Shown: one piece after another, positions 1-64,000 of the stretch
How positions within the stretch are numbered: position 1 is the first letter of the stretch
How the letters are laid out: the number at the start of each line of letters is the position of its first letter
Source of the DNA: Pelagihabitans pacificus
GTDB taxonomy: Bacteria; Bacteroidota; Bacteroidia; Flavobacteriales; Flavobacteriaceae
Length of the DNA stretch: 64,000 nucleotides
Direction: 5' to 3'
Assembly: GCF_009371985.2 (NCBI RefSeq)
Contig: NZ_VIKU02000001.1
Coordinates: 1,364,001 to 1,428,000 of the forward strand
Position numbers and translations under genes: made by a program
Notes under the pieces: generated by a model
What the model saw: the letters and a program-made list of their open reading frames with translations, nothing else
Told to the model about the DNA's origin: nothing
The model's database searches: none

Positions 1-226
1 CACAATTGTTGGCTTCGCTGACCGCCAAGTTGACCACTTCTTTCTCCTTAGCTTTAAGGGAAGTCTTTGCGTTCTGCAAGCTTAGATAATTCGCTAGCGC
101 ATGTTTCGAATGGGCGTAGGTGGCATATAAATTAGGTACAAAGCCGACTGCTTTTTCCAAGTTGTCGAAAATCACTTGATTATCGTCACTTACTTCGTCT
201 CTTGTTGGTACTTTAAATGAGCTCAT
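1..226 (-). CDS. AhpD/carboxymuconolactone decarboxylase-family protein, N-terminal part
   Basis: Only the first 75 codons lie in the window; the gene runs off the left edge. The ATG is at 226 and the product begins MSSFKVPTRDEVSDDN, followed by FVPNLYATYAHS and LKAKEKEVVNLAVSEANNC. This is the N-terminal pattern of peroxidase-related AhpD-like proteins, in which a helix just before the redox CxxC motif carries the KEREVVNL signature. The catalytic cysteines would lie just beyond the edge and cannot be confirmed. A second AhpD-like gene, of a different subfamily, is at 31968. The open frame continues about 60 codons upstream of the ATG without another start, which I treat as chance. Confidence 0.8.
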   Translation of the reverse strand, partial: MSSFKVPTRDEVSDDNQVIFDNLEKAVGFVPNLYATYAHSKHALANYLSLQNAKTSLKAKEKEVVNLAVSEANNC

Positions 227-1046
227 AATAAATTTAAATGTTTTGTCGTTCCACGAAGCTGGATATTCGTTTGATTCGACTCTTCGCTTTATTGACGGTG
301 AATAAATGTTTTTCGCTACGATAGCTTTGTCGATTGCTTTATCCCACAGTAATAATCGTGATGGTATTTTGGTTCCCAAGGGGTATTGATGTCTATGGAT
401 TGAACCACTACCCTTTTGGTTTGTACAAAAATCCCAGTAAGATTAAAAATGAAAAATTGCGCTATCATTGTATGGCTGCTTTTGAAATACAGGGCAAAGA
501 TGCGGCTCAAAAAGGGGTAGGTGACAGTACGTTTTATCCGAAAATTTGTATATACTTCCCTCTGGTTCAAAAAACCGCTGGTTCAGAGACTCCTATTACA
601 ATGAAAGGCAGTAAAAAGCACCCCTATACCCCGAGGGATATAAAAAATTGCCTTACACCCATTACCACTTGATCTTTGCTTGCGGGAGAAAGGGTTGTAG
701 AAAATCAAGAAATATGACGGTAGGGCGACCTGCTCTGAATACCCCTTTTTTACCATCCGATTTTATGTTGAATTACATGGATTTTATGTGGTAAAAGGCT
801 TGAAACCGCAAGATTTTAAGGCTTTTACCTCCTTTTTTTGTTCAGACTTCCACAGCCAGATAATTTCAATTCCCCTTAATTATTAAACAAAACTGTTAAT
901 CATTCCTAGAAATTTCAGGGCGATCCGAACTTTTACTAGTATTGTTTAAAAATTGCTGTGAAATTGACTAGATACTGTCAACTTCAATTTGCGTCTATCC
1001 AGAATAATCTGGAATCTCTATTTATCGATTTCTAAGTAAAATAACG
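227..1046. other. Gene-free stretch between the AhpD-like gene and the PAS gene
   Basis: No supportable protein gene was found. Open frames of 84 and 112 codons overlap each other on opposite strands around 316-672 and resemble no family known to me. One hairpin stands out: an 8-base stem at 790-797 and 822-829 with a 24-base loop, followed by a run of seven T at 833-839 on the plus strand, which looks like a terminator although no gene is seen before it. The A+T-rich segment 880-1046 presumably holds the promoter of the PAS gene; a poor match (TTG, 17 bases, TCAATTTG) can be seen there. Confidence 0.5.
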
Positions 1047-1568
1047 ATGAACGAATTGAAACATTATGATAAGGCTGCCCAAGAATTTTATGGGTCTCAA
1101 TTCATAAAAGGCCTACCCATCGCTTCGTGGGATTCCTATGCACTGTACTTCGACAAACTGTCGAAAGCCGGTAGGGATATTGCCTTTTTGAATCGGCTTG
1201 CTAAAAATTACGGTTGGAGAGCCAATTTGAATTTAAATGAAGAGCTTGTGGAAAAAGAGCATGTCATTGTCGTTACCGATGATCGATTGCGAATCGTACA
1301 TGCGACCCACAACATTGTCGAAATGAACGGGTATAAGGCCGAGGATCTAATCGGTGAATCCCCAAAAATGTTCCAAGGTAAGGATACTTGTAAAAAGACT
1401 TCGAACTATATATCGAAAGCCATTAAGAATCGGGATTCGTTCGAAGCGGTGGTACTGAATTATAGAAAAGACGGAACACCCTATAGATGTTGGATAAAAG
1501 GAGAACCTTTGTTTAATGAGTCCGGCAGAGTGGTCCATTTTATTGCCTATGAAAAAGAAGTAGCTTAA
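1047..1568 (+). CDS. Stand-alone PAS-domain protein
   Basis: The 173-residue protein has an uncharacterised N-terminal helical part (about 1-68) and one PAS domain (about 70-170) containing MNGYKAEDLIGESPKMFQG, an Ealpha/Falpha arrangement close to that of LOV domains. The LOV photoactive cysteine (NCRFLQ) is replaced by SPKMFQ, so flavin photochemistry of the classical kind is not expected. There is no kinase, GGDEF, or DNA-binding output domain and no membrane segment, so it should act in the cytoplasm by binding another protein. Neighbours give no clue: it stands alone between a gene-free stretch and the convergent pyk gene. The sensed signal is unknown. Confidence 0.8.
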   Translation: MNELKHYDKAAQEFYGSQFIKGLPIASWDSYALYFDKLSKAGRDIAFLNRLAKNYGWRANLNLNEELVEKEHVIVVTDDRLRIVHATHNIVEMNGYKAEDLIGESPKMFQGKDTCKKTSNYISKAIKNRDSFEAVVLNYRKDGTPYRCWIKGEPLFNESGRVVHFIAYEKEVA

Positions 1569-1584
1569 GTGTTTGTTTACAACG

Positions 1585-1622
1585 AAAAAGCCCCGATTCC
1601 AATAGCGTTTCGGGGCTTTTTT
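1585..1622. terminator. Bidirectional terminator between PAS gene and pyk
   Basis: The stem AAAAAGCCCCG (1585-1595) pairs with CGGGGCTTTTT (1611-1621). An A run on one side and a T run on the other allow it to end both the rightward PAS transcript and the leftward pyk transcript. Confidence 0.9.
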
Positions 1623-1642
1623 ATTTAGTTCGTCAGCTAATC

Positions 1643-3085
1643 CTAAAAACTGCAGGTTTCTATTTCGGTAACCCTTAAGGTATTCACCATACCTTTATCC
1701 TTTATGGGCATGGCCGCCAAACTGATTAGCATATCACCAACTTCCAAAAAGCCTTTTTGGCATGCAATCCTGTTGACATCCTCAATGGTCTCATCCGTAG
1801 AAACAAAACGGTCGTAGTAAAAGGCATGCACCCCCCAAAGCAAACTTAATTGGCCTAGGATTCTTTTGTTCGAGGTAAATGTCAAAATATGGGCAGATGG
1901 CCTCCAAGCCGATATTTGAAATGCCGTATAACCACTATTGGTCAAGGTAGAAATGGCTTTGGCCTTTATTTCATTGGCCATGGTAGCCGCGTGGTAACAC
2001 ACCGATTTGGTGATATATCTTTTGGTACGAATATGGGGCGGGTCGTGCGGTACCTTGATTAACTCGGAGCCTTCGACGCTTTTAAGGATACTGGTCATTT
2101 TTTCTATGACCTGAACGGGATAGTTCCCCACCGAGGTTTCCCCGGAAAGCATTACGGCATCGGCTCCGTCCATCACCGAATTGGCCACGTCGTTTACTTC
2201 CGCCCTGGTCGGGGTTAGGCTTGTTATCATTGTTTCCATCATCTGGGTAGCGATAATAACAGGGATACGGGCTTTTTTAGCCCTTAGCACCAACTGTTTT
2301 TGAATCAATGGTACTTCCTGGGCGGGTACTTCTACTCCCAAGTCTCCCCTGGCAACCATGAGTCCGTCACAATACGACACGATTTTATCGATATTCTCCA
2401 CTGCCTCTGGTTTCTCGATTTTTGCAATGATAGGAATCTTTTCCTCCGAGTGTTCCTTGATCAAGTTTTGCAAATCAATCAAATCTTGACTAAAGCGAAC
2501 GAATGACAAAGCAATCCAGTCTACGTTTTTGGAAATGGCGAATATGGCATCTTTTACGTCTTTCTCGGTCAAGGCAGGCAAGGATATGTTGGTGTTTGGC
2601 AGGTTGACCCCTTTTTTCGACTTCAACGGACCTCCCTGTATTACTTTGGCCCTTACCTTGTCTTTGCCATTGGTCGAAAGTACTTCGAACATTAATTTCC
2701 CATCGTCCAACAGAATACGTTCCCCGGGTTTTACATCCTGAGGGAACGAACCATAATTCATATATACCCTTTCAGAAGTACCTTCAAAAGGTTTTCCGGT
2801 AACAAAATCCAACTCGTCACCAGGGGAAACGACTACCTCACCTGCCATTACCCCAACTCTTAGTTTGGGGCCCTGCAAATCGGCCAATATGGAGGTATAG
2901 GTGCTCATTTCTTCGTTAAGCTCCCGAATCATTTCAATCCGCCGGGATACGTCATCATAATCGGCATGGGAAAAATTGATCCTAAAGACATTTACCCCGG
3001 CCTCGATCATTTTTTTCAATGTTTCCTTTTTGCTCGTAGCGGGTCCAAGGGTAGCAACAATTTTTGTCTTTTTTCTGCTTGGCAT
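1643..3085 (-). CDS. pyk: Pyruvate kinase
   Basis: Catalyses phosphoenolpyruvate plus ADP to pyruvate plus ATP, the last step of glycolysis. The 480-residue length is normal for bacterial enzymes. The N-terminus (KTKIVATLGPATS), the RINFSH substrate-binding strand, the catalytic-lysine segment IAKIEKPEAVENIDKI, VARGDLGVE, and ADAVMLSGETSVGNYPV are all intact, followed by the C-terminal regulatory domain. The ATG at 3085 overlaps by one base the stop codon of the IPExxxVDY gene (TAATG), so the two are translationally linked. This is the last gene of the leftward acpP-fabF-rnc-IPExxxVDY-pyk block and is followed by a strong terminator. Confidence 0.97.
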   Translation of the reverse strand: MPSRKKTKIVATLGPATSKKETLKKMIEAGVNVFRINFSHADYDDVSRRIEMIRELNEEMSTYTSILADLQGPKLRVGVMAGEVVVSPGDELDFVTGKPFEGTSERVYMNYGSFPQDVKPGERILLDDGKLMFEVLSTNGKDKVRAKVIQGGPLKSKKGVNLPNTNISLPALTEKDVKDAIFAISKNVDWIALSFVRFSQDLIDLQNLIKEHSEEKIPIIAKIEKPEAVENIDKIVSYCDGLMVARGDLGVEVPAQEVPLIQKQLVLRAKKARIPVIIATQMMETMITSLTPTRAEVNDVANSVMDGADAVMLSGETSVGNYPVQVIEKMTSILKSVEGSELIKVPHDPPHIRTKRYITKSVCYHAATMANEIKAKAISTLTNSGYTAFQISAWRPSAHILTFTSNKRILGQLSLLWGVHAFYYDRFVSTDETIEDVNRIACQKGFLEVGDMLISLAAMPIKDKGMVNTLRVTEIETCSF

Positions 3086-3552
3086 TATAAAAATATTAGA
3101 TTGTTCTTAGATTTAAGCTTGTTGGCATCTATGGTATATGCTGTGATTATTTTGGGTACTTTCAACAAGGGTTTCAACACGGTTGCCTCAACATCAAAAT
3201 CGTCTTGCTCCACTTTTAGAAAATAATCTACTTCTTTATGCTCCGGTATCAGATGATGAATCGTAAAAGAGGGTTCTCCCTCAAAAAGGTCGATTCTTTG
3301 CGAACTTTCTTCCTGGGCGCTATTGTTCCTGATCAGTGACCAATAACTATCCTTTGTTTCATCCTTCCATTCAAAAATAGGAAACGAAAGATGTGATGTT
3401 AGCTGAAGATCTTCCTTACATCGCACGAACTTGGTTTTCAAGTGCAGGTTGATGAAATAAACCAGCTCATAATCTTCCAGGCTACTATGAAGGGCCACCA
3501 GATAAAACGGGTCTTCATAAAAATCATCCATAATTTTATGCACTGCGGCCAT
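3085..3552 (-). CDS. IPExxxVDY-family protein of unknown function
   Basis: A 155-residue protein of a family found in Bacteroidota and named after the motif seen here as LIPEHKEVDYFL. The N-terminus (HKIMDDFYEDPFYLVALHSSLEDYELVYFIN) is typical, which supports the ATG at 3552. No enzyme motifs, signal peptide or membrane segment can be seen. It sits between rnc and pyk and shares a TAATG stop/start with pyk, an arrangement that suggests tight co-expression with pyruvate kinase, but no function is established. A TAATTTTG box lies just upstream at 3560-3567. Confidence 0.9.
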   Translation of the reverse strand: MAAVHKIMDDFYEDPFYLVALHSSLEDYELVYFINLHLKTKFVRCKEDLQLTSHLSFPIFEWKDETKDSYWSLIRNNSAQEESSQRIDLFEGEPSFTIHHLIPEHKEVDYFLKVEQDDFDVEATVLKPLLKVPKIITAYTIDANKLKSKNNLIFL

Positions 3553-3559
3553 ATCAGAA

Positions 3560-3567
3560 CAAAATTA
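3560..3567 (-). promoter_or_regulatory. Possible -7 box before IPExxxVDY-pyk
   Basis: On the minus strand the bases read TAATTTTG, an exact fit to the Bacteroidota TAnnTTTG box, in the 120-base gap after rnc. No TTG is found at the usual distance and the start of transcription would fall almost on the ATG at 3552, so this is tentative. Confidence 0.35.
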
Positions 3568-3672
3568 TGTAAGCTGTAAAGATACGTTTATTAGGCTAAC
3601 CTGCCTATAGTGAGGAAATAGAAAGCGATATTTAACCCAACTAGAACGTTTTCGTAATTTGTTTTCAAGAAA

Positions 3673-4410
3673 TCAGGCCTTATCTATTTTATTTTGTAAT
3701 GCAAAATAGGCTCTTTTCGAAGCTCGTTCCTCAGCCTTCTTTTTAGAGGTGGCCCGAGCCTTGGCAATCACATGCTCCTCTATGGAAAGTTTCACGGCAA
3801 AATGCTTTAGCAAGTCTTTGCCGGTATCTTCATACACATCAAAGTTGAAGCTCTTTTTTTGCTTTTGGCACCACTCGATGACCAAGCTTTTGTAACTGAT
3901 GACCTTGCCTTCCAACTGTTCGATGTCCACATAAGGTTCGATGACGCGTGATTGGATGAATTTTTCACAATATTTATATCCGCGATCGAGATATATTGCT
4001 CCAACCAAGGCTTCAAATACGTTCCCGTGTATGTTGTCGCCAAAATGTGATTTTGGAATACGGCTCTCAACGAACTGGATCAAGTTAAGGTCTTTCCCCA
4101 GCTCGTTCAGGTGTTCCCTGCTTACGATCTTGGACCGCATCTTGGTAAGATACCCTTCGTCTCCACCGGGAACTTGTTTATACAGGTAATGGGAAATAAT
4201 TGTCCCTAGCATGGCATCGCCCAAAAACTCCAGACGTTCATAATTCATGGGATTGCCCTCATTATCCCGTTTATTGGCCGAACGGTGTAAAAAAGCCTTC
4301 TTGTAGATTTTGAGCTTTTTTGGTTTGAATCCCAGGATATGTTGTATCCCTAAAAAAAAATCCCCATCCTCCTTGGGATGGGAATTGAATATATTTTTTG
4401 GGAACACCAT
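3673..4410 (-). CDS. rnc: Ribonuclease III
   Basis: Endonuclease that cuts double-stranded RNA and processes rRNA precursors. The 245-residue protein has the catalytic domain in the first ~155 residues, with the signature NYERLEFLGDAMLG and the second metal-binding segment HGNVFEALVGAIYLDRG, then a double-stranded-RNA-binding domain (about 165-240) ending in KARATSKKKAEERASKRAYFAL. All four acidic metal ligands appear present. It lies 8 bases downstream of fabF, so the fabF transcript probably continues into it. Confidence 0.97.
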   Translation of the reverse strand: MVFPKNIFNSHPKEDGDFFLGIQHILGFKPKKLKIYKKAFLHRSANKRDNEGNPMNYERLEFLGDAMLGTIISHYLYKQVPGGDEGYLTKMRSKIVSREHLNELGKDLNLIQFVESRIPKSHFGDNIHGNVFEALVGAIYLDRGYKYCEKFIQSRVIEPYVDIEQLEGKVISYKSLVIEWCQKQKKSFNFDVYEDTGKDLLKHFAVKLSIEEHVIAKARATSKKKAEERASKRAYFALQNKIDKA

Positions 4411-4418
4411 GTGTTGGT

Positions 4419-5669
4419 TTAACTGATTTTCTTGAATACTACACAGGCATTGTGACCTCCAAATCCAAAGGTGTTGCTCATCGCAATATTGACATCTCTA
4501 GATTGTGCCTTGTTTAATGTGAGATTCAATCGAGAATCGATATTTTCATCAACCGTCGTATGATTAATAGTGGGAGGTACCAAATTGTGCTGCATGGCCA
4601 AAATGGAGGCAATTGCCTCGATAGCGCCCGCGGCTCCCAACAAATGCCCGGTCATCGATTTCGTGGAGTTGATATTGATATTCGGGGCATGATCTCCAAA
4701 CACCTCGGTAATGGCCTTTAATTCGGCCACATCGCCCAGCGGTGTCGATGTGCCGTGGGTGTTGATATGATCTACATCGGTCGGATTTAGACCGGCGTCC
4801 TTTAAACAGTTCTTCATTACCTGCACCACCCCGATACCCTCCGGATGCGGAGCAGTCATATGATACGCATCACTGGAAAGTCCGCCACCGGCAACTTCAG
4901 CATATATTTTGGCCCCCCTTGCTTTGGCATGCTCATATTCCTCCAAGATCAAGGCACCCGCACCTTCGCCTAGAACAAATCCGTCACGGGTGGCATCAAA
5001 GGGTCTGGAGGCGGTCTCGGGACTCTCGTTTCTGGTACTCAATGCATGCATTGCGCCAAAACCACCCATCCCTGCAATCGTCACCGCTGCTTCACTACCT
5101 CCCGAAACCACAACATCGCAATAGCCCAATCGAATGTAGTTCATGGCATCGATCAAGGCATTGGCAGAGGAGGCACAGGCCGAAACAGTCGTATAATTGG
5201 GACCCATGAACCCATGTTTGATGGAGATGTGACCCGGAGCGATGTCGGCAATCATTTTGGGGATGAAGAATGGATTGAACCGCGGTGTGCCATCGCCCTG
5301 GGCGAAGTTTATCACTTCGTTCTGAAAAGTCTCCAGTCCGCCGATACCGGCACCCCAAATAACACCAACGCGAAATTTATCCAATTTGTCCAGGTCCAAT
5401 GCGGCATCTTCGATGGCCTCGTCGGAAGATATCAAGGCATATTGGGCGAACCGATCCAATTTTCGAGCTTCTTTTCGGTCGAAAAAGTCTTGCGCATCGT
5501 ACCCCTTTAGTTCACACGCAAATTTTACTTTGAATTTTTCAGTGTCGTAGTACGTAACGGGCGCAGAGCCACTTTTCCCGTTCTTAAGACCGTTCCAGTA
5601 TTCTCCGATATTATTTCCTATGGGGGTCAAGGCTCCCAGACCGGTAACCACAACTCGTTTTAATTGCAT
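4419..5669 (-). CDS. fabF: 3-oxoacyl-[acyl-carrier-protein] synthase II (KAS II)
   Basis: Condenses malonyl-ACP with acyl-ACP in fatty-acid elongation. The 416-residue protein shows the catalytic triad of condensing enzymes: cysteine in TVSACASSANAL, histidine in NTHGTSTPLGD and histidine in KSMTGHLLGAAGA. The start MQLKRVVVTGLGALTPIG matches the family. It follows acpP by 146 bases, a gap that contains a long hairpin, so acpP may be made in excess and fabF partly from read-through or its own promoter. Confidence 0.97.
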   Translation of the reverse strand: MQLKRVVVTGLGALTPIGNNIGEYWNGLKNGKSGSAPVTYYDTEKFKVKFACELKGYDAQDFFDRKEARKLDRFAQYALISSDEAIEDAALDLDKLDKFRVGVIWGAGIGGLETFQNEVINFAQGDGTPRFNPFFIPKMIADIAPGHISIKHGFMGPNYTTVSACASSANALIDAMNYIRLGYCDVVVSGGSEAAVTIAGMGGFGAMHALSTRNESPETASRPFDATRDGFVLGEGAGALILEEYEHAKARGAKIYAEVAGGGLSSDAYHMTAPHPEGIGVVQVMKNCLKDAGLNPTDVDHINTHGTSTPLGDVAELKAITEVFGDHAPNININSTKSMTGHLLGAAGAIEAIASILAMQHNLVPPTINHTTVDENIDSRLNLTLNKAQSRDVNIAMSNTFGFGGHNACVVFKKIS

Positions 5670-5746
5670 TGAACCTTATTTTATTTTGCTAGTGAAATAC
5701 CTCCCAAAAAGTGTAAACAAAATGACGTTGAAAGTCAAGTGAAATT

Positions 5747-5790
5747 AAAAAAAATTATCCATGCGGCGTGAGTACCACATGGATAATTTT
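5747..5790 (-). terminator. Hairpin terminator or attenuator after acpP
   Basis: A 16-base stem (5751-5766 with 5775-5790, one mismatch) read leftward ends in a run of eight T (5747-5754 region). It lies between acpP and fabF and should end most acpP transcripts, which fits the need for much more carrier protein than synthase. Confidence 0.85.
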
Positions 5791-5815
5791 GAAACTTGTT
5801 CAAGAAAACATAAAA

Positions 5816-6049
5816 TTACTTCGCTTCTTCTATATAACTAATGGCTTGGCCAACGGTCGCTATGTTTTCAGCTTGATCATCAGGGATTTGAATATCGAAT
5901 TCCTTTTCAAACTCCATTATCAACTCAACAGTATCCAATGAATCTGCCCCTAGGTCGTTAGTAAAGCTAGCCTCGGTTACTACTTCATTCTCATCTACAC
6001 CCAATTTATCAACGATGATAGCTTTTACTCTTGATGCAATGTCTGACAT
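5816..6049 (-). CDS. acpP: Acyl carrier protein
   Basis: The 77-residue acidic protein carries growing fatty acids on a phosphopantetheine arm attached to Ser37 in the motif [10 protein letters not shown]. Length, charge and motif are canonical. It is first in the leftward block acpP-fabF-rnc-IPExxxVDY-pyk and is divergent from purN across a 146-base gap. A TATTTTTG box at 6084-6091 is its likely promoter element. Confidence 0.98.
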
Positions 6050-6083
6050 AATTATTTTGGTTTTAAAAATTTAAAATTGATGG

Positions 6084-6091
6084 CAAAAATA
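6084..6091 (-). promoter_or_regulatory. -7 box of the acpP promoter
   Basis: Reading leftward the bases are TATTTTTG, an exact TAnnTTTG match, 35 bases before the acpP start codon. No clear TTG was found about 20 bases further upstream. Confidence 0.5.
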
Positions 6092-6198
6092 AAAAACTTT
6101 GGACTAAATACACTATTTGTCGTTAAAATGTACTGTAATTTAAGAAAATTAAGGACAGGAGTAGTATTTTCGTCGGAGAAATTTATGATTCTTCGGTG

Positions 6199-6783
6199 AT
6201 GGTCGAACTGCCCACAAAACGTATCGTTCTCTTTGCTTCAGGTTCAGGTTCAAATGTTGAAAACATAGTGCGTTACTTTCGTGATAGGCCCGACATTACG
6301 ATAGCCATGGTACTCACCAACAAAAGTGATGCCAAGGTTTTAGAAAGATGTAATACTTTGAATATTAGCGCTTTATACTTTAACCGTGCGGCATTCTCCA
6401 AAAGTGATGGTGTACTCGATATCTTAAAGGGCCTAAAACCGGATTTGATTGTCCTTGCCGGTTTCCTTTTGAAAATCCCACAAAACCTCATCGATTATTT
6501 TCCTAATAAGATCATTAATATTCACCCAGCCTTGTTGCCCAAATACGGAGGAAAAGGCATGTATGGAAAACATGTGCATCGGGCAGTAAAGGAACAAGGG
6601 GAAAAAGAAACAGGTATCACCATACACTACGTAAACAAGGATTACGACGAGGGGGCTATTATCTATCAAGCCAAAACAGCCCTATCCGAAGAGGATACGG
6701 TCGAAACCATTGCCCAAAAAGTACATGCACTGGAATACGAGCATTTTCCCAGAGTAATCGAACGATTGTTAGAAGGAGACTGA
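6199..6783 (+). CDS. purN: Phosphoribosylglycinamide formyltransferase
   Basis: Adds the C8 formyl group in purine synthesis, using 10-formyl-tetrahydrofolate. The product has the phosphate-binding loop FASGSGSNVENIV, the folate-site segment GFLLKIP, the catalytic asparagine and histidine in NIHPALLPKYGGKGMYG and the aspartate in NKDYDEGAI. At about 194 residues it has normal length. A GTG at 6196 directly precedes the ATG at 6199; I prefer ATG. Its TGA overlaps the ATG of the RNase H gene by one base (TGATG), so the two are coupled. Confidence 0.95.
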   Translation: MVELPTKRIVLFASGSGSNVENIVRYFRDRPDITIAMVLTNKSDAKVLERCNTLNISALYFNRAAFSKSDGVLDILKGLKPDLIVLAGFLLKIPQNLIDYFPNKIINIHPALLPKYGGKGMYGKHVHRAVKEQGEKETGITIHYVNKDYDEGAIIYQAKTALSEEDTVETIAQKVHALEYEHFPRVIERLLEGD

Positions 6784-7418
6784 TGGCCAAAAAAGAAAAG
6801 TTCTACACGGTCTGGAAAGGTAAACGCCCCGGCATTTATACTACCTGGGACGATTGCAAGGCCGCGATTACCGGGTTCAGGGGAGCCCAATACAAGTCGT
6901 TCCCTACCTTTGAGTTGGCCCAGAAAGCCTACAACGGCAATTACGATGAGTACAAGGGCAAGAAGAAAGGGGAACCATCGCTAACGCAAGAGCAATTGCT
7001 AAAGATAGGTAGCCCTAATTACCACTCGATAGCGGTAGACGCTGCCTCCAGTGGTAATCCCGGGGTGATGGAATATCAGGGGGTCGATACCAGAACAGGT
7101 AAGAAATTGTTCAAACAAGGCCCCTTCGCGGAGGGTACCAACAATATTGGTGAGTTCCTTGCCATTGTGCACGGGCTTGCCTATTTGAAAGAACGCAAGA
7201 GCGACCGTATCATCTATACCGACTCCCGTACGGCCATGAGCTGGGTGCGTAAAAAGAGTTGCAATACCAAATTGGAAGAGAACCCTAGGAACAAGCCGTT
7301 GTTCGACTTGATTCGGCGGGCCATCACTTGGTTAAAAAACAATTCCTACAACACTCCGATCGTCAAATGGGAGACCAAGGCATGGGGAGAGATCCCTGCG
7401 GATTTTGGGAGAAAATGA
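6783..7418 (+). CDS. rnhA: Ribonuclease HI with N-terminal viroplasmin/hybrid-binding domain
   Basis: Degrades the RNA strand of RNA-DNA hybrids. Residues 1-50 form the RNA-DNA hybrid-binding (viroplasmin-like) domain with the pattern FYTVWKGKRPGIYTTWDDC and FRGAQYKSFPTFELA. The RNase H fold follows from about residue 77, with acidic residues in IAVDAASSGNPG, NNIGEFLAIVHGL and IYTDSRTAMSW, and the tail WGEIPADFGRK, usual in the Bacteroidota branch of this family. The first motif lacks the TDGS of E. coli RNase HI. Translation is coupled to purN through a TGATG overlap, although the functions are unrelated. Confidence 0.92.
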   Translation: MAKKEKFYTVWKGKRPGIYTTWDDCKAAITGFRGAQYKSFPTFELAQKAYNGNYDEYKGKKKGEPSLTQEQLLKIGSPNYHSIAVDAASSGNPGVMEYQGVDTRTGKKLFKQGPFAEGTNNIGEFLAIVHGLAYLKERKSDRIIYTDSRTAMSWVRKKSCNTKLEENPRNKPLFDLIRRAITWLKNNSYNTPIVKWETKAWGEIPADFGRK

Positions 7419-7486
7419 CTTTACCGGTCTTTGTTCAAGGATAATACCAAGACCTTCATCAAATTTTATAATTTGATATAAATACG

Positions 7487-7519
7487 TTGCGCAATTGGTA
7501 TCCCAAAACTGTATATTTG
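7487..7519 (+). promoter_or_regulatory. Likely promoter of the PfkB-family kinase gene
   Basis: TTG at 7487-7489, a 22-base spacer and TATATTTG at 7512-7519 fit the Bacteroidota -33/-7 consensus. Transcription would begin about 15 bases before the ATG at 7539. The spacer is slightly longer than usual. Confidence 0.55.
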
Positions 7520-7538
7520 CAGCAAATTTTCAAAACAG

Positions 7539-8465
7539 ATGGGGAAACTCGTAATTGTAGGCACCGTAGCTTTTGACGAAATTGAATCGCCTTTTGGCAA
7601 AACTGACAAGATTTTGGGCGGTGCCGCTACCTTTATTGGCCTCGCGGCCGCTCAATTCGATGTGGACTCGGCCATTATCTCCATCGTTGGCGATGACCTG
7701 CCAAACGACTATTTGGATTTGCTTTCGAACCACGGCATGAACCTCGATGGACTCCAAGTCGTCAAAGGTGGAAAAACCTTTTATTGGAAGGGAAAGTACC
7801 ACAACGACCTGAACTCTAGGGATACCCTTGTGACCGAACTAAATACCCTGGCCGATTTTAATCCTGTTGTCCCGGAAAGTTATACCGATGCCGAGGTGGT
7901 TATGCTGGGCAACCTGCACCCAAGTGTTCAGATGAGCGTTATCGACCAAATGACGAAACGGCCCAAGTTGATTGTCTTGGATACCATGAATTTTTGGATG
8001 GATAATGCATTGCCAGAATTGAAGGAAGTCATCAGACACATTGATGTTATTACCATTAACGATGAAGAGGCTCGCCAATTGACGGGAGAATACGCCTTAA
8101 TAACTGCCGCTTCCAAAATACAGGAAATGGGTCCAAAATATGTGGTCATTAAAAAGGGGGAACACGGTGCGCTGTTGTTTAACAATGAAAACGTATTCTT
8201 TGCTCCTGCACTTCCGTTGGAAGAAGTCTTTGATCCAACCGGTGCGGGCGACACCTTTGCCGGGGGATTTGTAGGGTATTTGACAGCGACCGAAAATCTC
8301 TCCTTCAATAATATGAAACGCGCTATTATCCACGGCTCGAACCTTGCTTCTTTCTGCGTGGAGCGTTTCGGAACCGAACGAATGAAGAACCTAAAAAAAG
8401 AGGAGATAAACCAGAGGCTGCATCAATTCAAGGCCTTGACACAATTTGATATAGAATTGCAATGA
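7539..8465 (+). CDS. PfkB-family carbohydrate/nucleoside kinase
   Basis: A 308-residue kinase of the ribokinase/PfkB superfamily. The substrate-side motif GGAATFIGLAAAQ lies near residue 28 and the anion-hole/catalytic motif DPTGAGDTFAGGF near residue 230, with the aspartate base in GAGD. Substrate cannot be fixed: the sequence resembles the Bacteroidota group annotated as sugar kinase or adenosine-kinase-like. It has its own promoter and terminator, lies between two purine genes (purN-rnhA and the PurF-like gene), and so a nucleoside or ribose-related substrate is plausible but inferred. Confidence 0.88.
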   Translation: MGKLVIVGTVAFDEIESPFGKTDKILGGAATFIGLAAAQFDVDSAIISIVGDDLPNDYLDLLSNHGMNLDGLQVVKGGKTFYWKGKYHNDLNSRDTLVTELNTLADFNPVVPESYTDAEVVMLGNLHPSVQMSVIDQMTKRPKLIVLDTMNFWMDNALPELKEVIRHIDVITINDEEARQLTGEYALITAASKIQEMGPKYVVIKKGEHGALLFNNENVFFAPALPLEEVFDPTGAGDTFAGGFVGYLTATENLSFNNMKRAIIHGSNLASFCVERFGTERMKNLKKEEINQRLHQFKALTQFDIELQ

Positions 8466-8471
8466 AAACAC

Positions 8472-8493
8472 GCCCCTTTTTGGGGCTTTTTTT
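8472..8493 (+). terminator. Terminator after the PfkB kinase
   Basis: A short GCCCC/GGGGC stem (8472-8476 with 8482-8486) is followed by seven T, directly after the stop codon at 8463-8465. Confidence 0.85.
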
Positions 8494-8606
8494 AGCCTTG
8501 TCCGCAATAGAAATCAGGCAGACGTCAGCCGCCAAAGGAGCAAGAAAAGCAACCTGGTCTTGGGCACCTCTCGAACAAGGTTAAGGAAATAAAAAGTACA
8601 GTTAGA

Positions 8607-10505
8607 ATGAGTGATGCGATTAAACATGAATGCGGCATTTCGGTCATCCGATTACTTAAACCTTTAGAGTATTACAAGGAGAAGTACGGAACGGCTTTTT
8701 ATGGGGTGAACAAGATGTACCTCATGATGGAAAAGCAGCACAACCGAGGACAGGACGGAGCGGGTTTTGCGAGCATTAAAATCGACATGAAACCAGGCGA
8801 ACGCTATATGAGTCGTGTACGCTCTGCCGCTCAACAGCCCATACAGGATATTTTCGCCCAAATCAACGACCGCATCAATACGGCTCTAAAAGAACATCCG
8901 GAATATGCCGATGATGTCGCCCTTCAAAAAAGTCACATTCCTTACATAGGAGAGCTGTTGTTGGGCCATGTTCGTTATGGCACCTTTGGTAAAAATAGCA
9001 TAGAGAACGTACACCCTTTCTTACGTCAGAACAATTGGATGCACCGAAATCTTATCGTTGCGGGCAACTTTAATATGACCAACGTACATGAGCTTTTCGA
9101 CAACCTCGTTCAGCTGGGGCAACATCCGAAGGAGATGGCCGACACGGTTACGGTGATGGAAAAAATAGGACATTTCCTGGACGATGAGGTTGCCAAGCTC
9201 TATAAACAGATCAAGAAAGAAGGGTATAATAAAATGGAAGCATCGCCACTGATCGCCAAACGGTTGAAAGTGCACAAGATTTTGAAGCGGGCAACCAAAA
9301 ACTTCGACGGTGGTTTTGCCATGGCAGGTTTGCTCGGTCATGGGGATGCCTTCGTGTTGCGTGATCAAGCAGGGATTCGGCCTGCCTACTATTATCAAGA
9401 TGAGGAGATTGTAGTAGTGGCTTCCGAACGGCCAGCTATCCAAACGGTTTTTAATGTACCCTACGAAGCCGTCCAAGAATTGGATCCCGGTCATGCATTT
9501 ATTATTAAGAAAAGTGGGGAAACCGCCATCAAAAAGGTCTTGGAACCCGTAGAACGAAAAGCTTGTTCTTTTGAGCGCATTTATTTTTCAAGGGGAAGCG
9601 ATAAGGAAATCTATCAGGAACGTAAAGAGTTGGGTAAGCTGATATTTCCAAAAATACTCTCGGCCATCAACGGCGATATCAAAAAAACGGTGTTCTCCTA
9701 TATTCCAAACACCGCTGAAACTTCTTTTTTCGGTATGGTCAAAGAGGCGCAGAATTATCTCAATAAAAAGAAGGAGGAACAAATATTGCAGCTTGGGGCC
9801 GGTATTACCAGCGAACAGCTTCACGAAATACTGGAGGTTCGACCACGCATCGAAAAAGTAGCCATTAAAGATGCAAAACTACGTACCTTTATCACGCAAG
9901 ATAGCAGCAGAAATGACCTGGTTGCCCATGTCTATGACATTTCCTATGGTTCGGTTGACAAAGGGGATAATCTGGTCATCATAGACGACAGTATCGTACG
10001 CGGCACCACTTTGAAGAACAGCATTCTAGGCATTCTTGACCGGTTATCGCCAAAAAAAATTATCGTAGTATCATCTGCCCCACAAATTCGGTATCCCGAT
10101 TGCTATGGAATCGACATGGCAAAATTAGAGGATTTTATCGCTTTTAGAGCCGCTTTAGAGTTGCATAGGGAACGAAATACGATGCAGACTATCGACGATA
10201 TCTATCAAAAATGTCTGGAGCAGGTGAACACCAAAGATCAACAGGTCATCAACTACGTGAAGGAATTCTACGCCCCGTTCACCGCAGATGAAATTTCGGC
10301 AAAAATAGGTGACTTACTCAGTCCTAAAGATATCAAGGCCGAGGTAGAGATTATTTACCAAACTATCGAAAACCTGCATCGGGCATGTCCGAAAAACCTA
10401 GGGGATTGGTACTTTACGGGCAACTACCCGACTCCAGGTGGAAATCGAGTTGTCAATCGGGCTTTTATCAATTTTTACGAAGGAAAAAACCAACGGGCCT
10501 ATTAG
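8607..10505 (+). CDS. PurF-like amidophosphoribosyltransferase (class II glutamine amidotransferase), long form
   Basis: The N-terminal half is a class II glutamine amidotransferase: the catalytic Cys9 in HECGISVI, QHNRGQDGAG, the arginine segment GHVRYGTFGKN, and AGNFNMTN in place of the usual GNLTN. The C-terminal half is a phosphoribosyltransferase fold with the PRPP loop VIIDDSIVRGTTLKNS near residue 450. At 632 residues it is well over 100 longer than E. coli PurF (505), with insertions between and after the domains. Removal of eight residues would be needed to expose Cys9. The function is probably the first step of purine synthesis (PRPP plus glutamine to phosphoribosylamine), but Bacteroidota often carry a second, shorter PurF, so this may be a paralogue with another role. 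Expressed from its own region after a terminator. Confidence 0.85.
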   Translation: MSDAIKHECGISVIRLLKPLEYYKEKYGTAFYGVNKMYLMMEKQHNRGQDGAGFASIKIDMKPGERYMSRVRSAAQQPIQDIFAQINDRINTALKEHPEYADDVALQKSHIPYIGELLLGHVRYGTFGKNSIENVHPFLRQNNWMHRNLIVAGNFNMTNVHELFDNLVQLGQHPKEMADTVTVMEKIGHFLDDEVAKLYKQIKKEGYNKMEASPLIAKRLKVHKILKRATKNFDGGFAMAGLLGHGDAFVLRDQAGIRPAYYYQDEEIVVVASERPAIQTVFNVPYEAVQELDPGHAFIIKKSGETAIKKVLEPVERKACSFERIYFSRGSDKEIYQERKELGKLIFPKILSAINGDIKKTVFSYIPNTAETSFFGMVKEAQNYLNKKKEEQILQLGAGITSEQLHEILEVRPRIEKVAIKDAKLRTFITQDSSRNDLVAHVYDISYGSVDKGDNLVIIDDSIVRGTTLKNSILGILDRLSPKKIIVVSSAPQIRYPDCYGIDMAKLEDFIAFRAALELHRERNTMQTIDDIYQKCLEQVNTKDQQVINYVKEFYAPFTADEISAKIGDLLSPKDIKAEVEIIYQTIENLHRACPKNLGDWYFTGNYPTPGGNRVVNRAFINFYEGKNQRAY

Positions 10506-10510
10506 GGATT

Positions 10511-10550
10511 TTATCGATGAAATACTCCATTTTATGCATTTCATCGATAA
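10511..10550 (+). terminator. Long hairpin after the PurF-like gene
   Basis: A perfect 13-base stem TTATCGATGAAAT (10511-10523) with ATTTCATCGATAA (10538-10550) and a 14-base loop begins 6 bases after the stop codon. Only an interrupted T run follows, so it may stabilise the 3' end as much as terminate. Confidence 0.6.
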
Positions 10551-10602
10551 TTATTTGTTTTCATCGTCTTTTTGGCTTCAAAGGTAAGTGGCCCGCCTAT
10601 TT

Positions 10603-10610
10603 TAGATTTG
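10603..10610 (+). promoter_or_regulatory. -7 box of small-RNA unit 1
   Basis: TAGATTTG, an exact TAnnTTTG match, ends immediately before the conserved core of unit 1. No convincing TTG lies about 20 bases upstream; the nearest is at 10572-10574. Confidence 0.5.
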
Positions 10611-10681
10611 CCATAGCATAAGTAGGTTAAGTTCATGGTAAGATTTGGGGCAAAAAAGGTGGAGACTTCTCCACCTTTTTT
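10611..10681 (+). ncRNA. Candidate small RNA, unit 1 of 4
   Basis: A 40-base core (10611-10650) starting CCATAGCATAAG and ending AGATTTGGGG is followed by an A run and a terminator hairpin: GGTGGAG (10658-10664) pairs with CTCCACC (10669-10675), then six T. Within the core CCAT and ATGG can pair, leaving AAGTAGGTTAAG exposed in the loop. The same core recurs at 10895, 11299 and 11504 on the same strand. Core, box and terminator together indicate an independent ~70-nt transcript. Family unknown to me; a match to a Bacteroidota RNA family such as Flavo-1 in Rfam has not been tested. Confidence 0.75.
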
Positions 10682-10881
10682 ATTTGGTCATGGTCAGTTT
10701 TGGTCAAGACATCCCGCCATGACATACCTACCAACCAGACCACGACAAGAGCGTTAGGGTTTTCTCCGGTCGAGAATGCCCGAATTTCCCATTTCTTCTT
10801 CCAAATAAATTTTCATAACTACATTTCAACCCATTTAAAGGAATTTCAACCATGATTTTTTTTCTCAAATCTGTTTTCCAA

Positions 10882-10889
10882 TACATTTG
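10882..10889 (+). promoter_or_regulatory. -7 box of small-RNA unit 2
   Basis: TACATTTG, an exact TAnnTTTG match, ends five bases before the conserved core of unit 2. The upstream sequence has nothing in common with that of unit 1 apart from this box. Confidence 0.5.
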
Positions 10890-10894
10890 GAGAA

Positions 10895-10965
10895 CCATAG
10901 CATAAGTAGGTTAAGTTCATGGTAAGATTTGGGGAAAAAAGGTGGAGCTTTGCTCCGCCTTTTTT
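10895..10965 (+). ncRNA. Candidate small RNA, unit 2 of 4
   Basis: The 40-base core at 10895-10934 is identical to units 1 and 3. After six A comes a terminator stem GGTGGAGC (10941-10948) with GCTCCGCC (10952-10959), then six T. Compared with unit 1, the stem position that was T-A is now a T-G wobble, and an extra C-G pair closes the loop, so the hairpin is preserved although bases changed. This is what one expects of a functional RNA end rather than a recent copy. Confidence 0.75.
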
Positions 10966-11285
10966 ATTGATCAGCCATTTTTATCGCCATTTCTGGTAAT
11001 CCGATTATCTACTTCTTCAATCAACATGCCAGAAGTCAACACATTTTTTGGGAAACTTGCATTGTTTATTTGGGTTCGTTCCATCGGAAATATAAATAAG
11101 GTTTATGATAGCGAAGTACCTCAAACCGTATAGTTTGGGAAAGCCGGCGAGTTACAACCAAGAGTTGATGGAAACATTCTGTATTCCTTTTCTTTCACTT
11201 GTATAGGACATTATGCCGTCTAAGGTATTTCAACGCCATAGTTGGGCGTTCGTCTAAAACCTTTTTCCTCTGGGGCATTTAGGTC

Positions 11286-11293
11286 TATTTTTG
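11286..11293 (+). promoter_or_regulatory. -7 box of small-RNA unit 3
   Basis: TATTTTTG, an exact TAnnTTTG match, ends five bases before the core, the same offset as in unit 2. Confidence 0.5.
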
Positions 11294-11298
11294 AGGAA

Positions 11299-11368
11299 CC
11301 ATAGCATAAGTAGGTTAAGTTCATGGTAAGATTTGGGGAAAAAGGTGGAGCTTTGCTCCGCCTTTTTT
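11299..11368 (+). ncRNA. Candidate small RNA, unit 3 of 4
   Basis: Core at 11299-11338 identical to units 1 and 2, then five A (one fewer than unit 2) and a stem GGTGGAGC (11344-11351) with GCTCCGCC (11355-11362) and six T. The single-base difference in the A run would shift any reading frame that starts at the ATG inside the core, which argues against a peptide and for an RNA product. Confidence 0.75.
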
Positions 11369-11495
11369 ATTGCCGGAACCCTAGCAATTAACAAGGTTAC
11401 CCTCACTTTTAACCAATTCTACTTACAATTTTTTTAACCAAAAACACTTAAAATTTCTTAAAATTTCTTTTTTATTTCCCACAATACCAGTAATT

Positions 11496-11503
11496 TAGTA
11501 TTG
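11496..11503 (+). promoter_or_regulatory. -7-like box of small-RNA unit 4
   Basis: TAGTATTG, one mismatch from TAnnTTTG, ends directly before the core as in unit 1. Confidence 0.4.
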
Positions 11504-11573
11504 CCATAGCATAAGTAGGTTAAGTTTATGGTAAGATTTGGGACGAAAAGGGTGGAGGCTTCTCCGCCCTTTT
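11504..11573 (+). ncRNA. Candidate small RNA, unit 4 of 4
   Basis: The most divergent copy. The core (11504-11542) differs by one C-to-T change (GTTCATGG to GTTTATGG) and ends GGGA instead of GGGG. The terminator stem is longer: GGGTGGAG (11550-11557) with CTCCGCCC (11562-11569), flanked by AAAA and TTTT. The CCAT/ATGG pairing inside the core is kept. Spacing between the four cores is 284, 404 and 205 bases, and the sequences between them are unrelated. Confidence 0.72.
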
Positions 11574-11596
11574 CTATTTTTTTGGTGGCGCCTACC

Positions 11597-11633
11597 AAAA
11601 AAAAGCCATTCTACCCTTTAAGGTAAAATGGCT
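11597..11633 (-). terminator. Terminator of sodA
   Basis: Read leftward, AGCCATTTTACC pairs with GGTAGAATGGCT (one G-T pair; 11604-11633) and is followed by seven or eight T (11597-11603). It lies 25 bases after the sodA stop. Confidence 0.9.
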
Positions 11634-11657
11634 CTAAATCAATAATATACAACTGTG

Positions 11658-12266
11658 TTATTTATTTGCCTCGTACAACTCGGCTACCTTATCCCAATGA
11701 ATGATATTGAAAAAAGCGTTCACGTAATCCGGTCTTCTGTTCTGGTAGTTCAGATAGTAAGCATGCTCCCAAACATCCAATCCTAAAATCGGGAAACCCC
11801 CGCATCCGGTATTGGGCATCAACGGATTGTCTTGATTCGGTGTTGAGCAAACCTCTACTTTTCCGCCTTTATGAACACACAACCATGCCCAGCCTGAGCC
11901 AAATCTAGAGCCTGCGGCCGAACTAAACTTCTCTTTAAATTCATCAAAAGAACCATAGGCATCGTTAATGGCATCTGCCAAAGCTCCCGAAGGTTGCCCT
12001 CCCCCGTTAGGCGACATGATTTCCCAGAAGAGCGAATGATTGTAGAATCCACCTCCGTTATTACGAACGGCGGCATTGCCCATGTCCAAGTTGGCGAGTA
12101 TATCCTCTATCGACTTGGAAGCGAGGCTGGTTCCCTCAATGGCACCATTTAGTTTGGTCGTATATCCATTGTGGTGTTTCGTATGATGGATTTCCATGGT
12201 ACGGGCATCGATATGTGGTTCCAATGCATCGTAGGCATAGGGTAAATTAGGTAGTTCAAAAGCCAT
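11658..12266 (-). CDS. sodA: Superoxide dismutase, Mn/Fe type
   Basis: Converts superoxide to oxygen and hydrogen peroxide. The 202-residue protein has all four metal ligands: His27 in [12 protein letters not shown], the histidine of [10 protein letters not shown], and aspartate and histidine in [18 protein letters not shown]. The second-shell glutamine lies in [10 protein letters not shown], the position used by manganese enzymes, so manganese or cambialistic use is more likely than strict iron. No signal peptide, hence cytoplasmic. Single gene with its own -7 box and terminator. Confidence 0.96.
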
Positions 12267-12302
12267 AATATGTATGTTTTTAAGTTAAAATATTGTGTTT
12301 AT

Positions 12303-12310
12303 CAAAACTA
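12303..12310 (-). promoter_or_regulatory. -7 box of the sodA promoter
   Basis: Leftward the bases read TAGTTTTG, an exact TAnnTTTG match, 37 bases before the start codon. A TTG at the normal distance is not evident. Confidence 0.45.
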
Positions 12311-12534
12311 CGTTTTTTAACAAACATATTTCTTTAATAATTTGTTAAGAAGATGTGCACCTTGCACTCAATTACCATAAATTTTAGCTTGTACCAGTTT
12401 CTTCATTGACAAACTCTTTATACCTGGCATGAGCTTATAGCTCAGTGAAGCCACTTTTGTGCCACCCACATTTATTCCTGTAATAAAAATTTAGTCAAGA
12501 CCACCTAAAATGTGATATTTGTAATCAAAAGGAA

Positions 12535-15500
12535 ATGGGTTCGATGGCTACATTGTTTGACGTTCAGGAAACACCGAAGAAGGACCATCCCTTTAAAATC
12601 TTTAACGCATCCGCAGGTTCGGGTAAAACACACACCCTCACAAGGGAATATCTCAAAATCGTGCTCTCTTCCCCGAAAGGTTATTCCCGAATATTGGCCC
12701 TTACCTTTACCAATAAGGCAGTCGAAGAAATGAAACACCGTATTCTAGGTAGCCTACATGATTTTGCCAACACCTTCGATATCAAAAAGGCAAAGCCGTT
12801 ATTCCTTGATGTCCAAAAAGAAATAGGGCTCGACTCGGAAACCCTTCGAATTAGATCAAGGGATGCTCTAAAGGAAATTTTGCACAATTACGCTTTTTTC
12901 GATATCTCGACTATCGACAAATTCACCCATAGACTCATTCGCACCTTTGCCAAAGACCTCAAATTACCGCAGAATTTTGAGGTGATACTGGATAACGATT
13001 TATTATTGAGCGAGGCGGTCTCACGATTGATTTTAAAGGCGGGGAGCGATTCTTTGTTGACCCAAATCCTTATCGAGTTTGCCTTTGAAAAAATAGATGA
13101 CGACAAAAGTTGGGACGTGGCCCACGACCTGAATAAAATTGGCAAACTACTCTTCAGCGAAAATCATGCGGTACACCTGGAAAAGTTTCATGACAAGGGC
13201 ATCGAGGACTTTTTGGAATTGAGAAAGCTTTTCCAACAAAAAATAAAATCCGCCCAAGGCCACATGGTCCTCCAAGCGACAAAAATATTGGAGTATATCG
13301 AAAGCAATGGTCTTGAGTTTGCGGACTTCACCGGTGGTTATTTCCCCAAGTATATCCAAAAAATCGCTGAGGGGGATACCAACCTTGATTTCGACCGTTC
13401 TTGGCGGGTAGATTTTGGTTCGAAGCCCCTATACAACAAAACTTGCCCAGACCATACGAAAGCCCGAATCGATGCCTTGCTTCCCGAATTCATTGAATCG
13501 TTCTCTGCCATAAAGCGACACTACTACGAGATGGCGCTTCTGAAAAACGCCTATAACAATATCGTACCCTTGACCGTATTGAACGGTTTACAACAGGAAG
13601 TCAAACAATTGCAAAAAGAACGGGATCAGTTATCTATTTCCGAATTCAACACCATCATTTCAAAGGAAATCAAAAATCAACCAGCCCCCTTCATCTATGA
13701 ACGTCTGGGAGAAAAGTACCGGCATTATTTTATCGACGAATTTCAAGATACTTCGAGAATGCAATGGGAGAATTTGGTGCCTTTGATCGCCAATGCACTA
13801 GAAAGCCAAGATGCGCAAGGAAAGACGGGTTCTTTATTTCTTGTCGGGGATGCCAAGCAAGCTATCTATCGTTGGCGTGGAGGTCGGGCCGAGCAATTTC
13901 TCGACCTTATCCTTAATCGGGCCAATCCGTTCGTCATTGCACCAAAGGTGTATCCTCTTCCTACGAACTACCGGAGTCATGAAGAAATTATTGCGTTCAA
14001 CAACAACTTTTTTACCATCTCGGCCCCTTTTTTGAACAACCAATTATACCAGCAGTTGTTTCTGGAAGGAAACCAACAACTTCCCAACACCAAGAAGGGT
14101 GGTTATGTGCAATTGACCTTTGTCGAAGAGACGGTGGAGGAAGACAAGGATCTCTTATATGGTATGGCTACCCTCCAGACTATTGAAAAGGTGTTGCAAA
14201 AGGGGCATACATATAGTGATATCTGTATTTTGGTAAGAAGTAACAAGGAGGGTGTCGCACTGGCCGATTTTCTGACAAAACAACATATTCCGGTAATTTC
14301 CTCTGAAAGCTTATTGCTGTTAAGCAGTGAAAAGGTTCGGTTCTTAATAGACCTACTGCACTACCAAAATCAATTTGGGGATTTGGCCATAAGTTACAAC
14401 GTACTCTTCTTCCTATCAAAGGGAAAAGAGAGCCGTCACGAGTTCATAGCACGGCATTTAGGGGATTTGGAAGCCGTTTTAAAGGATGAATTCGGATTTG
14501 ATCTGGAGTTGATGAAGCAAAAATCGGTCTACGATATTTTGGAATTGGCCATCAGACAATTCAATTTAGCCAATGAGTCCGATGCCTATATTCTATTTTT
14601 GATGGATACCGTACTCGAGGTAGAGCAAAAAGAGGGTACGGGAATACGATCCTTCCTAGCGTATTGGGAAAAGAAAAAAGATAGCTTGGGTCTTAGCGCG
14701 CCCGATCACCTGAACGCGGTGCAGGTGATGACGGTTCACAAAGCAAAAGGGTTGGAATTCCCTATCGTCATTTTTCCATACGCGAATGAGTACCTCTACA
14801 AGAGAATGGACAAAAAGTTATGGCTGCCCGTCGATCAAAACGACTACTGCGAATTTGAAGAGCTGCTCGTTAACGAAAAGAAGGAAGTACTACGATATGG
14901 GGCAATCGCGAAACAGCTATACGAGGAGGAAGAACAAAAGATGGAATTGGATGCCTTCAACGTTTTATACGTGGCCCTGACCCGTGCCGAGAAAGCACTG
15001 TTCATCGTTACAAGAAAACAACTCGATAAGACCGGAGGCCACAACACCGATTACTACTCCGGCCTTTTCATTCATTTTTTAAGGGAAAAGGGATTATGGG
15101 ACCCTTCCAAGGACACTTTTAGTTTCGGGAAACTCGACCCGATTAAAAAAGAGACCGATGCTATCGTAGCATACATCCCTTACCAATATACCCACAAAGA
15201 AAGACCGGGTTTTAGGATTCTAACAAGCACCGGCAATCTTTGGGATACCGAAAGGGAAGCGGCCCTTTCAAAAGGAAACCTAATACATGAAGCCATGGGC
15301 ATTTTGGAAACGGTGGAGGATATTGATGATGTATTAATGGCCTTGTCCCGAAGAGGGGAGGTACAAGGGGAGGAGTTAACACTTGTCAAAGAGACCATGG
15401 GGCAACTGGTTCACCACCCCGAATTGGCCGTCTATTATCAAAAAGGATATGAGGTAAGGAACGAAAAGGATATCATGACCGCTGACGGACATATCATACG

Positions 15501-15684
15501 CCCTGATCGACTGGTTTTCGACGGAAAGAACGTCTCGATAATCGATTACAAAACCGGCAAAAGAAATGCTTCCTATCAACGACAGTTGAATGGCTATGCC
15601 CATACATTAAGGCAAATGGGCTATGTTGTGGAAAACAAGATCATTGTCTATATTAACGAAACAATTACACCTGAATTCATATAA
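12535..15684 (+). CDS. addA: AddA-like UvrD-family helicase/exonuclease subunit
   Basis: A 1049-residue protein with the full set of SF1A helicase motifs: Walker A ASAGSGKTHTLTREYL near residue 28, LTFTNKAVEEMKHRI, Walker B IDEFQDTSRMQW near 400, VGDAKQAIYRWRGG, PTNYRS, VMTVHKAKGLEFPIVIF and YVALTRAEKALF. The C-terminus carries a RecB-type nuclease domain with RPDRLVFDGKNVSIIDYKTGK. It should act with the AddB-like protein at 18409 in processing double-strand breaks. Unusually the two genes are separated by kbl and an ompA gene. A second in-frame ATG (12544) follows the first by three codons. Confidence 0.88.
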   Translation: MGSMATLFDVQETPKKDHPFKIFNASAGSGKTHTLTREYLKIVLSSPKGYSRILALTFTNKAVEEMKHRILGSLHDFANTFDIKKAKPLFLDVQKEIGLDSETLRIRSRDALKEILHNYAFFDISTIDKFTHRLIRTFAKDLKLPQNFEVILDNDLLLSEAVSRLILKAGSDSLLTQILIEFAFEKIDDDKSWDVAHDLNKIGKLLFSENHAVHLEKFHDKGIEDFLELRKLFQQKIKSAQGHMVLQATKILEYIESNGLEFADFTGGYFPKYIQKIAEGDTNLDFDRSWRVDFGSKPLYNKTCPDHTKARIDALLPEFIESFSAIKRHYYEMALLKNAYNNIVPLTVLNGLQQEVKQLQKERDQLSISEFNTIISKEIKNQPAPFIYERLGEKYRHYFIDEFQDTSRMQWENLVPLIANALESQDAQGKTGSLFLVGDAKQAIYRWRGGRAEQFLDLILNRANPFVIAPKVYPLPTNYRSHEEIIAFNNNFFTISAPFLNNQLYQQLFLEGNQQLPNTKKGGYVQLTFVEETVEEDKDLLYGMATLQTIEKVLQKGHTYSDICILVRSNKEGVALADFLTKQHIPVISSESLLLLSSEKVRFLIDLLHYQNQFGDLAISYNVLFFLSKGKESRHEFIARHLGDLEAVLKDEFGFDLELMKQKSVYDILELAIRQFNLANESDAYILFLMDTVLEVEQKEGTGIRSFLAYWEKKKDSLGLSAPDHLNAVQVMTVHKAKGLEFPIVIFPYANEYLYKRMDKKLWLPVDQNDYCEFEELLVNEKKEVLRYGAIAKQLYEEEEQKMELDAFNVLYVALTRAEKALFIVTRKQLDKTGGHNTDYYSGLFIHFLREKGLWDPSKDTFSFGKLDPIKKETDAIVAYIPYQYTHKERPGFRILTSTGNLWDTEREAALSKGNLIHEAMGILETVEDIDDVLMALSRRGEVQGEELTLVKETMGQLVHHPELAVYYQKGYEVRNEKDIMTADGHIIRPDRLVFDGKNVSIIDYKTGKRNASYQRQLNGYAHTLRQMGYVVENKIIVYINETITPEFI

Positions 15685-15693
15685 ATCTAGAAC

Positions 15694-16887
15694 ATGTACG
15701 GAAGAATAAAAGAACATCTACAAAAAGAACTGAACCAGATCAAGGAAGACGGTCTTTATAAAGAAGAACGCATCATCACTTCTCCACAAGATGCGGTCAT
15801 TACGATTTCAACGGGAGAGGAAGTCATAAACTTCTGCGCCAATAACTATTTAGGGCTATCGTCGCACCCTACGGTTGTGCAAGCAGCGAAAGATACGTTG
15901 GATTCCCATGGCTTTGGAATGTCCTCGGTTCGATTTATCTGTGGTACCCAGGACATTCACAAAGAGCTCGAAAAAAAAATAGCCGATTTCTACGGAACCG
16001 AAGATACCATATTGTATGCTGCGGCCTTTGATGCGAACGGCGGGGTTTTTGAACCACTACTAACCGCTGAGGATGCTATTATCTCCGACTCCTTGAACCA
16101 TGCCTCGATTATCGACGGTGTGCGACTTTGCAAGGCAAAACGGTACCGGTACGCCAATAGTGATATGGCCGATCTTGAAAAACAACTGAAGCAAGCCAAC
16201 TCGGACGGAGCCCGCTTTAAGATTATTGTCACCGATGGGGTTTTTTCTATGGACGGCCTATTGGCGCCCTTGGATACGATCTGCGACCTTGCGGAGGAAT
16301 ATGATGCCATGGTGATGATCGATGAGTGCCACGCCACAGGATTTATTGGCGAGACCGGCAGGGGGACCTTGGAAGAAAAAGGGGTAATGGGACGTATCGA
16401 TATCATCACAGGAACTTTAGGCAAGGCCTTGGGTGGAGCAATGGGCGGTTATACTACGGGTAAAAAAGAAATCATCGAGATACTAAGACAGCGCTCCAGA
16501 CCTTATTTATTTTCAAATTCCCTGGCCCCGGCCATTGTAGGGGCATCCATAAAGGTTTTTGAGATGTTGGAAAACGATACTACCCTAAAGGATACACTTC
16601 AAGAAAATACCGATTACTTTAAAAAGGGAATCAAGGCCGCCGGATTCGATATTATCGACGGGGACTCTGCCATTGTTCCCGTAATGCTGCATGATGCCAA
16701 GCTTTCACAAGAAATGGCGAACATGCTTTTGGAGCGTGGTATATATGTTATCGGGTTCTTCTACCCGGTAGTCCCAAAAGGAAAAGCGAGAATAAGAGTG
16801 CAATTATCGGCTGCCCATAAAAAGGAGCATTTAGACAAGGCAATCGATGCATTTACCGAAGTGGGGAAAGCTCTGAATATCGTTTAA
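15694..16887 (+). CDS. kbl: Glycine C-acetyltransferase (2-amino-3-ketobutyrate CoA ligase)
   Basis: PLP enzyme of the alpha-oxoamine synthase family that splits 2-amino-3-oxobutanoate with CoA into glycine and acetyl-CoA during threonine breakdown. The 397-residue protein contains [26 protein letters not shown] and the PLP-lysine segment [17 protein letters not shown]. Family members also include AONS (BioF) and serine palmitoyltransferase; the closest pattern is Kbl. It starts 9 bases after the AddA-like gene and so is probably co-transcribed, although no threonine dehydrogenase is nearby. Confidence 0.9.
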
Positions 16888-16936
16888 ATGCACTATTTAA
16901 CACCTGAAATGCACTAAAAAAAATAAACAATTGATT

Positions 16937-16966
16937 TTGTTAATAATAATTAACAACTTACATTTG
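16937..16966 (+). promoter_or_regulatory. Promoter of the OmpA-family gene
   Basis: TTG (16937-16939), a 19-base spacer and TACATTTG (16959-16966) form one of the two best Bacteroidota-type promoters in the window. Transcription should start near 16972, giving an A+T-rich leader of about 30 bases, as expected for an abundant outer-membrane protein. Confidence 0.8.
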
Positions 16967-17000
16967 CTGCTAATAAACACTTAAACTTAAAAATTTGAAC

Positions 17001-18341
17001 ATGAAACATCTTAGCAAATTATTGATTGCTGCCCTGCTTTTTGTAGGTTTTAACAGCATACAAGCTCAAGACATGAATAACCCTTGGCAGGTTAGTTTTG
17101 GGGCCAATGCCATAGACACATATCCTACGGGTGATGGAAGTTCTTTTGGAAACGAGTTATTCAATGTGAACGATCACTGGAACATCCTTCCCTCCATTTC
17201 CTATATCGCTGTCTCCAAAGCTGTTGGTAATAACTTTTCGGTAGGTGCTAGAGGTTCCTTGAATAGAATCAACAAGTTGGGCGACACCCGTGTCGATGAC
17301 CTCTCACATTACGCTATAGATGGTACCATTAAATATACCTTCTTAAAGAACACCGTAGTAGACCCATTCCTCGAAGTAGGTGGTGGTTACACGTGGGTAG
17401 ATGAAATCGGAGCCGGTACCGTTAACGGCGCCGCCGGGGTGAATTTCTGGTTCACCGAAAACCTAGGCCTTACTTTGCAGATGACCTATAAGCATGCCTT
17501 CGAAGATTATGGAGTAAAGCACTGGCAACACTTGGCCGGTATCGCCGTGAAATTTGGTGGTACCGATACCGATGGTGACGGAATTTATGACAAAGATGAT
17601 GCTTGTCCGGAAGTTGCCGGTCTAGAAGCCTTCAACGGATGTCCGGATTCCGACGGTGACGGAATTGAAGATAGCAAGGATAGCTGTCCTAACGAAGCTG
17701 GTTCCGCTGAAATGAACGGTTGCCCAGATGCTGATGGTGACGGTGTAGCCGACAAGGATGACGCCTGTCCAAGCGAAGCTGGTTTGGCCAATCTTGCGGG
17801 TTGTCCAGATGCCGACGGTGACGGTGTAGCCGACAAGGACGATGAGTGTCCAAACGAAGCAGGACCTGCCGAAAATAAAGGATGCCCATGGCCAGATAAA
17901 GATGGTGACGGTGTATTGGATAAAGACGATCAGTGTCCAGATGTTGCCGGTACTGTAGCCAACAACGGATGTCCTGAAGTAACCGAAGAAGTTCAGAAGC
18001 AATTGAACGACTATGCTAAAACTATCTTATTCGATACTGGCAAGTCTTCCTTGAATCCTTCCGCCACTTCTGTCTTCGTTGATATCATCAGAATATTGAA
18101 CGAATATCCAAACGCAAAGTTCTCTGTAGAAGGTCACACAGACAGCGTAGGTAGTGCCAAATTGAACCAAAGGCTATCTGAGGAACGAGCAAATGCCGTT
18201 AGGGATTTCTTGATTGCCGAAGGTATTGCCGCCGATCGTTTGACCGCTATCGGATATGGTGAAGACAGGCCTATCGCCGATAACAAGACCAGAGCTGGTA
18301 GAAAAGAAAACAGAAGAACGGAAATCAACTTGATCAAGTAA
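17001..18341 (+). CDS. OmpA-family outer-membrane protein with thrombospondin type-3 repeats
   Basis: Residues 1-22 ([20 protein letters not shown]...) are a signal peptide. A barrel-like region (about 23-185) precedes five calcium-binding type-3 repeats of the form DxDGDGxxDxxDxCP, and the C-terminal OmpA domain binds peptidoglycan ([43 protein letters not shown]). It anchors the outer membrane to the cell wall. A TTG six bases upstream also opens the frame, but the ATG at 17001 gives a normal signal peptide and sits correctly after the promoter. It is followed by a strong terminator. Confidence 0.93.
17565..17975 (+). repeat. Tandem repeat encoding calcium-binding type-3 repeats
   Basis: Five imperfect in-frame repeats of roughly 75-85 bases inside the OmpA gene. 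Repeats three and four are the most alike (both encode [13 protein letters not shown], with nearly identical codons), suggesting a recent duplication. The repeat number may vary between strains. Confidence 0.8.
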
Positions 18342-18368
18342 GTTTCTAGAATTTTTAAATAAATGAAA

Positions 18369-18398
18369 AGCCCTGACGTAATCGTCAGGGCTTTTTTT
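18369..18398 (+). terminator. Terminator after the OmpA-family gene
   Basis: AGCCCTGACG (18369-18378) pairs with CGTCAGGGCT (18383-18392), followed by T7. It ends only 10 bases before the AddB-like start codon. Confidence 0.9.
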
Positions 18399-18408
18399 AT
18401 TTTTGATC

Positions 18409-21156
18409 ATGCAAAGTTTTTTGGAAGAGGTCGTAGCGGAAGTATCCCGAAAGTATACTCACTTCGAAGACCTCATCTTTATTCTTCCCAGCAAACGTGC
18501 AGGCACATTTACCAGAAACAGTATTCTAAAACACATCCAAAAAACAGTTTTCGCACCGGAAATCTATAGTATCGAGACCTTTGTGGCGCATGTTTCAGAA
18601 ATCGATTATGCTACGAATACCGAACAACTCTTTGAGCTTTATAAAGTTTACGATTCCCTGCAAAAAGGAGAGAAAGATACTTTTTTTGCCTTCTCCAAAT
18701 GGGGCCAGACCCTCTTACAGGATTTTAATGAAATCGATCGCTATCTTATTGACGCCGACCAACTATTTTCCAACCTTTCGGCAATACAGGAAATAAGTAT
18801 CTGGTCACCAGAAGCCAAAAAGACCCAAATGATGGAAGAGTATCTGTCATTCTGGAACAAGCTCGATAAGCTCTACCACCATTTCAACAAAACCTTGCTC
18901 GCTAAGGGAATAGGTCATCAAGGACTGGTATATCGCACTGCCTGCCAAAAATTGAGTGCCTATTTGGAGACTCAAAAGGATAAAATACACATCTTCATCG
19001 GTTTCAACGCTCTCAATGCTGCGGAATCACAGATCATTCAGACTATTCTGGCCAATCTGAAAGCCGAAATCTACTGGGATATCGATACCTATTTTCTGGA
19101 GGATCCCATCCACGATGCCGGATTTTTTATCCGGCAGCATCAAAAGACTTGGGAGTATATCAAAAAAAATGGGATAAACGGACGAAGCCATTATTACAAG
19201 GAACAGAAGAAAATCGAGGTCATCGGCGTGCCCAAAAACGTATCGCAGGCCAAATACGTAGGACACCTTTTAACAACCCTCCATCAGACGAACGAGTCAC
19301 TCCTAAGAAATACTGCGGTGGTATTGGGAGAAGAATCGTTGCTTAACCCTATATTGAATGCCATCCCTTCCGAAATTCCCGATGTGAATATCACAATGGG
19401 CTATCCCTTGGCCAAAACACCCCTTGCAAGTCTTTTTACACAGTTCCTAAACCTCTATATCAACAGGGACTTAGAAGGATGGTTCTACAAACCCCTGTTA
19501 GACTTTTTGGCACACCCCTACCTCAATACGCTATTGTCCGATGGGCAAACCAATATTGCAAAGATGTTATCCAACCGCATCAAAAACAATAATTGGACGC
19601 ATATTTCCGTTGATCGACTGCTCAAAGCCACGAAAAACCATCCTAGTATTGCACTGCTTTTTTTTGAGGGTCCTGCGACCCCCGACACTTTGGTTCAAAG
19701 GTGTTTGTCACTGATTCTATCATTGCGGGATGCGCTTTCCGAATCGAACGATACACTTGCTATTGAATACCTGTATCGATTTTATACCCTTTTCAATCAG
19801 ATAAGCGAACTTCTGGGTCAACACAGCTTTATCGACGACCAAAAATCGCTTTTAAGCCTTTACAAAGAGTTACTGGTCGCTGAGACCCTTGATTTTCAGG
19901 GAGAGCCCTTAGAGGGACTTCAAATCATGGGAATGTTGGAGAGCCGTAACCTCGATTTTGAAACCGTCATCCTAACTTCTGTGAACGAAGGTATTCTACC
20001 ATCGGGAAAATCGCACAATTCCTTTATTCCATTCGATTTGAAGAAATACTTCGGACTTCCTACCTATAAGGAAAAAGACGCCGTATATACCTATCACTTT
20101 TATCGTTTGTTACAACGTGCCCAAAATGTATATCTACTCTACAATACCGAACCCGATGTGCTGGAAGGAGGCGAGCCAAGCAGACTTATTCGACAACTGC
20201 TGACTGATGAGTCAAGGCAATTCGATATCACTGAGCGAGTTGCTGCACCGAAGATACTGCCCAATCATAAAACCCTTGGCAAAATTACGAAAGATAAGGC
20301 CTTAATGGAAGTCATTAAACAACATGCCAGTAACGGTTTCTCCCCTACCTCATTGACCAATTATATTAGAAATCCCCTTGATTTTTACAAACGTAACCTT
20401 TTGAAAATCGATGATGTGTTGGAAGTAGAGGAGACCGTGGCGGCCAATACCCTCGGTACCATCGTGCACGATACCTTGGAAGAGCTTTATACCCCATTTT
20501 TGGGCACTTATCTTACAACGCAAGGTCTGAACATCGCCAAATCGAAAACGAGCGACGTGGTGAGGAAATATTTCGCCGAAAGCTATCTGGAAGGAGATAT
20601 AAGCCAGGGCAAAAACCTGATCGCCTTTGAGGTCGTAGGTCGCTATGTCGAAAACTTTATCGATATGGAGATTGCACAATTACAAAAGCACCAAATTAAA
20701 ATCCTGGCCTTGGAGCAAAAGCTGGAGCGAACCCTATCGATTCCCGAATTGGATTTTCCCGTTCTACTGAAAGGAAAGTTGGATCGCATCGATAGTTTCG
20801 ACGGTACAATCAGAATTATCGACTACAAGACCGGGAAGGCCACTGCCTCACAAGTAGAAATTGTTGATTGGGAACAGATAACAACGGAATACGATTACAG
20901 TAAGGCGTTTCAATTACTATGCTATTCCTACATGTACGATAATCGGCATCCTATTAACGAATTGCATGCGGGCATTGTTTCCTTTAAAAATCTGAGTGCC
21001 GGGCTACTGCCCTTTGCGACCAAGGAAAAAAAAGGAAGCAGGAACAAAAATACCATTATCGATCGGCAAGTCCTTACCAAATTTGGGACGGAACTCAAAA
21101 AATTAATCCTGGAAATCTGTAATCCATCTGTCCCATTGGAAGAAAAAGAAATCTAA
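18409..21156 (+). CDS. addB: AddB-like PD-(D/E)XK nuclease
   Basis: A 915-residue protein with the N-terminal pattern of Bacteroidota AddB (FEDLIFILPSKRAGTFTRN), an inactive helicase-like body without a proper Walker A, and a C-terminal nuclease domain with GTIVHDTLEELY, LKGKLDRIDSFDG and IRIIDYKTGKA followed by AFQLLCYSYMY. It is expected to pair with the AddA-like protein at 12535 to form a break-repair helicase-nuclease. A four-cysteine iron-sulphur site as in B. subtilis AddB cannot be made out. A TTG at 18403 also opens the frame; I prefer ATG 18409. Its promoter must lie inside or before the upstream terminator, which is odd. Confidence 0.82.
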   Translation: MQSFLEEVVAEVSRKYTHFEDLIFILPSKRAGTFTRNSILKHIQKTVFAPEIYSIETFVAHVSEIDYATNTEQLFELYKVYDSLQKGEKDTFFAFSKWGQTLLQDFNEIDRYLIDADQLFSNLSAIQEISIWSPEAKKTQMMEEYLSFWNKLDKLYHHFNKTLLAKGIGHQGLVYRTACQKLSAYLETQKDKIHIFIGFNALNAAESQIIQTILANLKAEIYWDIDTYFLEDPIHDAGFFIRQHQKTWEYIKKNGINGRSHYYKEQKKIEVIGVPKNVSQAKYVGHLLTTLHQTNESLLRNTAVVLGEESLLNPILNAIPSEIPDVNITMGYPLAKTPLASLFTQFLNLYINRDLEGWFYKPLLDFLAHPYLNTLLSDGQTNIAKMLSNRIKNNNWTHISVDRLLKATKNHPSIALLFFEGPATPDTLVQRCLSLILSLRDALSESNDTLAIEYLYRFYTLFNQISELLGQHSFIDDQKSLLSLYKELLVAETLDFQGEPLEGLQIMGMLESRNLDFETVILTSVNEGILPSGKSHNSFIPFDLKKYFGLPTYKEKDAVYTYHFYRLLQRAQNVYLLYNTEPDVLEGGEPSRLIRQLLTDESRQFDITERVAAPKILPNHKTLGKITKDKALMEVIKQHASNGFSPTSLTNYIRNPLDFYKRNLLKIDDVLEVEETVAANTLGTIVHDTLEELYTPFLGTYLTTQGLNIAKSKTSDVVRKYFAESYLEGDISQGKNLIAFEVVGRYVENFIDMEIAQLQKHQIKILALEQKLERTLSIPELDFPVLLKGKLDRIDSFDGTIRIIDYKTGKATASQVEIVDWEQITTEYDYSKAFQLLCYSYMYDNRHPINELHAGIVSFKNLSAGLLPFATKEKKGSRNKNTIIDRQVLTKFGTELKKLILEICNPSVPLEEKEI

Positions 21157-21217
21157 CCATACGTCTATTTTGCATTTCATTATGAAATCCCGAACGTCCA
21201 TATTTGCTTATCACCTA

Positions 21218-21928
21218 TCACTTCAAATCAGGTCGGGTAGGTCGCACTTCGATTTTACTGGGTAAGGTACGGGGGTGCATTTTCAACAGATCCAACACCA
21301 AATCCCCGATGTCCTCGGGCTGTATCTTCCAAGCATCCTTTTCACCTGGTTCGTTGTGGTTAAAATGGGTCGCCACGGACCCTGGCATAATTGTAGAAAC
21401 CTTGATGTCGTATTTTCGAAGATCCAACATCGCTGCCTGGGTAAAACCGACTACACCGAACTTCGTGGCATTATATCCCGCTCCGGTAGCGAAGAAGTTG
21501 GTTCCCGCCAAACTGGCCAAGGTCATATAATAGCCCTTGGATTTTTTAAGCGCCGCTACCGAGGCTTTCAAAGTGTGGAATACCCCGTTCAAATTCGTGT
21601 CGATCATCTCGTGCCATTGGTCATCGCCCATTTCATCGATGGGAGCAAAATACCCTACTCCTGCATTGGCCAGTACCACGTCTAATTGGCCCCATTTGTC
21701 CAATATGGCCTGAACCGCCTTCTGTTCATCACCCAGTTGGGTGACATCCGATTCCAGGGCCAATACGGCATCGTCGTCTCCTAAATATTCCGCAGCCTGC
21801 TGCACGGTTTTTAAGGTACGCCCACTGATGGCCACACGCATGCCGGCCCCTATTAACTTTTTGGCTACGCCAAAACCGATACCTTTAGACCCTCCAGTAA
21901 TATAGGCTACTTTGTTTGTCAAATCCAT
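21218..21928 (-). CDS. Short-chain dehydrogenase/reductase
   Basis: A 236-residue classical SDR with the cofactor motif TGGSKGIGFG, NAGVGYF, and a tyrosine-lysine pair in GYNATKFGV. The short arginine-containing start (AISGRTLKTV after the second strand) favours NADP. The substrate is unknown. It stands alone, convergent with the AddB-like gene, 60 bases away, and upstream lies the tRNA region. Confidence 0.88.
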   Translation of the reverse strand: MDLTNKVAYITGGSKGIGFGVAKKLIGAGMRVAISGRTLKTVQQAAEYLGDDDAVLALESDVTQLGDEQKAVQAILDKWGQLDVVLANAGVGYFAPIDEMGDDQWHEMIDTNLNGVFHTLKASVAALKKSKGYYMTLASLAGTNFFATGAGYNATKFGVVGFTQAAMLDLRKYDIKVSTIMPGSVATHFNHNEPGEKDAWKIQPEDIGDLVLDLLKMHPRTLPSKIEVRPTRPDLK

Positions 21929-22010
21929 ATGCGTTGATTTTTGTTAAAGATAATTCTCCAGGCATTGCGATAAAAGCTGGCAAACGTTATTGTTTTGCTA
22001 AAAACAAAAG

Positions 22011-22030
22011 ACCATCATAGAAATGATGGT
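22011..22030 (-). terminator. Second (duplicated) tRNA terminator
   Basis: ACCATCAT (22011-22018) pairs with ATGATGGT (22023-22030), followed leftward by CTTTTG. It resembles the terminator at 22086-22105 and lies after a decayed copy of the tRNA 3' end, so the pair came from a local duplication. Confidence 0.6.
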
Positions 22031-22035
22031 TTTAG

Positions 22036-22066
22036 TGGAGAATACCGCCTCGGGGGAACGGGTGAC
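22036..22066 (-). pseudogene. Decayed duplicate of the 3' end of tRNA-Ala
   Basis: Read leftward this begins GTCACC and ends CGGTATTCTCCA, both shared with the T-arm and acceptor strand of the adjacent tRNA-Ala, but the bases between (CGTTCCCCCGAGG) no longer form a proper T-loop. The acceptor 5' strand, D-arm and anticodon are absent. It is followed by its own terminator copy, showing that a unit of tRNA 3' end plus terminator was duplicated and then decayed. Confidence 0.6.
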
Positions 22067-22085
22067 ATTTGCCCAAACAAAAAAC

Positions 22086-22105
22086 CATCACAGGAGTGAT
22101 GGTTT
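22086..22105 (-). terminator. Terminator of tRNA-Ala
   Basis: ACCATCAC pairs with GTGATGGT just downstream of the tRNA (read leftward), followed by a run of six T. Confidence 0.75.
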
Positions 22106-22106
22106 C

Positions 22107-22181
<75 letters not shown>

Positions 22182-22233
22182 GAGATTTTAGACTTCAAAG
22201 GAACTACTTTTTACGAAAGTATCAAAGTACAAA

Positions 22234-23031
22234 TCAATCTTTCTTGACGCATAGGACCAAGACGGGTACGGTAGCATAAAACTCCGACTTGGGAATGGTA
22301 TTTTTTTCCCATAGACTCTTAAAAAAGCCCCGTTTGCGACGAAATACACAGAGTAAATCCGGTTTTTGTGATTGAAAATGTTCCAAAACCCCCTGATAGG
22401 TAGTCGCATTTTCGGTAATGGTCAGGTTCGAACAGATATCCATCAAAGCGGTATCAATTTTTAAATCATCGTCGGTATAGCCCGGAGTCTTGACCAACAA
22501 TAAGTTAACCTGCGCATCGAATTTTTTCTTGATGGCAATCAATGGATCTAGTATTCGCTTCCGCTTCAGAATTCCCGATTTAAAGGCCGTGAGAATATTT
22601 TTCAAAGGTCTCAACGTGGTTCCTTTGGGAACGATCAAAATAGGGATATTGGTTCTCTTGACGATTCTTCCCGTGGTGTGTCCCAAATACAACTCTTCCT
22701 TGATGTCGTTACTTCGAGGGGCAAGAATTAGCAGATCGATGCCTAATTCTCGGTCAATATCCTTTATTCCATCAACAATATCCCCGTTATAAGTGGCTAT
22801 TTTGATATCGACGCTTTTTGCATCGACCTTATCGATCAGCTCCCGAAGCTTCTCCTTACTATTTTGTGCTACTTTTTCGCTTACACTCGTTAGGCCTCCT
22901 GTCTTCGAACTGACATTAATAACGTCCATCACGAAAACCCGTGCCGAAAAAACCGATGCAAAGTCCACGGCGTATTGCAGGGTAGCATGCGAATCCGGAT
23001 TGACGCCAATAGGAACAAGAATGTTTAACAT
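22234..23031 (-). CDS. Universal stress protein, UspA family
   Basis: A 265-residue protein with one complete Usp domain (about 1-140) starting MLNILVPIGVNPDSHATLQYAVDFAS and containing an ATP-binding-like segment GHTTGRIVKRTNIPILIVPKG, followed by a second, shorter Usp-like half ending VLVLCVKKD. Such double-domain proteins are common in Flavobacteria. Role in stress survival is known only at family level. It is divergent from the GNAT gene. Confidence 0.88.
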   Translation of the reverse strand: MLNILVPIGVNPDSHATLQYAVDFASVFSARVFVMDVINVSSKTGGLTSVSEKVAQNSKEKLRELIDKVDAKSVDIKIATYNGDIVDGIKDIDRELGIDLLILAPRSNDIKEELYLGHTTGRIVKRTNIPILIVPKGTTLRPLKNILTAFKSGILKRKRILDPLIAIKKKFDAQVNLLLVKTPGYTDDDLKIDTALMDICSNLTITENATTYQGVLEHFQSQKPDLLCVFRRKRGFFKSLWEKNTIPKSEFYATVPVLVLCVKKD

Positions 23032-23084
23032 AGCCTTATCTTGATTAATTATAGGTTAAATTTACAATTAAATTAAACCTGTTT

Positions 23085-23585
23085 ATGATTCGGAGTGCAA
23101 AGATATCGGAAATACCCGATATTTTGAGGTTGACCAAGGCTTGTGCGTCCCATATGATCGAACACGGAATCTATCAATGGAACGATCAATATCCTTCACA
23201 AACCGCATTTGAAAACGACATCGCACGCGACGAACTTTTTGTTTTGGTGCTTTCTGGCAACATCGTCGGTACCATAGTGCTCTCTACTTTAATGGATGAA
23301 GAATACGTTCCGGTTACATGGCTTACACCAAATGAGAATAATATATATGTTCATAGGCTGGCCGTCCACCCCGATCAACAAGGAAAAGGGCATGCCCAAC
23401 GCTTGATGGATTTTGCAGAGAATCGTGCTAAGGAAATGGGGGTCTCCTCGGTACGACTGGACACCTTTAGTCAAAATAAGCGCAACCAACGGTTTTATGA
23501 AAACCGCGGCTATACCAAACTCGGTGCTATTTACTTCCCAAAACAGAGCGCGCATCCGTTTCACTGCTATGAATTAGTATTATAA
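23085..23585 (+). CDS. GNAT-family N-acetyltransferase
   Basis: A 166-residue acetyltransferase with the acetyl-CoA binding motif VHRLAVHPDQQGKGHAQRLM (motif A, Q-x-x-G-x-G/A) near residue 90 and motif B RLDTFSQNKRNQRFYENRGY. The substrate is unknown. It ends 12 bases before the MATE transporter gene and is likely co-transcribed with it. Confidence 0.88.
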   Translation: MIRSAKISEIPDILRLTKACASHMIEHGIYQWNDQYPSQTAFENDIARDELFVLVLSGNIVGTIVLSTLMDEEYVPVTWLTPNENNIYVHRLAVHPDQQGKGHAQRLMDFAENRAKEMGVSSVRLDTFSQNKRNQRFYENRGYTKLGAIYFPKQSAHPFHCYELVL

Positions 23586-23597
23586 CCACCATGCCAT

Positions 23598-24932
23598 TTG
23601 AAGACCGCCATCAATTTTAAGACCATCAATAGCCTGGCCATACCTGCGACCATTGCTGGTATCGCAGAACCACTTTTGTCGATTACCGATACCGCCATCG
23701 TAGGAAACATCCCTGTTGACGGTCTTGAATCGTTGGCCGCAGCAGGGATTGTCGGTTCTTTTCTCTCCATGCTCATTTGGGTATTAGGGCAGACACGTAG
23801 TGCCATCTCGGCCATAATCTCCCAGTATCTGGGCGCTGGCCGTTTGGAGGAGGTTAAAACCCTGCCCGCCCAGGCCATTTATTTGAATGTTGGTTTAAGT
23901 GTTTTGGTACTGCTTTCGACCATTTTTGTGATCGAGGAAATCTTTCAATTACTAAATGCCACCGGTAAAATCCTCGAATATTGTATCAGTTACTATTCCA
24001 TTCGGGTCTGGGGATTTCCCTTGACTCTTTTTGCCTTTGCCGTGATGGGAATTTTTAGGGGGCTACAAAATACGTATTGGCCCATGATGATCGCTGTTAT
24101 AGGAGCCGTCCTGAACGTAGTGCTCGATTTCATTTTGGTATATGGCATCGAAGGCTGGATCGACCCCCTTTATCTTGAAGGCGCCGCCTGGGCCAGTTTA
24201 ATCGCCCAAGCGGTCATGGCAATCATGGCCATTTTTCTTCTGATTACGAAGACCGATATCAGTTTGCGGCTGAGACGACCTTGGCATCCCGAGCTCAAAA
24301 GATTGATCGGGATGAGCCTAAACCTATTCGTACGGGCCGTGGCCCTTAATACGGCCCTGATCTTGGCCGTCCGGGAGGCGACCGCCCTGGGCGACCGATT
24401 TATCGGGGCCCATACGATTGCCATTAACCTATGGTTGTTTTCTGCCTTTTTTATTGATGGTTATGGTGCTGCAGGCAACATCATGGGAGGACGCCTACTG
24501 GGAGCCAAGGACTACTCCGGACTCTGGAAATTAGCAAAAAAAATCATTACATACGGGCTATTGGTAAGTACCGTATTGGTGGTTTTCGGGTTCGTTTTTT
24601 ACCGCCCCATTGGACGCCTTTTTTCAAACGAAACCATTGTTTTGGAAGCGTTTTATGGTATCTTTTATCTGTTGATACTAGGGCTTCCGATGAATGCCGT
24701 TGCATTTGTGTTTGACGGTGTATTCAAAGGATTGGGTGAAATGAAATATTTGCGCAACACGCTTCTTGCAGCTACCTTTTTAGGTTTTGTCCCCACACTT
24801 TTTATTGGCAAATACCTGCATTGGAGCCTCACCGGTATTTGGATTGCCTTTGCGGTGTGGATGGCGGTTCGTGGTGGCGCCTTGGTCTGGAAGTTTCGCA
24901 GAAAGTTTCGGCCATTGCTTTTTTCCCACTAG
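23598..24932 (+). CDS. MATE-family multidrug/toxin efflux transporter
   Basis: About 444 residues with roughly twelve membrane segments; the first begins SLAIPATIAGIAEPLLSITDTAIVG, typical of the DinF-like MATE branch, which exports organic cations using a Na+ or H+ gradient. No ATG lies between the stop of the GNAT gene and the first membrane segment; the only start that keeps segment one intact is TTG at 23598. An out-of-frame ATG at 23591 gives only a nine-codon peptide. The GNAT-MATE pair hints at linked modification and export of a compound, which is inference. Confidence 0.9.
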   Translation: MKTAINFKTINSLAIPATIAGIAEPLLSITDTAIVGNIPVDGLESLAAAGIVGSFLSMLIWVLGQTRSAISAIISQYLGAGRLEEVKTLPAQAIYLNVGLSVLVLLSTIFVIEEIFQLLNATGKILEYCISYYSIRVWGFPLTLFAFAVMGIFRGLQNTYWPMMIAVIGAVLNVVLDFILVYGIEGWIDPLYLEGAAWASLIAQAVMAIMAIFLLITKTDISLRLRRPWHPELKRLIGMSLNLFVRAVALNTALILAVREATALGDRFIGAHTIAINLWLFSAFFIDGYGAAGNIMGGRLLGAKDYSGLWKLAKKIITYGLLVSTVLVVFGFVFYRPIGRLFSNETIVLEAFYGIFYLLILGLPMNAVAFVFDGVFKGLGEMKYLRNTLLAATFLGFVPTLFIGKYLHWSLTGIWIAFAVWMAVRGGALVWKFRRKFRPLLFSH

Positions 24933-25003
24933 TTCACTAGGTTACTGAAGGAGGTTTGTCCCTTCTAAAAAGAATATTTTACTTTTACAGCAAACAACAA
25001 CAG

Positions 25004-25771
25004 ATGCCAACTACAAGACAAAACGGAAGCCTCTACACCAACATTGCCAACAAAGTAGCCATAGTGGAATTCGGCCATCCAGCCGGGAATTCGTTTGTTG
25101 CCGAACTTTTAAACCGATTGGTATTGGAGCTGGAAAAACTTTCCGAAGATCCTTCGATTACGGTCATTATCTTAAAATCCGAGGGCGACCGTGCCTTTTG
25201 TGGGGGTGCCTCGTTCGATGAATTGGTCGCCATTGAAAATTTATCGGAAGGCAAAGTATTCTTTAGCGGTTTCGCAAACGTCATCAACGCCATGCGGAAA
25301 TGTAAAAAGGTCATTATCGGCCGGATCCAAGGAAAAACTGTGGGCGGGGGAGTTGGCCTCGCAGCGGCCTGTGATTACACCTTTGCTTCGGTCAACGCAT
25401 CGATACGACTTTCCGAACTAACCATCGGCATCGCTCCGCTGGTCATCGCCCCAGCGGTGGAACGAAAAATCGGAAAGGCCGCTATCTGTGAATTATCCCT
25501 GGCCCCCACCGAGTGGAAAAACGCCTACTGGGCCCAAGAGAAAGGACTTTTTTCCAAAGTCTTTGAAACCACCAAGGAATTGGACAAGGAAATTGACTTT
25601 TTCGCCCAAAAACTATCGCAGTTCAACCCCGAGGCCCTCGAAGAATGGAAAAAAGTACTGTGGAACGATACCGATCATTGGGATGAACTCTTGGTCGAGC
25701 GGGCGGGTATTACAGGAACATTGGTGTTGTCCGAATTTACCAAAAAAGCCTTATCCAAGTTTAAAAAATAA
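25004..25771 (+). CDS. Enoyl-CoA hydratase/isomerase (crotonase) family protein
   Basis: About 255 residues from the ATG at 25004 (a TTG at 24956 also opens the frame but precedes an unrelated extension). Crotonase landmarks are the oxyanion-hole strands ILKSEGDRAFCGGASFDEL and GKTVGGGVGLAAACDYTFA, then SELTIGIAP. It could be a methylglutaconyl-CoA hydratase-like enzyme or another acyl-CoA enzyme; sequence alone does not decide. It may be co-transcribed with the upstream MATE gene (71-base gap). Confidence 0.85.
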   Translation: MPTTRQNGSLYTNIANKVAIVEFGHPAGNSFVAELLNRLVLELEKLSEDPSITVIILKSEGDRAFCGGASFDELVAIENLSEGKVFFSGFANVINAMRKCKKVIIGRIQGKTVGGGVGLAAACDYTFASVNASIRLSELTIGIAPLVIAPAVERKIGKAAICELSLAPTEWKNAYWAQEKGLFSKVFETTKELDKEIDFFAQKLSQFNPEALEEWKKVLWNDTDHWDELLVERAGITGTLVLSEFTKKALSKFKK

Positions 25772-25811
25772 TATTCGTCTTGGTAGTTCGTTGTAGTAGA
25801 AAATAGGTACG

Positions 25812-25925
25812 ATGGAAATTCTACAGTTTTTAAATGGTGATCTTATATTTCCCGTTTTGGCCCTTTTCGTGGTGGTCATCTATTTCATTAATCGAATACG
25901 GATGCGTCGCAGGTTCAAACGCTAG
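25812..25925 (+). CDS. Small single-span membrane protein (37 residues)
   Basis: The short frame encodes one hydrophobic helix (FPVLALFVVVIYFI) after a short N-terminus and ends in a strongly basic tail (RIRMRRRFKR). That pattern, with inside-positive charge after the helix, is typical of real small membrane proteins. No family assignment is possible. It lies 40 bases after the crotonase gene. Confidence 0.55.
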   Translation: MEILQFLNGDLIFPVLALFVVVIYFINRIRMRRRFKR

Positions 25926-25982
25926 TCCACGCAACCATCCCAAAAACAGGTATCTCATAAGTAGCTATGCAATTCAAATACG

Positions 25983-26411
25983 ATGACCATGAGAAATACT
26001 GTTTTTGGAATCGCCTTATTACTGCTGTTATTAGGATGCAACGGAGATGATGATTCGACCAATATAGACTGCTCGGCAAGTGCTTGTACAAACATTTTCA
26101 TCTCACATACTGTTACGGTTACTGACCCGAGCGGGGTCGCCATTCCCTTGGACGCTTTTAGCGTTACCGATCTTGACACCGGTGAAGATCTTACGCGAAC
26201 GCTTACCGAGGAGGAGCTTGAACAAGCAAGACAGGCAGGAAGGTATCCATTATACGACGACCTTACCGACCGTGATAATTTTCCTATAAGCAGAAGCATC
26301 GTTTTTAAAGGGTTCATCGACGAAAAAGAAGTCATTCGAGCGGAATACTCCGCAGGAACTGATTGTTGCCATTCAAGCGTAAGTGGAAACCTCAACCTTA
26401 TCGTGGAGTAA
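25983..26411 (+). CDS. Predicted small lipoprotein of unknown function
   Basis: A 142-residue protein with a lipoprotein signal peptide ending LLLLLGC, so the mature protein begins with a lipidated cysteine followed by an acidic stretch NGDDDST, a Bacteroidota export signal-like pattern. The rest is rich in beta-forming residues with three more cysteines (CSASAC, DCCHSS). ATG codons at 25983 and 25989 are both possible. No family recognised. Confidence 0.75.
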   Translation: MTMRNTVFGIALLLLLLGCNGDDDSTNIDCSASACTNIFISHTVTVTDPSGVAIPLDAFSVTDLDTGEDLTRTLTEEELEQARQAGRYPLYDDLTDRDNFPISRSIVFKGFIDEKEVIRAEYSAGTDCCHSSVSGNLNLIVE

Positions 26412-26472
26412 AGCCTAGAATTCGATTCCACGTTTTGGTAGAATCCCTACCTTTGCTTTCCAAAAAGGCCCC

Positions 26473-26922
26473 ATGGGAAATATTAGGATTACCAAGCAGT
26501 TTAATTTTGAGACCGGCCATGCCCTGTACGGTTATGACGGCAAATGTCGTAACGTGCACGGTCACAGCTACAAACTTTCTGTAACCGTTATCGGAACCCC
26601 TATTACGGATACTTCCCATGTAAAACTCGGTATGGTCATCGATTTCGGGGATTTGAAGAAAATCGTAAAGGAAGAAATCGTTGATGTCTTTGACCATGCC
26701 ACCGTTTTTAACAAAAATACGCCTCATGTTGAGCTTGCCAAGGAACTCGAAGATAGGGGCCACAAGGTAATCCTGGCCGATTACCAACCTACAAGCGAAT
26801 GCATGGTCATTGATTTTGCGGCCAAAATCAAAGCAAGACTTCCTGAAAACATTCAATTACATTCGCTAAAACTTCAGGAAACCGAAACATCATTCGCGGA
26901 ATGGTTCGCCGCTGACAACTAG
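26473..26922 (+). CDS. queD: 6-carboxy-5,6,7,8-tetrahydropterin synthase
   Basis: Makes 6-carboxytetrahydropterin from dihydroneopterin triphosphate in queuosine (7-deazapurine) synthesis. The 149-residue protein has the zinc ligands and catalytic cysteine in FETGHAL and CRNVHGHSY (the C-x3-HGH pattern of QueD), the catalytic histidine in FDHATVFN, and the pterin-anchoring glutamate in the C-terminal region (ETETSFAEW). No other queuosine gene is in the window. The next gene begins 37 bases on. Confidence 0.92.
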   Translation: MGNIRITKQFNFETGHALYGYDGKCRNVHGHSYKLSVTVIGTPITDTSHVKLGMVIDFGDLKKIVKEEIVDVFDHATVFNKNTPHVELAKELEDRGHKVILADYQPTSECMVIDFAAKIKARLPENIQLHSLKLQETETSFAEWFAADN

Positions 26923-26958
26923 GGTGGTCCGTTTGTCTTTGCCTATATTTACAGTCTA

Positions 26959-27723
26959 ATGAGGACCATCGATCTTCCAGTAGGTAAAAAGGCATATTTC
27001 TCCAGTGACAATCACTTGGGTGCGCCTACTATGTACGAGAGCCGCCCCAGGGAAAAAAAATTCGTTGCTTGGTTGGATACTATTAAAGCCGATGCAGGGG
27101 CTATCTTTCTCCTAGGTGATCTCTTTGATTTTTGGATGGAATACAAGACCGTCGTTCCAAAGGGCTTTACCCGAACCTTGGGTAAATTGGCCGAATTATC
27201 CGACTCGGGCATCCCTATCTTCTATTTTGTGGGCAACCATGACCTATGGATGAACGGATATTTCGAGGAGGAACTGAATATTCCCGTCTTTCATAAACCA
27301 CAACAGTTCGAAATTAGTGGTGTTTCATTTTTTATAGGTCACGGTGACGGATTGGGTCCGCACGACAAGGGCTACAAGCGTATGAAAAAAGTATTTACCA
27401 ATCCCATTGCAAAATGGTTGTACCGCTGGTTACATCCCGATTGGGGGGTGCGGCTGGCCCAGTACTTCTCGGTAAAGAACAAGCTCATTTCCGGTGATGA
27501 AGATGCCCAATTTTTGGGGGAAGAAAGGGAATGGCTGGTACAATACGCCAAACGGAAGTTGGAGACCCATCATTACGACCACTTCATTTTTGGCCATCGA
27601 CATTTACCCTTGGAAATCGATTTGAACGGAAAATCAAGGTACACCAATCTGGGTGATTGGATCAAGTATTATACCTATGCCGTTTTTGATGGCAAGGAAC
27701 TTGCTTTGGAAAAGTTCGATTGA
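26959..27723 (+). CDS. UDP-2,3-diacylglucosamine diphosphatase (LpxH-type)
   Basis: A 254-residue calcineurin-like metallophosphoesterase with the metal-binding blocks SSDNHLGAP, GDLFDFW, FVGNHDLWM, IGHGDGLGP and FGHRHLP in order. The FDFW and GHGD patterns match the LpxH branch, which removes UMP from UDP-2,3-diacylglucosamine in lipid A synthesis at the inner face of the membrane. The adjacency to queD is a common flavobacterial arrangement. Confidence 0.9.
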   Translation: MRTIDLPVGKKAYFSSDNHLGAPTMYESRPREKKFVAWLDTIKADAGAIFLLGDLFDFWMEYKTVVPKGFTRTLGKLAELSDSGIPIFYFVGNHDLWMNGYFEEELNIPVFHKPQQFEISGVSFFIGHGDGLGPHDKGYKRMKKVFTNPIAKWLYRWLHPDWGVRLAQYFSVKNKLISGDEDAQFLGEEREWLVQYAKRKLETHHYDHFIFGHRHLPLEIDLNGKSRYTNLGDWIKYYTYAVFDGKELALEKFD

Positions 27724-27784
27724 ATGTAGCGTACCCAAAAATCACTGAAGGAGTAAAAGGCGGCTTGCTTAGGTGAAGAATAGC

Positions 27785-29041
27785 TCAACCTGCCTCATGC
27801 TCCTCGACATCCCGACGCAAATCGAGCTTTCTGAAGCTGGGCGAGACCACGGCGGTTATCCCAACCGTGAGCAAGGTCATGGTACCCCCGAAAACGACGG
27901 CTGTAACCGTTCCCATCCATTTTGCGGTCACACCACTTTCAAAGGCTCCCAATTCATTCGAGGAGCCCACGAACATCGAGTTGACCGAAGCTACCCTGCC
28001 CCGCATATGGTCTGGCGTCTTTAACTGTAGAATGGTCTGGCGTATGACCATGGAGATTCCATCCAACGCACCACTTAGAAACAGGGCTACGACCGAAATC
28101 AAGAACGAGGTCGATAATCCGAATACGATGATACAGACCCCAAAGCCAAAAACCGCCACCAATAGTTTGCGCCCTGCATACTGGTGCAATGGAAACCTAG
28201 TGGAGGCTACCATCATCAAGGCGGCACCGACCGCCGGGGCCGCCCGCAATACCCCGAAACCTTCCGACCCTACCTGTAGGATGTCTTGGGCGAAAACCGG
28301 GAGCAGTGCCACGGCTCCACCGAACAATACGGCGATCATATCCAATGTCAATGCTCCAAAAATCGCTTTGCTCTCAAAAACAAATCGAATTCCTTCCTTT
28401 AAACTTTTCAGTACCGGTTCCCCTATTTTTGGATTTAGAATGGGCTTGCGTGCAATGCGAAAGAGATTGAGCAGCGCCACCAAGGAAAAGCCCAAAATAA
28501 GGCACATAGACCAATGTACCCCGATCCAACTAATTGAAAATCCCGCAGCCGCAGGACCTAGAACCGAGGCCAACTGCCAAGTAGTACTGCTCCATGTAGC
28601 CGCATTGGGATACACTTTTTTGGGAACGATCAATGCAATCAAGGAAAAAATAGTCGGTCCTAGAAAGGCTCGGACGATTCCTCCCATAAAAACCAAAAAG
28701 TAGATGGCATACAGAACGGTCGTGGTGGCAACGGAAGCCTCCAGCGAAGGTAGGCTCAGCAGAAAAAGTCCCAAACTAATGACCGAAAACCCGAGGATAC
28801 ATTTCACCAGTAGGTTTCTTTTTTCTTTTTGGTCGACCACATGACCCGCAAAGAGCGCTGTAGAGACCGCGGGAATCACCTCCATCAAACCGATAATTCC
28901 GAGGGAAAGCGGATCTTTGGTCATCGTGTAGACCTGCCATTCGATGACAATGAATTGCATCGACCAAGCAAATACCATGGCAAATCGTACGCCTAAAAAG
29001 ATGTTGAATTCCTTAAATCGTAAGGCAGCGTATGGATCCAT
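27785..29041 (-). CDS. MFS transporter
   Basis: A 418-residue transporter with about twelve membrane segments and the ENTS-like start RFKEFNIFLGVRFAMVFAWSMQFIVIEWQVYTMTKDP, followed by LSLGIIGLMEVIPAVSTALFAG. This branch of the major facilitator superfamily includes siderophore and drug exporters. Two palindromes of TetR-operator type lie upstream (29151-29168 and 29277-29294), suggesting repression relieved by a ligand, although no TetR gene is nearby. Confidence 0.88.
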   Translation of the reverse strand: MDPYAALRFKEFNIFLGVRFAMVFAWSMQFIVIEWQVYTMTKDPLSLGIIGLMEVIPAVSTALFAGHVVDQKEKRNLLVKCILGFSVISLGLFLLSLPSLEASVATTTVLYAIYFLVFMGGIVRAFLGPTIFSLIALIVPKKVYPNAATWSSTTWQLASVLGPAAAGFSISWIGVHWSMCLILGFSLVALLNLFRIARKPILNPKIGEPVLKSLKEGIRFVFESKAIFGALTLDMIAVLFGGAVALLPVFAQDILQVGSEGFGVLRAAPAVGAALMMVASTRFPLHQYAGRKLLVAVFGFGVCIIVFGLSTSFLISVVALFLSGALDGISMVIRQTILQLKTPDHMRGRVASVNSMFVGSSNELGAFESGVTAKWMGTVTAVVFGGTMTLLTVGITAVVSPSFRKLDLRRDVEEHEAG

Positions 29042-29069
29042 GCAATCGTTTAGTGGAAGAAATCGTTGG

Positions 29070-29101
29070 TAAATTTAGTATTCTCGGGTAATGAACCACA
29101 A
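29070..29101 (-). promoter_or_regulatory. Possible promoter of the MFS gene
   Basis: Leftward: TTG (29099-29101), a 21-base spacer and TAAATTTA (29070-29077), one mismatch from TAnnTTTG, 29 bases before the start codon. Confidence 0.4.
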
Positions 29102-29150
29102 AATCGGCTTACGAAATCGATTTGTTATCCCAAGAAGCCATTAATCAAAA

Positions 29151-29168
29151 ACCGACCATTCGGTCGGA
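29151..29168. promoter_or_regulatory. TetR-type operator palindrome 1
   Basis: CCGACC (29152-29157) and GGTCGG (29162-29167) are separated by ATTC. The half-site ACCGACC is the same as in palindrome 2, 126 bases away; both can be written ACCGACCnnTCGGTCnG. It lies about 50 bases upstream of the possible MFS promoter. Confidence 0.6.
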
Positions 29169-29276
29169 CACCTAACGCCTATAAAAGGGTAATATGTGAG
29201 ACCAACCCGGATTAAAATATCGTTATTAAGGTTGAACTAACCTGAAACGGCATCCCTCAAACACATTTTTAGAACT

Positions 29277-29294
29277 ACCGACCGATCGGTCTGT
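29277..29294. promoter_or_regulatory. TetR-type operator palindrome 2
   Basis: ACCGACCGA (29277-29285) and TCGGTCTGT (29286-29294) form an 18-base palindrome with one mismatch. It lies 18 bases after the end of recJ (leftward) and upstream of the MFS gene. Confidence 0.6.
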
Positions 29295-29311
29295 AAAAGG
29301 TATTTGAAATA

Positions 29312-31003
29312 TTAGCTCCGTACATCCTTGAGCTTTAGTTGAAGGCTTATCTGGCCCTGCCATTCATTTTCATCCAAGCAAAAAACAGCACTGAACCGCT
29401 TTTTGTTCGAAACTACCCCTAATTTATCGCCCAGATTAAAGCCGATTCCGCCAATGGGGCCTATACCGTTCTGTTTCACCGAAACCTTCAGGTGTTTTTC
29501 GTCTTCGCCTACCCCTTTGGCGTACCCCGTATCCATCAAGTTTTCAGCCATAAAAACAGGGGTCATGTTCCCGGGACCGAAGGGGGCAAATTGTTTGATG
29601 ATCCGCATCAGCCTAGGTCTCAAATCCTTGAAGTCAATCACTGCGTCTACCTTGATTTCTGGAATCAACAAGGTGGGATCGATGGTTTCGGAGACTACTT
29701 TTTCGAATTGGGATTTAAAGGCCTCAAACTGCTCTTCCAACAAGGTGAGCCCAGCAGCATATTTATGCCCCCCAAACTGTTCGATACAATCCGAGCAATC
29801 CATCAGTGCGTTGTAGACATCAAAACCGGAGACCGAGCGGGCAGAAGCGGCCAGTTTCTCCCCACTTTTGGTAAAAACCAAGGTAGGGCGGTAATACGTC
29901 TCGGTCAAGCGAGAGGCTACGATTCCGATGACGCCTTTATGCCAATGGTCTTTATAGACGACCGAAGTGAAGCGATTTTCTTCTCCGTTTTCCCGAATCT
30001 GTATCAAGGCCTCCTCCGTAATCTCCTGATCCAGGGTCCGACGATCGGTATTGAATTGTTCAATACTTTTGGCGAATGCCACCGCTTGTTCGTAATCGGT
30101 TTCCATAAGAAGGTTTACCGCATGTCGTCCGTGTTCCATACGCCCCGCGGCATTGATTCTAGGGGCTATAATGAATACTACGTCGGTGATGGTGAGTTCG
30201 TCTTTTTTAATTTGGTCGATAATTGCCTTGAACCCTGTTCGGGGATCGGTATTCATTACCCGCAGTCCGTAATAGGCCAAAATTCGATTCTCCCCGGTTA
30301 TCGGTACGATATCGGCTCCGATGGCCGTCGCTACCAGATCCAGATAAGACATCAAATCATTCGTGGTCTGTCCCCGACGGGATCCCAACGCCTGTACCAA
30401 CTTAAAACCCACCCCGCAACCACAGAGCTCCTTATACGGATAGCTACAATCGTCCCTTTTAGGGTCTAGGACCGCTACGGCTTCAGGCAACGTCTCTCCG
30501 GGTCGGTGGTGGTCACAAATAATGAAATCGATGCCTTTTTCCTTTGCGTAAGCGATTTTATCAATCGCTTTTACCCCACAATCCAAAGCGATTATGAGCG
30601 AAAACCCATTGTCTTCGGCAAAATCGATACCCTGATAGGAAATTCCATACCCTTCGGTATATCTGTCTGGGATATAGGTTGCCACATTTGGGTAGTACGT
30701 TGATAGGTAGGAAGATAGCAATGCGACGGAGGTAGTACCATCCACGTCATAATCCCCGAACACCAGGATGTTCTCTTCATTATCAATGGCTTTTTCGATT
30801 CGGCCCACCGCCGCATCCATATCTTTCATCAAAAAAGGGTCGTGCAATTCCGATAACTGGGGACGGAAGAAGGCTTTGGCCTCCCCATAGGTCGAGATGC
30901 CCCGTTGCAGTAATAACTGTGCCACTAACGGTTCTACCTTCAGCTCCGCCGCTAGTCGGTCGATTTCATGCTGTTCGGGTTTTGGTTTGATGGTCCAGCG
31001 CAT
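29312..31003 (-). CDS. recJ: Single-stranded-DNA-specific exonuclease RecJ
   Basis: 5'-to-3' exonuclease acting on single-stranded DNA in recombination and mismatch repair. The 563-residue protein has the DHH phosphoesterase motifs FGDYDVDGTTSVALL, ALDCGVKAIDKI and ICDHHRPGETLP, and the DHHA1 motif QFGGHKYAAGLTL, with a C-terminal OB-like domain. All catalytic acids are present and the length is normal. The ATG at 31003 is followed upstream by the inverted-repeat element at 31020. Confidence 0.96.
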   Translation of the reverse strand: MRWTIKPKPEQHEIDRLAAELKVEPLVAQLLLQRGISTYGEAKAFFRPQLSELHDPFLMKDMDAAVGRIEKAIDNEENILVFGDYDVDGTTSVALLSSYLSTYYPNVATYIPDRYTEGYGISYQGIDFAEDNGFSLIIALDCGVKAIDKIAYAKEKGIDFIICDHHRPGETLPEAVAVLDPKRDDCSYPYKELCGCGVGFKLVQALGSRRGQTTNDLMSYLDLVATAIGADIVPITGENRILAYYGLRVMNTDPRTGFKAIIDQIKKDELTITDVVFIIAPRINAAGRMEHGRHAVNLLMETDYEQAVAFAKSIEQFNTDRRTLDQEITEEALIQIRENGEENRFTSVVYKDHWHKGVIGIVASRLTETYYRPTLVFTKSGEKLAASARSVSGFDVYNALMDCSDCIEQFGGHKYAAGLTLLEEQFEAFKSQFEKVVSETIDPTLLIPEIKVDAVIDFKDLRPRLMRIIKQFAPFGPGNMTPVFMAENLMDTGYAKGVGEDEKHLKVSVKQNGIGPIGGIGFNLGDKLGVVSNKKRFSAVFCLDENEWQGQISLQLKLKDVRS

Positions 31004-31019
31004 TTACTAAAAGTTCAAA

Positions 31020-31037
31020 TTCAAGTATCAAGTGCAA
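31020..31037 (+). repeat. Left inverted repeat of the four-helix-bundle cassette
   Basis: TTCAAGTATCAAGTGCAA is the perfect reverse complement of 31468-31485. Together they enclose the four-helix-bundle gene. It continues into a short tandem repeat of AAGTGC. Confidence 0.85.
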
Positions 31038-31053
31038 GTGCAAGTGCAAGTTC
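31030..31053 (+). repeat. Short tandem repeat (AAGTGC x3, AAGTTC)
   Basis: Three exact AAGTGC units and a fourth ending TTC overlap the inner end of the left inverted repeat. Similar AAGTTC runs occur just outside (31011-31017). Confidence 0.8.
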
Positions 31054-31094
31054 AAATAAATACAATATATACTGTCCTCAAAGAGTTTTGCGGA

Positions 31095-31445
31095 TTACTG
31101 CTTATTTTTAATTATGGTAGCCATTATTTTGATCAGTTGTTCGACCTCGTCCAATAGTTCCTGTATTTTATTGGGGTTTCCGTAATGTACTTTGGTCAAT
31201 ATTTTCAAGTTTACCCTAGACTCTTTCAATTCTTTTAAACTTAAGCCTGCTTTGTTTATATAATCTCTGTCGCTATTGGTTCCCTGTGCTTCGCCAAAGT
31301 TTAGTGCGGCACTTCCGCCTGACCTCAAGAGCTGATTTCCATAATACTCCCCGGTAATATCCCTGGGTAAGTCTTTGCAGAACATAACGATATTGGCGGC
31401 GAAGTCTACCAAACGATTTTCCAAATCAAATTTTTTTCCAGACAT
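31095..31445 (-). CDS. Four-helix-bundle protein (S23 / 23S rRNA intervening-sequence type)
   Basis: The 116-residue protein has the family signature FCKDLPRDITGEYYGNQLLRSGGSAALNFGEAQG followed by two more helices (SLKELKESRVNLKILTKV, KIQELLDEVEQLIKIM). The family was first seen inside 23S rRNA intervening sequences and later as free genes; a related fold is the Avd subunit of diversity-generating retroelements. No reverse transcriptase or variable repeat is present here, so Avd function is unlikely. The gene is bracketed by perfect 18-base inverted repeats 449 bases apart, which makes it look like the cargo of a small mobile cassette between recJ and osmC. Confidence 0.9.
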   Translation of the reverse strand: MSGKKFDLENRLVDFAANIVMFCKDLPRDITGEYYGNQLLRSGGSAALNFGEAQGTNSDRDYINKAGLSLKELKESRVNLKILTKVHYGNPNKIQELLDEVEQLIKIMATIIKNKQ

Positions 31446-31467
31446 GTACTATCCTTAGTAATTGGTA

Positions 31468-31485
31468 TTGCACTTGATACTTGAA
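31468..31485 (-). repeat. Right inverted repeat of the four-helix-bundle cassette
   Basis: TTGCACTTGATACTTGAA, exact inverse of 31020-31037, located between the start of the four-helix-bundle gene and the end of the OsmC gene (8 bases from its stop codon). Confidence 0.85.
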
Positions 31486-31493
31486 CTTGCTCT

Positions 31494-31919
31494 TTACCGA
31501 TGAAACAACACTTTCACTTCCAAGGCTGCAAACCGTCGAAACATTTCCATGACCCCGCAGTATTTCTCAATGGATAGGTCCACGGCTTTCCGCAATTTGT
31601 CCTCTCTTAGATTATCGCCATAAAAGTGGTACTCAATGGTCACTCCATCATAGTATTTCGGGTGTTCGTCGGTGAGGTTGGCAATGGTCTCTATGTGGAA
31701 ATCATCGACTTCCAGTTTCATCTTTTTGATAAGGGAAGCCACGTCCAGTCCAGAGCAACCCGCCAGTGAAGAAAGCATCAATGCCTTGGGACGAAGACCC
31801 GAACCTTCACCCCCATCATCGGGACCTGCATCGATCCTGAGGTTGAGCCCCGACGGATTGTTGCTTTCAAAAGCCATTTTACCTAGCCATTTCGTACTGA
31901 TATGATTTGTGGTACCCAT
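31494..31919 (-). CDS. OsmC-family peroxiredoxin-like protein
   Basis: About 141 residues from the ATG at 31919 (MGTTNHISTKWLGKMAFESNN); the frame remains open further upstream but that extension does not resemble the family. The two redox cysteines are visible in SSLAGCSGLDVASL and SIEKYCGVM, the arrangement used to reduce organic hydroperoxides. Divergent from an AhpD-like gene at 31968, so the 48-base gap probably serves two oxidative-stress genes. Confidence 0.9.
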   Translation of the reverse strand: MGTTNHISTKWLGKMAFESNNPSGLNLRIDAGPDDGGEGSGLRPKALMLSSLAGCSGLDVASLIKKMKLEVDDFHIETIANLTDEHPKYYDGVTIEYHFYGDNLREDKLRKAVDLSIEKYCGVMEMFRRFAALEVKVLFHR

Positions 31920-31967
31920 AAATTTTTGTTTCTTGTGAAGGTTAAAAATACGATAAATTAGAAACCT

Positions 31968-32570
31968 ATGGCACTTGTTCCACCCCTCGATCCCGACCAC
32001 GACCCGGAGACCAAAAAATTAGCGGAGTTCTTCAATGAAACCTTGGGGTTTTGTCCCAATTCCATTTTAACCATGCAACATCGCCCTGCTATCTCAAAGG
32101 CCTTTATCAACCTGAACAAAGCGGTGATGTCTAACGAAGGTCGGGTGACTTCGGCCCTTAAACGCATGATCGCCTGGGTCAGCAGTAATTCAACCGGTTG
32201 CCGCTATTGCCAAGCCCACGCCATTCGCGCTGCGGAACGGTATGGGGCGGCACAGGACCAACTGGACAACATCTGGGAATACCGTACCCATCCTGCATTT
32301 TCAGAAGCGGAGCGTGCGGCTTTGGACTTTTCGCTTCAAGCCTCCCAAGTACCAAATCAGGTCGATGCTGAAATCAAGGAACGTCTTTACCAATATTGGG
32401 ACGAGGGTGAAATCGTAGAGATGTTGGGCGTGATTTCGCTCTTCGGCTACCTCAATCGCTGGAACGATTCTATGGGAACCTCTATTGAAAATGGGGCCGT
32501 AGAAAGTGCCGACCAATACCTCGGGAAACATGGCTGGAAGAAAGGAAAGCATGATGGTTCTAGATATTAG
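31968..32570 (+). CDS. Carboxymuconolactone decarboxylase / AhpD-like peroxidase-related protein
   Basis: A 200-residue protein with the CxxC redox motif in STGCRYCQAHAIRAA near residue 80, the proton-relay histidine three residues on, and a C-terminal half typical of the peroxidase-related branch (FGYLNRWNDSMG). Family members act as alkylhydroperoxidases or, in a few cases, as decarboxylases. Divergent from osmC. Confidence 0.88.
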   Translation: MALVPPLDPDHDPETKKLAEFFNETLGFCPNSILTMQHRPAISKAFINLNKAVMSNEGRVTSALKRMIAWVSSNSTGCRYCQAHAIRAAERYGAAQDQLDNIWEYRTHPAFSEAERAALDFSLQASQVPNQVDAEIKERLYQYWDEGEIVEMLGVISLFGYLNRWNDSMGTSIENGAVESADQYLGKHGWKKGKHDGSRY

Positions 32571-32640
32571 ATTTTAGAATAGAGATATGAGACAAAAGAT
32601 AAATCAGCAATTGATAAGAATTTGGCTTCTTTATTAGATA

Positions 32641-34566
32641 TTATCTTATTATGAACTCATAAAGATTTTTAATAATCTTTTCTAAAGTAGGGTTATCAGA
32701 TATAATGTCTTCATACGTAAGATTCGAGTTAATAAAAAAGTCACAGAGTTTTATTTTATAGTCATTTTTTAAAGAACCTGAATCTGCTTTGAAGGACCTA
32801 TGATTTTGAATAGGAATATTATATTCCAAAAGTTTCGCTCTGTAGAAATCCCCAATCCCTATTTTATCATAATCTGATTTCTCAAAATCAACTCTTTCTA
32901 GCTCATCTATATGTACTTCTTTTACCAGTTGTGGCATGAAATTCTTAACAATGTCTGTTTGTAGTAAGTTCTCAATTTCCTTTACTTCAGTACTTTGATA
33001 TTTGAAATTTTTACGGTTGTTGGATAACTTTTCAAGTTCACTTCTTCTTTTTCCTTTTAACGTTCTTCTATCAGCATTATCTGAGTCCGCGAAAAGATAA
33101 ATTTTATTGGCTAAAGCAAATGAATTAATCTTATCACGGACTTCCTCGTCATTACCCTCAAAGTCATTTTCGAATAAATAATGAGCGATTAGATTTCCTC
33201 CATACTCAAAAAAAGCATAATCAATATCTTCCTTTAGCAAAGTCTCGAGATGTTCACAATATAATTTCAAAAATTTTGAAAGGTATTTTCTATCAGTAGG
33301 ACCTTCGACCCATATTGAAGTGTTTGCTAAAAAAACGGAAGAAGTGTTCACTCCTAACAAGTCCAAAACTTCTTTGTCTGGTTTTATATTTGCTTTAATA
33401 TTGAACTTTTCCATTCTCTCCTTTTCGAACTGGAAGATTCCGATTTCCTTATGGTCTAAGGATAAATCTAAAAAGTGGTTCGAATGGGTCGTGATGTAGT
33501 ATTTCAATTTTTTTCTTACTAGAAAATCATCATTTAATAAAGTTTGAATAAAAATTCGCTGTAAACCTGGATGTAAATGTGTCTCTGGCTCTTCAATGAA
33601 TATCCATGAACCCTTGTCAGCCATAAAGATGGGGAAAAGTAATAATACGATTGACTGAATTCCATCTCCTATTTCATGAGTTTTTCGTTCTTCCCCATCT
33701 ATATAGAAAATGATATTCCCTTCACTTAAACTGGAGATTATTTCAACCGGTTTTTTATTGAAGAAATATCGAGATAGGAATTTCTCGAACTGGTCAAATC
33801 CCTTTCGTATATTTTTTCTACTAGTTCTAATACTTAAGATTCTATCAAAAAAATCTAAACCACTGAATACATCAATATTTTTAAGGTCATATAAATCCTC
33901 AACTGTTTTTTGAAACGTTTCCTTGTCAAGTGCTGAACTCTTTTTAATACTTCTTAAAATTGGAATATAGATTCTATCATTTGGTTTGTTTTCCACGGCA
34001 TAAACAATATCCTCTTTTATTTCCGCTACAATTTCCAGTAGCGCTATTCTTTCAGATAGGGAGGATCTCCTTTTTGCTTGACGGTTTTCCAATTTCTCTA
34101 GTTCATTTTTATCTCTTTCTTTTAAAGTGATGAACGGCTCAATCAATTCAATATATTTCGCTGAATTTGCAATTAGTGTACTATAACTAATTTTGGAAAA
34201 GTCGATGTCTTGATACAGTTGTAGTATTTCAGAAGCCAGAGAATTATTAAAAGTTCTGTAGTTTTCAAATCGATTTTCATACCACTGGTTTATTTTCTGA
34301 ATTTTTTCCTCTATACTTTTCTCACTTTTTAAAACTTGGATGAAACTTGCGTTTGTTTTTAATAAACCCCTTAGAAATCTACTCTTCCCTGAATTGTTAG
34401 ACCCAACAAGAAAATTAATGGCTTGAAACCTACCCAAAAAATCTATCGTCTCATTTGATGAAATTGAGGCTACTTTTTTTTTATTTAAATAGTAAACACA
34501 ATTTGAGTAGTCGTCTCCAAACTCTTTTGGAAATGAACTATCATTGAACGCAAATTTTAAATACAT
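32641..34566 (-). CDS. OLD-family AAA ATPase with Toprim nuclease domain
   Basis: The 641-residue protein has an ABC-type ATPase core: Walker A GSNNSGKS (residues 55-62), a coiled-coil-rich insertion (about 75-190), signature-like EIGDGIQS (298-305), Walker B WIFIEEPETHLHPG (321-334) and the H-loop TTHSNH (359-364). A Toprim domain follows with WVEGPTDRKYL (419-429), LFADSDNAD (491-499) and a third acidic segment EVKEIENLL. This is the plan of OLD nucleases, several of which defend against phages. It stands alone, with no UvrD-like partner (so not Gabija). Base composition and codon choice are clearly more A+T-rich than the neighbours, consistent with transfer. Confidence 0.85.
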   Translation of the reverse strand: MYLKFAFNDSSFPKEFGDDYSNCVYYLNKKKVASISSNETIDFLGRFQAINFLVGSNNSGKSRFLRGLLKTNASFIQVLKSEKSIEEKIQKINQWYENRFENYRTFNNSLASEILQLYQDIDFSKISYSTLIANSAKYIELIEPFITLKERDKNELEKLENRQAKRRSSLSERIALLEIVAEIKEDIVYAVENKPNDRIYIPILRSIKKSSALDKETFQKTVEDLYDLKNIDVFSGLDFFDRILSIRTSRKNIRKGFDQFEKFLSRYFFNKKPVEIISSLSEGNIIFYIDGEERKTHEIGDGIQSIVLLLFPIFMADKGSWIFIEEPETHLHPGLQRIFIQTLLNDDFLVRKKLKYYITTHSNHFLDLSLDHKEIGIFQFEKERMEKFNIKANIKPDKEVLDLLGVNTSSVFLANTSIWVEGPTDRKYLSKFLKLYCEHLETLLKEDIDYAFFEYGGNLIAHYLFENDFEGNDEEVRDKINSFALANKIYLFADSDNADRRTLKGKRRSELEKLSNNRKNFKYQSTEVKEIENLLQTDIVKNFMPQLVKEVHIDELERVDFEKSDYDKIGIGDFYRAKLLEYNIPIQNHRSFKADSGSLKNDYKIKLCDFFINSNLTYEDIISDNPTLEKIIKNLYEFIIR

Positions 34567-34689
34567 GTAGGAAATTTAATTTAAAACTATGAGATTTAAA
34601 ATAGAGCACGCCTACTTTCTTGACCCACATCAATATCGTTTAGCGCTAAATACCGGAAATTTGTTCCATCATCATTCAACTACCATGAC

Positions 34690-35268
34690 ATGGCCGGTTT
34701 ATTCATCAGTCCAGAAAATCAAATACAGCGTTTGAATCAGATCACTAACGAAATAGCGCGTTTAAAGTCGTTACCCCTCTCCCTATTGACCGTACCCCCC
34801 AAACCGAAAGCATGGAGCATCATCGAGATCATTGCGCATTTGAATATAGCCTACGGTCTTTATGAAGAAAAAATAAATGGTGCTTTGGCAAAGTGCCCCA
34901 ATAAGCAGTCCGAAACCGAGCCCTTTAAAGCACGTGCATGGCAACGCTTTGTCATTAATGGGCAACGCCCCAAAGGAAATGTTCGCAAGTGGAAAATGAA
35001 GACCCTGAAAAAATTTGAACCCTTACTGTCCCCTGAAAATAGGAACCAGGAACAGATCAGTTCTATTTTTGATACTTTTCAAACGCATTACGGCCACTTA
35101 AGACAAGCCATTCTCACTGGTAGAAATAAGGATCTTTCAAAGGTTAAAATCACCTCGGCGATCGGTCCGATTGTCAGGTTTTACCTTCCGGAATGCTTTG
35201 AATTCTTGCTTTGCCATGCCGAACGGCATCTGGTACAAATCAACGAAACAAAGGAAATGATATCTTAA
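34690..35268 (+). CDS. DinB-superfamily protein
   Basis: A 192-residue four-helix protein of the DinB_2 type: residues KPKAWSIIEIIAHLNIAYGLYEEKI near position 35-60 and the closing FLLCHAERHLVQINETKEM carry histidines in the positions that bind a metal in this fold (thiol-dependent or metal-dependent transferase-like). The substrate is unknown. It is followed 56 bases later by a Crp/Fnr-type regulator, a pairing that may be regulatory. Confidence 0.8.
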   Translation: MAGLFISPENQIQRLNQITNEIARLKSLPLSLLTVPPKPKAWSIIEIIAHLNIAYGLYEEKINGALAKCPNKQSETEPFKARAWQRFVINGQRPKGNVRKWKMKTLKKFEPLLSPENRNQEQISSIFDTFQTHYGHLRQAILTGRNKDLSKVKITSAIGPIVRFYLPECFEFLLCHAERHLVQINETKEMIS

Positions 35269-35324
35269 AGATAAGGTGAGGCAGATTTGGCAAAATACCC
35301 GTACTTTTAATCAAATCTGTGCCG

Positions 35325-35909
35325 ATGAGCGAGACGGAACTTCAACGATTGCTAGGTTTTTTTTCGGATGTTCAAATCGATTCGGAACAGGCCGATCATT
35401 TTAGGAAGTTGTGGACAATGAGAGCGTTCGAACGCTCGGAGCTGATTACAGAGGCTGGCCATACCGAGCGTTATTTTTACTTTGTGTTGGAAGGGGTGCA
35501 GGCCTTATATGTCTTAAATCAAAGAGGTGAAAAAGTGGTTTTGGGCTTTTCCTATTCGGGAAGTCCTTCCGGGGTATTCGATTCCTTTATTGCCCGAAGC
35601 CCCTCGTCGACTTTTTTGGAAGCATTGAAACCTTCCAAACTACTGGCAATAACCTTACCGGATTATGAATCACTTTTTGGGCTATTTCCCGATTTTCATC
35701 GATGGGGGCATCTATTTTTTAGGGAAGTCCTTTTTGGGCGTCTGTTTCGGGAGGTCGAATTGTTGACCCTTTCCGCAGAGCAACGGTACATTGCCTTCAT
35801 GCAACGGTGTCCGGAGGAATTAAAGGTGATTCCCCAGAAATACCTGGCTTCCTATTTGAACATGAAACCGGAGACCTTTAGTCGTTTGCGGTCTTCGACT
35901 AGTTATTAG
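35325..35909 (+). CDS. Crp/Fnr-family transcriptional regulator
   Basis: About 194 residues from the ATG at 35325 (a GTG two codons upstream is possible). Residues 1-115 form a cyclic-nucleotide-binding-like domain (ELITEAGHTERYFYFVLEGVQALYVL) and the C-terminus a helix-turn-helix, IPQKYLASYLNMKPETFSRLRS. The Fnr iron-sulphur cysteines are absent and cAMP-binding residues are not obvious. Bacteroidota have many such small regulators next to the genes they control, here possibly the DinB-like gene. Confidence 0.85.
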   Translation: MSETELQRLLGFFSDVQIDSEQADHFRKLWTMRAFERSELITEAGHTERYFYFVLEGVQALYVLNQRGEKVVLGFSYSGSPSGVFDSFIARSPSSTFLEALKPSKLLAITLPDYESLFGLFPDFHRWGHLFFREVLFGRLFREVELLTLSAEQRYIAFMQRCPEELKVIPQKYLASYLNMKPETFSRLRSSTSY

Positions 35910-35960
35910 CAAAGAATCGGCATCCCTAGGCAAATCGTTTTAGGATTTGCTATACAGGGG

Positions 35961-37088
35961 CTAAATGAGTATGTTTTCAAGTAGGTAAATGGTCAACATT
36001 CCCCAAAAAGTTCCTGTTGCCATGCTAAGAATTGCCAGTACGATGGCATGGGGCATCCATTTCTTTTCATAAGCCGCTGTAACGGCCGGGGCGGTTGCGA
36101 TTCCTCCGACGTTTGCCATACTCGCAATGGGCACCCAAGCCATGTTCACATTCAGAAGTTTGGCAATCAATATCATGAACAGAAAGTGGCCTAGTAACCA
36201 AATAATCAAAAAGACCAGAAATGTCGTATCAAAACCTACGGTATTGAATCGGAGCTTGAGCCCAAGCACTGCCATTACCAGGATAATCAGAATACCTCCG
36301 AATTTGAGGGTAAAGCCAAAGTTCCATTTTGGAATAAAGTTGCTAAGCACCAACCCTATCATCGAAAGAATTACCACCCTCCCTACAAAGGAGGGAACCA
36401 AAAGATTACACAAAAAAACTATTCCCAAAAGGGTCGCCCCACAAATCCAGGAAGACAGGGAGTTCGTCAAATCTGAACGAAGTTCTTCAGGCATGGCGGT
36501 ATCGGAAATACGCAATAATCGGTTCAACCACGAACTCTTTTTGATGGTTTGAAACATTCCTATTGTCCAGATGTTTACTAGAATATTATCCATCACCAGT
36601 ACGGAGAGAAAGATATTTTCGGGGCACTCGACCAATTCCTTTAATACCAATTGACTGGTACTACCGCCAATCCAACTGCCCACTACGGGTGGAATACCCT
36701 TCCAATAACTATCCTGTATCAGGTTTTGGGATACCCAGTCGGTTCCCACCAGACCCCAAACCAATACTACGGGAAAAAGCGCAATAAATAAGGAACCCAT
36801 CGCAAAAAGGGCCACCGGTTTCCAACCAATGGCTTTTAGTTGCCCCAATGAGAGGCTGCTCATAACGGCTATAATAGCCAGCGGAATAAAATAGTCCTTG
36901 CTAAAATCGTGAATAGCGTCCTGGGAAAAATCAACATCGATCAAGAAAGAAATCACTGCTGGAATTACATAAGCCAACAAAATAGCCGGTACCCAATCAA
37001 AAAGGGATTGTACATATCGGTTTTCCCAACGGTCAAGGAAAAAGACCGTGATTACGGTAAATGAAACAATGAACCAAGGGGTAAACAT
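35961..37088 (-). CDS. DUF819-family membrane protein
   Basis: A 375-residue integral membrane protein with about ten hydrophobic segments; it includes VVGSWIGGSTSQLVLKE and ASMANVGGIATAPAVTAAYEKKWMPHAIVLA, the two repeat motifs of the DUF819 (YjcL-like) family. A transporter role is suspected but no substrate is known. It is between the Crp/Fnr gene and rsmI, with a 37-base gap to rsmI leftward, probably in one transcript. Confidence 0.88.
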   Translation of the reverse strand: MFTPWFIVSFTVITVFFLDRWENRYVQSLFDWVPAILLAYVIPAVISFLIDVDFSQDAIHDFSKDYFIPLAIIAVMSSLSLGQLKAIGWKPVALFAMGSLFIALFPVVLVWGLVGTDWVSQNLIQDSYWKGIPPVVGSWIGGSTSQLVLKELVECPENIFLSVLVMDNILVNIWTIGMFQTIKKSSWLNRLLRISDTAMPEELRSDLTNSLSSWICGATLLGIVFLCNLLVPSFVGRVVILSMIGLVLSNFIPKWNFGFTLKFGGILIILVMAVLGLKLRFNTVGFDTTFLVFLIIWLLGHFLFMILIAKLLNVNMAWVPIASMANVGGIATAPAVTAAYEKKWMPHAIVLAILSMATGTFWGMLTIYLLENILI

Positions 37089-37125
37089 TGGCGCAAATTA
37101 ACTCTTTTAGGAACAGGGCCAGTAT

Positions 37126-37797
37126 TTATTTTTTTCCTGCAACTACAAGAACCAACTCCCCTTTTGGAGGTTTATGGGCAAAGTGCTCCAGTACCTCTTT
37201 CACGGTACCGCGTACCGTTTCCTCATACATTTTGGTCAGTTCCCGGGAAACGGACATAGGCCGGTCGGGCCCAAAATACGCTACCAGTTGGGCAAGGGTC
37301 TTCAAGAGTTTATGAGGGGATTCATACATAATGATGGTACGTGTTTCCTCGGCCAAAAACTTCAATCGGGTCTGACGTCCCTTTTTAACGGGTAGAAATC
37401 CTTCGAACACAAACTTGTCGTTGGGCAGACCGCTATTGACCAAGGCAGGTACAAAAGCCGTCGCTCCAGGAAGGCAATCAACCGCTATGCCATTGTCTAC
37501 GCAGGCCCGTGTCAATAAAAATCCGGGGTCCGAAATGGCGGGAGTTCCCGCATCCGATATAAGGGCCATTGTTTCCCCTTCCTTCAAACGCTTTACCAAG
37601 CCATCGATCATTTTGTGCTCATTGTGCATGTGATGGGCTTGCATCGGGGTTGAAATATTGAAGTGTTTCAAGAGCTTGCCACTGGTTCGGGTATCCTCCG
37701 CCAAAATGACATCGACCTCCTTTAAAATCCGAATGGCCCGAAGAGTCATATCTTCCAAATTGCCGATTGGGGTGGGAACCAAGTATAATTTACCCAT
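37126..37797 (-). CDS. rsmI: 16S rRNA (cytidine1402-2'-O)-methyltransferase
   Basis: Methylates the 2'-OH of C1402 in 16S rRNA. The 223-residue protein begins MGKLYLVPTPIGNLEDMT and has AEDTRTSGKLLKHF, ISDAGTPAISDPG and the tetrapyrrole-methylase motif PGATAFVPALVNSGLP. The ATG at 37797 is chosen because it gives the family N-terminus; an upstream start at 37815 adds six non-conserved residues. Confidence 0.95.
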   Translation of the reverse strand: MGKLYLVPTPIGNLEDMTLRAIRILKEVDVILAEDTRTSGKLLKHFNISTPMQAHHMHNEHKMIDGLVKRLKEGETMALISDAGTPAISDPGFLLTRACVDNGIAVDCLPGATAFVPALVNSGLPNDKFVFEGFLPVKKGRQTRLKFLAEETRTIIMYESPHKLLKTLAQLVAYFGPDRPMSVSRELTKMYEETVRGTVKEVLEHFAHKPPKGELVLVVAGKK

Positions 37798-37913
37798 GAA
37801 TTCAAATTTCCTCAAAAATAACCATCTTTGCCTTAGATGTAAGACTAAGGAAACAAGACGTAAGGCGATCGCTTAAAATCAAGCAGTTTTCAGACCCCTT
37901 CTCCTGAAACCAA

Positions 37914-37940
37914 AAAACCCGACATATAGGGCCGGGTTTT
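37914..37940 (-). terminator. Terminator of the leftward gene at 37959
   Basis: AAAACCCG (37914-37921) pairs with CGGGTTTT (37933-37940); read leftward it is followed by a T run. It is 18 bases after the stop codon. Confidence 0.85.
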
Positions 37941-37958
37941 CAATTTATTCAAGTGCCG

Positions 37959-38645
37959 TTAAGCAAACTTACGCTCGATAATCGCCATGAACCGTTCCTC
38001 GTATTCCTCTTTCCCTACCCAATCATTATAATCGGGTTTCACCATGTTATTAATAAACGATACGGATCGGTCCAACGAATTGATTGTTTTCAATTGGGAA
38101 AGCACTCGATTATAATCCTCGGTACTGCCATTGAAAAGGTGTTTTACGAAAGCGAGACGGTTGTTCAAATCAATTTTGATCTCCTTTTTGCTCAACTTGT
38201 CGTTCAATGACTTGGGCGGGGCCGGTTCAGCTTCTTGTTTCTTTTGGGGCATAAAAAGCTCCTTATCGTTCTTCAAATAGTCGGGCTTGGCCAAAAATTC
38301 CGCCAATACTTCATCTACCGGGGCATTACTTGGCATCTCGGATACCATATCCTTAATGGTGTCCATTCCCGGAATAATGATGTCTTCTTGATGCGGATTG
38401 CTCTCAGGTACCGACGTGTTGGCACTGAGTACTGCGTTCGCCATTTTTTCGAACTTTTCTGCGATTACATTTTTGGAAACATCAATCTCGATATCGTGTA
38501 GCTTTTCTTCTATGAATTTTAAAACGGCCAATTTTTCATAAAGTGTTTTCGCGGCTTCGTACAAATCGGAGATCTCATTGAGATTCCTTGCCGTAATAAT
38601 GTCGGTGGATAATTTCCGAAGTTCTTCCTTCAGTTTTCTTTTCAT
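37959..38645 (-). CDS. Flavobacterial hypothetical protein, helical
   Basis: From the ATG at 38645 the product has about 228 residues and begins MKRKLKEELRKLSTDIITARN; an upstream ATG at 38705 would add 20. The first 90 residues are helical, the middle is acidic and proline-rich, and the C-terminus (SLNDKLSKKEIKIDLNNRLAFVKHLFNGS... NDWVGKEEYEERFM) looks like a small conserved domain. No catalytic motif, signal or membrane segment. It is divergent from tdk and has its own terminator. Function unknown. Confidence 0.78.
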   Translation of the reverse strand: MKRKLKEELRKLSTDIITARNLNEISDLYEAAKTLYEKLAVLKFIEEKLHDIEIDVSKNVIAEKFEKMANAVLSANTSVPESNPHQEDIIIPGMDTIKDMVSEMPSNAPVDEVLAEFLAKPDYLKNDKELFMPQKKQEAEPAPPKSLNDKLSKKEIKIDLNNRLAFVKHLFNGSTEDYNRVLSQLKTINSLDRSVSFINNMVKPDYNDWVGKEEYEERFMAIIERKFA

Positions 38646-38839
38646 CTTGGAAATTTTAGTTCTTTGAAATTCCGGTGCAACGCGTTGTTCAAACCATTGC
38701 ACCATACAAAAATTTATAAAGGCCCTTTTTTCATCCAGTTTTTATTTCAGCCCGAGGCAAAAGGTGTGCCTTTTTATGTAATTTTATCATTCTTAACAAT
38801 AGAACGAAAAAACCGCCTATTTTCGTCTAAAATTACAAA

Positions 38840-39484
38840 ATGTTTCTCGAAAATACTGTTAACCACAAAGAACAATTCGGCTGGATAGAGGTAATCTGCG
38901 GCTCGATGTTCTCTGGCAAAACGGAGGAACTGATACGCAGATTAAAACGAGCCCAATTTGCGAAACAAAAAGTAGAAATCTTCAAACCGATGGTTGATAC
39001 CCGTTACCATGATGACATGGTAGTCTCGCACGATGCCAACGAAATACGCTCTACCCCGGTCCCAGCTGCGGCCAACATACGGCTTTTAGCAGATGGTTGT
39101 GATGTAGTGGGCATTGATGAGGCGCAGTTTTTCGATGACGAAATCGTAACCGTTTGCAACGATTTGGCCAACAAAGGCGTGCGTGTCGTCGTGGCCGGCT
39201 TGGATATGGATTTCAAGGGCAATCCTTTCGGACCCATGCCCGCCCTTATGGCCACGGCCGAATATGTTACCAAAGTGCATGCCATCTGCACCAGAACCGG
39301 CAACCTCGCCAATTATAGCTTTCGGAAATCCGATAACGACAAATTGGTATTACTGGGGGAGACAGAAGTATACGAACCCCTTAGCAGGGCTGCTTTTTAC
39401 AAAGCAATGCTAAAGGAGAAAGTGAGCCAAATGAATGTCGAAGCCGAGGAAATCACCGCAAACCCAAAAAGTTCCAATGGGTAA
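38840..39484 (+). CDS. tdk: Thymidine kinase (type II)
   Basis: Phosphorylates thymidine in pyrimidine salvage. The 214-residue protein has the P-loop [15 protein letters not shown], Walker [11 protein letters not shown], and the lasso-loop thymidine site at [11 protein letters not shown]. One of the two expected zinc CxxC pairs is reduced: [15 protein letters not shown] keeps only one cysteine, and the other cysteine pair is not evident, so zinc binding may be lost. Its stop codon overlaps alr. Confidence 0.95.
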
Positions 39485-40586
39485 GGCTCGGGAAACTATC
39501 TTGGAAATCGACTTGAGGGCCTTGGAGCACAACTATCGGTATCTACGCTCCAAATTAGGTCCTGAGACAAAGTTCTTAGGGGTCGTAAAAGCATTTGCTT
39601 ATGGAAGCGATTCCAAACGAATCGCCCTCAAATTACAAGACCTAGGAATCGATTATTTAGCCGTGGCTTATGTCAAAGAAGGGGTTGCCCTGCGCAATGC
39701 AGGGGTTACGAAGCCTATTCTGGTGCTACATCCCCAAGCTGTCAACTTTGACCAATTGATTGAACATTGCCTGGAGCCCAGTATCTACTCTCCCAGAATT
39801 TTAAGGGCTTTTTTAAAGACTGCGAAGAAACATCGCCAAAAAGACTATCCCGTTCACATCAAATTCAATACAGGACTAAACCGTTTGGGCTTTTGGGAAA
39901 ACGACGTGAGCCATATCACCGAAGAAATAAGTGGGGGAACCGAGTTGCGAATACATTCTGTTTTTTCCCATTTGGCCGCTTCGGAAGATTTGAACGAAGT
40001 CGATTTTACACAAAAGCAAATCGAGACCTTTGATAAAATAACCACTCAAATCGATCATAAATTAGGATACCGCCCTTTTCGCCATCTTTTAAATACGTCC
40101 GGAATCATCAATTACCCCGAAGCACAGTACGATATGGTACGAAGCGGTATTGGGCTATACGGTTTTGGCAACGAGGCCCAAATCGATGCCGAACTGAAGC
40201 CGGTGGCCACTTTAAAAACGATTATTTCGCAAATACATCGAATAGAGCCGGGAGAAAGTGTGGGATATAACCGGGCCTTTTTTTCAAACGGCTATCGAAC
40301 CACGGCCACTTTGCCATTAGGGCATGCCGACGGTATCGGAAGGCAGTACGGTCATGGAAAAACCTATGTGGAGGTGAATGGACAAAAAGCGTTTATCATA
40401 GGCAACGTGTGTATGGACATGTTGATGATCGACATAACGGGGATCGATTGTAAAGAGGGCGATGAGGTCATCGTTTTTGGGAAAAACCCTAACGCCGATC
40501 GTTTTGCGGCGACCGCCGATACCATTTCGTACGAACTTCTCACGGGCATCTCGCAACGGGTAAATCGCTTGTTTATTGGCGATTAA
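39477..40586 (+). CDS. alr: Alanine racemase
   Basis: Makes D-alanine for peptidoglycan using PLP. The 369-residue product has the PLP lysine in [12 protein letters not shown] and the catalytic tyrosine in [14 protein letters not shown]. The ATG at 39477 lies inside the last codons of tdk (ATGGGTAA, 8-base overlap), and gives the family start [23 protein letters not shown]; an upstream start at 39435 is possible but adds residues not expected. Translation is thus coupled with tdk. Confidence 0.94.
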
Positions 40587-40602
40587 ATTCGTTCTTAACA
40601 TT

Positions 40603-40633
40603 TTGTTATGAATCTTTTTTTTCGCTACATTGC
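40603..40633 (+). promoter_or_regulatory. Possible promoter of mscL
   Basis: TTG (40603-40605), a 20-base spacer and TACATTGC (40626-40633), close to TAnnTTTG, 30 bases before the mscL start. Confidence 0.5.
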
Positions 40634-40662
40634 GCTCGTATTAACCACTAAAAAACACTAAT

Positions 40663-41064
40663 ATGCTAAAAGAATTCAAGGAATTTGCCATGAAAGGAAA
40701 CCTGGTAGACATTGCCGTGGGTTTCGTAATGGGTGCCGCCTTTAACAAACTGGTGTCCACGTTCACAGCAGGAATCGTTTCCCCGCTGATAGGTTTAATT
40801 TTCAACGCTGACTTTAGGGATTTAAAATATATCATACAAGAAGGTACTATGAACGACGCAGGTGAAAAAGTAGGTGAAATTGCTGTTCTTTACGGGGATT
40901 TCTTGACTGATTTGATCGATTTCATTATCGTGGCATTCGTAATGTTCATGATCGTTAAGGGAGTAAATAAAATGAAAAAATCGGAGCCAGAGCCAGAGGC
41001 AACACCAGCAGGACCGACTCAAGAGGAACTGCTCATGGAAATCCGGGATGCCCTCAAAAAGTAA
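40663..41064 (+). CDS. mscL: Large-conductance mechanosensitive channel
   Basis: A 133-residue channel that opens on hypo-osmotic shock. The two helices are clear: TM1 GNLVDIAVGFVMGAAFNKLVSTF with the pore glycines and TM2 LIDFIIVAFVMFMIVKGV, with the C-terminal helical bundle (QEELLMEIRDAL). Length and order are canonical. Followed by a terminator. Confidence 0.96.
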   Translation: MLKEFKEFAMKGNLVDIAVGFVMGAAFNKLVSTFTAGIVSPLIGLIFNADFRDLKYIIQEGTMNDAGEKVGEIAVLYGDFLTDLIDFIIVAFVMFMIVKGVNKMKKSEPEPEATPAGPTQEELLMEIRDALKK

Positions 41065-41123
41065 TTCATCCGTTATTCCTTTGTAGTGGAACTATCAGGA
41101 TGACCGCTACACTACCATATCCA

Positions 41124-41154
41124 AACCCCTGCCAGTTGGTGGGGGTTCTTTTTT
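41124..41154 (+). terminator. Terminator after mscL
   Basis: AACCCC (41124-41129) pairs with GGGGTT (41142-41147), followed by a T run (41149-41154). Confidence 0.75.
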
Positions 41155-41219
41155 CTGGTTTTTTTACTTGTTTTAAATGTAACATATTGTTGTATTTTTT
41201 GTTTTTCGTATTTCTTTGT

Positions 41220-41250
41220 TTGTCCACTCTTCCGTATTGGCCTACATTTG
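41220..41250 (+). promoter_or_regulatory. Promoter of asd
   Basis: TTG (41220-41222), a 20-base spacer and TACATTTG (41243-41250) match the Bacteroidota consensus exactly. Transcription would start near 41255, a dozen bases before the ATG at 41267, which rules out the upstream in-frame codon at 41216 as the start. Confidence 0.8.
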
Positions 41251-41266
41251 TCCTCTAAATTTAAAA

Positions 41267-42259
41267 ATGATGAAAGTAGCCGTAGTCGGTGCCACCGGAA
41301 TGGTTGGGGAAGTAATGCTCAAAGTATTGGCCGAACGTAATTTTCCCATTACGGAACTGGTATTGGTCGCCTCGGAACGTTCTGTGGGCAAAACCATGGA
41401 ATATGAAGGAAAAGAACATGTCATAATCGGATTGGCCGATGCCGTCGCGGCACGGCCTCAAATCGCCCTCTTCTCCGCAGGGGGAGATACCTCGATGGTG
41501 TGGGCGCCGAAATTTGCAGAAGTGGGGACCACCGTCATCGATAATTCCTCGGCTTGGCGAATGGACCAGACCAAAAAATTGATCGTTCCTGAAATCAATG
41601 CCCAAGAGCTGACCGCAAGTGACAAAATTATCGCTAACCCTAATTGCTCCACGATACAACTTGTCATGGCTCTGGCCCCTTTACATAAAAAATATAAAAT
41701 GAAGCGGGTTATTGTATCTACGTATCAGTCCGTATCTGGGACCGGTGTCAAGGCAGTGCGCCAATTGGAGAATGAGATTGCGGGTATTGAAGGCGAAATG
41801 GCCTACCCTTATCCTATTAGTAGAAATGCGCTGCCCCACTGTGATGTATTCATGGAAAACGGCTACACCAAGGAGGAAATGAAATTGGCAAGGGAACCAC
41901 AGAAAATTTTGGATGATCGCACTTTTTCGGTATCGGCGACAGCAGTTCGGATTCCTACCGCAGGCGGACATTCCGAATCGGTCAACGTGGAATTTGAGAA
42001 TGATTTTACGCTAAGCGATGTACGTCGCCTCTTAAATGATTCAGCCGGTGTTACCGTACAGGACAATCCGGATACGAACACCTATCCCATGCCCATTTAT
42101 GCCCATGACAAGGATGAGGTTTTTGTCGGGCGTATCCGTAGGGACGAAACGCAGCGAAATACCCTTAATATGTGGATCGTATCGGATAACTTGAGAAAGG
42201 GAGCGGCCACCAATGCCGTACAGATTGCCGAATACCTTTTAAAAAACAGCTTGGTATAA
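41267..42259 (+). CDS. asd: Aspartate-semialdehyde dehydrogenase
   Basis: Reduces aspartyl phosphate to aspartate semialdehyde for lysine, threonine, methionine and diaminopimelate synthesis. About 330 residues: NADP motif VVGATGMVGEVMLKVL, catalytic cysteine in ANPNCSTIQLVMAL and histidine in RIPTAGGHSESVN. ATG codons at 41267 and 41270 are equivalent; the promoter at 41220-41250 fixes the start region. Ends before a terminator. Confidence 0.95.
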   Translation: MMKVAVVGATGMVGEVMLKVLAERNFPITELVLVASERSVGKTMEYEGKEHVIIGLADAVAARPQIALFSAGGDTSMVWAPKFAEVGTTVIDNSSAWRMDQTKKLIVPEINAQELTASDKIIANPNCSTIQLVMALAPLHKKYKMKRVIVSTYQSVSGTGVKAVRQLENEIAGIEGEMAYPYPISRNALPHCDVFMENGYTKEEMKLAREPQKILDDRTFSVSATAVRIPTAGGHSESVNVEFENDFTLSDVRRLLNDSAGVTVQDNPDTNTYPMPIYAHDKDEVFVGRIRRDETQRNTLNMWIVSDNLRKGAATNAVQIAEYLLKNSLV

Positions 42260-42281
42260 TTTTTACTTATAAAATGATGTT

Positions 42282-42318
42282 AAAACCTTCTATTTTCAAA
42301 GGAAAGGAAGGTTTTTTT
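42282..42318 (+). terminator. Terminator after asd
   Basis: AAAACCTTC (42282-42290) pairs with GAAGGTTTT (42307-42315), followed by more T. Confidence 0.8.
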
Positions 42319-42355
42319 GTGCTATTTTTAGGGCGCATCCTCTTACTCGTAACCC

Positions 42356-44512
42356 ATGAAAAAAACCATTTTGGTCATTACTACTTTCAACCTTTTACTA
42401 GGTCTTCAAGCCCAGTCAGAAAAACAAATACCTCCCGTGAAATATCCTAGTACCGCCAAAATCGGCGTAACCGATACCTATTTCGGAACGTCGGTCGAAG
42501 ACCCTTATCGTTGGTTGGAAGATGACCGCAGTCCAGACACCGAAGATTGGGTAAAACGACAGAACAGTACCACTTTTCGATACTTGGATAAGATTCCGTT
42601 TAGGGGACAGCTTAAAAAACGTCTGGAATCACTTTGGAACTACGAAAAATTAGGATCCCCTTTTAAGGAAGGGGACTACACCTATTTTTATAAAAACGAC
42701 GGTCTCCAGAATCAATATGTCGTCTACCGTCAGAAAGAAGGCGGAGCGCCCGAAGTTTTCCTAAATCCCAATACCTTTTCGGAAGACGGCACCACCTCCT
42801 TGGCAGGGCTTCGTTTTACCAAAGATGGCTCTTTGGCCGCTTATCTAATATCCGAAGGGGGAAGCGACTGGCGCAAAGGCATCGTACTGGATGCCGAAAC
42901 CAAACAAATAGTCGAGGATACACTCGTCGACATCAAATTTAGCGGTATTTCGTGGAAAGGTAACGAGGGTTTCTACTATTCGAGCTACGACAAACCCGAG
43001 GGTAGTGAGCTTTCTGCCAAAACCGATCAGCACAAGGTCTTTTATCACAAGTTGGGCACCCCACAAAAAGAAGACCAACTCATTTTTGGAGGCACTCCCG
43101 AGGAAAAACACCGCTATGTAGGGGCCTCCGTAACCGAAGACGAAAAATACCTCGTGATTTCGGCATCGGTCTCCACTTCGGGAAACAAATTGTTCATTAA
43201 AGACCTATCGACTCCAGATGCCCCTTTGGTATCCGTTGTAGCCGATACGGATTCCGATAACTATGTCATCGACAATGTGGATACGAAATTATTTATCGTC
43301 ACCAATAGAAACGCACCCAATCAGAAAATCGTAACGGTAGATGCTTCGGATCCCACTCCTAATCATTGGGTGGATTTTATCCCAGAGACCGAAAACGTCT
43401 TAAGTCCGAATAAAGGCGGCGGCTACTTTTTTGCCGAATACATGATCGATGCCATTTCAAAAGTATTTCAATATGATTACGATGGTAACCTGGTTAGGGA
43501 AGTTGAATTACCCGGTGTCGGCAGCGCCGGTGGTTTTGGGGGGAAAAAGGAAGAAAAGGAATTCTATTTTTCATTTACCAATTACGTCACCCCCGGATCT
43601 TCCTATAAGTACAACGTGGATTCTGGGGAATATGAGGTTTATTGGAAGCCGGAAATCGATTTCAACCCGGAGGAGTATGAGTCGAACCAAGTTTTTTATA
43701 CCTCCAGGGATGGTACCAAGATACCTATGATCATTACCCACAAAAAAGGATTAAAACGCGACGGAAAAAATCCGACGATATTATATGGCTATGGCGGTTT
43801 CAATATTAGCCTTACCCCTTCATTCAGTATTGTCAATGCGGTTTGGATGGAACAAGGAGGTATTTATGCCGTACCCAATCTACGCGGGGGCGGAGAGTAC
43901 GGTAAAAAGTGGCACAACGCAGGAACCAAAATGCAAAAACAAAATGTCTTCGATGATTTTATAGCTGCAGCGGAGTACCTGATTCAGGAAAACTATACCT
44001 CTTCAGAGTATCTTGCCATCAGGGGCGGCTCCAATGGTGGACTCCTAGTAGGTGCTACCATGACACAGCGTCCTGATCTGATGAAGGTTGCCCTCCCAGC
44101 GGTAGGGGTGCTCGATATGTTACGCTATCACACTTTTACGGCAGGTGCCGGATGGGCCTACGACTACGGCACTTCGGAAGACAGTAAGGAGATGTTCGAA
44201 TATTTGAAAGGGTATTCGCCGGTACATAATGTAGAGAATGGGGTCGAGTACCCGGCAACTTTAATAACGACTGGGGATCATGACGATCGGGTAGTCCCCG
44301 CCCACAGTTTTAAATTCGCTGCGGAACTCCAAGCCAATCAGGCGGGGACCAACCCAACATTAATCCGAATAGAAACCAATGCCGGACACGGCGCGGGAAC
44401 ACCGGTAAGCAAGACCATAGAACAGTACGCCGATATTTTTGGATTTACTTTTTACAATATGGGATTTAAAGAACTTCCTAAATCCTTACTATCAGAAGAA
44501 ATTCGAGATTAA
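42356..44512 (+). CDS. Prolyl oligopeptidase (S9A), secreted
   Basis: A 718-residue serine peptidase cleaving after proline in short peptides. A signal peptide ([21 protein letters not shown]) directs it to the periplasm, a usual feature in Bacteroidota. The propeller domain is followed by the alpha/beta-hydrolase domain with catalytic serine in [18 protein letters not shown], aspartate in GDHDDRVVP and histidine in NAGHGAG. Own transcript after the asd terminator. Confidence 0.94.
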
Positions 44513-44596
44513 ATCCATTTGACTATCAATAATTTTCCGGAAAATCCGTTTCCTAATTGAGACAAATTTTGTAATTATCGAACAACAGTTTCAGTT

Positions 44597-45574
44597 ATGC
44601 TCCATGTTGACCACGTTTCCTTTGCCTATGATGAAACCCCGGTTCTGGAGGATATCAATTTAAAGGTGGCCAAGGGGGAACACGTTGCTATTATTGGGGA
44701 AAGTGGTTGTGGCAAAAGTACCTTGCTTAAAATCATTTACGGACTACTTCACATCAAAATCGGGGAAGTCTATTGGGACGATAATCAGGTTCTTGGCCCT
44801 CTCTACAATCTTGTTCCTGGCGAGTCTTACATGAAATATCTTTCGCAAGACTTCGATTTGATGCCCTACACTACCGTTGAAGAAAATGTTGGTCAGTACC
44901 TTTCGGTGTTCGAGCCTGAGGAAATGCAAAAGCGAACCAACGAATTGATGGAAATGATCGAGATGGCCGATTTCGCCCGAACCAAAGTAAAATATCTAAG
45001 TGGCGGCCAACAACAGCGGGTAGCGTTGGCCAGGGTTCTTGCCCAAGAACCACAGATATTGCTGTTGGACGAACCCTTTAGCCATATCGACAATTTCCGT
45101 AAGAATAATTTACGAAGAAACCTTTTCGCCTATCTCAGAAGCAAGGGAATCACCATCCTCACCGCCACACACGACCATAATGACATGCTTCCGTTTGCAG
45201 ACAGGGTCATCGTTTTGCGGGATGGACGCATTATTGCCAAGGACACGCCCAAACACCTGTATTCCCAACCCAAAGATCTCTACATCGCATCCCTTTTTGG
45301 GGAAGCGAACAAGATTCCCATTAACATTATCAAAACCTACGCCGACACCAAAAGACGCATTATCGTCTATGCCCATGAGTTCAGGGTATCCCAAAAGTCC
45401 GGTCTTGAGGTGGTCGTAAAAAATTCGTATTATATGGGAGGCCACTACATGATTGTGGGCACTTATGAAGGGCAAAACATCTATTTTAATCACCACGAGG
45501 CATTGGAACCTGGCAAAGATGTTTTCTTGAATATCGCTATCGAAACAATCAATCAGCGAATGGCAGGTATGTAG
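44597..45574 (+). CDS. Orphan ABC-transporter ATP-binding protein
   Basis: Residues 1-225 form a complete ABC ATPase: Walker A IGESGCGKST, signature LSGGQQQRVALARVLAQ, Walker B LLLDEPFSHID, switch THDHNDM. The remaining ~100 residues (after ASLFGEANKIP) form a domain resembling the accessory domains of PotA/MalK-like importer ATPases. There is no permease or binding protein nearby, so it serves a transporter encoded elsewhere or acts on its own. Confidence 0.85.
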   Translation: MLHVDHVSFAYDETPVLEDINLKVAKGEHVAIIGESGCGKSTLLKIIYGLLHIKIGEVYWDDNQVLGPLYNLVPGESYMKYLSQDFDLMPYTTVEENVGQYLSVFEPEEMQKRTNELMEMIEMADFARTKVKYLSGGQQQRVALARVLAQEPQILLLDEPFSHIDNFRKNNLRRNLFAYLRSKGITILTATHDHNDMLPFADRVIVLRDGRIIAKDTPKHLYSQPKDLYIASLFGEANKIPINIIKTYADTKRRIIVYAHEFRVSQKSGLEVVVKNSYYMGGHYMIVGTYEGQNIYFNHHEALEPGKDVFLNIAIETINQRMAGM

Positions 45575-45713
45575 TCTCCATGTTGGTAAATGAGGTTTCT
45601 ATTGGTAGTACAAGTGACGAATGGGAAGGCGGCCTCGAAAAAAGCAGTTTTGGTAGGCTTAATCGGCAGTAGCTGCAATGCTTTTCCTAGTTTTGTCTTT
45701 AAATGAACCTATT

Positions 45714-46118
45714 TTGAACAAAGAGTCGATTATTAAAGAGTTACAGTTCAAGGCGGTAAGAAGCGGCGGGGCCGGCGGACAACATGTCAATAAGGTATCG
45801 ACCAAGGTAGAACTCGTGTTCAATGTGGCCAATTCCAACGCTTTGTCAGCGATAGAAAAAGAACGTATCTTTCTGAAACTAGCCAAACGGCTTACCAAAG
45901 ACCGACAATTATTGATGCAATGTGATGAAAGCAGAAGTCAGTACAAAAACAAGGAGTTGGTCATCAAAAGGTTCCTGAAAACAATTGAAAGCGCCCTTAA
46001 GGTCGGTAAAAAGCGCAAAAAGACAAAACCGTCCAAGGCCGCTGTTGAAAAACGACTAAGGGCAAAAAAGAAGGCTTCGGAAAAAAAGGCCTACCGCAGC
46101 AAACCCGATTTGGATTGA
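45714..46118 (+). CDS. arfB: Peptide-release ribosome-rescue hydrolase ArfB (YaeJ)
   Basis: Rescues stalled ribosomes by hydrolysing peptidyl-tRNA. The GGQ motif is in AVRSGGAGGQHVNKVSTKVEL and the basic tail that enters the mRNA channel is obvious (KKRKKTKPSKAAVEKRLRAKKKASEKKA). The family usually starts MNKE..., which here requires TTG at 45714; an in-frame ATG at 45678 adds twelve unconserved residues. The 134-residue form is preferred. Confidence 0.9.
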   Translation: MNKESIIKELQFKAVRSGGAGGQHVNKVSTKVELVFNVANSNALSAIEKERIFLKLAKRLTKDRQLLMQCDESRSQYKNKELVIKRFLKTIESALKVGKKRKKTKPSKAAVEKRLRAKKKASEKKAYRSKPDLD

Positions 46119-46229
46119 AGGCGGTATTTTGAATATGAAATGACTGGATCTAAGCTATTTGGTACTTATTCATTCCCCACCATCATTTTGGAGTATTCCA
46201 AATTAGGATGCCTATCATCAAAAGACTAC

Positions 46230-48422
46230 TTATCGAAGTTCGAACGTTGTCTTCGCCATAGGAGCAGCTCCCAATGCAGCATTTCGGATAGAGGGTGAGG
46301 TGCCTCCAATGTGCACTTCGAAAGTTCCTTTTTCCAATACTCTTTTCCCATCGTTGTCAACAAGTTGCATCATTTCCGGACTAATGATAAATCCTACGGT
46401 CCTCGACTCCCCTGGCGCTAGAAGAATCCTTTGAAAACTTTTTAAAGAGGATAAGGGTACCGGTACCGAGGCCTCCCTGTCCGATAGGTATAGTTGCACT
46501 ACCTCCTCCGCCGAATAGTCTCCCGTGTTTTGGATTTCGACAGTAGCCTCTAGAGATTGCCCTCTCTTGACCTTGGTCCTATCTAGTTGAATCGCCCCAT
46601 ATTTAAAGGTGGTATAGGAAAGTCCAAACCCAAAGGGAAACAAAGGTTCCTTTTTCATATACCGATAGGTACGGCCTTCCAGGGCATAATCTTCAAATGG
46701 CGGAAGGTCTTCAACCCCTTTTACAAAGGTAAGGGGCAGCTTACCGGACGGTACGGCATCCCCAAAAAGAACATCCGCCATCGCAGTGCCACCCTGTTCG
46801 CCGGGATACCAAGCATATAGCAAGGCATCCGCCATCTCGTAGACTTCCGGCACGGCCAAAGCACTTCCCGCGGTCAACACTACAACCAACTTGTTCGCCT
46901 TACTACGTATTTTCTTCAAAAAATCGATTTGATTTTGGGGAAGTCCGATTTCCTTCCGGTCACCAAGGTGATTGGAAAGAATGGATTCTCCTTCCTCCCC
47001 TTCGATCAGCTGGGAAATCCCCATAAAAGCGATGGTGACCTCCATGCGTTCGGCTTCCCCTGAAAACCAGTCCATTGGATTATTATTCGGACGGTCCAAT
47101 AAGGCACCTTGGCGATACAGCACCGAAGTTTGCGAACTTACTTTTCCGACTACACCCTCCAAAAAGGTTTTTAAATCCTCGCTCAGCCCATAATAATTGG
47201 CAAGCAACGCCTGCGCATGGGTAGCAGTGGGTCCGGTTACAAAAACACCGCTGACCTTTTTATCGATTGGTAAGGTGTTGTTTTGGTTTTTAAGAAGTAC
47301 GAATGATTTGGTCGCGGCCTCTTTGGTCAAGGCAACGTGTGCTTCGCTACGGATTACTTCAGGTCCGATGTCATCGAACGGAGTGCTTCCTACGGGATCA
47401 AAAAGACCTAATTTGAATCGGGTGGGCAACAATTCGCGTAGACTATCATCGATTTCTTTCTCGGAAGTAAATCCTTGTTCGATGGCCTTCAATAGTTCAG
47501 GATATGTGTCGCCACAATTAAGATTACATCCTTTGTTCAACGCAAGTGCCGCAGCTTCGGATGCCGTTTCAACAATATTGTGACCCTCGTAGAAATCCCT
47601 AATAGCCCAACAGTCTGAGGTAAAATATCCTTTGAAGCCCCATTGCTTACGTAGGACCTCCTCCATCAAATAGGGATGTGCACAGGCCGGTTCGCCGTTG
47701 ACCCGATTGTAGGCCCCCATGATGCCTTCCACATTGGCGTCCTTTACCAAGGCTTCGAAAGCGGGCAAATAAGTTTCCCAGAGGTCTTTTTTACTTACGA
47801 CGGCATCGAACTCATGTCGTAATTTTTCAGGACCATTATGCACCGCAAAGTGCTTAGCCATCCCGGCGGCCTTCAGATATTTAGGGTCGTCGCCCTGAAG
47901 TCCCTTCACAAAGGCAGTTCCTATCCGAGCGGTCAAAAAGGGATCTTCTCCATAGGTTTCCTGACCCCTTCCCCATCGGGGGTCCCGAAAAATGTTCACA
48001 TTCGGGGACCAAAAGGTAAGTCCTTGATAAATACCACGATATCCGTTTGCAACACTCACATTATATTTAGCCCGTGCTTCCGTGCCGATTGCATCACCGA
48101 TACGTTGCATTAAATCAGTATCCCAAGTGGCGGCCATTCCAATGGCTTGTGGAAATACCGTAGCCCTACCATTTCGGGCCACTCCATGAAGACACTCATT
48201 CCACCAATTGTATTCGGGTACGCCCAAACGTTCGATAGCCGGTGAATCGTATCGAAGTTGGTTTACTTTTTCCTCCAAGCTCATTAAAGAAATTAGATTC
48301 TCTACCCGTCGCCCTATGGATAGTGACGGGTTTTGAAAGTCGTACCGTTGTGCAAAGCCAACCGCACTGGAGTGGAGTAACACACAGGAAAGTACTAATC
48401 TGGAGAAAGTGCTTTTTTTCAT
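46230..48422 (-). CDS. Glycoside hydrolase family 3 (beta-glucosidase/beta-xylosidase)
   Basis: A 730-residue secreted enzyme with signal peptide MKKSTFSRLVLSCVLLHSSAVGFAQ. GH3 landmarks: KHFAVHNGPEKLRHEFDA, the nucleophile aspartate in GYFTSDCWAI, the C-domain and a C-terminal fibronectin-III-like domain. The NNNP... WWNECLHGVARNG pattern resembles plant-type xylosidase/arabinosidase members, so xylan- or xyloglucan-derived substrates are plausible; linkage cannot be fixed. Last gene of the leftward S10-PqqB-like-fructosamine kinase-GH3 operon (34-base gap). Confidence 0.9.
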   Translation of the reverse strand: MKKSTFSRLVLSCVLLHSSAVGFAQRYDFQNPSLSIGRRVENLISLMSLEEKVNQLRYDSPAIERLGVPEYNWWNECLHGVARNGRATVFPQAIGMAATWDTDLMQRIGDAIGTEARAKYNVSVANGYRGIYQGLTFWSPNVNIFRDPRWGRGQETYGEDPFLTARIGTAFVKGLQGDDPKYLKAAGMAKHFAVHNGPEKLRHEFDAVVSKKDLWETYLPAFEALVKDANVEGIMGAYNRVNGEPACAHPYLMEEVLRKQWGFKGYFTSDCWAIRDFYEGHNIVETASEAAALALNKGCNLNCGDTYPELLKAIEQGFTSEKEIDDSLRELLPTRFKLGLFDPVGSTPFDDIGPEVIRSEAHVALTKEAATKSFVLLKNQNNTLPIDKKVSGVFVTGPTATHAQALLANYYGLSEDLKTFLEGVVGKVSSQTSVLYRQGALLDRPNNNPMDWFSGEAERMEVTIAFMGISQLIEGEEGESILSNHLGDRKEIGLPQNQIDFLKKIRSKANKLVVVLTAGSALAVPEVYEMADALLYAWYPGEQGGTAMADVLFGDAVPSGKLPLTFVKGVEDLPPFEDYALEGRTYRYMKKEPLFPFGFGLSYTTFKYGAIQLDRTKVKRGQSLEATVEIQNTGDYSAEEVVQLYLSDREASVPVPLSSLKSFQRILLAPGESRTVGFIISPEMMQLVDNDGKRVLEKGTFEVHIGGTSPSIRNAALGAAPMAKTTFELR

Positions 48423-48456
48423 AGTAAATGGTTTAAAAAAAGACTGCTAGGTTGTT

Positions 48457-49326
48457 CTAATCTAAAAAATAGCGTTTTAAAATGGAGTTAACCGACTCGT
48501 AGTAGGAAGATCCGAACAAATTTAGGTGTACCAGTAAGTAATAAAGCTGATAAATGTCAGTCCGTTCCCTTTCCACTGGCGAAGGGGGTAAAAGGCTTGA
48601 GTATGCCTCATAAAAGACGGTTCCAAAACCCCCAAAAAGACGGGTCATTGCCAAATCGACCTCGTGATGACCATAATATACTGCAGGGTCTATAAGATAG
48701 GGGCTGCCATCTTGGGCAATGAGATAATTGCCGTTCCATAAATCGCCATGTAACAAGGCCGGTTCAATAGTTGGAAAGAGCGCCCCGCAGGTCTTTAAAA
48801 GCCTTTCTTCCGATGGGATTTCATTCGGCTGAAGTCTATTAAGGTCACATGCCATGCGCAACTGTGGCACAAGTCGTTCCCACACATAAAACCCAGGCCA
48901 GTCGCTATTTCTTTTATTGGATTGTGGGAGGCTTCCGATAAAATTATTCCGTTCCCACCCAAATTTGTTCGCATCCGATATCTGGTGCATAGTGGCTAGC
49001 TGGTGACCAAACAGCTCCATATCATTGGTTGAGGGGTTTTTGGGTTCGATATACTCCATCAACAAGAACGCTCCTTTCTCCAATGCTTCACATAGCAGTA
49101 CTTTTGGGGTGGCGATGGTATTGGTGCGCGCAATTGTTTCCAATCCGGCACGTTCGGCCTGAAACATGTTGAGGGCTTCCGCACCTTCATGCAGTTTACA
49201 GAAAAAACGTTCGGTTTCCGTCTCCAATAGATAGGCCTTTGAAATGTCACCACCAGCTACCGCTCCGGAGTTCAAAATACGAATGCATAATAGGTATTCG
49301 ATATGCGCAAGGAGGTTCTTGTCCAT
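48457..49326 (-). CDS. Fructosamine/ketosamine kinase family protein
   Basis: A 289-residue APH-fold kinase of the FN3K family with SKAYLLETETERFFCKLH (ATP-lysine), and the catalytic loop LLHGDLWNGNYLIAQDGSPYLIDPAVYYGHHEVDLAMTRLFGGF. It phosphorylates the sugar of glycated amines, allowing it to fall off (deglycation); bacterial members often act on ribulosamines. Cytoplasmic. It lies between GH3 and the PqqB-like gene. Confidence 0.9.
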   Translation of the reverse strand: MDKNLLAHIEYLLCIRILNSGAVAGGDISKAYLLETETERFFCKLHEGAEALNMFQAERAGLETIARTNTIATPKVLLCEALEKGAFLLMEYIEPKNPSTNDMELFGHQLATMHQISDANKFGWERNNFIGSLPQSNKRNSDWPGFYVWERLVPQLRMACDLNRLQPNEIPSEERLLKTCGALFPTIEPALLHGDLWNGNYLIAQDGSPYLIDPAVYYGHHEVDLAMTRLFGGFGTVFYEAYSSLLPPSPVERERTDIYQLYYLLVHLNLFGSSYYESVNSILKRYFLD

Positions 49327-49346
49327 AAAATATTGAATCTTGGATT

Positions 49347-50315
49347 TTATAGTTCAAATTTGTCGTTCATACGGGCGACTCGAAAACCTTTATCATAGAC
49401 TGTTTTTGTTTGCGGACTTTCACGTCTTAACAATGGATTGGTGTGATTAAAGTGGATGAAATACACTTTCCCCCGTTCCTTGGCGGGAAGCGAATCGAAA
49501 ATATCCATGCTTTCAACCACGAACGGATGTGGAATCTCCGAAATATTCCGGTTCTTAATTTCCTCCCCGTCGTAAAAGGTGGCATCTATAAAGGCATAAT
49601 CAACCTTCGAAATGGCGTCGACAATGCTGGATTCCCAAACGTTCCATTTATCGATATCGGGAATAAAAAGCGCGCTCTTACTCGGACCCACTATCCGATA
49701 TCCCACGGTCTCGGAATACTCATCGCGATGGGGCACGGTGAAAGGAACCACTGTGACATCCGGCGTCAGTTTTAATTCGGATTGATTTTTCAACAGCTTT
49801 AGTACAATATTTTTTTCGCTCACCAGTTGTCCCCAAGGGCCATTGCTTTCAAGAAACGCCTTCATTTTAGGCATGCTATAAACAATTACTTCCTTGGCAT
49901 TGTTCGCTTCTTTGCCCAAATACATGAGTCCGGAGTAATGCCCGATATGGGCATGCGTCAGAAATATGCCGTTCGGTATTTCCGGGGCTTCCCATAATGT
50001 GGTTTCCTTCAAATTCCTAAGTTGTTCGGCGATATCCGGAGTCGCCTCGAACAAGAATGTTTGCCGGTTCTTTCCGTCTATTAAACCAAGTGAGACCACT
50101 TTTCTGTCGGTGTCTGGATGTTTGAACAAATCGGAACAACATTCTTTCTTACAGGCAATATGTGGCGATCCCGCATCTTGTACCGTGCCTAGAATAAGTA
50201 GGGATACACTGTTGTTCCCGTGATAATTGTCGTCGACGATTCTTTGCATAGTTACCTGTCCCTGGCAAAACCAGGCTACTGCCAATAACAAAATGGGGTA
50301 CAGGAGGTTTTTCAA
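49347..50315 (-). CDS. PqqB-like metallo-beta-lactamase-fold protein with signal peptide
   Basis: The 322-residue protein begins KNLLYPILLLAVAWFCQGQ, a signal peptide that exists only if translation starts at the TTG at 50315. It has a beta-lactamase-fold core with LTHAHIGHYSGLMYLG, where the usual HxHxDH metal motif has glycine instead of aspartate, and a cysteine-rich segment SPHIACKKECCSDLF. This is close to PqqB of PQQ synthesis, but no pqqA, C, D or E is present, and it is exported. Role unknown. Confidence 0.8.
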   Translation of the reverse strand: MKNLLYPILLLAVAWFCQGQVTMQRIVDDNYHGNNSVSLLILGTVQDAGSPHIACKKECCSDLFKHPDTDRKVVSLGLIDGKNRQTFLFEATPDIAEQLRNLKETTLWEAPEIPNGIFLTHAHIGHYSGLMYLGKEANNAKEVIVYSMPKMKAFLESNGPWGQLVSEKNIVLKLLKNQSELKLTPDVTVVPFTVPHRDEYSETVGYRIVGPSKSALFIPDIDKWNVWESSIVDAISKVDYAFIDATFYDGEEIKNRNISEIPHPFVVESMDIFDSLPAKERGKVYFIHFNHTNPLLRRESPQTKTVYDKGFRVARMNDKFEL

Positions 50316-50326
50316 ACTTCGGCGCT

Positions 50327-51838
50327 TTATTCGTTCGACAAAAAGTTTCGGATATCTTTGGAAAGTTTCACTAAATCGGGCTCGTGAACGTACATCATAT
50401 GACCCGCCTCGTAATAGGTCATCTGAACGCGGTCTTTGACAATTCCATTGCGCGCAAAGGTGTATTCGGCATCAAAAAACGGCGTTATCAAATCGTAGTA
50501 ACCGCTTGCCACCAACACGCGCATGTCTGTATTTCTACGCATGGTTTCACCCAAATGACGTGATACGTTCACAGGGGTAGGTTCCCAATAGCTACCATCG
50601 GGTACCGTGCGCCAGCGCCATTTTGAACCGATTTTTCTGTTGGATGTGAGATAGGGTCTGCTCATTTTTACCTTAAGGACCGATGCATAATAATGGTTCA
50701 ATGCAGCCGTATAAGCTGCTCCTATTTGATAGCTAGCGGGATCTCCTAGATGGGGTCTTTCCGAAACATCATCTGCCTCATCGCCCATAAACCTCCCGTC
50801 TAGACGACCGATAGCGAGACCTTTGTCTTCCAACAACTTTTTTTGAAAACGGCCCATCAAGATTCTCAGATCCGATTGTAGGATATACGCTTTATCAAGC
50901 CCTGTAAAATAGGCAAGCTTCGTTGCAAGCGCTTCTCTTTCCGACTTGCTTAAAAGATTGCCCCTATACAATGCCGGTGCATACGTGCTATAAACAAACT
51001 GTCGGCATTCCTCGATAAAAGCTTCCAAGGTTTTTCCCTGTCCCGCCTTTTTGTGATACCATGCCGTCGCAGCCATGCTTGGCAGATACGTCAAATACGA
51101 AGTGATGTTGTCATGTATTGAAGTGGAACCGTCATAATCCAGCGCTTGGGAAATGAGAATCATCCCATTGAGTGCCATATTTTGTCCAGAACCTTCCAAT
51201 TCCTTTCCTACGGCCGCCGCCCGGGTGGTGCCAAAACTCTCTCCAGCCAAATACTTAGGGGAAAACCAGCGTTCGTTCTCTGTGACCCAAAGACGAATAA
51301 ACTGCGTAACCGATTTCGCATCTTCATTCAGGCCCCAATAGTCTTTTTCCCTCCCTTTCCCGATGACTCGGCTATAACCGGTTCCTACCGGATCGATAAA
51401 TACCAAATCGGTAAGGTCTAACAGTCCGTATTCGTTATTGACCAAATCATAGGGCGCCGCCCCATCGTCTTCCTTGGCATCCGAATCTACCTTTACAATT
51501 TTAGGGCCGAACAGTCCCATATGTAACCAAACCGACGCCGATCCCGGGCCTCCGTTGAAGACAAAGGTAACGGGTCTTTTGGCAACATCTCCTACGGGAT
51601 TCTTTATGTAAGCTACCGACCAAAAAGACGCTACCGAATCACCCGCTTCATTCGTCAAATAGGTCTCTTTTGCCCTCGCCTTGTAACTGATGGTTTTTCC
51701 ACCAAATATCCCTTGATGCGAAGTCACAAAACTCACGGGCTTTGGAATAGGTTTTACCGTTTCTTTCTCTTCCATTTCTTGGGCGAAGACACCATTAGCA
51801 ACCAAAAGCAACATAAGAATTCCTACATTTTTAATCAT
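50327..51838 (-). CDS. S10-family serine carboxypeptidase
   Basis: A 503-residue secreted peptidase with signal peptide MIKNVGILMLLLVANGVFAQ. Catalytic residues: serine in LAGESFGTTRAAA, aspartate in ASGYYDLITP and histidine in YEAGHMMYVH. PGSASVWLHMGLFGPK and GTGYSRV are typical. Such enzymes in Bacteroidota are exported and remove C-terminal amino acids. First gene of the leftward four-gene operon; divergent from the DUF5009-like gene. Confidence 0.92.
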   Translation of the reverse strand: MIKNVGILMLLLVANGVFAQEMEEKETVKPIPKPVSFVTSHQGIFGGKTISYKARAKETYLTNEAGDSVASFWSVAYIKNPVGDVAKRPVTFVFNGGPGSASVWLHMGLFGPKIVKVDSDAKEDDGAAPYDLVNNEYGLLDLTDLVFIDPVGTGYSRVIGKGREKDYWGLNEDAKSVTQFIRLWVTENERWFSPKYLAGESFGTTRAAAVGKELEGSGQNMALNGMILISQALDYDGSTSIHDNITSYLTYLPSMAATAWYHKKAGQGKTLEAFIEECRQFVYSTYAPALYRGNLLSKSEREALATKLAYFTGLDKAYILQSDLRILMGRFQKKLLEDKGLAIGRLDGRFMGDEADDVSERPHLGDPASYQIGAAYTAALNHYYASVLKVKMSRPYLTSNRKIGSKWRWRTVPDGSYWEPTPVNVSRHLGETMRRNTDMRVLVASGYYDLITPFFDAEYTFARNGIVKDRVQMTYYEAGHMMYVHEPDLVKLSKDIRNFLSNE

Positions 51839-52060
51839 AGTAAAGCATTTTGTTCCTGCCTCGATACTTTTTATTGTTTTGTCACCTGTGGAAAGTGATT
51901 AATTCGTTCTTTTCCGGTTTCACTAGAGGAACTATCGAGATGCCCGGTCAAAAAAAGAATAGGCAGTTTTTGTACGCATCAAGATATATAATAAATGAGG
52001 AAAGCACCAATGGCCACTACCTTTTTTATGTATCTTGAAAGGAATTTTAAACAGCCAACC

Positions 52061-53167
52061 ATGTCACAACTTGCCTCCAATGTATCGAAGCGTTTATTTT
52101 CCCTGGATGTTTTTCGTGGATTAACCATGTTTCTTTTGATCGCCGAGGCCGCAGGATTTCATCATAGCTTTGTGCAGCTTACCGAAGGAACTCCTTTTAA
52201 CGGACTTGCCCTACAATTGGAACACCATCCATGGAACGGGCTGCGTTTTTGGGACCTCATACAGCCTTTTTTTATGTTCATCGTCGGAGTGGCCATGCCG
52301 TTTTCACTTCGTAAACGTTTGGCACGGGGAAGCCGTAGTGATGTAACCAAGCACATTGTAAGACGTTGCTTTCTGTTGTTCTGCTTTGGGGCACTGCTGC
52401 ATTGTGTGTATGCCCACGCTCTGGTATGGGAACTTTGGAACGTTTTGGTACAATTGGCCTTTACCATCCTGATTGCCTACGCCATCATGAATCTTCCACA
52501 TAAAATACAGATTGGTATCTCGGTCGGACTTTTGATATTGACCGAAATCCTATATCGAATCTACAATCCAGAAAGTCCCTATGCCCAAGGCCACGATAAT
52601 TTTGGTTCCTATGTAGATCAACTGGTGATGGGTCAGGTGAACGACGGATATTGGGTGTTCGTAAACTTTGTTCCTACCGCCGCCCATACCATTTGGGGAG
52701 TGATTTGTGGGCAATTGTTATTGAAGAATATTCCAGAAGGTAAAAAGCTACGCCCTTTTTTAATTTGGGGCACGGTGATTCTCGTATTAGGTTTGACACT
52801 GGATTGGCTCCAGATTACCCCAATAATCAAGCGCATTGCCACTTCTTCATTTACCTTGGCTTCAGGCGGGATAGCCATTTTGACCCTGACTTTATTCTAC
52901 TGGGCCATAGACGTAAAGGATCATCATAAAAAATGGCTGAGGATTTTCTCTGTGGTCGGCACCAATTCCATTTTTATCTATCTATTTGCCGAAACCGTTG
53001 GGCACCAATGGTTCCGGGATTTTGGAATGATATGGACAGATGGGCTCCTCGGTCCCTTAGGACTTTCCAATCAAGCAATTGCAGTATTGAATTCGCTCCT
53101 AGTGCTATTCATATTCTGGTACCTTACGTACTTCCTAGATAAGCAAAAAATATATTTCAAGGTGTAA
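52061..53167 (+). CDS. DUF5009 / heparan-alpha-glucosaminide N-acetyltransferase-like membrane protein
   Basis: A 368-residue multipass membrane protein starting MSQLASNVSKRLFSLDVFRGLTMFLLIAEAAGF (the DVFRG motif is the family signature) with about ten membrane segments. Family members transfer acyl groups across membranes onto sugars; Bacteroidota encode them beside polysaccharide genes. The frame opens upstream at 51995, but the ATG at 52061 gives the family N-terminus. It is convergent with the sugar operon (8-base gap). Confidence 0.85.
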   Translation: MSQLASNVSKRLFSLDVFRGLTMFLLIAEAAGFHHSFVQLTEGTPFNGLALQLEHHPWNGLRFWDLIQPFFMFIVGVAMPFSLRKRLARGSRSDVTKHIVRRCFLLFCFGALLHCVYAHALVWELWNVLVQLAFTILIAYAIMNLPHKIQIGISVGLLILTEILYRIYNPESPYAQGHDNFGSYVDQLVMGQVNDGYWVFVNFVPTAAHTIWGVICGQLLLKNIPEGKKLRPFLIWGTVILVLGLTLDWLQITPIIKRIATSSFTLASGGIAILTLTLFYWAIDVKDHHKKWLRIFSVVGTNSIFIYLFAETVGHQWFRDFGMIWTDGLLGPLGLSNQAIAVLNSLLVLFIFWYLTYFLDKQKIYFKV

Positions 53168-53175
53168 TCACCTTT

Positions 53176-53958
53176 TCAACAAAGGTCTTCCGGGTATTTT
53201 CCAGCGGTGGTCCAACCCCCATCCACTGGAATGGTTTGTCCATTGATGTGAGCGGCTTCGTCGGATAGCAGGAAAAGGCAGGTTTTGGCGATATCCTCTG
53301 GCCTGCCCACCCTACCGTTCGGATTCAATTTTCCCCAAATACCTTCGTAATCAGGTTGCTCCATCTCCGTGCGTTCGGTCAGCGTCGCTCCTGGGGCTAT
53401 TGCATTCACGGTAATGTCATATCGACCCAATTCGTAAGCGAGATTTTGGGCGAACATCCGTAACGCCGCCTTGGTCATACCATAGGCAGAAAGTCGGTGA
53501 TACGCACGAATGCCAACTTGCGATGACATCATAATCATTCGGCCACCTGTGCCTTGTGCTATCATCTCCTTGGCTGCCCGTTGTGCCAAAAAAAAGGCGC
53601 CTTGTAAATTAACCTGTATGACTTTCCAAAACGATTCGGGCGTAAATTCAAGGAAATCCCCAAAAAGTGTGATTCCGGCATTGGGAACCACGAAATGGAG
53701 TTTCCCAAAATGCTCCAGGGTAAAATCGACCATCGCATTAATGGTCCCAACCTCTCCTGCATCGCCGTGGTACGCCAGGCATTTTTCCGGGTATTTGGCA
53801 CTAAGCTGTGTTAAAGCTTTATGGACTTTGGTTTCGTCAATGTCGTTGATGACCACTTTTGCACCAGCTTGGAGTAATACATCCGCAATAGAATAGCCGA
53901 TACCCTCCGCCGCGCCAGTAATAATGGCTACTTTTCCCTTGATTCCAGAATACTGCAT
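53176..53958 (-). CDS. Short-chain dehydrogenase, sugar-type
   Basis: A 260-residue classical SDR: cofactor site TGAAEGIGYSIADVL, NAGITLFG, catalytic YGMTKAAL, and PGATLTERTE. Glucose/sugar dehydrogenases and oxoacyl reductases share this pattern. As the last gene of the sugar operon it probably oxidises a sugar or reduces an intermediate; the substrate is inferred only from context. Confidence 0.88.
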   Translation of the reverse strand: MQYSGIKGKVAIITGAAEGIGYSIADVLLQAGAKVVINDIDETKVHKALTQLSAKYPEKCLAYHGDAGEVGTINAMVDFTLEHFGKLHFVVPNAGITLFGDFLEFTPESFWKVIQVNLQGAFFLAQRAAKEMIAQGTGGRMIMMSSQVGIRAYHRLSAYGMTKAALRMFAQNLAYELGRYDITVNAIAPGATLTERTEMEQPDYEGIWGKLNPNGRVGRPEDIAKTCLFLLSDEAAHINGQTIPVDGGWTTAGKYPEDLC

Positions 53959-54033
53959 GGACCTTTTCGATTATAGACTTTGTTTAAAAACAATTCCCAT
54001 TCCCCCTCAAAGACTCTTTTAACCGAAAGAACA

Positions 54034-54918
54034 CTATCCGTTTTTAAAATACGTGATAGGCCTACCAACTACTTTCGGTTTGTATACAAAGAGTCCGCCA
54101 CTTTGCGGATACTCCTTTAATTGCGCATCACTCAAACCACTTCTGGCGGTGGTAATATACAACGAATCGAAATCTTTTCCCCCAAAACAGCAAGAAGTTA
54201 CGTGCGGCGCATCTACTGCCACTTCCTCCAATACCTCTCCAGAGATTGGATTCCATCGGCGGATACACTGGCCGCCCCAATGGGCAATCCAGAGCATGTC
54301 TTCGGCATCTATCGTCATTCCATCGGCTCCGCCCAAGTGTTCTGGCACTGAAAAGGCCACTCGCTTGTTCTTTATTTCACTGGTGGTCGAATCGTAATCG
54401 AACTTCCAAACCTCGTGCGCCGCGGTATCGATGTAATAAAAACTACATTGGTCAGTAGTCCATACCATGCCATTTGAAATAGTGGTTTCCGGGATTTTCA
54501 GGCTTACCTTCCAGTTTGTGTCCACACAATAAAGATTTCCAGTTTTCGGTGCCAGTTTTTTGTGCATACTACCAATCCAGAAGTTCCCTTCCGGCCCCAC
54601 TTTCCCGTCGTTGAAGCGCATTTCCCGGTCCGAATTTTCCAAAACCCCCAAGGCCATCAATTCGCCCGTTAACGGACTAAAAGTAGCCAACCCCGACTCC
54701 AGGGCCAACAACAACTGCCCATTTTCAGCAGGGACCGCCGCTCCGATCATTTCGTCAAAAGACCAATACCTGTGTTTTTTTGTAATGGGATCTAGCTCGT
54801 GCAACAAATTTCCTTCGATATCAACCCACCACAAACGCTGTTTTTTCCAGTCCCAAACAGGACCTTCGCCTAAAACGGATCGGGTTTTTAAAAGTATGGT
54901 TGCCTGACCGATATTCAT
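54034..54918 (-). CDS. SMP-30/gluconolactonase-family lactonase
   Basis: A 294-residue six-bladed propeller enzyme hydrolysing sugar lactones to acids with a metal ion. Metal ligands are visible: glutamate in LGEGPVWDW, asparagine in SNGMVW, aspartate in DGMTIDAEDMLW. WWVDIEGN at the start of blade one is characteristic. It fits between an oxidation step and a dehydratase in the sugar operon. Confidence 0.9.
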   Translation of the reverse strand: MNIGQATILLKTRSVLGEGPVWDWKKQRLWWVDIEGNLLHELDPITKKHRYWSFDEMIGAAVPAENGQLLLALESGLATFSPLTGELMALGVLENSDREMRFNDGKVGPEGNFWIGSMHKKLAPKTGNLYCVDTNWKVSLKIPETTISNGMVWTTDQCSFYYIDTAAHEVWKFDYDSTTSEIKNKRVAFSVPEHLGGADGMTIDAEDMLWIAHWGGQCIRRWNPISGEVLEEVAVDAPHVTSCCFGGKDFDSLYITTARSGLSDAQLKEYPQSGGLFVYKPKVVGRPITYFKNG

Positions 54919-54931
54919 CTTGTAGTTTTCG

Positions 54932-55963
54932 TTAAGAGGGATAAAGTAGTATTTTAAGTGATTTTTTCTTTTCCATCAAATCAAACCCTTTTTGCCAATC
55001 GGCCAACGGCATGCGATGTGTAATCACATCTTCCAAATCTACCTGTCCCTGATTGATGATTTCAACCGCGCGATCCCATGTGGCGCGCGTATACCCCACA
55101 GAGCCTTTAATGATCAGTTGGCGGAAGGCTGATAAATCAAAAGGAATGGTAATATCTTTCCCAAAATGGCCCACCTGTATGTACTGCCCTAAGGGGCGTA
55201 AGGCATTCAGGCAATTACTGACCGAAGCTTGCGCCCCAGCCGTTTCAAAGGCAATATCGACCCCTTTGCCATTGGTTTCGTGCTGTATGATGGTTTGCAA
55301 ATCTTCTTGATCCACTTTGACTACAGTATGGGCTCCCCAATCCTTGGCGGTTCTTAGTTTTTCTACATCCTCACCGGTCCCGGCTACAATGGTTTTGACA
55401 CCTTGGGCCAACAGTAGTTTCAATAACAGCATTCCAATAGGACCTGGACCTGATAGGAGCACGGTATCTCCAAATTGCAGGTTGGCAATTTCCCCGACGG
55501 CATGTACCGCCACCGCAAAAGGTTCTACCAAGGCCGAAACAGCATCACTCACATGGTTCGCCGTTGCATACAGTTGGTCGGGGCGGGCGGCCACATATTT
55601 GGTAAAGGCCCCATGTACCCCATGTCCCATACCGCGTTTGGCCTTACAGAACATAAACTCCCCGCTATGGCAATATTCGCAGTTATTGCAGATGACAGTG
55701 AGTGCTCCAAGTACCGAGTACCTAGCTCCTAAATCGATACCATCGGTATTCTTTCCTTTTTCAATGACCTTTGCAGAAAATTCATGGCCTAAAATCACCG
55801 GCGGATAATTTTTAAAGGTATCGTGGTACACGTGCAGATCCGTTCCGCAGATGCCACAGGAATTCACCTCCATAATTACCTTACCCTCCTCCACTTTCGG
55901 GTCGGGCATCTCTTGGAGCCTTACATTCCCCGGCCCTTTGTCAAATTTTACCAAGGCCTCCAT
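54932..55963 (-). CDS. Zinc-dependent alcohol/sorbitol dehydrogenase
   Basis: A 343-residue medium-chain dehydrogenase: catalytic zinc ligands in CGICGTDLHVYHD and GHEFS, the structural zinc loop CNNCEYCHSGEFMFC, the NAD site LLSGPGPIGMLLLKLLL. It resembles threonine/sorbitol dehydrogenases. Translation is coupled with the transketolase C-terminal subunit upstream by a one-base TAATG overlap. Likely oxidises a secondary alcohol of a sugar or polyol. Confidence 0.9.
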   Translation of the reverse strand: MEALVKFDKGPGNVRLQEMPDPKVEEGKVIMEVNSCGICGTDLHVYHDTFKNYPPVILGHEFSAKVIEKGKNTDGIDLGARYSVLGALTVICNNCEYCHSGEFMFCKAKRGMGHGVHGAFTKYVAARPDQLYATANHVSDAVSALVEPFAVAVHAVGEIANLQFGDTVLLSGPGPIGMLLLKLLLAQGVKTIVAGTGEDVEKLRTAKDWGAHTVVKVDQEDLQTIIQHETNGKGVDIAFETAGAQASVSNCLNALRPLGQYIQVGHFGKDITIPFDLSAFRQLIIKGSVGYTRATWDRAVEIINQGQVDLEDVITHRMPLADWQKGFDLMEKKKSLKILLYPS

Positions 55964-56892
55964 TAGCTAATTATCTTCATTGCTTTTTCCACGATGTTCG
56001 GAGCCCTCAATCCGTACAAATCCAACAGCTCCTGGCTTTGTCCCGATTCCCCAAAGGTATCCATTACCCCGACCCGTTGTACCGGGCACGGGTGGTTTTC
56101 GGCCACCACGCCGGCCACAGCTTCCCCTAGACCCCCTAAAATGGAATGTTCTTCAGCGGTTACAATCCCTTTGGTCTCCCTCGCGGCTTTAAGAACGGCC
56201 TCTGTATCAAGCGGTTTAATGGTGTGCATGTGAACTACTCGTACCGAATGGCCTTTTTCTTCCAAGGTGGTGGCGGCTACCAACCCCTCATTAACCAATA
56301 TACCGGTCGTTATAATTGTAACATCTGTACCTTCCCGAAGGGTTTTGGCTTTACCGATTTCAAATGACCCGTGTATTTCGGGAACAACAGGGTATTTATC
56401 CCTACCGAACCGTAAATAAACAGGGCCTTTCATTTTAGCGGCTGCATGGGTCGCCAAACGGGATTCCTCATAATCCCCAGGTACGATAACTGTCATATTG
56501 GGTAGTGTTCTCGCCATCCCGATGTCTTCATTGGATTGATGGGAGGCACCATCACCTCCGACGCTAATACCGCAATGGGTGACTCCGATTTTCACGTTAA
56601 GTTTGGGGTACGCAATGCTGCTTCGCATCTGATCACCCGCCCTGCAGGTCGCAAAAACCCCAAAGGTTGATGCAAAGGGAATGAACCCCTCCAGGGCCAA
56701 TCCTGCCGCGGCCGATAACATATTCTGTTCCTGAACGCCACAATTGAAAAAACGGTTTGGGAATTCGGCTTCAAACTGTTCGGTAAGGGTGGCTTTGGCT
56801 ACGTCGGCATCCATTACCAATACCTTTTCGTTTTCATGACCCAATTCTTTAAGGGCATCGGCATAGCCCTGTTTTGTTGCTTTGTATTCCAT
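55963..56892 (-). CDS. Transketolase, C-terminal subunit (split enzyme)
   Basis: A 309-residue protein with the pyrimidine-binding and C-terminal domains of transketolase: ADVAKATLTEQFEAEFPNRFFNCGVQEQNMLSAAAG contains the catalytic glutamate. It needs the N-terminal subunit encoded 2 bases upstream to bind thiamine diphosphate. Two-subunit transketolases are common in Bacteroidota sugar pathways. Confidence 0.92.
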   Translation of the reverse strand: MEYKATKQGYADALKELGHENEKVLVMDADVAKATLTEQFEAEFPNRFFNCGVQEQNMLSAAAGLALEGFIPFASTFGVFATCRAGDQMRSSIAYPKLNVKIGVTHCGISVGGDGASHQSNEDIGMARTLPNMTVIVPGDYEESRLATHAAAKMKGPVYLRFGRDKYPVVPEIHGSFEIGKAKTLREGTDVTIITTGILVNEGLVAATTLEEKGHSVRVVHMHTIKPLDTEAVLKAARETKGIVTAEEHSILGGLGEAVAGVVAENHPCPVQRVGVMDTFGESGQSQELLDLYGLRAPNIVEKAMKIIS

Positions 56893-56894
56893 AG

Positions 56895-57713
56895 CTATTC
56901 GAGTTCTAGCATTGCTTTTTCAAAATCCTCTTTACCCGGTGGTTTTCCGTGCCATTCAGCTTCCCCCTCCATAAAGGAAACACCTTTTCCCTTGGTGGTA
57001 TTGGCAATAATCATCACAGGTTGTTTTTCTTTTTTCGCCTTTTCGATGGTATCGATTATCTCTTCAAAACTATGTCCGTCGATTTCGAATACCTTCCAGC
57101 CAAAGCTTTCCCATTTAGGGGCTAATGGATCCATGGGCATCACCTTTTCCGAGTAACCATCTGTTTGTAGATAGTTGCGATCCACAAAGCCGATAACGTT
57201 GTCCAGTTTGTACTTATTGGCAAAAGCGGCAGCTTCCCACACTTGTCCCTCCTGAATTTCACCATCGCCGCAGAGAATGTAGTAATAGTGGTCCTGTTTT
57301 TTCAACTTGGCACCCAGAGCCATGCCCACTCCCGTGGAAATACCGATTCCCAACGTACCCGTACTGGCGTCGATACCTGGGGTCTTGGGCTGATAGGGAT
57401 GCCCTTGCAAATGGGAGCCAGGCCGACGGAACTCCAATAAATCCTCTTTTGGGAAATAGCCGCAATCGGCCAATGCCGCATAAATGACCGGTGTACAATG
57501 TCCTTTGGAAAGGATAAAACGGTCGCGGTCTTCCCATTCAGGATTTTTCGGGTCGTGTCGCATTACATGGTAATAGAGCGCACTGATGATATCGGCCGCT
57601 CCAAGACTTCCTCCCACGTGTCCCGAATTGGCCCGGTGGACCATCGTAACGATTTCGCGACGGATGTCTTTCGCCTTTACCCTTAGGAGTTCGTGTTTTT
57701 CTTTACTTAACAT
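56895..57713 (-). CDS. Transketolase, N-terminal subunit (split enzyme)
   Basis: A 272-residue protein with the diphosphate-binding domain: NSGHVGGSLGAADIISALYYHVM, and the GDG...N thiamine motif GDGEIQEGQVWEAAAF...VDRN. Together with the C-terminal subunit (2 bases downstream) it forms a complete transketolase. A 92-base gap separates it from the dehydratase gene. Confidence 0.92.
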   Translation of the reverse strand: MLSKEKHELLRVKAKDIRREIVTMVHRANSGHVGGSLGAADIISALYYHVMRHDPKNPEWEDRDRFILSKGHCTPVIYAALADCGYFPKEDLLEFRRPGSHLQGHPYQPKTPGIDASTGTLGIGISTGVGMALGAKLKKQDHYYYILCGDGEIQEGQVWEAAAFANKYKLDNVIGFVDRNYLQTDGYSEKVMPMDPLAPKWESFGWKVFEIDGHSFEEIIDTIEKAKKEKQPVMIIANTTKGKGVSFMEGEAEWHGKPPGKEDFEKAMLELE

Positions 57714-57805
57714 ACGATTTTTTTAGTGGATTGCTACTTGAATCCGGGGTCAGGGCCCATATCCCCTAAAGTTCCCTTAAAGGAACGATTCCTTCAATTC
57801 AATAA

Positions 57806-59497
57806 TTATAGTTTTTTGGCGAGTTCATCGGTGACACAGCCTTCGGAAGCGGTGGAAACGAGATGGGCATATTTTAACAAAAGTCCGTGGTCCGCGTTGA
57901 TCTTTGGTGCGGTCCATTGGGCTTTGCGTTCTTTCAATTCGGCTAGTGACAAGGCAACCTCCAGGGTATTGCTTACCCCATCAATCTTAATTTTATCGCC
58001 ATTTCTAATCAAGGCGATGACCCCTCCCGTCTGTGCCTCTGGGGTCACATGGCCCACCACAAAACCGTGCGTGGCACCCGAGAAGCGGCCATCTGTAATA
58101 AGGGCCACCTTTTTGCCGAGGCCCATTCCCATAATCGATGCGGTAGGTTTCAGCATTTCCGGCATTCCCGGGCCACCCTTGGGGCCACAGTAACGGATGA
58201 CGACTACATCCCCTTCCGACACCTTTCCGGCTAAAATAGCCGTATTCGCCTCGTCTTCGGAATCAAAAATATTGGCAGTGCCCTCAAAGATTTCGCCTTC
58301 CTTGCCCGTAATCTTGGCAACGGCTCCTTCTGGGGCGAGGTTCCCGTATAGTATCTGTAAATGCCCTTCTTTCTTCAAGGGTTTCTCCAATGGCATCACC
58401 ACGGTCTGACCTTCATGAAGGTGGGGCACTTCTGCCAGGTTTTCCTCCAAGGTTTGGCCGGTAACCGTCATACAATCCCCATGGAGTAACCCTTCATTTA
58501 ACATCATTTTCATCACGCCGGGCACGCCTCCTACGTCGTTCAGTTCTTCCATCACGTATTGACCACTGGGTTTCAGGTCTGACAATAAAGGGGTGGTATT
58601 ACTTGCTTGTTGAAAATCGTTCATATCCAATCGTACCCCGACCGATTTGGCCAGAGCGATCATATGGATGACCGCATTCGTAGAACCGCCCAGGACAATG
58701 ATTAAACGAAGCGCATTTTCGAAGGCTTCGCGGGTTTGAATGTCCTTGGGCCGGATGTCTTTCTCAAGAATATTTCGAATAGCCGCCCCGATTGTTTTTG
58801 TTTCATCGGCTTTTTGCTGGCTGACGGCCGGGAACGAGGAGTTAAAGGGCATGCTCATACCCAGACCCTCTATGGCCGATGCCATGGTATTGGCGGTATA
58901 CATACCTCCGCAAGCACCGGGACCGGGACAAGCGTTACGTACGATTTTCTTAAACTCTTCGGGTGTAATTTGGCCCGACATTTTCTGGCCCACCGCCTCA
59001 AAAGACGAGGTAATATCCAACTTTTTGTCTTGATAGCAACCGCTCTTGATAGTACCGCCGTATACGATTATACCAGGCCGATTCACCCGATTGATTCCCA
59101 TGAGGGCCCCGGGCATGTTTTTATCACAACCCACTACGGCAATGGTCGCATCGTACCACTGGGCGGAGGTGACCATCTCTACCGAATCGGCGATGATATC
59201 ACGGGAAGGCAAGGAAAAACGCATTCCGGTTGTCCCCATTGAAATGGCGTCGCTTACCCCGGAGGTATGGTAAATAAGGCCGATCAAGTCGTTGGCATTC
59301 ACGCTTTGTTTGATCTCTGTGGCGAGTCCGTTCAGGTGCATGTTACAGGGGTTTCCTTCCCAACCGCAACTTACGATACCGACTTGTGCTTTTTGCATAT
59401 CCTCATCGGATAGGCCTGCAGCGTGGAGCATCGACTGTGCGCCGGGACGCTCGTCATTTTGGGTAACGTGTTTGCTATATTTATTGATGTCGTTCAT
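57806..59497 (-). CDS. IlvD/Edd-family dehydratase
   Basis: A 563-residue iron-sulphur dehydratase. Cluster cysteines are in [20 protein letters not shown] and [16 protein letters not shown]. By length and alignment it looks like dihydroxy-acid dehydratase (IlvD), but isoleucine-valine genes are absent and it lies in a sugar operon, so a sugar-acid dehydratase (producing a 2-keto-3-deoxy acid) is the better guess. A true IlvD paralogue cannot be excluded. Confidence 0.85.
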
Positions 59498-59521
59498 GTG
59501 AGTGAATACGAATTTTAGTTG

Positions 59522-60649
59522 TTAGTCTTTTATAGAAATCCAGCGTTTTTTTTGGGCAGAATCGGTCACGGCATCCAACACGTGCTGACACCGGAGCCCA
59601 TCATAAAAATTGGGAACCACCTTTGTGTCCGCGGCAATACCATTTATCAAGGTCGCAAATTGATGGACAAAGCTATGCTCCCAACCGATGATATGTCCTG
59701 GAGGCCACCAGGCATCGATAAAGGGATGGTCTTTTTCGGTGACCAAAATGGTTGTGAAACCCTGTGTTTCCTTGGCGTCGTCCAAGTTGAAATATTGTAA
59801 TTCGTTCAAGCGTTCCAGATTAAAACACAGACTTCCTTTACTGCCAAAAATTTCCAGCCTTAAATAGTTCTTACAACCGTTTGCAAAACGAGTGGCATTA
59901 AAAGATCCCAAGGCACCGTTTCGAAAACGCGCCAAAAACAGGGTTGCATCGTCGGCGGTTACCTTTCCCATACCCGATCCCGACTTCAAGGGACGTTCTT
60001 TGACAAAAACTTCCTGTACTCCGGTCACTGCCTCAAACTCCCCTACAAGAAAACGGGCCAAGTCTACAATATGGGCATTCATGTCGCCATGCGCTCCGGA
60101 ACCTGTGGTCTTCGCATCGTGTCGCCATACGATGGGAAAGGTGGGGTCGACCAACCAATCCTGGTAATACACCGCATTAAAATGGTGTACAGTACCCAGC
60201 TTCCCGGAGTCAATAAGTTTTTTGGCCAGGGCCAAAGCGGGGACAAAACGGTAGTTGAAAATCATCATATGTACGACCCCGGCCGTTTCTGCAGCCTCAA
60301 CCATTTCAGTGGCTTCCCGGACGTTCATTGCCATCGGCTTTTCGCACAATACATGTTTGCCGTTTTTGAGAGCTTCCAAAGCAATGGGATGGTGTAGGTT
60401 GTTAGGGGTGCAGATATCCAGCAAATCAATCTCGTCGTTTTGAACCAACGTTTTCCAATCGGCCAGCTGGTGTTGCCAACCGTATTTCTCGGAAAATGCC
60501 CCGAGTTGTGCTTCATTTCTACCGCAGGCGGTATGCATGACAGGGGTACCTGCCAAATCGAAAAAATGAGGCAGCCGTAGATATGCATTGCTATGGGCCT
60601 TCCCCATAAATTGGGTGCCTATAATTCCGATGTTGATTGGCTTTTTCAT
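59522..60649 (-). CDS. Gfo/Idh/MocA-family oxidoreductase
   Basis: A 375-residue NAD(P)-dependent sugar/inositol dehydrogenase: dinucleotide site IGIIGTQFMGKAHSNAYL and EKPMAMNVREATEMV with the catalytic lysine. The second domain includes GAHGDMNAHIVDLARFL. Pairs with the TIM-barrel gene 7 bases upstream, as in many oxidation-isomerisation modules. Confidence 0.9.
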   Translation of the reverse strand: MKKPINIGIIGTQFMGKAHSNAYLRLPHFFDLAGTPVMHTACGRNEAQLGAFSEKYGWQHQLADWKTLVQNDEIDLLDICTPNNLHHPIALEALKNGKHVLCEKPMAMNVREATEMVEAAETAGVVHMMIFNYRFVPALALAKKLIDSGKLGTVHHFNAVYYQDWLVDPTFPIVWRHDAKTTGSGAHGDMNAHIVDLARFLVGEFEAVTGVQEVFVKERPLKSGSGMGKVTADDATLFLARFRNGALGSFNATRFANGCKNYLRLEIFGSKGSLCFNLERLNELQYFNLDDAKETQGFTTILVTEKDHPFIDAWWPPGHIIGWEHSFVHQFATLINGIAADTKVVPNFYDGLRCQHVLDAVTDSAQKKRWISIKD

Positions 60650-60656
60650 TGATTGG

Positions 60657-61694
60657 TCAAATACCCAAGATATCTCTATTTAAATCCTTATCCGTTTCGC
60701 TTTTGGCGAAGTCATCAAAGGAGCGATGGGAGGCCTGGATCATATGCTCCTTAATAAAAGGGGCCCCTTCCAGAGCGCCTTGTTCGGAGCTTTTTACACA
60801 ACATTCCCATTCCATAATGGCCCATCCGTCGAAACCGGCATCGGTGAGTTGCGTAAAAATACGCTTGAAATCAATCTGGCCATCTCCTAGCGAACGAAAA
60901 CGTCCGGCTCGTTTTTTCCAATCTTGGTAGCCGCCATAAACCCCGGTCATTCCATCGGGTCGGAATTCGGCATCCTTCACATGAAAGGCTTTGATTCGGT
61001 TCTTGAATAGTTTGATAAATTCAATATAATCCAATTGCTGTAATAGAAAATGGCTCGCGTCATAAGTAAGGCAAGCGGCAGGGTGTTCCTTCGTTTCCTC
61101 CAGAAACCGTTGATAGGTAGCCCCATCGTACAGGTCGGAACCTGGATGGAGTTCATATCCAAAGGTAATACCCTGTTCATTCGCAGCATCCAATATAGGA
61201 AGCCATCGTTTTGCCAATTCCTGGAAGGCATCGTCTATGAGCCCTGCCGAACGTTGTGGCCACGGATACATATACGGCCAAGCGAGTCCGCCGGACATCA
61301 CCGAAATATTCCTAGTGCCGAAGTAAGCGGAGGCCTGCACGGTTTTTTTGAGTTGGTCGGTGGCCCAAACCATGGCTTCTTGGGCATTCAAGCCCTTTGG
61401 GTAGAATGCCTGAAACAGTTTTTGATAAGCGGGATGCATGGCCAATACCTGCCCCTGAAGGTACGATGCCAGTTCACAGGCTTCTAGTCCCTTATCGGCA
61501 AGAATTCCCAAATAATCATCGCAATAGGTTTTGGATGTGGCCGCGGTGTCCAAATCAAAAAGACGGGCATCCCAAGTTGGGATTTGCACCCCGGTATAGC
61601 CTAAGTCGGCAGCCCACCGGGCCATACCTTCAATCGTATTGAAAGGGGGCGTGTTATCGGCAAATTGCGCTAAAAATATTCCAGGTCCCTTCAT
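60657..61694 (-). CDS. Sugar phosphate isomerase/epimerase (xylose-isomerase-like TIM barrel)
   Basis: A 345-residue TIM-barrel protein from the ATG at 61694 (the frame opens with TTG at 61703). Metal ligands are in FGYELHPGSD, TYDASHF, FHVKDAEF and MEWEC. First gene of the leftward operon, preceded by a 220-base gap without an obvious promoter. Confidence 0.88.
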   Translation of the reverse strand: MKGPGIFLAQFADNTPPFNTIEGMARWAADLGYTGVQIPTWDARLFDLDTAATSKTYCDDYLGILADKGLEACELASYLQGQVLAMHPAYQKLFQAFYPKGLNAQEAMVWATDQLKKTVQASAYFGTRNISVMSGGLAWPYMYPWPQRSAGLIDDAFQELAKRWLPILDAANEQGITFGYELHPGSDLYDGATYQRFLEETKEHPAACLTYDASHFLLQQLDYIEFIKLFKNRIKAFHVKDAEFRPDGMTGVYGGYQDWKKRAGRFRSLGDGQIDFKRIFTQLTDAGFDGWAIMEWECCVKSSEQGALEGAPFIKEHMIQASHRSFDDFAKSETDKDLNRDILGI

Positions 61695-61703
61695 GCAAAG
61701 CAA

Positions 61704-61922
61704 TATAGACCGAAGTTACGGAATTTCTAAATCGGATTTTGTCAGAAACGGGGAGGATATTAATCGTGATTCCAGCGACCATTCATCTTAGCGCCTACTT
61801 CTTCAAAATGCCAAATAGCTAATACGGCTGCCGGGATACCCTGTGAAGGGTAAAGGGTGGGTCGTCAACGAAACATATCAAGGTGCAAAAGCGCTTTCCA
61901 ATCCAAAACGTTTACCAGGAGA
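61704..61922. other. Intergenic gap upstream of the sugar operon
   Basis: No gene, terminator or clear promoter was found. Short open frames occur on both strands (for example plus-strand codons from about 61830) but lack start codons and family resemblance. The promoter of the eight-gene operon should lie here. Confidence 0.5.
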
Positions 61923-63545
61923 CTACTCCAAAATACCACGATATTTGGAATCGTTCGACAACAGTTCCGTGGCCGCCAAAATAGCCTCATCGTTCTTTAA
62001 ATAGTATGCGTAGAGCCCCTCCCGATAGAAGTAACGTTTCACGATCTCGTCCTCCAACTTCTTTTGAATTTCCCTTTGAAAGGTCTCCAAAGCCGATAGT
62101 TTGCTCTGTTCAATATCGGTGAGCAGGGCTTCAAAATCGCTTTCGATGGTTTGGTTGAAAATGACTTCTTCCCTATCTGTCAAGGCGTCTTTCAATGCTT
62201 TTTCGGTCTTGGTTTCAAACGAAAAATCGCTTTTGGAGACGAAATCGGTAAAACTTTGATAATCACTATCGGAGAATTTGAAGTTTGCGATATCCTCTAC
62301 CTTGTTCCGATAGTAATAATCGGTGGCATAATCAAAAATCACATTGTTGTTTAGCAGGGCGGTGGTGAGTTCGTTCGCTTTTACGGCTGCTATTTCCACA
62401 TCGGGTAGTACCCCGCCACCATCTTGTACCTTTCGGCCGTTTCGAGTGGTAAAGTCCTTGAAGTCTGTGTTCCGTATCGCCTTGCCGTCTTCATCCCGGT
62501 TCCAATAATCCAAGGATTGGATACATCTTCCCGAAGGGGTATAATACCGGCTAATTGTCACTTTTAGTTGGGTACCATACGTTAGTTTTAAGGGACGTTG
62601 TACAAGTCCCTTTCCAAAACTACGGGCACCCATGACTACGGCTCGATCCAAATCCTGTAGGCTTCCTGATACAATTTCACTGGCCGAGGCGCTGCCTCCG
62701 TCTACCAGCACAACGAGTGGGATTTCGGTATCGACCGGTTTGTTTTTGGTCTTGTACTCCTGATTGAATTTTTTGACCTTGCTCTTGGTGGTCACTATCA
62801 ATTCCCCCTTATCCACAAAAAGATTGGTCACGTTGATTGCCTCCGAGAGCAGCCCGCCAGGGTTTCCCCTTAAGTCCAAAATAATCTTTTCGGCGCCTTT
62901 TCCTTGAAGGTCGTTCAGCGCCTCCTTGGTTTGCTTGGAGGCTTTGGCATTGAATTTTGATAAGACGATGTAGCCAGTCTTTGCATCGACCATTTGATAA
63001 AAGGGCACTGCGTCTACCTCAACAGCCGCCCGGGTGATGGTGGTTGTCTTGGTTTCTCCTTGTCGATTGAAGGTAACCTGGACCGAGGTGTTGTTGGCTC
63101 CCTTCAGTAGTTCACTGGCATTATCATCGAAGTCGGCTACCGCAATATCCCCTATTTTGATAATCTCATCCCCTGCTTTAAGGCCCGCTTTATCGGCAGG
63201 ATAGTCTTTATGAGGCTCAATGATTACGAGTTTATCCTTGTAAGAGCGCACTGTTGCACCAATTCCTGAATACTCCCCAGCGTTGTTGATTCTATAAGCT
63301 TCCACATCTTGTTCGTTGAGGAACTTGGTATAGGGGTCGAGGTCATCGAGCATATTTTTGATAGCGGTATCCATCAATTCGGCTGGATTGGTCTCGTCGA
63401 CATAATTCATGTTCAGCTCCTTGAACAGTGTGGTAAAAATCTCGATTTGTTTCGCGATTTCGAAAAAATCACTTTTGACAAAACCACTGCCTGCCAAGAA
63501 GATGACCACTGCAAAAACCGGTATTAATATCTTTTTCTTCATCAT
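61923..63545 (-). CDS. C-terminal processing peptidase, S41 family
   Basis: A secreted serine protease of the CtpA/Prc type. After a signal peptide (KKKILIPVFAVVIFLAG) come a helical N-domain, a PDZ domain with GIGATVRSYKDKLVIIEP, and the catalytic Ser-Lys dyad in VLVDGGSASASEIVSG and ARSFGKGLVQ. ATGs at 63563, 63545 and 63542 compete; 63545 or 63542 gives a normal signal peptide, while 63563 overlaps rnpA by 11 bases. Confidence 0.92.
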   Translation of the reverse strand: MMKKKILIPVFAVVIFLAGSGFVKSDFFEIAKQIEIFTTLFKELNMNYVDETNPAELMDTAIKNMLDDLDPYTKFLNEQDVEAYRINNAGEYSGIGATVRSYKDKLVIIEPHKDYPADKAGLKAGDEIIKIGDIAVADFDDNASELLKGANNTSVQVTFNRQGETKTTTITRAAVEVDAVPFYQMVDAKTGYIVLSKFNAKASKQTKEALNDLQGKGAEKIILDLRGNPGGLLSEAINVTNLFVDKGELIVTTKSKVKKFNQEYKTKNKPVDTEIPLVVLVDGGSASASEIVSGSLQDLDRAVVMGARSFGKGLVQRPLKLTYGTQLKVTISRYYTPSGRCIQSLDYWNRDEDGKAIRNTDFKDFTTRNGRKVQDGGGVLPDVEIAAVKANELTTALLNNNVIFDYATDYYYRNKVEDIANFKFSDSDYQSFTDFVSKSDFSFETKTEKALKDALTDREEVIFNQTIESDFEALLTDIEQSKLSALETFQREIQKKLEDEIVKRYFYREGLYAYYLKNDEAILAATELLSNDSKYRGILE

Positions 63546-63552
63546 TGCTTTA

Positions 63553-63999
63553 TCATTTTTCATTATCGGATGCTTTTATCTCAGGTTTTGGGCCAGGATT
63601 TGACTTTGCCAAAAACTTCTTCAAAACCGCCTTTATTGCCTTTTCCACTTCCCCATAGGTTGGTACATCTTTCCCAAGATATAAAAATAGGAACGCAAAT
63701 GTTCTTTCCGTATTGTTAAAAACGAGCGGTTTGTTTAATCGATAGGCCTCCCGGAGCATTCGTTTGATGCGATTGCGTTTCACCGCGCTTTTGAAGTTCT
63801 TTTTTGGGACCGTTACCCCTGCCTGTATTGGCACCTCTGTTGGCAAGGCCGTTTCAAAGTAGATGAGTTTGATTGGAAATTTCGATACGGCCTTGCCCTC
63901 TGCGAACAATCGCTCAATCAGCTTTTTGCTTTTGAGTTTTTCCCTTCTTGGAAACTTATAGTCCAAATACCGTATTTTTTCCTTGTTCGAACTCGTCAC
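63553..63999 (-). CDS. rnpA: Ribonuclease P protein component
   Basis: Binds RNase P RNA for tRNA 5' processing. The 148-codon frame starts with GTG at 63999 next to the window edge; the family start (DYKFPRREKLKSKKLIERLF) suggests TTG at 63966 or a start beyond the edge. The RNR signature is in KSAVKRNRIKRMLREAYRLNKP. The C-terminus KPEIKASDNEK overlaps the protease gene. Confidence 0.92.
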   Translation of the reverse strand: MTSSNKEKIRYLDYKFPRREKLKSKKLIERLFAEGKAVSKFPIKLIYFETALPTEVPIQAGVTVPKKNFKSAVKRNRIKRMLREAYRLNKPLVFNNTERTFAFLFLYLGKDVPTYGEVEKAIKAVLKKFLAKSNPGPKPEIKASDNEK

Positions 64000-64000
64000 C

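Follow-up and report, generated by a model that had tools for sequence, protein, structure and literature searches.

A purF–sodA-linked array of predicted multicopy small RNAs in the Flavobacteriaceae with candidate antisense sites at start codons

The interval between a purF-like and a sodA-like gene of Pelagihabitans pacificus holds four near-identical short sequences. Are these the genes of sibling small RNAs and, if so, on which messages might they act? The locus was studied in a stretch of 64,000 nucleotides (contig NZ_VIKU02000001.1), referred to below as the window, and in related genomes.

Anatomy of the array

An initial annotation, made from the letters alone, had described four same-strand units with a core identical in three copies and changed once in the fourth, each with a TAnnTTTG-like box in front and its own terminator behind. 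All four units were found on the + strand, and core, boxes and terminators could be read from the sequence as described. In each predicted sRNA unit of ~70 nt, a TAnnTTT(A/G) box precedes a near-invariant 40-nt core that carries a 5' hairpin, and a separate terminator follows. In the following list the units are defined by sequence and folding (for copy 4 also by a terminator scan) and have predicted transcript ends, while the boxes are defined by sequence and by a position that is conserved over the 242 copies among the matches listed (see below).

8607..10505, + strand, purF-like amidophosphoribosyltransferase gene, conserved upstream neighbour (TIGR01134, E 6.5e-35, below its curated cut-off)
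10598..10605, + strand, promoter-like box of copy 1, TATTTTAG
10610..10681, + strand, sRNA copy 1 (subtype A, purF-proximal)
10617-10631, 10642-10650 and 10652-10681, + strand, loop seed, tail seed and terminator of copy 1
10882..10889, + strand, promoter-like box of copy 2, TACATTTG
10894..10965, + strand, sRNA copy 2 (subtype B)
10901-10915 and 10926-10934, + strand, loop seed and tail seed of copy 2, then the terminator
11286..11293, + strand, promoter-like box of copy 3, TATTTTTG
11298..11368, + strand, sRNA copy 3 (subtype B)
11305-11319 and 11330-11338, + strand, loop seed and tail seed of copy 3, then the terminator
11491..11498, + strand, promoter-like box of copy 4, TAATTTAG
11503..11573, + strand, sRNA copy 4 (subtype C, sodA-proximal)
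11510-11524 and 11535-11542, + strand, loop seed and tail seed of copy 4, then the terminator (scanned stem 11545-11574)
11658..12266, - strand, superoxide dismutase gene (sodA-like), conserved convergent neighbour

The core stretch CCATAGCATAAGTAGGTTAAGTTCATGGTAAGATTTGGG is invariant in copies 1-3, which also have CCATAGCATAAGTAGGTTAAGTTCATGGTAAGATTTGGGG in common. The core of copy 4 carries a single C-to-T change (TTCATGG to TTTATGG) and ends in GGGACG. In every unit of the window the TAnnTTT(G/A) box ends 12 nt 5' of the C in CATAAG. The four terminators differ in sequence and stay paired: a T-A pair is replaced by T-G, a C-G pair is added in copies 2 and 3, and the G-C stem is longer in copy 4. 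The units fold at -21.8 to -24.0 kcal/mol (z -2.9 to -3.6). A helix of CCAT and ATGG that exposes a loop had been proposed. The predicted fold places a further, inner UAA/UUA stem around GUAGG. Because this inner stem is broken in Flavobacterium copies, the large loop closed by CCAT/ATGG is the safer description. Two stretches of the sRNA are conserved, CAUAAGUAGGUUA in the loop and GAUUUGGGG in the tail; only the loop had been named as a seed before. Within the 4.56-Mb genome of P. pacificus exactly four copies of the core were found with at most three mismatches, all of them in the array and none within a protein gene elsewhere.

Some features of the spacers were noted besides. The spacer 5' of copy 4 (window 11407-11456) holds two copies of a 25-base tandem repeat, TTTTAACCAAAAACACTTAAAATTT. 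Mid-array copies (window 11240-11293 and others) have in common a box like CTAAAACCTTTTT about 30 nt 5' of the TAnnTTTG box, and sodA-proximal copies have CACAATACCAGTAaTTTAG upstream in common. Both boxes may be regulator sites.

Conservation and synteny in the Flavobacteriaceae

A 17-base loop probe matched at least 118 loci in public bacterial genomes, nearly all of them from Flavobacteriaceae, and from the loci listed together with the locus of P. pacificus 242 copies were extracted. The neighbouring genes were tested by tblastn, leaving out two loci that match the probe only (L024 and L051). Among the matches listed, purF and/or sodA adjoins the copies in 111 of 116 loci, the arrays comprise 1-6 copies and the median spacing is 206 bases. 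The proximity to sodA and a purine gene that had been remarked on is therefore a conserved synteny; no functional link to either gene was found. In arrays of at least three copies, the first unit is of type A in 25 of 38 and the last of type C in 34 of 38 (again among the matches listed), and the preservation of this order implies that the array is old.

As the probe fixes the loop, a core-only covariance model with the stated hairpin was used as an independent test; an earlier model (R1) was set aside in its favour. It detected the core in 120 of 149 sampled Flavobacteriaceae genomes (107 of the 125 good ones). Outside the family no core was found with the model under strict filters in a 198-genome sample of the phylum. 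In Flavobacterium, found in this way without the bias of the loop probe, the cores are divergent (CATTAGTAGG, CATGAGTAGG, indels in the linker), with AGTAGGTTA and GATTTGGGG nearly constant. Four loci (L007, L016, L043 and L071) contain the sRNA with neither purF nor sodA in the stretch examined; in a few genera the gene may have been relocated. Two matches lie outside the family. One is a core at the very end of a possibly mis-binned contig that is labelled Persicobacter (L072:6227); the other, in Clostridium oryzae (L024:2102), is a chance match to the 17-mer only.

Among the matches listed, a 5' hairpin is predicted in 241 of the 242 copies and a stable terminator-like hairpin likewise stands on 241 of 242. 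The latter is built from 99 different 5' stem arms, which implies that pairing has been maintained under sequence change. Covariation, proposed as a check, is slight in the 5' helix, this helix being nearly invariant and offering too little variation to decide. Folding of the full alignment with RNAalifold gave an implausible structure owing to misaligned terminators. Large parts of the family are divided by a 1-nt indel after ATGGTA, which argues against a reading frame in the core. The exact copy number, the 241 of 242 hairpins and the 120 of 149 genomes confirm that the array is more than a chance observation.

Antisense sites at start codons and candidate targets

The reverse complement of the loop, CTTAACCTACTTATG, has a start codon as its 3' end. 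Near-matches to it in the P. pacificus genome (sRNA genes excluded) numbered 17, against 38 for the reversed control. With a total below the control there is no enrichment and only their position is telling: several lie exactly at the starts of signal-peptide proteins. An exact 14-base form, TAACCTACTTATGA, designed to exclude the sRNA genes, yielded 25 matches in 149 family genomes compared with 5 for the reversed pattern. When one seed position was changed (TAACCTACT[ACG]ATGA), the three other letters summed to 4 matches in the same genomes, against 25 for the antisense letter. All 21 genomes bearing a TAACCTACTTATGA site carry the sRNA, compared with 120 of 149 overall (hypergeometric p 0.007, with genome size as a confounder).

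Directly upstream of several TAACCTACTTATGA matches stands CCCAAA. The antisense of the tail is CCCAAATC, and the tail had played no part in that search. This defines a two-part site, CCCAAA-N1..13-AACCUACUUAUG, that is antisense to both loop and tail and in which AUG is the start codon. The combined pattern CCCAAAN{1,13}AACCTACTTATG was found 23 times in 299 family genomes versus once for the reversed control. One of the 23 is an sRNA gene with a shorter linker; in each of the remaining 22 the ATG begins a credible frame. The strict two-part site is rare, being present in 22 of the 299 genomes, in one of them only as the sRNA gene. A relaxed pattern lacking the ATG, CCCAAN{1,14}ACCTACTT, was searched for in 13 genomes (nine of the genus of the window and four from other families of the order), where it is overall about as frequent as its control. 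Of the 48 distinct matches examined, 13 lie 0-5 nt before a start codon, where ~0.13 would be expected by a rough estimate from gene density. These 13 belong to orthologues of four genes that keep the half-sites and change the linker, and are not independent of one another. A profile of the target sites was dropped because the variable gap was misaligned. The loop had been put forward as a possible target-pairing site, and the sites at start codons supply the matching class of targets.

The 22 genes with two-part sites include lipoprotein-like candidates (L201, L204, L210; L208, L213; L198; L214), secreted proteins (L200, L205, L209, L212, L216, L217, L220), membrane proteins (CreD-like and other, L218, L199), a small protein (L206) and a 29-aa peptide (L202, L203, L211, L215, L219). 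Domain searches identified a CAP domain in L208 and the CreD-like L218; the other classes were assigned by eye from N-termini. In P. pacificus itself the candidates include a 545-aa lipoprotein (C16:295549), for which six species keep CCCAA, TCTAATT and AACCTACTT with a changed linker, a 525-aa secreted protein (C17:191346) with a site seen in five species, a PorP/SprF protein near C1:1567280 (PF11751, E 6e-70), a T9SS cargo protein of the CHU_C type and a G8/CEMIP protein that has a type A sorting tail. The candidate targets do not form one metabolic pathway.

Computed net binding was stronger for all six own-genome candidates than for any of the 53 start regions of the window, a comparison that gives scale only and is partly circular because the candidates had been chosen by complementarity. 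Compared with shuffled sRNAs the binding of the candidates has z -2.5 to -7.4. In joint folds of sRNA and target the 5' hairpin opens and the terminator stays.

Several frames deserve separate mention. The 29-aa frame (the five above and L175) is conserved, starts on the antisense site, ends in ..V(M/L)Y(V/L)AKKVFL(I/L)M and sits in its own short transcript-like unit with the common terminator GCCCGTTCTTTGTGAGGTTAGAACGGGC; this unit has no Rfam match. A conserved 22-aa hydrophobic frame, MKNIKRI..LVSLVVMVSKIFF (L179, L184, L187, L197), starts on AACCTACTTATG. Two genes that are response-regulator-like by eye and a HisKA_2 sensor kinase (L180, L183, L343) have the antisense site at their start, so that regulators may themselves belong to the regulon.

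The loop of most Flavobacterium species reads ATTAGTAGG. A 286-aa orthologous gene with an apparent signal peptide reads CCTACTAATG in genome G497, in which the sRNA is CATTAGTAGG, and CCTACTTATG in G524, in which one sRNA is CATAAGTAGG. This is one compensatory sRNA/target pair. No site was found in 28 of 30 orthologues of this gene, in G532 the site of another gene, L236, mismatches that genome's sRNA by one base, and exact sites in Flavobacterium are at background. Either targets are quickly gained and lost in this genus or a weaker consensus is used.

Proposed function and comparison with known systems

Near-identical units, each with a promoter-like box and an intrinsic terminator, and a conserved seed complementary to several mRNAs at their start region are two features of a multicopy trans-acting base-pairing sRNA, and both were found. 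The pattern of multicopy regulatory RNAs that had been recognized is supported by the conservation, the fixed locus, the boxes and terminators and the antisense sites, which together point to sibling RNAs with a target-pairing loop. Most likely, judging from sequence comparison, the array specifies a family-wide multicopy trans-acting antisense sRNA that prevents ribosomes from initiating on the mRNAs of envelope and secreted proteins. Each unit would be transcribed independently as a ~70-nt RNA ended by its intrinsic terminator. In the cell the loop CAUAAGUAGGUUA(AG) and the tail GAUUUGGGG would pair with the mRNA site CCCAAAU(C) followed closely by AACCUACUUAUG, which would place the loop's CAU over the AUG start codon, exclude ribosomes and repress translation. 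The targets would be mostly lipoproteins, secreted and type IX secretion proteins, membrane proteins and small peptides, and the RNA may serve envelope homeostasis or the response to stress. The seeds are common to all siblings and the sequences upstream of them vary, so the most likely role of the multiple copies is to supply dosage and to let several inputs act on one regulon.

A wider reading, to which we lean slightly less than to its negation, makes the array the central post-transcriptional hub of the Flavobacteriaceae envelope. A two-seed RNA, encoded by 1-6 siblings fixed between purF and sodA, would then throttle translation across most genera. Its targets would be lipoproteins, type IX secretion cargo, PorP/SprF partners, signalling proteins and 22-29-aa peptides, and its seeds and sites would coevolve.

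The extreme conservation of loop and tail in several copies would also be expected of RNAs that mainly titrate an RNA-binding regulator in the manner of CsrB/RsmY, through the GUAGG loop or the GAUUUGGGG tail. Titration does not, however, predict that both stretches should find antisense partners at start codons, correctly ordered and on the correct strand, and the loop is without an AnGGA-type CsrA motif, which makes this quite unlikely. It is also unlikely that the pairing is real and the targets are activated or stabilised, for instance by opening of a leader structure. One own-genome candidate (L358) does have a hairpin between its half-sites, and in F. psychrophilum deletion of Rfp18, an unrelated or unidentified sRNA, lowered protease mRNAs (PMC9723704). 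In most targets, however, the duplex spans the start codon itself, which normally blocks initiation, and FopS, with the same geometry, represses (PMC11697453).

That the units are not RNA genes at all is most improbable. A sequence repeated between two genes, with an ATG inside the core, could suggest a repeat family, a short open frame or the leaders of adjacent genes. Yet the copies in P. pacificus occur at the array locus only, and the same position between purF and sodA across the family distinguishes them from a mobile repeat. Each copy has its box and terminator, the 1-nt indel breaks any frame, and the next gene, sodA, is convergent. The preferred reading remains that of antisense sRNAs acting at start codons.

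The array had been called apparently undescribed. At the gathering score no Rfam 15 family matches the window, and within 10500-11660 none, Flavo-1 included, is listed up to E 10. Relaxed matches were weak, below threshold and strongest over the terminators, some on the opposite strand. Neither the core sequence nor a flavobacterial multicopy sRNA is described in the literature searched, and an sRNA regulon conserved across Flavobacteriaceae is found neither there nor in Rfam 15. Enterobacteria offer a familiar parallel in OmrA/B, RybB and MicA, small sRNAs by which the mRNAs of several envelope proteins are repressed close to the start region; likened by description, these are Hfq-dependent and have other seeds than the array RNA.

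In F. psychrophilum, of the same family, 85 new RNAs (Rfp) were found in a transcriptome study, and one of them, Rfp18, has an effect on secreted proteases (PMC9723704). Rfp18 uses a third stem-loop for pairing, whereas the array RNA has two hairpins. One of the 85 may be the array RNA. In Listeria the multicopy LhrC siblings repress translation of a surface protein and are induced by envelope stress; by this published description they differ in phylum and in their CU-rich sites and have no known sequence relation to the array (PMC4132741).

FopS of Bacteroides would be the closest functional parallel: 14 copies (12-15 per genome) of ~65-70 nt block translation at SusC start regions (PMC11697453). 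Both are multicopy Bacteroidota sRNAs of ~65-70 nt with their own promoters (here promoter-like boxes) and terminators. FopS has a conserved 5' seed that is complementary to outer-membrane protein mRNAs around their starts and blocks initiation (PMC11697453), and a seed with this mode of action is predicted here as well. Unlike FopS, with its published structure (PMC11697453), the Flavobacteriaceae RNA has a predicted 5' hairpin and a second seed, its 1-6 copies are clustered at purF-sodA instead of numbering 12-15 per genome, and its candidate targets are lipoproteins and T9SS/secreted proteins rather than mainly SusC. Identity with FopS is not supported: the best score for RF04319 in the window is 19.8 bits (matches of 18-20 bits) against a gathering threshold of 56, and local alignment to the published consensus of its R1' seed was no better than 4-26% of shuffles.

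The Flavobacteriaceae are major polysaccharide degraders and some are fish pathogens. Now that the RNA has been described together with its two seeds, its named candidate targets and their predicted pairing sites, the regulation is directly testable. If the proposal holds, RNA control would be linked to type IX secretion and surface lipoproteins, and start-codon-blocking multicopy sRNAs would extend from Bacteroides, with FopS, to a second Bacteroidota family that uses different seeds.
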